Source of the DNA: Bacteroidales bacterium
GTDB taxonomy: Bacteria; Bacteroidota; Bacteroidia; Bacteroidales; UBA932
Assembly: GCA_017558775.1 (NCBI GenBank)
Contig: JAFYTP010000081.1
Coordinates: forward strand, 1-35,062
Length of the DNA stretch: 35,062 nt
Reading direction: 5' to 3'
Shown here: one piece after another, positions 1-35,062 of the stretch
How positions within the stretch are numbered: the first letter of the stretch is position 1
Layout: each line of letters opens with the position of its first letter
Notes under the pieces: generated by a model
The model's input: only the letters and a program-made list of their open reading frames with translations
The model's database searches: none
Told to the model about the DNA's origin: nothing
Translations under genes and position numbers: made by a program

Positions 1-727
1 CGAATGGTTTACCTTCCATGGTGTTGACCAGGGGGCTGTAGATATCGAACATTTCGGTGTACATGATGGAGGACATCGGCGCTGTCTTGATCTCATCGGA
101 GAGACCGTTTATCAAGGCGAGCATCTCCTCGGGATCCTGCGCCATGTCCGGATCACTCAAGCCGCCGAAATAAAGCAGCTCAATCGCATTCAGGCCGTTA
201 AGATTGTCGGGGTTATTTCGGGCAATCTCCTTCAAGTCGTCCAAGAGCGCGCCCAAATTCTCGTCGCGATATTTCTCACGGGCTTCCTGGTCATCGCCGA
301 ATCCGGCCATCTTGGCCTGATAGTCGTCCCACCGGGTGGCGTAATCCATATATACGGAATGCGGTCCCTTTTTGTCCGAGGAGACGGCGATGCGGGCTTC
401 CGGGTCGATGGTGATGGTGGAACCGTCGGAAATGAAATTGATAACGGCGTCCCCGATCTTCAAATCCGTTGTCGATGTCAAACATTTCGGGACTTCAACC
501 TCGAAGCGGCCGTCGACGACCGCAACGGTGGTGTCGAAGAAAGAGACGAACGCCTCCTCCTCCATCGTACCGTCATAATAACCTCTCGTAATCTTTACGG
601 TTTCAGGAGCGTTCTCCGCAAACTGGCCCACAACCTTGGTGGTGTTTACGGATTTCGGGGAGCAGGCGGAAGCCATCGACAGGAGGACTGCCGCAAAAAT
701 CGGGGAAAAGAATCCAATGGTTTTCAT
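1..727 (-). CDS. Redoxin/DUF4369-type lipoprotein, N-terminal part (cut by window edge)
   Basis: The reading frame opens at an ATG at 727 and runs off the window, giving about 242 codons. The first 22 residues form a lipoprotein signal peptide ending in MASAC, so the mature protein should be lipid-anchored in the periplasm or outer membrane. Residues 30-110 resemble the beta-rich N-terminal domain (DUF4369 type) that precedes a thioredoxin fold in many Bacteroidetes TlpA-like proteins. The segment ends in EGKPF, which often introduces the AhpC/TSA-type redoxin domain in such proteins. The CxxC motif that would prove this lies outside the window, so the redoxin assignment is inferred. It starts 13 nt after the stop of the small membrane-protein gene and is probably cotranscribed with it. 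Confidence 0.6.
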   Translation of the reverse strand, partial: MKTIGFFSPIFAAVLLSMASACSPKSVNTTKVVGQFAENAPETVKITRGYYDGTMEEEAFVSFFDTTVAVVDGRFEVEVPKCLTSTTDLKIGDAVINFISDGSTITIDPEARIAVSSDKKGPHSVYMDYATRWDDYQAKMAGFGDDQEAREKYRDENLGALLDDLKEIARNNPDNLNGLNAIELLYFGGLSDPDMAQDPEEMLALINGLSDEIKTAPMSSIMYTEMFDIYSPLVNTMEGKPF

Positions 728-740
728 ATCGCGATGAGGT

Positions 741-1133
741 TTAAATTCTCGGCTTCTGGATGATGCGGATAATGAGGGAGATGAAATAGACGATCAGGCC
801 GTAAAGGACGGGAATCAGGCAGCATTTGAGGCCACCGGCAATGATAACGGGGGAAGCGTCTCCACACATTTGGATCGCGTCACACGCGTTATATAAACCG
901 CTCAATGACCAGAAAATAGACACAATCAGGGCGCCGATGCCAATCTCTTTTACCCAGCGGGGAGCTTTCCAGGCCGCCAGTAGGAGGCAGATCAGCAGAA
1001 TGGAGATAATGATCATTCCGCCTATGCCTCCCATGGTAAACAAATCTGTGAGAGGAATGGGTGGGACCTCAATGATTTCTTCCGGCCCGACCACTCGCCG
1101 GAGGGAATCCAACTGTTCAATTGTTAGTTGCAT
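741..1133 (-). CDS. Small ExbB/MotA/TolQ-like membrane protein
   Basis: This is a 130-residue protein starting at ATG 1133; a longer in-frame start at 1214 would lie upstream of the promoter box and is rejected. Three hydrophobic segments lie at roughly residues 30-52, 58-78 and 97-122. The motif GLYNACDAIQ...SPVIIAGGLK...LYGLIVYFISLIIRI resembles the pore-forming part of short Bacteroidetes MotA/TolQ/ExbB proton-channel proteins. No ExbD or TolR partner is visible nearby. A good -7/-33 promoter lies upstream, and the redoxin-like lipoprotein gene follows 13 nt downstream. The family assignment rests on remembered motif similarity, so energy-coupling function is unproven; an unrelated small membrane protein remains possible. 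Confidence 0.55.
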   Translation of the reverse strand: MQLTIEQLDSLRRVVGPEEIIEVPPIPLTDLFTMGGIGGMIIISILLICLLLAAWKAPRWVKEIGIGALIVSIFWSLSGLYNACDAIQMCGDASPVIIAGGLKCCLIPVLYGLIVYFISLIIRIIQKPRI

Positions 1134-1155
1134 ATTTTTCGTGTTTTGTTTGTTA

Positions 1156-1188
1156 CAAAGGTACGGCGCCTTCCGGGAATTCTCCAAA
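1156..1188 (-). promoter_or_regulatory. Bacteroidetes-type promoter for the ExbB-like gene
   Basis: On the minus strand TTTG (1188-1185) is followed after 21 nt by TACCTTTG (1163-1156), matching the Bacteroidetes -33 (TTTG) and -7 (TAnnTTTG) elements. The box ends 22 nt before the ATG at 1133, so this gene should have a short untranslated leader. No Shine-Dalgarno sequence is visible. Confidence 0.6.
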
Positions 1189-1236
1189 GTTGAAACCTGC
1201 TGTAAGCCCGTCAAATCCCATTGTAAGGCCTTTTGC

Positions 1237-1267
1237 TTGCTTTCGCGATGGATTTTGTCTATTTTTG
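1237..1267 (+). promoter_or_regulatory. Promoter of the LytTR gene, -7 box almost touching the ATG
   Basis: TTG (1237-1239), 20 nt, then TATTTTTG (1260-1267) fits the -33/-7 pattern. Only 7 nt separate the box from the ATG at 1275, so the transcript should start at or next to the start codon. Confidence 0.5.
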
Positions 1268-1274
1268 TTATAAG

Positions 1275-1982
1275 ATGAGAGTGCTCGTAAAGATTGCATA
1301 CTGGTTGGCTGCGCTTGCCGTTCTGTCCGCCATCCTCGTCAGTCTGGACTATACCCTGGGCCAGGCCATCTTTATCAGCCTTCTCTTCTGCCCGTGCGCG
1401 ATTCTCCTCGAATATATGATGCCCAAGGCCCGGAAGCCCATGGACAAGGTGTATCTGTCGTTGGCGATGCTGGTGGCAATCATCCTTTTCATCCTATGTC
1501 TTCATTATTTCGTTTTGACCGGAATGACCCCATACGGATGGGTTGGCAAGAAGGAAGTCGCCCCCATGCTCTTCAACCCCGCATTCCTGGGGCTTATTCT
1601 GATGGTCCTTTCCCTCGGGGATTACGCATGGTCTAAATGGGTCGACAAACGATTCAAGGCGAAAGACCGCACCGTCACCTTCTTCTCCGACCGGAAAAGC
1701 GTGACCTTGCGCCTGTCTGACATCTCCTACGTGGAGTCCAACGACACCGAGGTCCGCATCGTCACAACCTCCGGCGAATCCTTCCGCAACAAAACCGGCA
1801 TCTCCCAATGGGAAAACCTCCTGGGCGACGGCTTCCTCCGCATCCATCGCTCCTATCTGGTCAATACCTCCTTCGCCACCCTTTCCTCGCCCGACCTCGT
1901 CACCGTCGCCGGCACGGAACTCCCTGTCTCCCGAAAGTACAAGGATAGTGTCAAGGTTCTCGATGTAAACAGAAACCTTTAA
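1275..1982 (+). CDS. Membrane-anchored LytTR-family DNA-binding regulator
   Basis: This is a 235-residue protein. I chose ATG 1275 because the upstream start at 1233 would place a promoter box inside the coding region. Hydrophobic segments at about residues 5-25, 30-48, 58-80 and 95-115 indicate about four membrane spans. The C-terminal ~100 residues form a LytTR domain, with LSDISYVES...VRIVTTSGESF...FLRIHRSYLVN and PVSRKYKD. LytTR domains bind direct-repeat promoter sites; here the N-terminus is a membrane module rather than a response-regulator receiver, so the input signal is unknown. It is divergent from the ExbB-like/redoxin pair across a 141-bp gap, so these two genes are plausible targets (inference). 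Its end is convergent with the next lipoprotein gene, 17 nt apart. Confidence 0.85.
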   Translation: MRVLVKIAYWLAALAVLSAILVSLDYTLGQAIFISLLFCPCAILLEYMMPKARKPMDKVYLSLAMLVAIILFILCLHYFVLTGMTPYGWVGKKEVAPMLFNPAFLGLILMVLSLGDYAWSKWVDKRFKAKDRTVTFFSDRKSVTLRLSDISYVESNDTEVRIVTTSGESFRNKTGISQWENLLGDGFLRIHRSYLVNTSFATLSSPDLVTVAGTELPVSRKYKDSVKVLDVNRNL

Positions 1983-1999
1983 AAGGACCTTTCGTGGCG

Positions 2000-3571
2000 T
2001 TATTCGGCGGATGATGGCGTAATCGTCAAGTTCCCGAAACCGTTGTCGTTTTCGTATATGTCATCGAAAAAGTAGTCTGGCAAGGAGAGAGTCCATTCGC
2101 CCGTAGTCCATACCCGTTCACCATCTTCCATAATAGTCGGCTCCTGCCCGACGATACTTGAGACCATATCGGCCATTTCCTGTCTTTTGGCTATTTTTTC
2201 TGCGTGATTGCGGTCTGGATGAAATGGGCCGTCGAAATATGGCGTCAACCCCTGCACCAGCATGATTGATCCCAGTGAGTTGCTAGAGATAGAAAACTCC
2301 CACTGGACCCATCCTGTCCAATCCGCATCGGCCACTTTGCAATAGATAAAACCATCCTGCGCATCGCAATCTGTGGAAAAGGAGGAAACGAATGAAAAAC
2401 CGGCCTTTTCCATCAGGGCCTCCATCTCTTTTCGGGTGTAGGTTTTATGCCGGAGGATGTCTTTCAAAACCATCGAAAGTCCGGTGTCTCCCTTATAGGC
2501 CAAGGAGTCCACGTTATGCCGTATGTGGAGGAATTTCAAAGTATCGCCCAGGTCGATGATGCCAAAAGAATTCATGTCATCCTTGTAATTCTTGACAGTC
2601 CCGTTACCCCAAGTCTTGTACCGCTTTTCAAGATCGAAGATCCAATTCAATCCGTTACCGGTCACCTGGGCGACATAGGAGGAATAAGGTGTTGTAACCA
2701 TTTGGTACAAAGATCCTTTTGCGGGGAAGGATGCATTGAACAGGGTGTCCGGGAAGCGGTGCCATGATTCGCACCCACGCCATTCATCGCCTTCGCCGAA
2801 AGCATAAATGTCTGCCGCTGATTTAATACTCCTCGTCCCACTTCTGGCAAGGCTGTGTATAACGTTGAAACTGCAGTCGGGACAATCTTTCATAATGGCC
2901 TCATAGGTCGATGTGCTGTCGCACAGGAATCCTTCACGCGGATCGGCAATTCCCCGGAAACGCTCAGGGTCCGTCAGATAATAATATCCATTGTACCGAA
3001 GGATCTGTCCCGGTTTGGTGAGGAAGAAATACTCTTTTCCTGTCTTTCTGTCAATGAACCAGGTATGACTTCCGGCATAGCGTATATCCCGGGTGACAAC
3101 CCGCCAATCGTCATCCTCATAGACGACATCTTCATTGAAAGAGACTTCCTCCCACGTTTCGTTTTCCGGAATGAATTGGAATTGTCCGGAAAAATCTTCT
3201 TCCTGTAGATAGACCGTATCCTTTACCACGTTCAGTTTGTCTTTGACAATTGTTTGCGGATAGGGAAGGTCCACTTTATGAAATGTTCTTGTTTTCGGAT
3301 CGATCTTCAAGAGAAGGTTAACCCGGATGGGAGGCGAGAAATGATTGTAAACATTCTGCTGCGTGAGCAGGCAAAGATAACCATCTCCTATCTTGACGGC
3401 CTGTTCGAACTCTAATCGGCACCCTGGCAGCACCACCTGCCTCAAATCCAGATCCAGTGTGTCGTAAACCAGGACGAATCCCTCTTTCTGAACGATCCGC
3501 GGCCCCTTGGGCCCGCAGGATACGACAAACCATAAGCACCCCAGCAAAAATATGATCAGTAACCTTTTCAT
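2000..3571 (-). CDS. Unrecognised lipoprotein, 523 residues
   Basis: The start MKRLLIIFLL at 3571 is preferred over an upstream in-frame ATG at 3610, because it gives a clean lipoprotein signal peptide ending VVSCGPKG (lipid-modified Cys about residue 19). The rest is soluble, rich in aromatic and acidic residues and in short alternating beta-like stretches, including pairs such as GYYYLTDPERF and KTGKEYFFL that could be propeller blades. I do not recognise the family and see no catalytic motif. The coding sequence is noticeably less GC-rich than genes after 3.8 kb, as are its left-hand neighbours. It stands alone, convergent with the LytTR gene and separated from the tRNA by a terminator hairpin. 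A surface or periplasmic location is inferred from the lipobox. Confidence 0.75.
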   Translation of the reverse strand: MKRLLIIFLLGCLWFVVSCGPKGPRIVQKEGFVLVYDTLDLDLRQVVLPGCRLEFEQAVKIGDGYLCLLTQQNVYNHFSPPIRVNLLLKIDPKTRTFHKVDLPYPQTIVKDKLNVVKDTVYLQEEDFSGQFQFIPENETWEEVSFNEDVVYEDDDWRVVTRDIRYAGSHTWFIDRKTGKEYFFLTKPGQILRYNGYYYLTDPERFRGIADPREGFLCDSTSTYEAIMKDCPDCSFNVIHSLARSGTRSIKSAADIYAFGEGDEWRGCESWHRFPDTLFNASFPAKGSLYQMVTTPYSSYVAQVTGNGLNWIFDLEKRYKTWGNGTVKNYKDDMNSFGIIDLGDTLKFLHIRHNVDSLAYKGDTGLSMVLKDILRHKTYTRKEMEALMEKAGFSFVSSFSTDCDAQDGFIYCKVADADWTGWVQWEFSISSNSLGSIMLVQGLTPYFDGPFHPDRNHAEKIAKRQEMADMVSSIVGQEPTIMEDGERVWTTGEWTLSLPDYFFDDIYENDNGFGNLTITPSSAE

Positions 3572-3647
3572 AGAGGAATCCGGATTAAATTGACGCCCAA
3601 ATGCATGCAATTTTCATTCCCCAGTTTCCATGGCCCCAACGAAGACG

Positions 3648-3675
3648 AAAAAGACCGCAAAACAGCGGTCTTTTT
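3648..3675 (-). terminator. Intrinsic terminator of the tRNA-Leu gene (symmetrical)
   Basis: An 11-bp perfect stem, AAAAAGACCGC (3648-3658) against GCGGTCTTTTT (3665-3675), encloses a 6-nt loop. Read on the minus strand it lies 4 nt past the tRNA 3' end and supplies a T run, so it should terminate the tRNA transcript. The symmetry means it could also stop plus-strand transcription. Confidence 0.85.
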
Positions 3676-3679
3676 CGCG

Positions 3680-3764
3680 TGCCCAAAGCCGGGCTCGAAC
3701 CGGCACGTCTTTAAGGGACACTGGATTTTGAGTCCAGCGCGTCTACCAATTCCGCCATTCGGGC
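3680..3764 (-). tRNA. tRNA-Leu (anticodon CAA)
   Basis: The 85-nt minus-strand sequence folds as a class II tRNA. The acceptor stem pairs GCCCGAA with TTTGGGC, the discriminator base is A (3680), the anticodon stem CTGGA/TCCAG encloses loop CTCAAAA with anticodon CAA, a long variable arm follows, and the T arm contains GGTTCGAGCCC. It reads UUG leucine codons. CCA is not encoded. The terminator hairpin begins 4 nt downstream. It sits alone between the lipoprotein gene and aroB. Confidence 0.95.
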
Positions 3765-3834
3765 ATAGGATGGTCTCGGACGGAGACGGAGTGCAAATTT
3801 ACCGCAATTTCGGAGATTTGCAAAATTTTTCCCG

Positions 3835-3842
3835 TATCTTTG
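3835..3842 (+). promoter_or_regulatory. -7 box of the aro operon
   Basis: TATCTTTG matches TAnnTTTG exactly and ends 6 nt before the aroB ATG at 3849. No convincing -33 TTG is seen at the usual distance. The placement predicts a transcript starting at or next to the ATG. Confidence 0.55.
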
Positions 3843-3848
3843 TGTTCT

Positions 3849-4895
3849 ATGCCTAAGGAGATTGTCATCACGGTCGATGGGAAGGCCGCCGGCCGCGTGG
3901 TCGGGGGCGGACGCATCGACGGAATCGCACCGCTGCTGGCCGCCGAGCAGGAGGTCTATGTCGTTTATGACGAGAACGTTACCTGGGTGGCGGAAAAGGT
4001 AATCGAGTCCGTTCCGGGCGTGAAGGGGAGTATCGCCATCGAGGCGACGGAGGAGGAAAAGTCGATGGAAACGGTGCTTCTCATCACCCGTTCGCTGCTG
4101 GAGTCCGGAGCTTCCCGGAAGGCGCTGGTGCTTGCCATCGGCGGCGGAATCACCACGGACCTGGCGGGCTTCGCCGCGTCCATCTACAAGCGCGGAATCA
4201 GGTATGCCAATGTCCCCACCACCCTGCTGGCTCAGGTCGATGCCGCCATCGGCGGAAAGACGGGTGTCAATTTTGACGCCTACAAGAACATGCTGGGCGT
4301 GATTGTCCAGCCCGTGTTCACCTATGTCTGCGCCGAGGTCTTAAGGACGCTCCCGCGCCGGGATTTCCTGTCCGGGGCCGCGGAGATGCTGAAGACCTTC
4401 ATCATCGAAAACGAGGATGACCATTATGAGAAAGCCGTGAAATGGCTTTCTGCCGATGGCGCTGATGGACAGGAGCTTATCCTGGCCGCGGCGGCCGTCA
4501 AGGCGGGCGTCGTCTCGCGCGACCCGTTCGAGGCGGGCGAGCGTCGGAAACTGAATCTCGGGCATACCTTTGCCCATGCTATCGAGCACGAGGCACGGCT
4601 GCGCGAAGAGGATATCACCCACGGAGAAGCCGTGGCGATGGGCATGATCCTCGCGGCCCGGCTGAGCGACCGGCTGGGGGTGTCGGCCGGCTTGGAGGCC
4701 CGCCTGGCGGCGGACTTCTCCGCCGTCGGCCTCCCCACCCAATCCCCCTACCCGCTGGAAATCCTCGCCGATGCCATGGACAAAGACAAAAAAGCCGAGG
4801 ATGGCCTCGTGCACTTCATCCTCCCCGCCCGCATCGGCTCGGTCCTCCAGCGCGACCTGACCGTGGCGGAGGCACTTAAAGCATTGACAATATGA
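3849..4895 (+). CDS. aroB: 3-dehydroquinate synthase
   Basis: This enzyme converts DAHP to 3-dehydroquinate in the shikimate pathway, using NAD and a divalent metal in the cytoplasm. The 348-residue protein has the usual family length. The NAD-binding region AIGGGITTDLAGFAAS, the active-site block PTTLLAQVDAAIGGKTGVN, and the metal-binding histidine motifs LNLGHTFAHAIE and HGEAVAMGM are all present. I chose ATG 3849 (MPKEIVI) over a TTG at 3840 because the TTG lies inside the -7 box. The gene overlaps aroDA by 4 bp (ATGA), which indicates translational coupling in an aroB-aroDA-aroC operon. Confidence 0.96.
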   Translation: MPKEIVITVDGKAAGRVVGGGRIDGIAPLLAAEQEVYVVYDENVTWVAEKVIESVPGVKGSIAIEATEEEKSMETVLLITRSLLESGASRKALVLAIGGGITTDLAGFAASIYKRGIRYANVPTTLLAQVDAAIGGKTGVNFDAYKNMLGVIVQPVFTYVCAEVLRTLPRRDFLSGAAEMLKTFIIENEDDHYEKAVKWLSADGADGQELILAAAAVKAGVVSRDPFEAGERRKLNLGHTFAHAIEHEARLREEDITHGEAVAMGMILAARLSDRLGVSAGLEARLAADFSAVGLPTQSPYPLEILADAMDKDKKAEDGLVHFILPARIGSVLQRDLTVAEALKALTI

Positions 4896-6991
4896 TTTGT
4901 ACATCCATACAAGGTAAGACCCTGGAGGAGATCCTCCAAATCCTGGAGAGCGGCGAGGTCGAGATGGCCGAGATCCGGCTGGACCTGTGCGACTTGGACG
5001 AGGAGGAGATCGAGGTGCTGTTCACGGACTCTGACGTGCCGCTGATTGCGACATGCCGGATCGCCGAGGCGGCGAAGCGCGTGGAGGCGGAAGCGAACCG
5101 GCTGAACGACGCCGGCAAGGTGCTGTCGGAGCAGGGTCTCTATATGTCCGAACCCCGCCGGGGCCGCAACCCTGCCGAGGAGTTCGCTGAAAATCAGCTG
5201 CTGAAGGCCATCGAGGCCGGTGCGAAATATGTGGACCTGGAAGTGGAGGCCCCGCCGATGATGGGCCGCAAGATCCGCCAGGCCTGCCAGCAGTATGGCT
5301 CGGTACTCATTCGCTCGTTCCACGATTTCGAGGGCACGCCGCCGGAAGCGACGCTCCTCTCGACGCTGGAAAAATCCCGCCGCTTCGGGGGCGAAGTGGT
5401 CAAAATCGTGACCACCGCCACCTGTAAGGCCGATGCGGACCGCGTCATGAACCTTTACCGCGAGGTTGAGCCCGGAACGCTCGTGGCGTTCTGCATGGGC
5501 CCTGAAGGCCGGGAATCCCGCCTGGAAGCGCTCAAGCAGGGCGCGCCTTTCACCTACGCCTGCCTGACCCCCGAAGAGGCCACGGCCCCGGGCCAGTGGA
5601 CCGCCGCCGAGATGCGCGAGGCCGTGTACGGCGGCTTCCGGTTCATCGGCGCGGAGGGGCTCGACATGCCCGCCTCCAAGAGTTTCGCCCAGCGGGCGAT
5701 CGTCGCGGCGGCACTTGCCGATGGCACCTCGCACCTGGGCGGCTACTCGCCCTGCGGGGACAACGAATCGGCCCTCGCGGCCGCCAGACGCCTGGGCGCC
5801 AAGGTGATCGTCAACGGCTCCGACCTGGAAATCACCGGCATCAGCGCCTTTGAAAAATGCCTGGCTATCAATGAAATAAGCGTCGGCGAATCCGGCTTCC
5901 TCACCCGGATGCTCATCCCGGTCCTGTCGGCGATTGCCGATGGTCCCGTGCGCGTGTCGGGCGAGAAGACGCTCCTGAACCGCCCCCTCGCCGGGGCGCA
6001 CGACATCATGGCGTCGTTCGGCGTGCGCCTGATTCCGGAAGTCCTTCCTTCGGACAACCGGAAGGGCGACTGCTTCGTCCCGCTCACCGTCAAGGGACCC
6101 CTGGTCCCGGGACGGGCGGACGTGTCGGGCAAGGGCGGCTCGCAGCTCATTTCTGGCCTCCTTGCGGCGCTGCCGTTGGCCGGGAACCGCTCGACCGTGT
6201 ATGTCCACGACCCTCGCAGCATCCCCTATATGTTCATTACCGTCGATGTCCTCCGCAAGTTCGGCATCGAGATCGGTTCCGAGATGGAAGGGGATGAGGA
6301 TTTCTTGCAGACGCAGGATTGGAGCCTTTGCACCGGCGTGACCTTCAAGATGCGCGGCAACCAGCATTACCGCGCGGCGGACTTCCGCATCGAGGGCGAC
6401 TGGTCCGGCGCCGCGAACTTCCTCGTGGCCGGCGCCATCTTCGGCGACGTGGAGGTGGAAGGGCTTGACACCCAGTCTCTCCAGGCTGACATCTCCATCA
6501 TGGACATCCTAATGGACGCCGGGGCGAGCATGTCCCAGCTGGAAGGCGAGGCCGCTACGACCGGTCCTGTCCATGTTACCCGCGCCCCGCTCTGCGCCTT
6601 CGAGACCGACCTCAACAACTGCCCGGACCTCTTCCCGATCGTGTCCATCCTCGCCGCCTTCTGCCCGGGCACGAACCGCATCCGCGGCGTCGAGCGTCTC
6701 CGTCACAAGGAGACGGACCGCGCCGCCGCCATCGTGGACATGCTCACGCAGATGGGCGTCCCCGTCCAGGTCGATGAGGACGAAATGACCGTCGAAGGCA
6801 TGGGCCTCCCGCAGCGCATCCTGACGGGCAACCTGCTCAAGGGCGGCCAGTACACTTCCCACGGCGACCACCGCATGGTGATGGCCCTGAAGGTCGCCTC
6901 CTTGGGCGCCGACGGCCCCATCGACATAGACGATACCGCCTGCGTGGCGAAGTCGTTCCCCGGATTTTTGGATTTGTTTGAGAAGCTATGA
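4892..6991 (+). CDS. Bifunctional 3-dehydroquinate dehydratase (type I) / EPSP synthase
   Basis: A 699-residue fusion joins two non-adjacent shikimate steps. Residues 1-245 are a type I AroD: Glu27 in AEIRLD, His144 in SFHDFEGTP and Lys171 (Schiff base) in VKIVTTA match the E. coli Glu46/His143/Lys170 set. Residues 70-95 form an extra segment before the NQLLKAIEAGAKYVDLE strand. Residues 248-699 are an AroA: PASKS with Lys263, GESGFLTRM (332-340) in place of the more familiar GNAGTAMR-type loop, KGGSQ, DWSGAANF, RHKETDR and GDHRM. The protein should dehydrate 3-dehydroquinate and transfer enolpyruvyl from PEP to shikimate-3-phosphate. AroE and AroK, which act between these steps, are not in the window. 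ATGA overlaps tie it to both aroB and aroC. Confidence 0.93.
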   Translation: MICTSIQGKTLEEILQILESGEVEMAEIRLDLCDLDEEEIEVLFTDSDVPLIATCRIAEAAKRVEAEANRLNDAGKVLSEQGLYMSEPRRGRNPAEEFAENQLLKAIEAGAKYVDLEVEAPPMMGRKIRQACQQYGSVLIRSFHDFEGTPPEATLLSTLEKSRRFGGEVVKIVTTATCKADADRVMNLYREVEPGTLVAFCMGPEGRESRLEALKQGAPFTYACLTPEEATAPGQWTAAEMREAVYGGFRFIGAEGLDMPASKSFAQRAIVAAALADGTSHLGGYSPCGDNESALAAARRLGAKVIVNGSDLEITGISAFEKCLAINEISVGESGFLTRMLIPVLSAIADGPVRVSGEKTLLNRPLAGAHDIMASFGVRLIPEVLPSDNRKGDCFVPLTVKGPLVPGRADVSGKGGSQLISGLLAALPLAGNRSTVYVHDPRSIPYMFITVDVLRKFGIEIGSEMEGDEDFLQTQDWSLCTGVTFKMRGNQHYRAADFRIEGDWSGAANFLVAGAIFGDVEVEGLDTQSLQADISIMDILMDAGASMSQLEGEAATTGPVHVTRAPLCAFETDLNNCPDLFPIVSILAAFCPGTNRIRGVERLRHKETDRAAAIVDMLTQMGVPVQVDEDEMTVEGMGLPQRILTGNLLKGGQYTSHGDHRMVMALKVASLGADGPIDIDDTACVAKSFPGFLDLFEKL

Positions 6992-8019
6992 ATACATTTG
7001 GACGCATCTTCAGAGTAAGCATCTTCGGCGAGTCGCACGGAGAGGAGATCGGTGTGGTCATCGACGGCGTGGAGCCGGGTATCGACCTGCAGGAGAGCGA
7101 TTTCGCGCGGGATATCGACCGCCGCCGGAGCGGTGCGAAAGGCACCACGCCCCGCATTGAGGCCGACGAACCGCACATCCTCAGCGGCGTGTTCGAGGGC
7201 CACACGACCGGCGCTCCGCTGACAATCGTGTTCAAGAATACGAATACCCGCAGCCAGGATTATTCGAAGCTGATCGACGTTCCGCGTCCCGGCCACGCCG
7301 ACTTCACGGCCAACGTGAAGTACGGCGGCTTCCAGGATCCGCGTGGCGGCGGCCATTTCTCCGGCCGCCTCACGCTGCCCCTCGTCGCCGCCGGCGTCGT
7401 CGCCAAGAAGATCCTCGCGGAAACCATCTCTGAAGAGACCAACGGCCACGTGCAGTTCCGCTGCAACGCCCGCCTTGTGGAAATCGGCGGAATCGCCGAT
7501 GAAACGCGCTGGGAGGCCGCTTTGGATGCCGCTCAAAAGGAAGGCGACTCCCTCGGCGGCATCGTGGAATGCACCGTGGACGGCATTCCCGCCGGCCTTG
7601 GCGAGCCTTTCTGGGACAGCGTCGAGTCACGGCTCTCTCACGCTTTGTTCGCCATTCCGGGCGTCCGCGGCGTGGAGTTCGGCGACGGTTTCGCCGCCGC
7701 CCGCATGAAGGGTTCCGAACACAATGATTGTTTCACGCCCGATGGCATCGACGGTCACGAAGGCCTCGTCACTCCCGCCACGAATCACGCGGGCGGCATC
7801 AACGGCGGTATCACGAACGGCAACCCGCTCGTTTTCCGCGTGGCCTTCAAGCCTACTTCCAGCATCGCCAAGGCCCAGCGGACCTTCGACTTCGCCGCCG
7901 GTGAAATGACGGAACTCCGGGTTCCCGGCCGTCACGACATATGCTTCGCCCTCCGCACCCCTGTGGTCGTGGAGGCCATGGCCGCCATTGTCCTGGCGGA
8001 CCTCATCGACCTGGCGTAG
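6988..8019 (+). CDS. aroC: Chorismate synthase
   Basis: This enzyme converts EPSP to chorismate using reduced FMN, the last common step before aromatic amino acids and folate-type products. The 343-residue protein is of normal length. Family signatures include NTFGRIFRVSIFGESHG at the N-terminus, the RRRSGAKGTTPR region, RPGHADFTANVKYGGFQDPRGGGHFSGRLT, GVRGVEFGDGF, and the C-terminal GRHDICFALRTPVVVEAMAA. It starts inside the aroDA stop (ATGA overlap). It ends 5 nt before the convergent stop of the Ig-repeat lipoprotein gene, with no obvious terminator hairpin between them. Confidence 0.97.
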   Translation: MNTFGRIFRVSIFGESHGEEIGVVIDGVEPGIDLQESDFARDIDRRRSGAKGTTPRIEADEPHILSGVFEGHTTGAPLTIVFKNTNTRSQDYSKLIDVPRPGHADFTANVKYGGFQDPRGGGHFSGRLTLPLVAAGVVAKKILAETISEETNGHVQFRCNARLVEIGGIADETRWEAALDAAQKEGDSLGGIVECTVDGIPAGLGEPFWDSVESRLSHALFAIPGVRGVEFGDGFAAARMKGSEHNDCFTPDGIDGHEGLVTPATNHAGGINGGITNGNPLVFRVAFKPTSSIAKAQRTFDFAAGEMTELRVPGRHDICFALRTPVVVEAMAAIVLADLIDLA

Positions 8020-8024
8020 AGAGG

Positions 8025-9467
8025 CTAACGCCGCTTGCTTTTAATCTGAATGAGTCTGTATTCGGCGGAGCAGGTAAGCTCTTCGCCGCGATAAGTGTAC
8101 GTGAATACGGCTACGGGAGAGTGAATTCCCGCCGCAGGGAGGGCAATGCTCCATTCATTGCTGAGTCCAGGGGCGAGGTCGCAGTTAAGAGACTGGATGT
8201 CAGATCCGTTTCCGGTTTCTCCGTCGAACAGCTGGACCGTCTTGACAGTGATGGGATCGGTGCTCATGTTGCTGACTTTGAAATACAGGCTGCCGTTCTG
8301 CAAGAAACCGTTGTCGAGGGAAAATTCTCCTCCCAGGTACTCCGCGGTCACGCCCTCTGGAGAGTCTGTCAGGACGGTGACGATACAGGATGCGAGCTGA
8401 TAGCCGGCCTGCGCCGTGATGTTGGCCAGTCCGAAGTTCACGGCCGTGATTCTGCCGCCATCGACAGTGGCCACATTCGGATCGGAAGTATCCCAAAAGA
8501 GGTTTTTGTCGGTGGCGTCTTCCGGGAGGATGGTCGCCTCCAGAAGAGCGGTTTCACCGATCCGCAGCGTCAGTTCCGTTGAACTCATTGTAATGGACGC
8601 CACCGGGACGATGACGGTGACCAAGCAGCTCGCGTGATAGTCCCCGGCGACAGCCCTGATGGAGGCGGTCCCGCTACTGACGGCGGTAACTTGACCGTTC
8701 TGGTCGACCGTGGCGACGGAAGTGTCGTTACTGGTCCATTTGACGGTCTTGTCGGTGGCCTCATCCGGCGAAACGAACGCATTCAAGGTCACCGTCTCGC
8801 CTTTTTCCAGGGTGAGACTTGTCTTGTCAAGATAGATGGAAGACACGGGGATGAAGATGACCGTAACGGCACAGGAGGCGGAAACACCTCCCGTGGAAGC
8901 CGTGATGGTGGCATTTCCGCTGCTGATGGCGTTGACCGTCCCGTTTTGGTCGACAGTGGCGACAGACTCATCGCAAGAGGTCCATTGAACGGTCTTGTTG
9001 CTGGCGTTGTCGGGGAGGACGGTAGCTTCTAACTTAAAGTTCTGTCCCTTTTCCAAGAAAAGGATATCTGCCGACAGGCTGATGCTAGTAACGGCAATCG
9101 TTTTAGCAAAGACGGTGATTTCACATGTCGCCGTCTTTCCGCCGTCTTCCGTCTTGGCGGTGACGGTGCCCTTGCCCAGCACTTCTTTGCCATTGACGGT
9201 GGTCGTGGCGGCTCCAGGCTTGAACGAGGTCGTCACCGTGCCGTTGGAAACTTGGATATCGGGATTGCTGGAGGACCACTGCACATTCTTGTTTGTCGCG
9301 TCGCTGGGAGAGATTGTGGCGGAGATTGTAACGGTTTCTCCTTCAATCAGTTCGGCAGAAGTCGGGTTTACGGTAATATCGGTGACGGATATCGTTTCGG
9401 GCTGCTTGTTGCAGGCAGTAAGAAGGGCCAACGCAGCTAATACATTCAAAATGGAACCTTTGCTCAT
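8025..9467 (-). CDS. Lipoprotein with four bacterial Ig-like (Big_2) repeats
   Basis: A 480-residue surface or periplasmic lipoprotein; the start MSKGSILNVL at 9467 gives a signal peptide ending LLTAC, and a GTG at 9479 is an alternative. Four tandem Big_2 repeats of about 80-90 residues follow, each with a VTSISLS-type first strand, a VxPxxATxKxVxWxSxDxSVATVD core and a final CxVTVI strand. The first repeat is the most divergent and carries an insertion. The last ~115 residues form a different beta-rich domain (EYLGGEFSLDNGFLQNGSLYFKVSN). Big_2 domains usually act as spacers or adhesive modules; no enzymatic domain is visible. The gene is divergent from sufB and convergent with aroC, and is probably monocistronic. 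Confidence 0.88.
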   Translation of the reverse strand: MSKGSILNVLAALALLTACNKQPETISVTDITVNPTSAELIEGETVTISATISPSDATNKNVQWSSSNPDIQVSNGTVTTSFKPGAATTTVNGKEVLGKGTVTAKTEDGGKTATCEITVFAKTIAVTSISLSADILFLEKGQNFKLEATVLPDNASNKTVQWTSCDESVATVDQNGTVNAISSGNATITASTGGVSASCAVTVIFIPVSSIYLDKTSLTLEKGETVTLNAFVSPDEATDKTVKWTSNDTSVATVDQNGQVTAVSSGTASIRAVAGDYHASCLVTVIVPVASITMSSTELTLRIGETALLEATILPEDATDKNLFWDTSDPNVATVDGGRITAVNFGLANITAQAGYQLASCIVTVLTDSPEGVTAEYLGGEFSLDNGFLQNGSLYFKVSNMSTDPITVKTVQLFDGETGNGSDIQSLNCDLAPGLSNEWSIALPAAGIHSPVAVFTYTYRGEELTCSAEYRLIQIKSKRR

Positions 9468-9477
9468 AGAGGCATTC

Positions 9478-9499
9478 ACTAAAAACTAACTAAAAACTA
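9478..9499 (+). repeat. Exact 11-bp tandem direct repeat beside the sufB promoter
   Basis: ACTAAAAACTA occurs twice head to tail (9478-9488, 9489-9499), ending 1 nt before the sufB -7 box at 9501. The 11-bp period places both copies on roughly the same helix face. It lies in the divergent gap between sufB and the Ig-repeat lipoprotein gene. Confidence 0.75.
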
Positions 9500-9500
9500 T

Positions 9501-9508
9501 TATCTTTG
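9501..9508 (+). promoter_or_regulatory. -7 box of the suf operon
   Basis: TATCTTTG matches the Bacteroidetes -7 consensus; it ends 27 nt before the sufB ATG, leaving a leader of about 20 nt. The usual -33 TTG is absent, and the space is occupied by the 11-bp tandem repeat. Confidence 0.55.
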
Positions 9509-9535
9509 TAGTTCTGCTGCAAAGGTAGCATTATT

Positions 9536-10978
9536 ATGGATAATAGCGATAATATCATACAGGAATTCACCTCCGGGGAGTATAAGGAAGGGTTTGTGAC
9601 GGATGTAGAGCAGGAGTTCGTGCCCAAGGGCCTGAACGAGGACATCATCCGCACGATCTCCCGCCTCAAGGAGGAGCCGGAGTGGTTGCTGGAATTCCGC
9701 CTGGACGCTTTCCGGAAATGGCAGAAGATGGAGATGCCCCGCTGGGCCCATCTGGACCTGCCGGAGATCGACTTCCAGGATATCATTTACTATGCGGCCC
9801 CCAAGAAGGACAAGGACCGGCCCAAGGAGATCGACCCGAAGCTGGCGGAAACCTTCGAGAAGCTGGGCATCCCCCTCAAGGAACGCGACGTCCTCGCCGG
9901 AGTGGTGGCTGTCGATGCGGTCTTCGACTCCGTGTCCGTCACTACCACCTTCCGGAAGACGCTCGCGGAGAAGGGCATCATCTTCTGCTCGTTCTCCGAG
10001 GCGGTCAAGGAGCACCCCGACCTCGTCCGGAAATATCTCGCGACCGTGGTCCCGTCCGGGGATAACTATTTCGCAGCCCTGAACAGCGCTGTGTTCTCCG
10101 ACGGATCGTTCTGCTACATCCCCAAGGGGGTGCGGTGTCCGATGGACCTCTCCAGTTATTTCCGCATCAACGCCCGTGGCACCGGCCAGTTCGAGCGCAC
10201 GCTCATCGTGGCCGACGAGGGTTCGTACGTGAGTTACATGGAAGGCTGCACCGCGCCGATGCGCGACGAGCAGCAGCTCCACGCCGCCGTGGTGGAAATC
10301 ATCGTGGAAAAGGATGCCGATGTCAAGTACTCGACCGTTCAGAACTGGTATCCGGGCGATGCCGAGGGCAAGGGCGGTATCCTGAACCTCGTCACCAAGC
10401 GCGGCATCTGCAAGGGCGACGGGGCGCACTTGAGCTGGACGCAGGTGGAAACGGGTTCCGCCATCACCTGGAAGTACCCGTCTACCATCCTGAAGGGCAA
10501 TAACACGGCCTCCGAGTTCTATTCCGTGGCTGTCACGAATAACTACCAGCAGGCCGATACGGGCACGAAGATGGTCCACATCGGCCGGAACACCAAGAGC
10601 CGGATCGTGTCGAAGGGCATCTCCGCCGGCCGCAGCCAGAACAGCTACCGCGGCCTCGTGCGGATGAACGCCGGCGCGCAGAACGCCCGGAACTATTCCC
10701 AGTGCGACAGCCTCCTGATCGGCTCCAAGTGCGGGGCCCATACCTTCCCGGTCATCCGTTCCGACAACCCGACGGCGATTGTCGAGCACGAGGCCACGAC
10801 CTCGAAGATCAGCGAGGACCAGCTCTTCTACTGCAACCAGCGCGGCATCGGCCCGGAAGAGGCCGTGGGCCTGATTGTCAATGGTTACGCGCGGGAAGTC
10901 CTTTCCCGGCTGCCGATGGAGTTCGCGGTGGAGGCGCAGAAACTGTTGCAAGTGTCACTTGAAGGATCTGTCGGATAA
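9536..10978 (+). CDS. sufB: Fe-S cluster assembly scaffold SufB
   Basis: SufB is the cluster-building scaffold of the cytoplasmic SufBC2D complex. The 480-residue protein has full family length. Recognisable blocks are [102 protein letters not shown] and [17 protein letters not shown]. Cys390 (in QCDS) appears to align with the E. coli SufB cysteine at the SufB-SufD interface, and the EHE motif is intact. Its stop overlaps the ATG of the PnuC-like gene by 1 nt (TAATG), so the genes are translationally coupled. No SufS, SufE or SufA gene is nearby. Confidence 0.96.
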
Positions 10979-11599
10979 TGGATTGGCTTGATATCGTCAT
11001 ATTCACCCTGGGCGGAAAGCCGGTGCTGCTGGTGGATTTCATCAGCTCGCTGCTGGGATTGACCTGCGTGTTCCTCGCGGGCCGGAACTCGAAGTACAAC
11101 TTCTGGGTGGGCTATCTGTACACGGCCGCCCTGTTCTTCCTGTTCTGGCGGCGGAACCTGTACGCGAACCTTCTCCTCCAGCCCATCTCCCTCGCAATCA
11201 ATATGCTGGGCCATTGGCGCTGGACGCATCCCCGGGAGAACGAACGCTCGTCGGAGGATGCGAACAAGCTGAAAGTGAGCATGCTTACCTGGCCCGCGCG
11301 GGGATTTACCGTGGTGGCCATCCTGGTGGTGGCACTTCTCTGGGGCTGGGTGATGAAGACCTTCTTCCCGGCCAACCCGGCGCCCTATCTGGACTGCTGC
11401 GTGACGGTCCTGATCCTCACGGCGCAGCTCCTGTCAGCTCTCAAGAAGTGGGACTGCTGGATCGCTTGGCTGGTGGTGAACGTCACGCAGATCATCCTCC
11501 ACATCAGCGTGGGGAACGTGTTCATGCCCATCGTCTGCGGCCTGTATCTGGTGAACGGCCTCTGGTCGCTCGCCTCCTGGATGAAACTGTACAAGAAAA

Positions 11600-11607
<8 letters not shown>
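10978..11607 (+). CDS. PnuC-family vitamin/nucleoside transporter-like protein
   Basis: This is a 209-residue integral membrane protein with about seven hydrophobic segments. The pattern FISSLLGLTCVFLAGRNSKYNFWVGYL, RRNLYANLLLQPISLAINMLGHWRW and the C-terminal WDCWIAWLVVNVTQIILHI matches the PnuC fold, in which a facilitator carries nicotinamide riboside, riboflavin or thiamine while a cytoplasmic kinase traps the substrate. GHWRW sits where PnuC proteins have a GWW.W-type substrate-site motif. The substrate cannot be told from sequence, and no riboswitch or kinase gene is seen. It lies inside the suf operon, overlapping sufB by 1 nt and sufC by 8 nt, which is not the standard gene order. Confidence 0.75.
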
Positions 11608-12343
<736 letters not shown>

Positions 12344-12345
12344 CG

Positions 12346-12957
12346 ATGGGGTACGGGAATTATAGAGATCCGTTTTTAGATGCCCGGTCGGAGCCGGGCA
12401 TGACGAAGTATGTCGTTGGCGCGGGCGAGAAACTCGAGCTGACGTTCGTCGTGCTGCCCGGGGAGAGCCGGGACATCGACGTCGCCATCGACCTGGTCGG
12501 GGAGGGGGCGGAGGTGTCGCTCAAGGGGTTGTATCTGTGCGGCGGGGACGAGCGGGTGAACTTCCGCATCCTGATGCACCACCGCGCGCCCGGCTGCGTC
12601 TCGCGCCAGCTGTTCAACGGCATCGCCGCCGGTTCGTCCCGCGTGACCTTCGACGGACGGATCATCGTGGCGCCGGACGCCCAGAAGACGGAGGCCTACC
12701 AGGAGAACCACAACATCGTCCTCACGGACAGCGCCCATGTGGAGACGATGCCCCAGCTGGAAATCTATGCCGATGACGTCAAGTGCTCCCACGGAGCTAC
12801 GGTCGGCCGCCTGGACGAGGAGTCCCTGTTCTATATGCGCACCCGCGGCGTCCCCGAGAAGGATGCCAAGGTGCTCCAGATGCTGTCTTTCCTTTCCCCG
12901 GTTACGCCGGAGGGAGACCGTGACCGCGTGGAAAAAGCGGTCCTTCAATTAGTTTAA
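12346..12957 (+). CDS. sufD: Short SufD (C-terminal beta-helix half only)
   Basis: SufD pairs with SufB in the Fe-S scaffold. Canonical SufD is about 420-450 residues; this one is 203 and lacks the N-terminal half. What remains is the parallel beta-helix (GEGAEVSLKGLYLCGG, FNGIAAGSSRVTFDGRIIVAPDAQKTEAYQ) and the C-terminal helical region. The key histidine is kept: His149 in CSHGATVG, matching E. coli SufD His360. The preceding base pairs are occupied by sufC, so no upstream SufD fragment or frameshift remnant is visible. The frame is clean and sits 2 nt after sufC, so I read it as a functional minimal SufD rather than a pseudogene (inference). Confidence 0.88.
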   Translation: MGYGNYRDPFLDARSEPGMTKYVVGAGEKLELTFVVLPGESRDIDVAIDLVGEGAEVSLKGLYLCGGDERVNFRILMHHRAPGCVSRQLFNGIAAGSSRVTFDGRIIVAPDAQKTEAYQENHNIVLTDSAHVETMPQLEIYADDVKCSHGATVGRLDEESLFYMRTRGVPEKDAKVLQMLSFLSPVTPEGDRDRVEKAVLQLV

Positions 12958-12961
12958 AGTA

Positions 12962-13075
12962 ATGACGGAATACACCAAACCCGCGTGCAGGATTGTCGAC
13001 CTCCGGCTGGAGGCGTCTCTGCTGACCGGGAGCACCGAACCGATCCCCATCGATCCGTTCGACCCTGAATTCTGA
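12962..13075 (+). CDS. 37-residue acidic small protein between sufD and the M64 gene
   Basis: An ATG-initiated ORF (MTEYTKPACRIVDLRLEAS...IDPFDPEF) fills the gap between sufD (4 nt upstream) and the M64 lipoprotein gene (5 nt downstream). The layout YxKPxxxxxDLRxE at the N-terminus followed by an acidic, proline-containing tail resembles short uncharacterised Bacteroidales proteins often encoded just before fimbrillin-like or lipoprotein genes; I recall the pattern but cannot name a family. It has no signal peptide or membrane segment, and function is unknown. The tight spacing on both sides supports translation as part of the operon. Confidence 0.6.
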   Translation: MTEYTKPACRIVDLRLEASLLTGSTEPIPIDPFDPEF

Positions 13076-13080
13076 CGGCC

Positions 13081-15096
13081 ATGAAGAGAATCTGTTTCTG
13101 GCTGGCCGCCGCCCTGCTGGCCGTCGCCTGTGCCAAGGAGAATCCATCGACCATTTCCGAACCGACATCCGTTCACACCCTGCGGGCGGGCTTTGCCGAG
13201 GAGGATCCGGACACCCGTTCCCGGTTGGAATTTGGCGAGACGGCCGCCAAGGTCCTCTGGACGGCGGGGGATAATTTCCGGATGTACAAGATGTCCGACA
13301 CCGGTTATTCCCAGACCGTCTATACGACGCAGGACGACGGTGTGGAGTCGGCGACTTTCACGACGACGAAGCGGCTGGGTGAAGATGATTCCTATACCAG
13401 CATCTATCCCGCCGGCGCGGAAAAGTACAGTGTCTATCGGAAAAACAACGACGTGATGCTCCGGATTCCGGTTCCGTCCGAGCAGACGGCCGTTCCCGGC
13501 GGCTTGGCCGAAGGACTCAATATGGCCGCCGCCTGGTCGTCCGGCCAGGATGACGATCTTCAGTTCTACAATCTGCTGTCCATCATCCGTTTCCGGGTGA
13601 AAGGAAAAGCGGTCTCCTCTCTGGCGTCCGTGTCCTTCGATGCCGGAAAGACGGTAGCAGGCGATGCTGTACTTTATTTCGCGGACGGAGAACTCCATTT
13701 CGGTTTCACGTCTAATTTCAGCAATCCGACCTATCCCCGTTCGACCAGTGTGACATTGACGGGAACTTTCACCGAAGGGCAGGACTATTGCATGGCCATG
13801 GTCCCCGCGTCTCTGCCGTCGGGGTTCGATATGTATTTTTGCGACGCGGATGGGAATGTCCTGGCGAAGCATTCCTCCAAGGCTGTCTATCTCTCCCGTT
13901 CCCGGATCCTGGATTTCGGAACCATTGACCTGGGCGATACCTGGGAGGTGGAACCCGCCCCGGAGATCGTCGAGTATATGCACCAGAAGGTCGGGCGCAA
14001 GAAGAATGTCATCGCCATTTTGGCCGATGGCTACTGCAAGTGGGAGCTGGACCGGTTCGAGGCGCTTGCCAAGAGCGCGGTCGATTATCTGTTCAGCGTG
14101 GAGCCGTACAAGACTTACAAGGACTATTTCACGGTGTATATCTTCCGGGCGGAGTCCAATGAGTCCGGGGCGGGTGTCATCGACACGGATGGCAACATTA
14201 TCACCCCGGTGGACAATCGTTTCGGGTCCCGCTGGCCGACGGATTCCTACAGCGCCATGACGGCGAATCCCAGCATTATCCAGGACTATCTGAGGACCCA
14301 TTGTCCGGAAGTCGTTTCCGGGGAGCTTTCTTGGCGGGATGTTCCGACGGCATTGATTATCAATGATTCCCGATACGGTGGAATCTGCCACGTCTATTCC
14401 AGCGGGTGGAATTACGCCCAGATTCCCCATCAGTACGCGGGTGGTGCCATCTCCTGGTCTTTCCCGCAGTATCAGGCCGTCAATGTCCGGGACGATTCCG
14501 AAGGATATCGTTTGACGACGGAGGAGGAGCGCGACGAGATGGGACGCCACGTCGGAGATTGGCGGAACACCTTCCTGCACGAATTCGGCGGACACGGCTA
14601 CGGCCGTCTGGCCGACGAGTACTGGAAAACGACCACCAAATATACGGAACCGGGAGCGATCGGCGGTCATACCTATCCCGTGCCGTATGCCTTGAACGTG
14701 TCGGGTTTCTATGACGACGTCCCCTGGCAGGAAGTCCTGCTGGACAACCTGGGCGACTGGCTGGACCGGAATCCGGATTACAGCCGCATCGGAATCCTGC
14801 ACGGAGGCCATGCCTCCCTCTATTACCGCTGGCGTTCGGAGATGACCAGCTGCATGATCGACAACCGTCCTTATTTCAATACCTGGTCGCGGATGCTGAT
14901 TGTTTCCCGCATCATGGAGAAGACCGGAGAGCCCTTCAGCCTGGAGGATTTCATCGCGAAGGACGTGACCTTCGACCCGATCCGTCCCGTTGAGGACGAA
15001 TGCGACGAGACGCGCCGCCGGGTGGCAGCCCAGGCTGCGCTGGTCCCGGAAATGCCGATGCTTCCGCCGCCGGAGATCATCGAGGACGCGTTGTAA
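13081..15096 (+). CDS. Lipoprotein with fimbrillin-like N-domain and M64 (IgA-peptidase-type) metallopeptidase domain
   Basis: A 671-residue lipoprotein (signal peptide ending LLAVACAKE). Residues ~25-290 resemble the fimbrillin-type domain of Bacteroidales pilus and surface lipoproteins: DTRSRLEF, KVLWTAGDNFRMYK, a TSIYPAGA strand and the closing YLSRSRILDFGTIDL. Residues ~310-640 form a peptidase M64 domain: NVIAILADGY, YFTVYIFRAESNESGAG, and the zinc region HEFGGHGYGRLADEY at 500-514. The second histidine lies six positions after the first rather than five; I believe this spelling is normal in Bacteroidetes M64 proteins but could not check. M64 members include IgA-cleaving enzymes, but the substrate here is unknown. 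It follows the 37-residue ORF by 5 nt and may be read from the suf transcript. Confidence 0.85.
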   Translation: MKRICFWLAAALLAVACAKENPSTISEPTSVHTLRAGFAEEDPDTRSRLEFGETAAKVLWTAGDNFRMYKMSDTGYSQTVYTTQDDGVESATFTTTKRLGEDDSYTSIYPAGAEKYSVYRKNNDVMLRIPVPSEQTAVPGGLAEGLNMAAAWSSGQDDDLQFYNLLSIIRFRVKGKAVSSLASVSFDAGKTVAGDAVLYFADGELHFGFTSNFSNPTYPRSTSVTLTGTFTEGQDYCMAMVPASLPSGFDMYFCDADGNVLAKHSSKAVYLSRSRILDFGTIDLGDTWEVEPAPEIVEYMHQKVGRKKNVIAILADGYCKWELDRFEALAKSAVDYLFSVEPYKTYKDYFTVYIFRAESNESGAGVIDTDGNIITPVDNRFGSRWPTDSYSAMTANPSIIQDYLRTHCPEVVSGELSWRDVPTALIINDSRYGGICHVYSSGWNYAQIPHQYAGGAISWSFPQYQAVNVRDDSEGYRLTTEEERDEMGRHVGDWRNTFLHEFGGHGYGRLADEYWKTTTKYTEPGAIGGHTYPVPYALNVSGFYDDVPWQEVLLDNLGDWLDRNPDYSRIGILHGGHASLYYRWRSEMTSCMIDNRPYFNTWSRMLIVSRIMEKTGEPFSLEDFIAKDVTFDPIRPVEDECDETRRRVAAQAALVPEMPMLPPPEIIEDAL

Positions 15097-15119
15097 GTCC
15101 CGAATAATTCCTATATTTG
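15091..15119 (+). promoter_or_regulatory. Promoter of the DUF6377-type regulator gene
   Basis: TTG (15091-15093, at the M64 stop), 18 nt, then TATATTTG (15112-15119) fits the -33/-7 pattern. The box ends 6 nt before the ATG at 15126, predicting a leaderless or nearly leaderless transcript. Confidence 0.6.
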
Positions 15120-15125
15120 TGTGCT

Positions 15126-16760
15126 ATGTGCACAAAGGTTCTCGTCCGTTTGATCTGCGCGGCTGCCCTCCTGTCGGCCGCCGCATGCGGACCGCGTGGC
15201 GACCTGGACCATTCCACCCGGAAACTGCTCGGCGAGCTGGACGGCTACGTGGCCGCCCGGGATGTGTATACCGCCCGCAAGATGGACCAGATGGACGCGC
15301 TCCGCAAGCTGTGCCGGACCACGGAGGATCCCGACCACCGCTACGATCTGGAGATGTCGATCGCCGAGGAGTACTTCGCCTTCAGCTTCGATTCCACTCA
15401 GGCCTACTTGAAACACTGTCAGGACCTGGCCTTGAAGATGAAAGACCAGGAACGCTATAACCGAGCTTCCATCGAACTGGGCCATCTGTATGCCAAGGCC
15501 GGCAACTATCTGGAGGCCAACAGCCTGCTGTACGGACAAATCGACACCAGCGCGCTTTCGGAAGCGCTGATGACGGACTACCTGTATTACCTGTATGACT
15601 TCAGCATGGACCTGGCGGGGAATTCCGGCATGGTGGAGCGGCTTTCCATCCCGCCGGCGGCCTCGTTCCGGCAACGGCTGCTGGACCTGCTGCCCAAGGA
15701 CAGCGACCGGTGGCGCACCCTGCTGCGGGACCGCCTGACGGAGGAGGACCGTCTCGCCTCGGCCGATAGCGTGGCCCATCTCCTGCTCGCCGGCACCACT
15801 CCGGAGGAGCACGTCTATGCCATTTACGCATTCCATCTCTCCGATATCGCCGAGCGCGACGGCCGTCCTACGGACCGGATGGCCTGGCTGATCCGCTCGG
15901 CGGAATGCGACATGATGAACGCCGTCCGGGACTATGCCTCCTTGACGATGGTGGCGCAGAATATCCTCTCTTACGACGTGGACCGTTCGTTCCGTTATCT
16001 CCGGATCGCGCAGGAAGACGCGTTGGCCTACAACGCCAAGCTCCGGCCGTGGCAGATTTCCCGCTTCCTGATGGAAGTGGAGGACGCCTATTCCGCCCGC
16101 CAGTCCCGTTCCCGGCTCTTCTCGATGGTGGCCGCCATCCTGCTGGCGATCATGGTGCTGACCCTTTCCGTCATCACGTGGTTCCTGGTAACCCGTTCCC
16201 GGAAGCTTACCCGGATGCGGGCCCTGCTGGAAAGCAACAACGCCCAGCTGGCCGCCGCGAACGCGGAACTCAACGTGCTGAACAAGCAGATTTCCAAGGC
16301 CGACAAGGTGAAGGAGGAGTATATTGTCGATTTCTTGCAGGGGCTTTCCGAGCAGGTGGCTCTCCTGCGGTCGGAAGACAACCGCTTCCGAAACTTGCTT
16401 AAACAGGGCAAGTCGGACCAGCTGTTCAAAGAGTTGGCCATTTCCGAACGTTCGGAGAGAGCGTTGGAAGAATTCTATCGCAAATTCGACGAGACCTTCC
16501 TGGCTCTCTATCCCGACTTCGTGGAGCAGTTCAACGCCCTGTTGCAGGAGGATGCGCGGATCGTTCCGCCCAAGGGAAGGCTCACGACGGAGCTCCGGAT
16601 TTTCGCCCTGATCCGCCTCGGAATGGACGATTCCAAGAAGATCGCGACGATGCTGGATTACTCCGTCAGTACCATTTATAACCATAAGGTCGCCATCAAG
16701 AATGCGGCCCTCGGGGACCGGAGCAAGTTCGAGGAACAGGTGAAAATGATTGGAAAGTAG
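15126..16760 (+). CDS. DUF6377-type membrane-anchored PUL regulator (TPR sensor, TM, coiled coil, HTH)
   Basis: A 544-residue protein starting at ATG 15126; the TTG at 15117 lies in the promoter box. It has a lipoprotein-like or signal-anchor N-terminus (SAAACGPRG), a helical TPR-like periplasmic region to about residue 325, one transmembrane segment (~331-357), a cytoplasmic coiled coil (RALLESNNAQLAAANAELN), and a C-terminal module with a LuxR-like helix-turn-helix (TTELRIFALIRLGMDDSKKIATMLDYSVSTIYNHKV, from ~485). This layout is that of DUF6377 proteins, which in Bacteroidetes commonly sit beside susC/susD and are thought to regulate them. It lies directly upstream and codirectional with the PUL, so it probably senses a sugar ligand in the periplasm and controls the susC promoter (inference). 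Confidence 0.85.
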   Translation: MCTKVLVRLICAAALLSAAACGPRGDLDHSTRKLLGELDGYVAARDVYTARKMDQMDALRKLCRTTEDPDHRYDLEMSIAEEYFAFSFDSTQAYLKHCQDLALKMKDQERYNRASIELGHLYAKAGNYLEANSLLYGQIDTSALSEALMTDYLYYLYDFSMDLAGNSGMVERLSIPPAASFRQRLLDLLPKDSDRWRTLLRDRLTEEDRLASADSVAHLLLAGTTPEEHVYAIYAFHLSDIAERDGRPTDRMAWLIRSAECDMMNAVRDYASLTMVAQNILSYDVDRSFRYLRIAQEDALAYNAKLRPWQISRFLMEVEDAYSARQSRSRLFSMVAAILLAIMVLTLSVITWFLVTRSRKLTRMRALLESNNAQLAAANAELNVLNKQISKADKVKEEYIVDFLQGLSEQVALLRSEDNRFRNLLKQGKSDQLFKELAISERSERALEEFYRKFDETFLALYPDFVEQFNALLQEDARIVPPKGRLTTELRIFALIRLGMDDSKKIATMLDYSVSTIYNHKVAIKNAALGDRSKFEEQVKMIGK

Positions 16761-16797
16761 CGGAAAACAGATTCTTATTCCACTACTTTTTTTGCCT

Positions 16798-16813
16798 ATT
16801 AAAATCTTTTAAT
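16798..16813. repeat. AT-rich perfect inverted repeat upstream of susC
   Basis: ATTAAAA-TC-TTTTAAT is a perfect 7+7 palindrome with a 2-bp centre. It lies 38 bp past the regulator stop and 154 bp before the susC ATG, a plausible operator position. The short centre makes it a DNA-binding site rather than an RNA hairpin. Confidence 0.5.
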
Positions 16814-16814
16814 T

Positions 16815-16837
16815 AGCTGTCTCTTAACGAGATGGCT
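16815..16837 (+). repeat. Inverted repeat/hairpin upstream of susC
   Basis: AGCTGTCTC and GAGATGGCT form a 9-bp stem (two G-U pairs as RNA) around TTAAC. It starts 1 nt after the AT-rich palindrome. No T run follows directly, so it is a weak terminator candidate for the regulator gene; an operator half-site role is equally possible. Confidence 0.45.
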
Positions 16838-16891
16838 ACTACTTTGCGGTACTTTTATTTTCTTATGCGCGTGGCCTATGTGTGCGGCGTG

Positions 16892-16899
16892 TAATTTTG
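16892..16899 (+). promoter_or_regulatory. Probable -7 box of the susC operon
   Basis: TAATTTTG matches TAnnTTTG and ends 67 nt before the susC ATG. No -33 TTG is present at normal spacing, as expected if an activator is needed. The resulting leader is A/C-rich without a Shine-Dalgarno sequence, typical of Bacteroidetes. TACTTTTA at 16850 is a weaker alternative. Confidence 0.4.
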
Positions 16900-16966
16900 C
16901 ATTGCAACCTAAGGCAACAACACAACTCAATTAACAATAACCAACGCACAACCAAATCATTCACGT

Positions 16967-19900
16967 ATGAAAAAATTTGCTTCCCTAATCCTTGCATTAG
17001 GATTGAGCCTGGCGGCATTGGCACAGAACGCGACCCTGCGGGGTGTGGTTCTGGACAGTGAAAGCCAGCCGGTTGTCGGCGCATTCGTAGTTGAGCAGGG
17101 AACTGCCAACGGTACCATCACCGGTACGGACGGCGCGTTCTCCATCACCACGCCCAGCGGCGCGGCGGTGGAGATCTCCTGCATCGGCTTCGTGACGCAG
17201 ACTCTCATCAATGAAGGAGCGCAGAACGTGGTCGTCGTCCTGCAGGATGACGCCGAAATGCTCGAGGAGACCGTCGTCATCGGTTACGGTGTCCAGAAGA
17301 AGGCGGTGGTGACCGCCGCCATTTCTTCGGTGACGTCCGATGATCTGAAGGTCCAGTCCCAGAACCGCGTGGACAACATGCTCCAGGGCATGACCTCCGG
17401 TGTCCAGGTCACCCAGAACTCCGGCGCCCCGGGCGCCAGCTCCACGGTGATCGTCCGCGGTATCGGTTCCATCAACCACGCGTCTCCGCTTTATATTGTC
17501 GATGGTATGCCGGCCGGCAGCATCGACTACATCAACCCGAACGACATCGAGCGTATCGACGTGCTCAAGGACGCCGCCTCCGCGGCCGTTTATGGCGCGC
17601 GTGCGGCTGACGGTGTCATCCTGGTGACCACCAAGTCCGGTGCGGAAGGGAAGCCCCTCGTGACCTACGACTTCTCCTACGGTCTCCAGAATCCCTGGCG
17701 GAAGCCCTCCGTGCTCAACGCCACGGAATATGCCGTCATGATGAACGAGGGTATGCTCAATGCCGGAAACGCTCCCATCTACGACAATCCTTACGCCCTG
17801 GGCGAGGGGACGGACTGGGTGGACGCCATCTTCGACAAGAACTCTCCTATCGTCAAGCACGACATCAATGTCTCCGGCGGCAACAACCGGGTCAATTACA
17901 GCGTGTCCGGCGGCTACCTCTCCAACAAGGGTACCATCGGCGGACGGTTCGATCAGTCCTACTATGACAGAATGACCATGCGCGAGAACATCGGCATCAC
18001 CCTGTTCGACGAGTCCGCGAACCGCAACTGGCTCAACAAGCTCACCTTCGGCAACCAGGTTTCCTTCGCCCATATCAAGTCGGCCGGCATCTCGGCCAAC
18101 TCCGAGTATGGTTCTCCGCTGGGCTCCGCCCTGGGCATGTCCCCGCTGGATCCCATCTATGCCGACGCCGCCGAAGAGGCCCGCTACCAGTCCCTCTATC
18201 CGGCCGGTTATCCTTATATTATCCGCGACAAGACGGGCCGGGCTTACTTCATCGCCGACGGCGGTACCTATAACGAGCAGGCCAACCCGATCGCGATGCT
18301 GGACCGTCCGCACGGCTACAGCAGCACCGACAAGATCGTCGGCGGCCTGAACTTCGAACTCCAGCTGATCGACGGCCTGAAGTTCCGCAACGCCGTCACC
18401 CTGGACCTTTCCTATGTCTATGGCCACAGCTATACCGAGCAGTATTTCCTGACCTCCAAGAACTACAGCCTAGACACGGTCACTTCCAGCACGGTGTATG
18501 ACAAGAACGGAAACGCGTCCACCGTGGACAAGATCAATTACGGTTCCTCCGCGAGCCAGAGCATGAACCGCTACTACAGCTATCAGGTGGAAAACACCCT
18601 GACCTATGACAAGGTGTTCGGCAAGCACACTCTGAACGTGGTGCTCGGCCAGTCCGCCTATATGTCCAGTTCCTCCTACGTGGGCGCCTCCGCCCGGGGT
18701 CTCCAGTATCCGGACGATCCTTGGAAGATCAGCGTGGACAACACCCTCGGCCAGCAGAACGACGGCGACCGCAACGGTTGGGGCCGTTGGAATTCCATTC
18801 CTTACAGCATCCTTTCCTACTTTGGCCGTGTGTCCTACAACTACGACGAGCGTTTCATGGCGCAGGCCACCGTCCGCCGGGACGCTTCCTCGCACTTCGG
18901 TCCGAACAACAAGTGGGGTACCTTCCCGTCCGCTTCCATCGGCTGGAACATCAAGAACGAGGAGTTCCTCAAGTACAACCCCGTCATCTCCATGGCCAAG
19001 CTCCGCGCTTCCTGGGGTATCAACGGTAAGGACAACCTGGGCGACTTCCTGTACGCGGTGTACGCCCAGTCCGGCAACAACTACGTCTTCGGTTCCGGCG
19101 CCAACGGTACCGAGAGCATCAACATCGGCGTGAAGGCCTCCGGCCTCGCGAACCCCAACGCCAAGTGGGAACAGTCCATCCAGACCGACCTCGGTGTGGA
19201 CCTGGGCCTCTGGGGCAACAAGTTCACCGCCACTGTCGACTACTACATCAAGGACGCCTCTGGCATGCTGATGCAGATGCAGGTGCCTTCCTACGCGGGC
19301 GACTCCGCCCCGACCGGCAACGTGGGCACGATGCGCAACTCCGGTGTCGAAATCGACCTCGGCTGGCGCAGCGCCATCGGCAGTTTCAATTACGGCATCA
19401 AGGCCAACGCTTCCTACAACCGTAACAAGCTGACCAAGCTGGCCGACGACGCCTCCTACATCACCACCTCCAGCCACAAGATCGGCACCCTCACCCGCGG
19501 CGAAGTGGGCGAAGTGTTCCCGTACTTCTGGGGCTGGAAGACCGACGGCGTGTTCCAGAACTGGGATGAGATCAATGCCTATGTGAATGCCGATGGCAAC
19601 CTGATCCAGCCCAACGCGCAGCCCGGCGACTTCCGCTGGAAGGATATCGACGGCAACGGCGTCATCAACGACAACGACCGCACCAAGCTGGGCAAGGGCA
19701 TTCCTGACTGGACCTTCGGCCTCACGCTCACCATGGACTGGAAGGGCTTCGACTTCAGCATGCTCCTCCAGGGCCAGCTCGGCGCCCAGACGCTCAACGT
19801 CACCCGCCGTACCGACCTGTACTACATCAATCTCCCGAAGTCCATCCTCAACCGCTGGACCGGCGAAGGTTCCACCAACCAGTATCCCCGTTTCGCCTTT

Positions 19901-20662
19901 GATTCGGCCAACGAGAACTACCGCGTGTCCGACTATTGGATGGAAGACGCCTCCTTCCTGCGCGCCCGTAACGTCCAGTTGGGTTACACCCTGCCTGCCA
20001 GCGTCACCCAATGGGCTTTCGTCTCCCGCATGAGAGTGTACGCGCAGGTCGAGAACGCATTCACGCTCACCAAGTACACCGGCTGCGATCCGGAAGTTTC
20101 CGGCGGTTTCGCGGAAGTCGGCGTCGACCGCGGTGTCTATCCTCAGAACAGGACCGTCACCTTCGGTGTGAACGTGAACTTCGGCGGAGGTCCCCGCATC
20201 GCCGCGGCCGCTCCCGTCGTGTATAACGCTCCCGCCGTGCAGCAGGTGGTCGAGAAGATCGTCGAAAAGATCGTCGAGAAGGAAGTCCCCGTGGAGGTCG
20301 TGAAGGAAGTGGTCAAGGAAGTGCCCGCGGGCAAGCTCACGGATACTGTCAATGACGACATCTACTTCCTGATCGGCAAGGCGGAAATCCGTCCCGACGA
20401 GGCCTTCAAGCTGGGCCGCATCGCCCAGATCCTGGCCGACAACCCGGATGCCAAGATCACCATCACCGGCCATGCCGATTCCGGCACCGGCACTCCTGAG
20501 ATCAACAAGGAACTGTCCGAGCAGCGCGCCGCCACCGTGGCCGAGATGCTCAAGAAGGCCGGCATCGCCGCCAGCCGCATTTCCTACTCTGCCACCGGCA
20601 CTGACGCGAATGCCTCCGCTTCGCCTGAAAGCAACCGCGTCGCTGTCTGCATCGTCAAATAA
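16967..20662 (+). CDS. SusC-family TonB-dependent glycan transporter fused to a C-terminal OmpA-like domain
   Basis: A 1231-residue outer-membrane importer. Order: signal peptide (cleaved near ALAQ, ~20); carboxypeptidase-regulatory-like domain (22-95, GVVLDSESQPVVGAFV); TonB box ETVVIGYG (101-108); plug (115-230, VDNMLQGMTSGVQV, LYIVDGMPAGSIDYINPNDIERIDVLKDAASAAVYGARAADG in pieces); 22-strand barrel ending with RTVTFGVNVNF at 1072, the usual SusC C-terminus. Instead of stopping, it continues through a Val/Glu/Lys-rich linker (1094-1121, VVEKIVEKIVEKEVP-type repeats) into an OmpA-like domain (~1126-1231) with TGHAD, NKELSEQRA and a final NRVAVC. Asp1171 and Arg1187 match the residues that bind diaminopimelate in OmpA. 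Barrel C-termini face the periplasm, so the extra domain is placed to grip peptidoglycan. It is 18 nt upstream of susD. Confidence 0.93.
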   Translation: MKKFASLILALGLSLAALAQNATLRGVVLDSESQPVVGAFVVEQGTANGTITGTDGAFSITTPSGAAVEISCIGFVTQTLINEGAQNVVVVLQDDAEMLEETVVIGYGVQKKAVVTAAISSVTSDDLKVQSQNRVDNMLQGMTSGVQVTQNSGAPGASSTVIVRGIGSINHASPLYIVDGMPAGSIDYINPNDIERIDVLKDAASAAVYGARAADGVILVTTKSGAEGKPLVTYDFSYGLQNPWRKPSVLNATEYAVMMNEGMLNAGNAPIYDNPYALGEGTDWVDAIFDKNSPIVKHDINVSGGNNRVNYSVSGGYLSNKGTIGGRFDQSYYDRMTMRENIGITLFDESANRNWLNKLTFGNQVSFAHIKSAGISANSEYGSPLGSALGMSPLDPIYADAAEEARYQSLYPAGYPYIIRDKTGRAYFIADGGTYNEQANPIAMLDRPHGYSSTDKIVGGLNFELQLIDGLKFRNAVTLDLSYVYGHSYTEQYFLTSKNYSLDTVTSSTVYDKNGNASTVDKINYGSSASQSMNRYYSYQVENTLTYDKVFGKHTLNVVLGQSAYMSSSSYVGASARGLQYPDDPWKISVDNTLGQQNDGDRNGWGRWNSIPYSILSYFGRVSYNYDERFMAQATVRRDASSHFGPNNKWGTFPSASIGWNIKNEEFLKYNPVISMAKLRASWGINGKDNLGDFLYAVYAQSGNNYVFGSGANGTESINIGVKASGLANPNAKWEQSIQTDLGVDLGLWGNKFTATVDYYIKDASGMLMQMQVPSYAGDSAPTGNVGTMRNSGVEIDLGWRSAIGSFNYGIKANASYNRNKLTKLADDASYITTSSHKIGTLTRGEVGEVFPYFWGWKTDGVFQNWDEINAYVNADGNLIQPNAQPGDFRWKDIDGNGVINDNDRTKLGKGIPDWTFGLTLTMDWKGFDFSMLLQGQLGAQTLNVTRRTDLYYINLPKSILNRWTGEGSTNQYPRFAFDSANENYRVSDYWMEDASFLRARNVQLGYTLPASVTQWAFVSRMRVYAQVENAFTLTKYTGCDPEVSGGFAEVGVDRGVYPQNRTVTFGVNVNFGGGPRIAAAAPVVYNAPAVQQVVEKIVEKIVEKEVPVEVVKEVVKEVPAGKLTDTVNDDIYFLIGKAEIRPDEAFKLGRIAQILADNPDAKITITGHADSGTGTPEINKELSEQRAATVAEMLKKAGIAASRISYSATGTDANASASPESNRVAVCIVK

Positions 20663-20680
20663 CCGAAGAACGAACGAGAT

Positions 20681-22186
20681 ATGAAAAAGATAGTATTTGC
20701 ACTCTGTGCGCTTGCCGTCCTGCTGTCCGCCTGCTCCAAGGATTTCATCAATCCGAAGCACAACAGCTCCGAACCGCTTGACGAATACTTCAATACGCCG
20801 GAGCGTCTCTTCCAGTGCCTGGTGGCCGCCTACGACCCCCTCGAGTGGTACGACTACGCTTTCGGCCAGTATGACAACCTCCACCTCATCTTTGACGTGA
20901 TGGGTGACGACGTGTACGCCGGCGGCTCCAACGAGGGCGACCAGCCGATCATCGTGAAGACCCACTACTACACCGCGACTTCCACCGACGTCTGCAACCA
21001 GATGTGGACGGTCAACTACTCCGGTATCAACCGCGCCGCCACGCTCATCAAATACATCGACGGAGCTGAAGGCGTGAGCGAGGAGACCAAGAAGCTCTAT
21101 GTGGCCGAAGCCAAGGTTCTCATGGCCTATTACTACAATATGCTGTGGAAGCTCTGGGGCAACGTTCCCTACTGGGAGGAGCTGCTCGAGGCCCCGTACA
21201 TCGCCCCGCAGCTGGGCCACGACGAGGTCTATGCCAACTTCATCAAGCTCATCGAGGACGCCATCGCCCTCAACGTCCTGCCGATGAAGGCCGGCGTGGG
21301 TGACGAAGGCCGCGTGACCAAGGCTATGGCCTACATGCTGTACGCCGAGGCCGTCATGTACCAGAACGACCAGTCCCGCTACCAGACCGCCCTCAACTAC
21401 ATGAAGGAGATCATCGCCAGCAACCAGTACTCCCTCGTGGCCGATTTCGCCGGCATCTGGGAAGAGTCCGGCGAGTGGTGCGACGAATCCATCTGGGAAA
21501 TCAATTACATCTCCGAAGGTGGTATCCGCGACTGGGGCAACTCCATCGCCACCGGCGGTCAGGTGAACTCCATCCTCACCGGCATCCCCGCCCCGAAGAA
21601 CGTGCCCGACTACCACGAAGGCTGGGGCTTCGGCACCATCGCCAAGTCCGCTTATGACATGTATGAAGATGACGACATCCGCAAGGACGGCGGTATCCTG
21701 AACTTCGAGAAGTACGCCGCTTCCCACCCCGGTGCGGAATACACCCCGCGCTGGCAGGATACGGGCTTTTGGAATCTCAAGTACATCGCCCGCGAAGGCG
21801 GTAACCACGGTTACAAGGCCTCCGACAACGTCAACTACTGCAACAACGAGCGTATCTACCGCTATGCCGAGACCTTGCTGAACGCCGCCGAGCTTTCCGT
21901 CCTCCTGGGACAGGATGGCAGCAGCTACCTCCAGCAGGTCCGCGACCGCGCCCACTGCCACGACACCGGCACGACCCGCGAGGACATCATCCAGGAGCGC
22001 CACAAGGAGTTCGTGGGCGAGGGCAAGCGTTATTGGGACCTGGTCCGCAGCGGCCTCGCCGCATCCGTCCTCAAGGCGGCCAACCACGAGTACCGCCGGA
22101 ACGACTGGACCGAGAACAAGAAGTACTGGCCCATTCCGCAGGGCGAGATCGACAAGGATCCGAACCTCGTGCAGAACAACTATTAA
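20681..22186 (+). CDS. SusD/RagB-family glycan-binding lipoprotein
   Basis: A 501-residue surface lipoprotein (signal peptide ending LLSACSKDF) that caps the SusC barrel and binds glycan. The N-terminal SusD_RagB signature region (PLDEYFNTPERLFQCLVAAYDPL), the TPR helices (AEAKVLMAYYYNMLWKLWGNVPYWEE, the classic RAxxYFxLxxxFGxVP position), and the C-terminal block (IIQERHKEFVGEGKRYWDLVRSG, KYWPIPQGEIDKDPNLVQNNY) are all typical. It lies 18 nt after the susC fusion and 12 nt before the glycan-binding protein gene, with the same strongly biased codon usage, so all three are one operon. Confidence 0.96.
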   Translation: MKKIVFALCALAVLLSACSKDFINPKHNSSEPLDEYFNTPERLFQCLVAAYDPLEWYDYAFGQYDNLHLIFDVMGDDVYAGGSNEGDQPIIVKTHYYTATSTDVCNQMWTVNYSGINRAATLIKYIDGAEGVSEETKKLYVAEAKVLMAYYYNMLWKLWGNVPYWEELLEAPYIAPQLGHDEVYANFIKLIEDAIALNVLPMKAGVGDEGRVTKAMAYMLYAEAVMYQNDQSRYQTALNYMKEIIASNQYSLVADFAGIWEESGEWCDESIWEINYISEGGIRDWGNSIATGGQVNSILTGIPAPKNVPDYHEGWGFGTIAKSAYDMYEDDDIRKDGGILNFEKYAASHPGAEYTPRWQDTGFWNLKYIAREGGNHGYKASDNVNYCNNERIYRYAETLLNAAELSVLLGQDGSSYLQQVRDRAHCHDTGTTREDIIQERHKEFVGEGKRYWDLVRSGLAASVLKAANHEYRRNDWTENKKYWPIPQGEIDKDPNLVQNNY

Positions 22187-22198
22187 TACCAGGCAATC

Positions 22199-24679
22199 AT
22201 GAAAAGAATCTGGCAATATATCGCAATCGCGGCGCTGGCTGTTTCCGCTGCCGCCTGTACTCCTGAGTATCCGGTCCTGAGCTCCGCGGGCCTGCCGCAG
22301 GCGTCGGACCTGGACGTGACCATCTCGGTGGACCAGGAGACCAACTATGTCACCTTTGTGATGAACAACAAGGGGATGGTTCCCGTGTGGATCTTCGGCG
22401 ACCAGAAGATTGACGGAAAGGCCTCCAAGAAATACTCCTACACCGAGAACGGCGTCTCCCTCCGCTTCCGCGACGCGGGTGAATACACCGTCGAGGTGAA
22501 GGCCTACAACGCCAACGGCCTTTCCCAGGGCTCCCAGGTGCTGTCCTTCACCCTGAACAACACCTACCGCGACCCGTTCGATCCGTCCCCGTACGTCAAG
22601 GCCATTTCCGGCGGCGCGTCCGTCGACTGGGTGTGGAACAGCACCGAGAACGGGCACTTCGGCTGCGGCCCCGTGGGCAATCCGCTGGGCTGGTGGTCCT
22701 GCGACGCCAACGGCAAGAAGGGCTTCCTGTATGACGACGTGATGACCTTCGACTCCGAAGGCAACTACACCTTCAACCCCGGCGACGGCCAGGCTTATGC
22801 CAACAAGGGCTCCGAGTACAAGGCCGAGTATAAGACCGCCGATGAGGACTACCTCTTCCAGACGGAGCAGAAGACCTCCAAGTACACCTTCGAGAACAAC
22901 TGGAACGACGCCGGCATCGAGGAGATCTACCTCGTGCTGGATTCCGGCAGCGAACTCTCCTATGTGCCGCACAAGAGCATCGTGGAAGAGCCCCGCTATC
23001 AGGTGATGGAGACCAAGACCTCCAATATGAAGAAGAAGATCCAGCTGATGGGTACTGTCTTCACGCCCGATAACCCCGACGGTATCTCCTGGTACTACGA
23101 GTTCGTCCCGAAGGGTTCCAACCCGGACGCCGCCGATCCGCTGTTCGGCCTGGAAAGCAAGACCTGGGTGCTGGACAACGAGTCCGCCGGTTACATGGGT
23201 TGCGGTCCCGACTTCGGCAGCTCCGGAAGCTGGTGGAGCGCCGGCCCGCACGAGAAGGACAACTTCGGCGTGGTCGATGACGAGATTACTTTCTACGCGA
23301 ACGGCAAATATGTGTTCGACCCGGGTGAGGGCGGTATGGTCTACTGCAACTGGGAGTCCGGCTGGCGTCCCGACGGTTACTACTCCGGCGACGGCAGCAC
23401 CGACTACGACGCCCCGGCCGAGCGGATGGAATCCACCTATGTCCTGGGCAGCGACTCCACCGGCGACTACATCGAACTTCCTGCGGGCGTTCTCTATGGC
23501 TACATCCCGAAGCCGCAGGTGCTCTCCGAGACCAACCGTCTGTATATCAAGGAACTGACGGCGAACAAGCTCTTCGTTGTCGCGAACTTCGACGGCATCT
23601 CCTGGCAGTTCATCTATCGTCCGAAGGACGGCCAGGGCGGCGGCGACACCCCGCAGCCGGATCCTTACGATTCTTACAACCCCGACGTGGAGCTGGATGT
23701 GAACGGCGCCGGCAATCTCTGGGCGGCCGCGACGGTGACCAACGACTATTGGTATGCCGATGGCGGCTGGGGCCAGATCAGCGATCCCGAGGCCGAGACG
23801 CTGCCCGGCAACGGTCTGAAGGTGGTCATCCCCGCCGGTATCGGCGGCAGCGAATGGCAGGGCCAGACCAAGTTCCATACGGACATCTTCGCCAGCAAGG
23901 ACAAGAAGTACGACTTCGGCATCACCCTCGAGGCCGATGAGGACAACACCGTCACCCTGAAGCTCGCCTGGGAAGGCAACGACAATGACAATGCCTTCTT
24001 CTACGCGAACGACATCGTGCTGAAGGCTGACATGCCCAGAACCGTCAAGTTCAAGGAGATTTTCCCGAAGAACAAGGACGGAGAGGCCATCGACTATGAC
24101 AAGGTCGTCCTCTTTGTCGACCTGGGCCGTACCCCGGCGGGCACCACTGTCCTCATGAAGGATATCTGCCTGCAGGAAAGCACCGTCCTGGACCCGAATT
24201 CCGACCGGAATCTCTGGAAGAGCGCCACGGTCACCAATGACTATTGGTATGCCAATGGCGGCTGGGCCCAGATCAGCGATCCCGAGGCCGAGACGCTGCC
24301 CGGCAACGGCCTGAAGGTGGTCATCCCCGATGGTATCGGCGGCAGCGAATGGCAGGGCCAGACCAAGTTCCATACGGACATCCCCGCCAGCAAGGACAAG
24401 AAGTACGACTTCGCCATCACGCTGGAGGCGGACGAGGACAACACGCTGACCCTGAAGCTCGCCTGGGAAGGCAATGACAACGACAACGCCTTCTTCTACC
24501 GGAATGACGTCCAGGTCAAGGCCGATGAACCCTTCACGTTCAAGGCGGTCAACATTTTCCCGCAGAACAAGGACGGAGAGGCCATCGACTATGACAAGGT
24601 CGTGCTCTTCGTGGACCTGGGCCGGACCCCGGCCGGTACGACCGTCGCGATGAAGGATATTGTTTTCCAGGAGCATTAG
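22199..24679 (+). CDS. Modular surface glycan-binding lipoprotein (PKD-like domain, two duplicated module pairs)
   Basis: An 826-residue lipoprotein (signal peptide ending SAAACTPEY) in the position of PUL surface glycan-binding proteins. Residues ~35-120 form an Ig/PKD-like domain (RFRDAGEYTVEVKAYNANG). Residues ~140-310 and ~318-475 are two copies of an aromatic module sharing GCGP, WW, DD..TF and an F.PG.G..Y.N pattern, offset by about 179 residues. Residues 506-660 and 671-825 are two nearly identical beta-sandwich modules (NLW..ATVTNDYW...; 165-residue period), probably CBM4/9-like carbohydrate-binding modules. A Gly/Pro linker (GQGGGDTPQPDP) separates the pairs. Family names of the modules are tentative; the surface-binding role follows from the lipobox, the modular layout and the operon. 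Confidence 0.8.
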   Translation: MKRIWQYIAIAALAVSAAACTPEYPVLSSAGLPQASDLDVTISVDQETNYVTFVMNNKGMVPVWIFGDQKIDGKASKKYSYTENGVSLRFRDAGEYTVEVKAYNANGLSQGSQVLSFTLNNTYRDPFDPSPYVKAISGGASVDWVWNSTENGHFGCGPVGNPLGWWSCDANGKKGFLYDDVMTFDSEGNYTFNPGDGQAYANKGSEYKAEYKTADEDYLFQTEQKTSKYTFENNWNDAGIEEIYLVLDSGSELSYVPHKSIVEEPRYQVMETKTSNMKKKIQLMGTVFTPDNPDGISWYYEFVPKGSNPDAADPLFGLESKTWVLDNESAGYMGCGPDFGSSGSWWSAGPHEKDNFGVVDDEITFYANGKYVFDPGEGGMVYCNWESGWRPDGYYSGDGSTDYDAPAERMESTYVLGSDSTGDYIELPAGVLYGYIPKPQVLSETNRLYIKELTANKLFVVANFDGISWQFIYRPKDGQGGGDTPQPDPYDSYNPDVELDVNGAGNLWAAATVTNDYWYADGGWGQISDPEAETLPGNGLKVVIPAGIGGSEWQGQTKFHTDIFASKDKKYDFGITLEADEDNTVTLKLAWEGNDNDNAFFYANDIVLKADMPRTVKFKEIFPKNKDGEAIDYDKVVLFVDLGRTPAGTTVLMKDICLQESTVLDPNSDRNLWKSATVTNDYWYANGGWAQISDPEAETLPGNGLKVVIPDGIGGSEWQGQTKFHTDIPASKDKKYDFAITLEADEDNTLTLKLAWEGNDNDNAFFYRNDVQVKADEPFTFKAVNIFPQNKDGEAIDYDKVVLFVDLGRTPAGTTVAMKDIVFQEH
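23714..24673 (+). repeat. Intragenic tandem duplication (495-bp period) encoding two CBM-like modules
   Basis: The segments starting at 23714 and 24209 are nearly identical over long stretches at both DNA and protein level. Each unit encodes about 155 residues; I count roughly 22 amino-acid differences, clustered around AFFYANDIVLKAD...KFKEIF versus its counterpart. Long synonymous identity suggests a recent duplication or ongoing gene conversion. Confidence 0.9.
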
Positions 24680-24680
24680 G

Positions 24681-25811
24681 ATGCGGTCTTTGATGAACAT
24701 AAAAGGGTTGCTGCTGCTTTGTGCGGCAACCCTTTTCACCCAGTCTTGCGGCGGAAAGCCCACGGACGATCCCGTGAAGGCCACCTTGTCCGTGACACCG
24801 AGCGCCATCAACGTCTCCTACGAGGCCACGACGGAAGTGCTTTCCGTGACGGCCACTGGCGACTGGGGCGTGTCGGCGGCCGACAAGTCGTGGTGCTCCG
24901 TGTCGCCTTCCGGCGGCATCAAGGGGACTTCCTCCGTCAAGGTGAAACTGGATGCCAACCGGACCGGCGAAGTCCGGGAGAACTCGATCACTTTCGTGTA
25001 CGGCTCGGAGACATTGACAGTCCCCGTCCGGCAGGACCTCAACGAGGAGGATGTGCCCAAGCCCACCCCCGAAATGGTCATTCCCGACGGCTATGTGCTG
25101 GACTGGAACGACGAGTTCGACCAGGAGGACGGCAGTTCTCCGGACACCCGCCTCTGGCGCTTCGAGAACAAGCCCGCGGGCTGGGTGAACCATGAGCTGC
25201 AGACCTATGCGGGTATCGGCCGGAACGGCGTGAAGACCGCCTTCATCGAGGGCGGCGCGCTGAACATCCGCGCCAGCAAGGAGGGCAAGGACATCATCTC
25301 CGCCCGGATGTATTCCCAGAAATCCTGGACCTACGGCTATATGGAAGCCGCCATCTGGCTGCCGAAGGGCAAGGGCACCTGGCCCGCCTTCTGGATGATG
25401 CCGGACGACTTCAGCCGGGGCTGGCCGGGATGCGGGGAGATCGACATCATGGAAGAGGTGGGCTATCACGCCAACTACACTTCCTCCTCCATCCACTGCA
25501 TGAAGTATTATCATTCTATCGGCACGCAGAAAACCCACGAGCAGTATACGGCCGGGGCCGAAGACGGTTACCACGTATATGCCGTGGAGTGGACGCCGGA
25601 CGCCCTCGTTTTCTACGTGGATGGCAAACGGCACTTCACGTTCAACAACGACAAGGCCGGAAACGACGACACGTGGCCGTTCAACAAGAATTTCTACCTC
25701 ATTCTGAATCTTGCCTGGGGCGGCGACTGGGGCGGCAGCCAGGGGGTTGACGAGACAGCCCTCCCGTGCACGATGAAAGTGGACTATGTCCGCGTATTCA
25801 AGAAGAAGTAA
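24681..25811 (+). CDS. GH16 endo-beta-glucanase lipoprotein with BACON domain
   Basis: A 376-residue lipoprotein (signal peptide ending TLFTQSCGG). ATG 24681 follows the previous stop by 1 nt; ATG 24693 is an equally good start. Residues ~40-125 form a BACON domain (LSVTPSAINVSYEATTEVLSVTATGDWGVSA, SWCSVSPSGG), a Bacteroidetes spacer or carbohydrate-associated module. The catalytic domain (~140-375) is GH16: WPAFWMMP and the active-site motif GEIDIMEEVG, with Glu253 as nucleophile, Asp255 and Glu258 as acid/base. The lack of an insertion between these residues fits laminarinase/lichenase-type GH16 (subfamily 3-like). It should cleave internal beta-1,3 (or mixed-linkage) glucan bonds at the cell surface. 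GH3 follows after 3 nt. Confidence 0.92.
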   Translation: MRSLMNIKGLLLLCAATLFTQSCGGKPTDDPVKATLSVTPSAINVSYEATTEVLSVTATGDWGVSAADKSWCSVSPSGGIKGTSSVKVKLDANRTGEVRENSITFVYGSETLTVPVRQDLNEEDVPKPTPEMVIPDGYVLDWNDEFDQEDGSSPDTRLWRFENKPAGWVNHELQTYAGIGRNGVKTAFIEGGALNIRASKEGKDIISARMYSQKSWTYGYMEAAIWLPKGKGTWPAFWMMPDDFSRGWPGCGEIDIMEEVGYHANYTSSSIHCMKYYHSIGTQKTHEQYTAGAEDGYHVYAVEWTPDALVFYVDGKRHFTFNNDKAGNDDTWPFNKNFYLILNLAWGGDWGGSQGVDETALPCTMKVDYVRVFKKK

Positions 25812-25814
25812 AAG

Positions 25815-28061
25815 ATGAAACAGACCCGAACCCTTTGCCTGGCGGCCTGCCTGGCGCTGGCGCTCTCTTGTGGAGCGCCCAAGACCGACAGCACCATCGG
25901 GGCTTCCCCGGAGGTGGAACGGCGCGTGGAGAAGATCCTCGCCCAAATGACCCTGTCCGAGAAGATCGGCCAGATGAACCAGGTCTCCGCCGGAGGCGAC
26001 GTGTCCAACTACACGGACGCGCTCCGGAAAGGGCAGATCGGCTCCATCCTGAACGAGGTGGATCCGGTGAAGATCAATGAATATCAGCGTATTTGCGTGG
26101 AAGAATCCCGCTTGGGCATCCCGCTGCTGGTGGCCCGCGACGTGATCCACGGCTACCATACCGTGTTCCCGATTCCGCTGGGTCTGGCCGCGACTTTCGA
26201 CCCCGACCTGGTGGAGCAAGGTGCGCGGGTGGCCGCTTTGGAAGCGACGGCGCAGGGCGTCCGGTGGACGTTCTCGCCGATGCTGGACATCGCCCGCGAC
26301 CCGCGCTGGGGCCGCATCGCCGAGGGCAGCGGAGAAGATACCTATCTGGATACCCGGATGGCCGAGGCGATGGTCCGCGGCTATCAGGGCCGGCAGCTGG
26401 ACACCACGTCCATGGCCGCCTGCATCAAGCATTTCGTGGGCTACGGCGCCGCGGAAGGCGGCCGTGACTATAACAGCACGTATTTGACCGAGCGGCAGTT
26501 GCGCAATGTCTACCTGCCGCCGTTCCAGGCGGCCGTGGAGGCCGGCGCGATGACGCTGATGACTTCCTTCAACGACAACGACGGCGTCCCGTCCACCGGC
26601 AACACCTTCGTGGTGAAGGACGTCCTCCGCGGCGAGTGGGGCTTTGACGGCCTCGTGGTCACGGACTGGAATTCGATGGGCGAGATGATCAACCACGGAT
26701 TCGGCGTGGACCGCAAGGATGTGGCCCGGAAGGCGCTGCAGGCGGGTGTCGATATGGACATGATGACCTACGGCTTCCTGTCACACCTGGAAGAGCTGGT
26801 CAAGACCGGCGCCGTGAAGGAGTCGGACATCGACAATGCCGTCCGCAACATCCTCCGGGTGAAGGTCCGGCTGGGGCTCTTCGAGCATCCTTATGTCGAT
26901 GTGGAGGCGGGCGCTGCCGTGCAGTACGCTCCGGACCACCTGGCCTCGGCGCAGCGGTCCGCGGAGGAGTCCGCCATCCTGCTCAAGAACGACGGCGTCC
27001 TGCCCCTGAAGGCCGATGCCGTCCGCAACATCCTCGTGACCGGTCCGATGGCCGACGCCCCGCACGACCAGCTGGGCACCTGGGCCTTCGACGGGGAGAA
27101 ATCCCATACGGTCACGCCCCTGAAGGCGCTGGAAGCGCGCTTCCCGGGCAAGGTGACCTATGTCCCCGGCCTCCGGTACAGCCGTGAGAAGCGGGACGCT
27201 TTCCCGGATGTCGTCGCCGCCGCCCGCCGCGCCGATGTGGTGCTGGTGTTCCTGGGCGAGGAGGCCATCCTCTCCGGAGAGGCCCATTCCCTCGCCGACC
27301 TGAACCTGAAGGGCTCCCAGAGCGAACTGCTCGCGGCCCTGAAGGCGACCGGGAAGCCCGTCGTCGCGACGGTGATGGCCGGCCGCCCGCTCACGGTCGA
27401 ACGCGACCTTCCCAACTGCGGGGCGATGCTCTACGCGTTCCATCCCGGAACGATGGGCGGTCCCGCGCTGGCGAACCTGCTGTTCGGCGACGTGAACCCT
27501 TCCGGAAAGACGCCCATCACGTTCCTGCGGACCGTGGGTCAGGCGCCGCTGTACTACTGCCACAACATGACCGGACGTCCCTACAATGGGGAAACCCTCA
27601 TCGACGATATCGGGATGGAAGCCGGCCAGACCTCTCTGGGCAACACGTCCTATTATCTGGATTATGGCGCTTATCCGCTGTTCCCCTTCGGGTATGGTCT
27701 CAGCTATACGCAATTCACCTATTCCGATATCGCCCTGGACCGGACGTCCTACGGCGCGGACGATTGCATCACGGTATCATTGACACTGGCCAATACCGGC
27801 GAGTATGACGGTACGGAAGTGGTGCAGGTGTACGTCCGCGACCTGGTGGGTTCCATCACCCGTCCGGTGAAGGAGTTGAAAGCGTTCGAGCGCGTGTCCC
27901 TGAAGGCCGGCGAAAGCCGGAAACTGGAGCTGCAGATTCCCGTGTCCAGCCTGGCCTTCTACGGCCTGGACGGCGTGAAAAAAGTGGAGCCTGGCGACTT
28001 CCAGCTCTGGGTGGCCGGCGACAGCGCCTCCGGGGAACCGGTTCCCTTTACGGTTAAATAG
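25815..28061 (+). CDS. GH3 beta-glucosidase, periplasmic (BglX-like)
   Basis: A 748-residue exported enzyme; its signal peptide ends ALALSCGAPK, so it may also be a lipoprotein. It has the three-part GH3 layout: an N-terminal (beta/alpha)8 domain starting RVEKILAQMTLSEKIGQMNQ, with ARDVIHGYHTVFPIPLGLAATFDPDLVE and the substrate-binding KHFVGYG; the nucleophile Asp284 in GLVVTDWNSMGEM; an alpha/beta sandwich domain (SAILLKNDGVLPLK, LVFLGEEAILSGEAHS); and a C-terminal fibronectin-III-like domain (YGLSYTQFTYSD...VQVYVRDLVGSITRPVKELKAFERV). It should release glucose from the oligosaccharides imported by SusC. It lies between GH16 and GH30. Confidence 0.95.
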   Translation: MKQTRTLCLAACLALALSCGAPKTDSTIGASPEVERRVEKILAQMTLSEKIGQMNQVSAGGDVSNYTDALRKGQIGSILNEVDPVKINEYQRICVEESRLGIPLLVARDVIHGYHTVFPIPLGLAATFDPDLVEQGARVAALEATAQGVRWTFSPMLDIARDPRWGRIAEGSGEDTYLDTRMAEAMVRGYQGRQLDTTSMAACIKHFVGYGAAEGGRDYNSTYLTERQLRNVYLPPFQAAVEAGAMTLMTSFNDNDGVPSTGNTFVVKDVLRGEWGFDGLVVTDWNSMGEMINHGFGVDRKDVARKALQAGVDMDMMTYGFLSHLEELVKTGAVKESDIDNAVRNILRVKVRLGLFEHPYVDVEAGAAVQYAPDHLASAQRSAEESAILLKNDGVLPLKADAVRNILVTGPMADAPHDQLGTWAFDGEKSHTVTPLKALEARFPGKVTYVPGLRYSREKRDAFPDVVAAARRADVVLVFLGEEAILSGEAHSLADLNLKGSQSELLAALKATGKPVVATVMAGRPLTVERDLPNCGAMLYAFHPGTMGGPALANLLFGDVNPSGKTPITFLRTVGQAPLYYCHNMTGRPYNGETLIDDIGMEAGQTSLGNTSYYLDYGAYPLFPFGYGLSYTQFTYSDIALDRTSYGADDCITVSLTLANTGEYDGTEVVQVYVRDLVGSITRPVKELKAFERVSLKAGESRKLELQIPVSSLAFYGLDGVKKVEPGDFQLWVAGDSASGEPVPFTVK

Positions 28062-28076
28062 TGACAGACCAGGCCG

Positions 28077-29531
28077 ATGAAGATGTTACCCCTGATGCTT
28101 TCCGCAGCTTTGCTGCTGGGTTGCGACCGGAAGCCGGTCGACAATCCGGAACCTCCCGTGCCCGTCGATGGCCCCGTCGCCACCGTCTACACCACTTCCG
28201 TGGCCAAGGAACGGTTCGCGGAGAGTACGTTGCCCCTGGGCAAGCCGGAGGACGTGCATTTCTACAAGGTGGAGCGCAGCGGAGAGACGTTCCAGGAGGT
28301 GGACGGATTCGGCCTGGCCATCACCCAGGCCAGCTGTTACAACCTGCAAACGATGCCCGCGGAGGAGAGGACGGCCTTCCTGACGGAAATCTTCAGTCGG
28401 GAGAAGGGCCTCGGCTCTTCTCTGATCCGCGTGTGCATCGGCGGCTCCGATTTCTCGATGGACGAGTTCACCTGGTGCGACGAGCCGGGGATGGAGAATT
28501 TTGCCGTGCATGTGCTGGATGAACAATGGCTGTTTCCGGTCCTGGACCAGATCTTCAAGATCAATCCGGACGTGAAGATCATCGGCTCGCCCTGGAGCTG
28601 TCCCCGGTGGATGAAGATGTCCGACAACGGCGGTTCCTACGACAAATGGACGGCCGGCCGGTTGAATCCCGCGCATTATCAGGAATATGCCGATTATTTC
28701 GTGCGCTGGATCAAGGAGATGGAGAAGCGCGGCTATCCCATCTATGCCATCACGCTGCAGAATGAGCCTTTGAACAGGGGGAATTCCATGTCGCTGTATA
28801 TGACTTGGGAAGAGCAGCGGGATTTCATCAAGCAGGCCGTCGGACCGGCGTTCCGCACCGCGGGAATCAAGACCAAGATCCTGCTCTTCGACCACAATTA
28901 CAACTACGACGACATCGCCTCCCAGCAGGACTACCCGATCCGGATCCTGGAAGACGCGGAGGCGGCGCAGTATGTGGCGGGATCGGCCTGGCACAACTAT
29001 GGGGGAAAGGTGTCCACGTTGGACAGGATGCACAGCGCCTTCCCCGATAAGGAAATCTATTTCACGGAGGCTTCCATCGGCTCATGGGGGTATTCCTTCG
29101 ACGGCAATCTCATCGGCGATTTCCGGGACATTTTCCTGGGGACGCTGGGTCGGTATGGAAAGGGTGTCACCCTGTGGAACTTGATGCTGGATGACCAGGG
29201 GAAACCCTATCGCCCCGGGGGATGCAGCACATGTTTTGGCGCCGTGACCCTTTCCTCCACCGACCACAAGACCATCACCCGCAACAGCCACTATTACAAC
29301 GTGGCGCATTGCTCCAAGGTCTTGCAGCCGGGCGCCGTGCGGCTGGGCACCAAGGGCTATGAATCTTCCGGCCTGACGTATCAATGGTACCGCAATCCGG
29401 ACGGCTCCCAGGCGCTGTTGCTGCTCAATGAGGGTTCTTCGGATGCGATGGTGAATTTCGTGACGGACAAGTATTCAATCAGTTGCAAGGTTCCCGCCAA
29501 AGCCATCCAGTCCATCCGCTGGGAGGAGTGA
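28077..29531 (+). CDS. GH30 glycosidase lipoprotein (probable beta-1,6-glucanase or beta-glucosidase)
   Basis: A 484-residue lipoprotein (signal peptide ending LLLGCDRK). The (beta/alpha)8 domain shows GH30 landmarks: QEVDGFGLAITQASCYNL, RVCIGGSDFS, IIGSPWSCPRWMK, acid/base Glu230 in TLQNEP and nucleophile Glu331 in YFTEASIG. A C-terminal beta domain (TRNSHYYNVAHCSKVLQPGAVRLG...) is the side domain of clan GH-A GH30 enzymes. Among characterised relatives, bacterial and fungal enzymes with this layout cut beta-1,6-glucan, while others are glucocerebrosidases or beta-glycosidases. In a PUL with GH16 and GH3, beta-1,6-glucanase fits best (inference). The start is 15 nt after GH3. Confidence 0.9.
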   Translation: MKMLPLMLSAALLLGCDRKPVDNPEPPVPVDGPVATVYTTSVAKERFAESTLPLGKPEDVHFYKVERSGETFQEVDGFGLAITQASCYNLQTMPAEERTAFLTEIFSREKGLGSSLIRVCIGGSDFSMDEFTWCDEPGMENFAVHVLDEQWLFPVLDQIFKINPDVKIIGSPWSCPRWMKMSDNGGSYDKWTAGRLNPAHYQEYADYFVRWIKEMEKRGYPIYAITLQNEPLNRGNSMSLYMTWEEQRDFIKQAVGPAFRTAGIKTKILLFDHNYNYDDIASQQDYPIRILEDAEAAQYVAGSAWHNYGGKVSTLDRMHSAFPDKEIYFTEASIGSWGYSFDGNLIGDFRDIFLGTLGRYGKGVTLWNLMLDDQGKPYRPGGCSTCFGAVTLSSTDHKTITRNSHYYNVAHCSKVLQPGAVRLGTKGYESSGLTYQWYRNPDGSQALLLLNEGSSDAMVNFVTDKYSISCKVPAKAIQSIRWEE

Positions 29532-29542
29532 GAATAATTTCC

Positions 29543-29550
29543 TATCTTTA
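29543..29550 (+). promoter_or_regulatory. -7-like box before the CotH-family gene
   Basis: TATCTTTA differs from TAnnTTTG only at the last base. It lies in the 23-bp gap after GH30 and ends 4 nt before the ATG at 29555. No -33 TTG is seen. It could give this last PUL gene its own leaderless transcript. Confidence 0.35.
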
Positions 29551-29554
29551 TCGA

Positions 29555-31216
29555 ATGCGTCCGAGATTTTTTGTCCATCTTTCTCTCGTGGCTGCCCTTT
29601 TCGGGGCGGTCGCCTGCCATGAAGACCAGATCGAACCGGAGCCGGAACCCCGGCTGGAGTCCGTGTCCGTATCGGCAACCACCCTGGTCCTGGCGGCGGA
29701 GGGGAGTGTGGAGGTTCCCTTCCGGGTGGAGGATCCGGGCTATGCTTTCAATTATTCGGTGGACGATCCGAAGTGCCAGGTCCAGCTGAAGGGGAAGGAC
29801 GGGAAAACCCCGACGGAGTTCCGGATTTCCCGGATCACTCCCGGTACGACGCGTGGCACTTACACCGCCGTCCTGACGGATCTGGGGCTGGGGAAGGCTT
29901 ATTCCCGGGAGGTCCGGCTGCTGGTGGGGAACAACAACTATCTGTCAAGCGTTTCCTATATGCCGTCCGCCTACTTCGAGGTGCGCAGCGAAAAGTCGGG
30001 TGAGGAGACCCCGGTGCTGAATACCGGCCTCCCGATCGTGTATGTCGATACGAAAAACGGCTGGCAGATTACCTCCAAGACCACCTTCGTCCCCGGCACG
30101 CTCCGGATTCAGGGCGAAGGCGGATACGAAGGATTGGAAGCGGTCAATTGCGAAATCCGCGGCCGTGGGAACACGACCTGGGAGTGGCCCAAGAAACCGT
30201 ACCTGGTCAAGCTGGAGGAGAAACAAAAGATCTTCGGGATGCACAAGCACAAGCGCTGGGTGCTGCTGGCCAATTTCATGGACAGGACCCTGATGCGGAA
30301 TCTGGTGTCGATGAAGGTGGCGTCGATGACGAACCTCGACTGGACGCCCGGCTGCGTGCCGGTAGAGCTTGTCCTGAACGGGAAGCACAAGGGGTCTTAT
30401 CTCCTGATCGAGCAGGTGCGCGTGGACAACCACCGGGTGAACATCACGGAGATGACGAAGGACGACAATACCGGCGACGCCGTCACCGGCGGCTATCTGC
30501 TGGAGCTGGACTTCCACTATGACAACGAGGTGCAGTGGGGCGATCCGCACGGAGGCTGCGTGCAGTGGGGGGCCAACGGCGGCATTCCCTTCGGCGTAAA
30601 GTATCCCGACCCCGACGACCTCACCTCCCAGCAATTGACCTATATCAAGAAATACGTCTATGACACGGCGGAGGCCATTTACGGCGATAACTTCACGGAT
30701 CCGGAAAAGGGGTATGCGAAGTATATCGACGTCGATTCCTTCATCGATTACTGGATCGTTTTCGAGGTGATGGGCAATCACGAACTGGGCAATCCGGGCA
30801 GTGTGTTTATGCACAAGGACCGTGGCGGAAAACTCGTGGCGGGCCCTTGCTGGGACTTCGACTGGGGCGTGCTTTCGTTCAGGACTTCGTCGCAGGCTGA
30901 ATACGACCTGCTCAATGACAAAGCCATCTGGTACGCCCGACTGTTCCAGGATCCCGCCTTCCGGGCGAAGGTGAGGGCGCGTTTCCAGGAACTGCTGCCG
31001 GAACTGCAGAAGATTCCGGATTATATGGATGAGTGTGAGAAACTGCTCACGGAGTCAGCCAAGCTGAATTTCCAGATGTGGAATCCGGCCGACGATGCTT
31101 CGATGAACGGCTGGCAGATCATCAACGGCGACGAGAACATGACGTTCCATAACGCCATTGCGCTTCTGAAGGAAAATTATAAGAAGCGTCTGGATGTGAT
31201 TTCCAGGAAACTTTAA
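29555..31216 (+). CDS. CotH-kinase-family lipoprotein
   Basis: The 553-residue protein begins at ATG 29555 with a lipoprotein signal peptide (FGAVACHED). An Ig-like N-terminal region (SVSVSATTLVLAAEGSVEVPFRV) precedes a CotH-like domain from about residue 170: CEIRGRGNTTWEWPKKPYLVKL, FGMHKHKRWVLLANFMDRTLMRNLV, NGKHKGSYLLIEQV, GYLLELDF and, near the C-terminal side, SFIDYWIVFEVMGNHELGNPGSVFMHKD followed by AGPCWDFDWG. These are the conserved blocks of the family, including the candidate metal-binding DFDWG. CotH from Bacillus is a spore-coat protein kinase; the role of the many Bacteroidetes lipoprotein members is unknown, though they often lie in glycan loci. It ends convergently with tsaE, both stops sharing TTAA. 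Confidence 0.88.
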   Translation: MRPRFFVHLSLVAALFGAVACHEDQIEPEPEPRLESVSVSATTLVLAAEGSVEVPFRVEDPGYAFNYSVDDPKCQVQLKGKDGKTPTEFRISRITPGTTRGTYTAVLTDLGLGKAYSREVRLLVGNNNYLSSVSYMPSAYFEVRSEKSGEETPVLNTGLPIVYVDTKNGWQITSKTTFVPGTLRIQGEGGYEGLEAVNCEIRGRGNTTWEWPKKPYLVKLEEKQKIFGMHKHKRWVLLANFMDRTLMRNLVSMKVASMTNLDWTPGCVPVELVLNGKHKGSYLLIEQVRVDNHRVNITEMTKDDNTGDAVTGGYLLELDFHYDNEVQWGDPHGGCVQWGANGGIPFGVKYPDPDDLTSQQLTYIKKYVYDTAEAIYGDNFTDPEKGYAKYIDVDSFIDYWIVFEVMGNHELGNPGSVFMHKDRGGKLVAGPCWDFDWGVLSFRTSSQAEYDLLNDKAIWYARLFQDPAFRAKVRARFQELLPELQKIPDYMDECEKLLTESAKLNFQMWNPADDASMNGWQIINGDENMTFHNAIALLKENYKKRLDVISRKL

Positions 31217-31638
31217 TCCTCCCAGGCCAGCGTTCTGCTGCCGTCGGGATTCACGGTGATACGGACTTTGAGGGTCTCCTCGGGGAGGAGTTCCTCGATG
31301 TTCTCCGGCCATTCCATCAGGCACAGGCAACCGCTGTCCAGATAGTCGTACAGGCCGATGTCAAAGGCCTCCTCCAGCCTTTCAATCCGGTAGAAATCAA
31401 AGTGATACATCGGCTCGCCCGAGCCGGTGCGGTATTCATTGACAATCGCGAAGGTGGGGGAGCTCACGGCGTCCTCATTGACCCCGAGCCGCTTGCAGAT
31501 GGCGGTGGTGAAGGTCGTCTTGCCGGCGGCCATCGGCGCGTAAAAAGCGACGAGTTTCCGGTCCCCGAGGGCTTCGAGGAATTCACCGGCCGCGCGGTCC
31601 AGGTCGTTCAGGTCCTTGATATGGATTTCGTGCATCAT
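31213..31638 (-). CDS. tsaE: tRNA threonylcarbamoyladenosine biosynthesis ATPase TsaE
   Basis: TsaE supports the TsaB/TsaD complex in making t6A37 on ANN-decoding tRNAs. The 141-residue protein starts at ATG 31638 (ATG 31635 is possible). It has a P-loop (APMAAGKTTF, where the first glycine of the usual G-x4-GKT is alanine), the SSPTFAIVNEY motif, YHFDFYRI (the conserved HxDxYR block) and LMEWPENIEELLP. All but the first P-loop glycine are intact. A TATCTTTG box overlaps the space directly after the comM stop. The gene ends in a 4-bp convergent overlap with the CotH-family gene. Confidence 0.95.
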   Translation of the reverse strand: MMHEIHIKDLNDLDRAAGEFLEALGDRKLVAFYAPMAAGKTTFTTAICKRLGVNEDAVSSPTFAIVNEYRTGSGEPMYHFDFYRIERLEEAFDIGLYDYLDSGCLCLMEWPENIEELLPEETLKVRITVNPDGSRTLAWED

Positions 31639-31644
31639 CGGCTG

Positions 31645-31652
31645 CAAAGATA
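31645..31652 (-). promoter_or_regulatory. -7 box of tsaE
   Basis: TATCTTTG on the minus strand begins 1 nt after the comM stop codon and ends 6 nt before the tsaE ATG. This is the same box and spacing as at aroB and again predicts a leaderless transcript. Confidence 0.5.
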
Positions 31653-31653
31653 A

Positions 31654-33219
31654 TCATAAATCCAGAATATTCCGCCGGTCCAGGAAGCGGTAGCCGGCGG
31701 CTTCGAGCAGATGGCCGGGTTGGATTTCGGGGAGATGGGCGAGGTCGGCGATGGTCCGGGCAATCTTGATGATGCGGGTGTAGGCGCGGGCGGAAAGGCC
31801 CAGGCGGTCGATGATGCGCTCGAGGGTGGCCTTGCACTCGTCGGACAGGGGACAGAAGCGTTCCAGCATCTTGGAGGACATCTCGGCGTTCGTGAAGATG
31901 CCAGTCCCCTCGAACCGCTTCCGCTGGACCTCCCGCGCCTCCAGGACCCGCGCCGCGATGGCTTCGGAAGGCTCTCCCTTCCGGCCCTGGATAAGTGCCG
32001 ATGTCTCAACGGGATGGATCCAAAGTTGTATGTCGATGCGGTCCATGATCGGCCCGCTCAGCTTCGAGAGGTAGGCGGCTCTTTGGCCGACGGAGCAGGT
32101 GCAGCGGTCGCCCTCGCCGTAGTACCCGCAAGGGCAGGGGTTGGAGGCGGCAATGAGCATGAAGGAGGCGGGATAGACGATCTTCGCCTTCAGGCGGGAG
32201 ATGGTGACCTTGCGGTCCTCCAGCGGCCCCCGGAGGGCTTCCAGGGTCGATTTCGGGGCCTCGCAGAACTCATCGGCAAAGAGGACGCCGCCGCTGGCCA
32301 GGGACACTTCCCCCGGCAGGATGTTCTCCCCGCTTCCCCCACCCAGGATGGCGGCCTTGGAGGCCGAGATGTGCGGGGCACGGAACGGCCGTCGCCGCAT
32401 CAGGCCCAGATGGCCCGTTGTTTTACCCGCTACCGACCAGATTTTGGAGGTAATCGAGGATTCTTCCCGGGTCATCGGCGGCAGGATGCCCGCCACGGCC
32501 TTCGCCATCGAGCTTTTGCCAGAGCCCGGGGCACCAACGAAAAGAAGATTGTGGTTTCCAGCGGCTGCTATCTCCACGCCCCGTTTGGCGCTTTCCTGCC
32601 CGAGGATATCGGCAAAGTCCATATAATCGGCGGCCACGGGCCGTTCTCGCTCCTCCCGCAGGGCGGTTCCGTAGCATTCGGTATTCCAGATGAGCAGGTC
32701 TGAAGGGTCTTCCTTCTCTTCCAGGATGCGGAGCACGTCCTCCAGTGTCCGGACGCCGAATACCATCGTCTCGTCGATATCCACCGCCTCCAGGGCCGAC
32801 TTTTCTGGAAGGATGGCACCCCTGAAGCCGTTCTGGACGGCGAGCTCCACCATCGGCAGGGTCCCAGCTACGTAGCGAATGCTCCCGTCGAGGCCTAATT
32901 CGCCCATAATCAGGTACTTTTCCAGTCCGGGTAGTGACCGCTGTTCCGACGCGGCGATGATTCCGAGGGCGATGGGCAGGTCGTATCCGCTCCCTTGTTT
33001 ATGCAGGTCGGCGGGCGCCAGGTTGATGACGATCTTTTTTCCCGGAATCCGGAACCCCTTCGCCTGCAGGGCCGTCACCGTCCTTAATAGGCTCTCCTTC
33101 ACCGCGGCATCGGCCAAACCCACCAGGTGAATCCCGATCCCCAGGGTGATGTCCACCTCCACCGTCACCGGAACCGCCTCGATCCCGACGCACTTCGCTC
33201 CATGTACATATACCAGCAT
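31654..33219 (-). CDS. comM: YifB/ComM-family Mg-chelatase-like AAA+ ATPase
   Basis: A 521-residue cytoplasmic ATPase. The N-terminal ~170 residues form the ChlI/LonC-like domain (TLGIGIHLVGLADAAVKESLLRTVTAL, NLAPADLHKQGSGYDLPIALGI). The AAA+ core has Walker A GAPGSGKS (229-236), RRRPFRAPHISASKAAILGGG, the LFADEFCEAPKSTLEALRGPLED Walker B region, and a cysteine cluster (NPCPCGYYGEGDRCTC) typical of YifB. The C-terminal domain is the Mg-chelatase lid (RAYTRIIKIARTIADL). ComM proteins are helicases promoting branch migration during natural transformation; in non-competent species the role is less certain. It is followed by tsaE and preceded by ispE on the same strand. Confidence 0.94.
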   Translation of the reverse strand: MLVYVHGAKCVGIEAVPVTVEVDITLGIGIHLVGLADAAVKESLLRTVTALQAKGFRIPGKKIVINLAPADLHKQGSGYDLPIALGIIAASEQRSLPGLEKYLIMGELGLDGSIRYVAGTLPMVELAVQNGFRGAILPEKSALEAVDIDETMVFGVRTLEDVLRILEEKEDPSDLLIWNTECYGTALREERERPVAADYMDFADILGQESAKRGVEIAAAGNHNLLFVGAPGSGKSSMAKAVAGILPPMTREESSITSKIWSVAGKTTGHLGLMRRRPFRAPHISASKAAILGGGSGENILPGEVSLASGGVLFADEFCEAPKSTLEALRGPLEDRKVTISRLKAKIVYPASFMLIAASNPCPCGYYGEGDRCTCSVGQRAAYLSKLSGPIMDRIDIQLWIHPVETSALIQGRKGEPSEAIAARVLEAREVQRKRFEGTGIFTNAEMSSKMLERFCPLSDECKATLERIIDRLGLSARAYTRIIKIARTIADLAHLPEIQPGHLLEAAGYRFLDRRNILDL

Positions 33220-33282
33220 ACCGTTTTTTCCCCGAACCTACGGAGAAAGACTGGAACGGAGGGCAAGAAACGTATAAATGTG

Positions 33283-33296
33283 GCGAAATTTTTCGC
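33283..33296. repeat. Short inverted repeat upstream of comM
   Basis: GCGAAA-TT-TTTCGC is a perfect 6+6 palindrome in the 94-bp gap between the ispE stop and the comM start. The tiny centre favours a protein-binding site over an RNA hairpin. The rest of the gap has no clear -7 box. Confidence 0.3.
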
Positions 33297-33324
33297 GTTG
33301 TTTCAAAGAAACGTTAAACAACGC
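33295..33324 (-). repeat. Inverted repeat at the end of ispE
   Basis: GCGTTGTTT (33295-33303) and AAACAACGC (33316-33324) form a 9-bp perfect stem with a 12-nt loop spanning the ispE stop codon. No T run follows on the minus strand, so it is at best a weak or atypical terminator. Confidence 0.4.
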
Positions 33325-34156
33325 AACTGATGGAGAACAGCGCCGAGCCGCTGCCGGACATGGCCGCATAGACGGCGCCAGTGTCGTATAAGGTCTGCTT
33401 GATGGCCCAAAGGGACGGGTATTTCGCGAAAACCGTCGTCTCGAAATCATTGACCAGCAGTCCCTTCCATTCCTCGACGGGATGGGAGAGGACCTCGCGG
33501 AGCGGCATGGCCGGCTCCTTGGGGACGATGCCGCGGTAGGCATCGGCCGTGGACACGGAAATGGATTCCGGGACGATGATGTCGATTCGGTATCCGGACA
33601 GGTCGATGTCGAAGGGTTCGAGGATTTCCCCGCGCCCGGTCCCGATCATCGGCCGGTTGTAGATGAAGAAGGCGCAGTCGCTGCCGAGCCGGGCGGCGTA
33701 CCCTGCCAGTTCTTCGTCGGAAAGCTCCAAGCCGCCGAGCTCCGCTATCATCCTGAGTGCGAAGGCGGCATCGGCACTACCCCCACCGAGACCGGCACCG
33801 ACAGGTGAGGTCTTTTCCAAATAGATCTTCATCGGCGGCAGCTTGTACTGCTCCGCCAGCAGCCCATAGGCTTTGACCGTCAAGTCCTTCAGCGGGTCCC
33901 AATCGACCCCTTCTTTCCGGGCGATGGTGATCATCAGCTTCCCGTCGGGAGTGATCCCCTGCGCCAGCTGCTCCGCTGCATACGTCTCCTGCAGTCGTGC
34001 CGATGTCCGGCTAAAATCGTCGCCAGTAATGATTTCCAACGTGTCATGAATGCCGAGATAGGGCACAAACAAGGTCTCCAAGTCGTGATAACCGTCCTCA
34101 CGGCGACGCACGACATGGAGTCCGAAATTAAGCTTGACGTTCGGGTACGCGATCAT
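33314..34156 (-). CDS. ispE: 4-diphosphocytidyl-2-C-methyl-D-erythritol kinase
   Basis: IspE phosphorylates CDP-ME in the MEP pathway to isoprenoid precursors. The 280-residue protein is of normal length. It shows the GHMP-kinase start YPNVKLNFGLHVVRRREDGYHDLETLF, the ATP-binding glycine-rich motif PVGAGLGGGSADAAFAL, LGSDCAFFIYNRPMIGTGRGE, and a C-terminal AMSGSGSALFSI motif. I use ATG 34156 because a TATCTTTG box ends 5 nt upstream. It lies 19 nt after an unrecognised gene and upstream of comM on the same strand. Confidence 0.95.
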   Translation of the reverse strand: MIAYPNVKLNFGLHVVRRREDGYHDLETLFVPYLGIHDTLEIITGDDFSRTSARLQETYAAEQLAQGITPDGKLMITIARKEGVDWDPLKDLTVKAYGLLAEQYKLPPMKIYLEKTSPVGAGLGGGSADAAFALRMIAELGGLELSDEELAGYAARLGSDCAFFIYNRPMIGTGRGEILEPFDIDLSGYRIDIIVPESISVSTADAYRGIVPKEPAMPLREVLSHPVEEWKGLLVNDFETTVFAKYPSLWAIKQTLYDTGAVYAAMSGSGSALFSISCVV

Positions 34157-34161
34157 ACCCG

Positions 34162-34169
34162 CAAAGATA
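34162..34169 (-). promoter_or_regulatory. -7 box of ispE
   Basis: TATCTTTG on the minus strand lies in the 19-bp gap between the upstream gene and ispE and ends 5 nt before the ATG. No -33 TTG is evident. It again predicts a leaderless start. Confidence 0.5.
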
Positions 34170-34175
34170 AGAAAA

Positions 34176-35062
34176 CTATTCCACAGTTACCGAGGTGAAA
34201 TAGCCATTGAAGGGGATGTCGGTGGTTTGGGCGTCCATTTGGAAGCGGTTCGGGGCGCCGTCGCGGCCGGTAAGGGCGAAGAAGAGGTGACCGTTCCGGA
34301 GGAGCGCGCAGCGGCCGGAGAACAGGTAGCCGCCCGCGGCTTCTGTCGCGGTGCCGTCGCTCCATCGGACACGGAGAAGGTCGCCCCGGCTGCCGGTGAC
34401 GGTCCATCCGGCCCGTTTCCCTTCGACGAGGATTTCTCCCACCGTTTCCCCCGTGTCTCCTTTAAACGACTTCCCGTCAGAGGTCTGGAGAAAATAGCGC
34501 CGTCCCGCCTGTCCGGTGACGCAAACGAGCGCGAGGACATCTTCGTCCCAGGCCGCCAGCCGGCACCAGAGGATCCGCTCTCCGCCTTGGATTGCCAGGG
34601 CGGATTCCTTGCCATCGACATACAGGAGAGTCCTCCGCGTGGCCGATTGAATTCTGCACACCTTCCCGTTTACGAAGTTGAAAGCCAGGACATTGTTCCC
34701 TTCCTGCACGCTATGGAGGACTTCGCCGCCGAGCATCACGCGGTACTGCGAGCCCCGTTCCGACGGAAGCCGGCAAGAATAGCAGACGTTCTCCCCGTAA
34801 TCCGCCAGGGCGCCGCCGGGAGCTCCGGGCTCGTCCATACTGCCCAGGACGGCCCCCGTTTCACTCCGGAAGACAATCCGGCCGTCCACGCGGTAGGAGA
34901 ACCCTTCCCCGTCCCGGTCCTGGCCAAGGGTATGGATCCCGTCTTCCCGGACTAGGAAGCCCCGCAGGGCCTCCCGCCCCTCGAACCGGAACAGTTCCAC
35001 GCCGTCGCGGGAGATGACCGTCTCCGTGTCCGTCGACCAGTCCGTATACAAATGCCCACCCA
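34176..35062 (-). CDS. Unrecognised protein, 3' part (start beyond window)
   Basis: The frame is open to the right window edge on the minus strand, giving at least 295 codons; the true start is probably outside, since no ATG with a promoter box is visible in the window. The sequence consists of short repeated beta-hairpin-like units (ISRDGVELFRFEG, YRVDGRIVFRSETG, LLYVDGKESALAIQGGERILWC, YLFSGRCALLRNGHLFFAL) with a period of about 40 residues, which suggests a beta-propeller. No signal peptide, catalytic motif or family is recognised in the visible part. It is codirectional with ispE, 19 nt upstream. Confidence 0.6.
   Translation of the reverse strand, partial: GGHLYTDWSTDTETVISRDGVELFRFEGREALRGFLVREDGIHTLGQDRDGEGFSYRVDGRIVFRSETGAVLGSMDEPGAPGGALADYGENVCYSCRLPSERGSQYRVMLGGEVLHSVQEGNNVLAFNFVNGKVCRIQSATRRTLLYVDGKESALAIQGGERILWCRLAAWDEDVLALVCVTGQAGRRYFLQTSDGKSFKGDTGETVGEILVEGKRAGWTVTGSRGDLLRVRWSDGTATEAAGGYLFSGRCALLRNGHLFFALTGRDGAPNRFQMDAQTTDIPFNGYFTSVTVE

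Follow-up and report, generated by a model that had tools for sequence, protein, structure and literature searches.

A SusC importer with an OmpA-like C-terminal domain: a putative link to peptidoglycan that recurs on many importers of one Bacteroidales lineage

The fusion gene and its locus

In the present study, a gene encoding a SusC importer continued by an OmpA-like domain was analysed in a window of 35,062 nucleotides, the whole stretch of Bacteroidales DNA under study (contig JAFYTP010000081.1). The gene (16967..20662, + strand) encodes 1231 residues in a single open frame supported by domain matches, from an ATG at 16967 to a TAA at 20660-20662, with no internal stop in the translation of the window. 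First, the SusC part matches TIGR04056 over residues 23-1072 with 850.4 bits, above the curated cut-off of 368.25, and because this match reaches residue 1072, the end of the barrel is placed at ..FGVNVNF at 1072, as originally predicted. This part comprises a carboxypeptidase D regulatory-like domain (CarbopepD_reg_2, PF13715; residues 25-104, 17039..17278, + strand, 45 bits), the stretch EETVVIGY (residues 100-107, 17264..17287, + strand), which was read from the translation and which we take to be TonB-box-like, a plug domain (PF07715; residues 115-217, 17309..17617, + strand), and the barrel itself (residues 218-1072, 17618..20182, + strand), which was assigned by TIGR04056, the predicted model and Foldseek and whose nearest solved folds are the dextran and levan utilisome SusC proteins (TMt 0.87 and 0.86). 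Second, whereas SusC/RagA proteins usually end at the last strand, the fusion protein continues for 159 residues, although it has the plug, barrel and susD partner in common with this family (TIGR04056; 8aa4, 8a9y and RagA); in six of nine solved SusC sequences, the best-matching stretch extends to residue 1071-1072 of the fusion and to the final or penultimate residue of the solved chain. The extension consists of a 57-residue linker (residues 1073-1129, 20183..20353, + strand), rich in Gly/Ala/Pro and then in Val/Glu/Lys, with the latter tract at the predicted position, and an OmpA C-terminal domain (residues 1130-1231, 20354..20659, + strand), of which residues 1133-1219 match PF00691 with 60.6 bits, above the curated cut-off of 27.2.

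The structure prediction proposed with the original prediction was performed using AlphaFold2, and the models contain the plug and barrel, a linker scoring below 50 in pLDDT (residues 1076-1122) and a detached C-terminal domain with an OmpA-type fold. The predicted disorder of the linker therefore suggests a slack leash rather than a stiff mount. Together with the TIGR04056 and PF00691 matches, these models uphold the view that a full SusC and a complete OmpA domain lie in one frame. The small barrel that precedes the peptidoglycan-binding domain in OmpA porins (9uu2, 3td5 and OprF 5u1h) is absent from the fusion, the only barrel being that of a SusC importer (TIGR04056, Foldseek), and a lipobox Cys at the signal cleavage site is also absent, as the N-terminus MKKFASLILALGLSLAALAQNA contains no Cys.

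The susD partner (PF07980, 96.7 bits, and PF14322; 20681..22186, + strand) lies directly 3' and starts 18 nt past the fusion stop, in agreement with the original prediction. Upstream lies a DUF6377 protein (PF19904, 221 bits; 15117..16760, + strand), which is likely a regulator. The locus continues with an 826-aa protein that has internal 495-nt repeats and no Pfam match (22199..24679, + strand), a GH16 protein with a BACON domain (24660..25811, + strand), a GH3 protein (25815..28061, + strand), a GH30 protein close to the endo-1,6-beta-glucanase model (633 bits, below the cut-off of 700; 28077..29531, + strand) and, at the locus end, a CotH protein (29483..31216, + strand), which is syntenic in genome G232. 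The GH16, GH3 and GH30 context suggests that the fusion may be a TonB-dependent glycan importer. A scan for promoters and terminators yielded nothing useful.

Tailed and tail-less importers

In the source genome, four of the 33 SusC genes are fused; among 30 SusC frames examined, 24 end at the last strand, four carry the tail, L035 has a short stub and L032 is truncated by its contig. Among the matches listed, 66 of 80 tail-fetched loci from other Bacteroidales encode SusC-OmpA proteins, although retrieval through the tail inflates the fused share, and the counts are minimum values. In total, at least 71 fused loci with intact frames were obtained from about 43 genomes, and this identical architecture excludes a chance origin. 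In 70 of the 71 loci, the start of a reading frame, SusD-like or other, lies between -16 and +45 nt relative to the tail stop, and the remaining locus runs off its contig; among 66 downstream proteins, four SusD families were matched by 43, 40, 40 and 18 proteins, with overlaps. No fused-type tail was found in 357 of 400 genomes of the genus. In a sample of 393 genomes from the order, no fused match was obtained outside G000 at E 1e-22, the remaining five matches being in frames of 371-400 aa, and frames of 374-443 aa accounted for all ten matches of the Prevotella-type tail in this sample; in a phylum sample of 395 genomes, no frame above 926 aa was present among the matches listed outside G000. 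The existence of fused Prevotella genomes indicates that rare cases escape such sampling. No described example of a SusC-OmpA fusion was found in the open-licence literature, represented mainly by titles and abstract openings.

The importer of the window also occurs without the tail. Of its 11 orthologues, three are fused and eight stop after the barrel, next to the same susD; the orthologue tree does not include the fragments in G131, G218 and G003. The fusion occurs at an identical junction in G148 and RGIG1532, directly past the last strand and between orthologous flanks. The 12-nt spacer CAGACnACGGAd is common to all eight unfused orthologues, and their final 15 barrel nt are almost uniform (one or two site differences in L208 and L209), whereas the fused L016 and L074 have another common spacer and another barrel-end form, with L204 in between; separate tail deletions in the eight unfused orthologues are therefore unlikely. 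The original prediction had named, as evidence against itself, relatives in which this SusC ends at the barrel and the OmpA part is a separate gene: the first part was found in eight of 11 orthologues, but susC and susD of these orthologues are not separated by an OmpA gene. The tail is dispensable, because most SusC proteins of the source genome (29 of 33 not shown to carry it) and these eight orthologues are without it and no fused-type tail was found in the 357 genomes above. The same importer with the same SusD, tailed and tail-less in close species, provides a natural control.

Separate histories of barrel and tail

The OmpA domains have a median identity of 67%, although they are carried on SusC barrels that are only 20-25% identical. 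The barrel tree, a FastTree with many long branches, requires 17 changes between the fused and unfused states, 12 of which are forced; the barrel comparison and tree exclude five of the 71 fused proteins, whose barrels are short, and the 66 fused rows of the tree include two Prevotella rows whose tails have a separate origin. In the tail tree, which has few columns for its number of rows and was built by a quick search after near-duplicate and off-target rows were left out, 72 of 75 SusC tails form one clade (SH-aLRT 96), and the other 12 rows of the larger group around this clade (SH-aLRT 99) are stand-alone OmpA proteins of the genus. The identity contrast, the tail clade and the changes in the barrel tree reject vertical descent of barrel and tail together, and, on these sequence comparisons, the tail behaves as a cassette that has been transferred repeatedly between SusC genes. 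The capture of an ompA 3' end, as originally suggested, is supported by the grouping of the 72 tails with the stand-alone OmpA of the genus; however, the picture is refined in that the tail, rather than being captured once by a single gene, has spread over many SusC types. Between different barrels, the mean OmpA identity was 0.703 within the same genome (n=42) versus 0.671 between genomes (n=1691; L133, L143 and L147 left out), a weak signal in label shuffles (p 0.014) that hints weakly at gene conversion within genomes.

The predicted pair, Asp1171 (gat, 20477-20479, + strand) and Arg1187 (cgc, 20525-20527, + strand), is invariant in all 71 tails, as are the motif Asn and Leu, and aligns with the D and R of Pal and 9uu2; we take this pair to be the diaminopimelate ligand site of OmpA-type wall binders. 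Judged from dN/dS values of 0.07-0.41 in 16 of 16 pairs, the OmpA domain is under purifying selection. The linker measures 50-77 aa, with quartiles of 55-60, in 69 of the 71 fused proteins (L143 and L147 left out), and the alignment for the tail model (A4) likewise comprised 69 tails, without L105 and L130. The nearest relatives of the tail are the stand-alone OmpA proteins of the genus (L050-L053, L188, L189 and others; 361-464 aa), which differ from the fusion in their own small barrel and mostly in their linkers. The Val/Glu/Lys linker had been assigned to the Bacteroidetes OmpA type, and this is correct for stand-alone OmpA of other Bacteroidales (L142, L146 and L180) but not for most of the nearest proteins of the genus, the linkers of which are Pro/Glu/Ala-rich.

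A putative tether and its alternatives

SusC barrels have their C-terminus on the periplasmic side, so an OmpA domain attached to it can reach the wall. Herein, we propose, with a probability of roughly 0.7, that the tail equips selected SusCD importers with a tether from the outer membrane to peptidoglycan, wall binding and benefit being inferred. The OmpA domain would grip the diaminopimelate of the wall via the flexible linker of approximately 57 residues, and each tailed SusCD unit might double as a tether between the outer membrane and the wall; the gain might be that chosen importers and the surrounding envelope are retained and mechanically supported. In the simplest scenario, an ompA 3' end would have been captured once in the lineage, after which recombination, perhaps aided by the similarity of the last strand and of the susD start, would have carried the tail to the 3' ends of other susC genes. 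We incline, by a small margin over even, to the broader view that this single captured end was copied onto many unrelated susC 3' ends in one Bacteroidales lineage and that, with fused and unfused alleles of one importer coexisting among close species, the choice of which of its dozens of SusCD importers are anchored to peptidoglycan is made by the lineage for each gene separately.

Several other explanations of the tail were considered. A possible account, to which we give less than even weight, is that the tail serves the envelope, SusC being merely an abundant barrel that offers one more tether, such that the identity of the carrier matters little. The presence of the tail on many unrelated SusC types fits this account, and, in the accessible parts of two reports, OmpA and a SusCDE complex are given as the two components of highest abundance in the outer membrane of F. 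johnsoniae (PMC12611786) and Bacteroidetes are described as having no identifiable tol-pal (PMC12204202). However, 12 fused-rich genomes contain 7-15 PF00691 matches, 4-9 of them outside frames over 1000 aa, versus 1-5 in all in 12 genomes without fused-type tails, and at most a few SusC are fused per genome; carriers retain several stand-alone OmpA, and a tether was therefore not lacking. The same counts reject the replacement of a lost stand-alone OmpA by the tail. Somewhat less probable is a role of the tail in retaining the importer on the cell, by holding SusCD out of outer-membrane vesicles or preventing it from drifting; patchy tails on chosen importers would suit a choice between retained and released units, and the predicted linker is flexible, but the title of a 2013 study by Verhoeven states that the wall-binding domain of OmpA does not account for the low diffusion of this E. 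coli protein, which implies that an OmpA-type domain need not limit diffusion and also counts against a tether in general. It is unlikely that the tail provides TonB with a fixed point, the anchored barrel resisting load as the motor pulls the plug. Although ExbD of the Ton motor is reported, in the part of the source available, to bind peptidoglycan (PMC11658791), such that both ends of the import machine could be wall-held, a 57-residue flexible linker is slack, and TonB-dependent importers, including the eight unfused orthologues, function tail-less. A neutral, recombination-borne hitch-hiker is very improbable, since, despite the patchy presence at one locus, the Asp/Arg pair is invariant, dN/dS is low, the linker length is narrow and the tail has spread over many SusC. 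Finally, an assembly or binning artefact can practically be dismissed, because, although all carriers seen are draft metagenome genomes or uncultured records, the frames are intact in 71 loci, the junction falls right after the last strand between orthologous flanks, and its recurrence in G148 and RGIG1532 and the fusion in dozens more MAGs agree with the original judgement that the gene is no chimera.

If the tail is a tether, the fusion protein would unite import and envelope tethering in one molecule, and an envelope anchor would have been shuffled across a large transporter family; the tail on many importers in relatives of this gut bacterium suggests that chosen nutrient gates can be fastened to the wall. 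SusCD units are also among the outer-membrane machines of highest abundance in Bacteroidota (PMC12611786). The attachment of the outer membrane to the wall in Bacteroidota without identifiable tol-pal is presented as an open question in the accessible part of one report, which proposes PorE as a Bacteroidetes tether (PMC12204202). PorE and Pal contain an OmpA-type domain like that of the fusion, but both are described there as lipoproteins (PMC12204202), whereas the fusion is a transmembrane importer without a lipobox. Several Prevotella TonB-dependent receptors (L143, L147 and L244; L241 and L243) likewise have an importer barrel followed by an OmpA domain, but this domain belongs to other OmpA lineages, the linkers of L143, L147 and L243 differ and the barrel of L243 is PF25183; the other linkers and OmpA lineages therefore identify the tailed Prevotella receptors as separate captures.

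Fused and unfused orthologues at the window's locus

The SusC-OmpA gene (16967..20662, forward strand) encodes 1231 residues, in which the SusC barrel ends at residue 1072 and is followed by a tail composed of a linker (1073-1129) and an OmpA domain (1130-1231). Full-length orthologues of the barrel, at 83-90% identity, were observed in nine of 250 genomes of the genus; a tenth (L074, 87%) is carried by the MAG RGIG1532, and the window is the eleventh. Three of these eleven (the window, genome G148 and RGIG1532) are fused, and eight end at the barrel. On a tree that places these orthologues among their relatives, the two states must interchange three times, and at least two of the changes are forced. 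In the unfused genes, TTC is the last codon before the TAA stop, and susD starts after a 12-nt spacer. In the fused genes, the reading frame runs on from TTC into the tail, beyond which a different spacer, 17-18 nt long, leads to the same susD (20681..22186 in the window). Compared over 100-120 nt at a time, the fused loci and the best unfused relative still share 81-98% identity in their flanks. Because of how the two spacers are distributed, recombination of a small cassette or allele exchange is favoured over repeated loss of the tail.

Spread of the tail and its transfer among SusC genes

When named genomes were scanned by the tail, a search whose locus counts are lower bounds, SusC and OmpA were found in a single frame in at least 66 of at least 80 loci. 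Among the matches listed, 26 of the 66 fused loci have a ruminant organ in the title (RGIG records, 15 genomes). The organ is a stomach compartment (rumen, reticulum, omasum or abomasum) in all 26 and the colon in none, as raw counts uncorrected for how often each organ was sampled. In the genus, the tail profile at E 1e-28 matches 49 of 400 genomes; in 6 of these, the matches lie solely in stand-alone frames of 330-394 aa, and the fused-type tail is present in 43, including G135, known from a 319-aa frame alone. The highest count, eight long frames with a tail match, was observed in G156, although two of these frames agree in both length and score and could be copies of each other. Every carrier seen is a draft genome from an uncultured bacterium, and the order-level and phylum-level samples are thin. 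No described SusC-OmpA fusion was found in the open-licence literature, searched mostly at title and abstract level.

The genome of the window, 87.7% complete at 2.63 Mb in 128 contigs, contains 33 SusC above the curated cut-off, four of which, on contigs C50 (the window), C107, C126 and C59, carry the tail. The tails on C107, C126 and C59 share 67-76% identity with that of the window, and the four barrels are mutually 20-36% identical. The best-scoring relative of the window SusC in this genome, on contig C41, shares 45% identity across the whole barrel and ends exactly at the barrel end. This nearest unfused SusC (L013) also has ~95 extra residues ahead of the regulatory domain, which we would guess from the sequence to be an STN-type domain. 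A SusC on contig C111 (L035 / L190) has a 15-residue stub past the barrel (..LGLGGSQKKATPAHNAD), 17 nt ahead of susD; L077 and L107, related to it in the barrel, are both fused, and the stub may be what remains of a lost tail.

Among the 2145 pairs of the 66 fused proteins, the 932 with barrels 20-25% identical have a median OmpA-domain identity of 67% (range 27-86). Tails are 86-92% identical in twelve pairs whose barrels share 27-29%, and just 44-50% identical in six pairs whose barrels share 82-94%. The barrel tree (66 fused and 49 unfused SusC) requires 17 changes between fused and unfused, of which well-supported branches force 12. In the tail tree, one group (SH-aLRT 96) holds 72 of the 75 SusC tails and is nested in a group (SH-aLRT 99) with 12 other rows, all stand-alone OmpA proteins of the genus. 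A single capture, followed by many transfers of the tail among SusC genes, would explain both trees.

The SusC tails outside the main group (L143, L147 and L244) belong to two Prevotella-type genomes, G790 and G791, which also encode a TonB-dependent receptor that has a different type of barrel (PF25183) and likewise bears an OmpA tail (L243:2199-6032 in G790 and L241 in G791); the OmpA-tailed importers of these genomes are separate captures. In L049, L247 and L248 (G012 and G156), coiled-coil-like Ala/Asp/Lys/Leu linkers replace Val/Glu/Lys; their tails are within the 72 and group beside tails with Val/Glu/Lys linkers. A record named Bacteroidaceae from yak omasum (G792) also carries a fused SusC (L133 / L239), whose tail lies inside the main group; either the tail crossed from one family to another, or the MAG carries a wrong label.

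A proposed importer and wall tether

SusC has its C-terminus on the periplasmic side, and the OmpA domain would therefore be able to grip the wall while the barrel stays in the outer membrane. Asp1171 and Arg1187 correspond to the pair that holds diaminopimelate in known OmpA-type domains and align with the D and R residues of both Pal and 9uu2. All 71 of the 71 tails retain this pair, together with Asn and Leu in the intervening motif. Across 16 pairs tested, the OmpA domain has dN/dS values of 0.07-0.41. In 69 tails, which follow very different barrels, the linker measures 50-77 residues, with quartiles of 55 and 60; if extended, it would be long enough to span from membrane to wall, and its flexibility speaks for a tether that would be slack rather than stiff. 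The fused SusC most likely works as an importer that is at once a tether between outer membrane and wall. Against this reading, the tail is absent from most SusC, most genomes of the genus and eight of the eleven orthologues, and carriers have 4-9 further OmpA matches outside long frames, compared with 1-5 in 12 non-carriers.

One report states that tol-pal loci were not identified in Bacteroidetes and proposes PorE as a tether (PMC12204202), and another ranks OmpA and a SusCDE complex as the two outer-membrane components of highest abundance in F. johnsoniae and calls OmpA an anchor between outer membrane and wall (PMC12611786). In view of these two reports, an importer-tether would be useful. 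The tail may provide a fixed point for TonB, in line with the reported binding of ExbD to peptidoglycan (PMC11658791); it may also retain the importer or support the envelope.

Neighbourhood and possible substrate

A DUF6377 gene lies upstream of the SusC-OmpA gene, and SusD, a repeat protein, GH16 with BACON, GH3, GH30 and CotH lie downstream. The GH30 (28077-29531) is near the endo-1,6-beta-glucanase model (633 bits, below the cut-off of 700). Together, these neighbours suggest that the locus might serve the use of beta-1,3/1,6-glucan. The tail-less locus of G232 is syntenic, with an M64-type peptidase gene, DUF6377, SusC (90%), SusD (94%), the repeat protein, GH16, GH3 and CotH. Since GH30 has no match in the stretch of G232 that was read, this enzyme appears to have been gained or lost at the locus. 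The repeat protein (22199-24679, 826 aa) has no Pfam match and contains internal repeats of ~495 nt, which also match repeatedly in relatives; it may be a surface glycan-binding protein.
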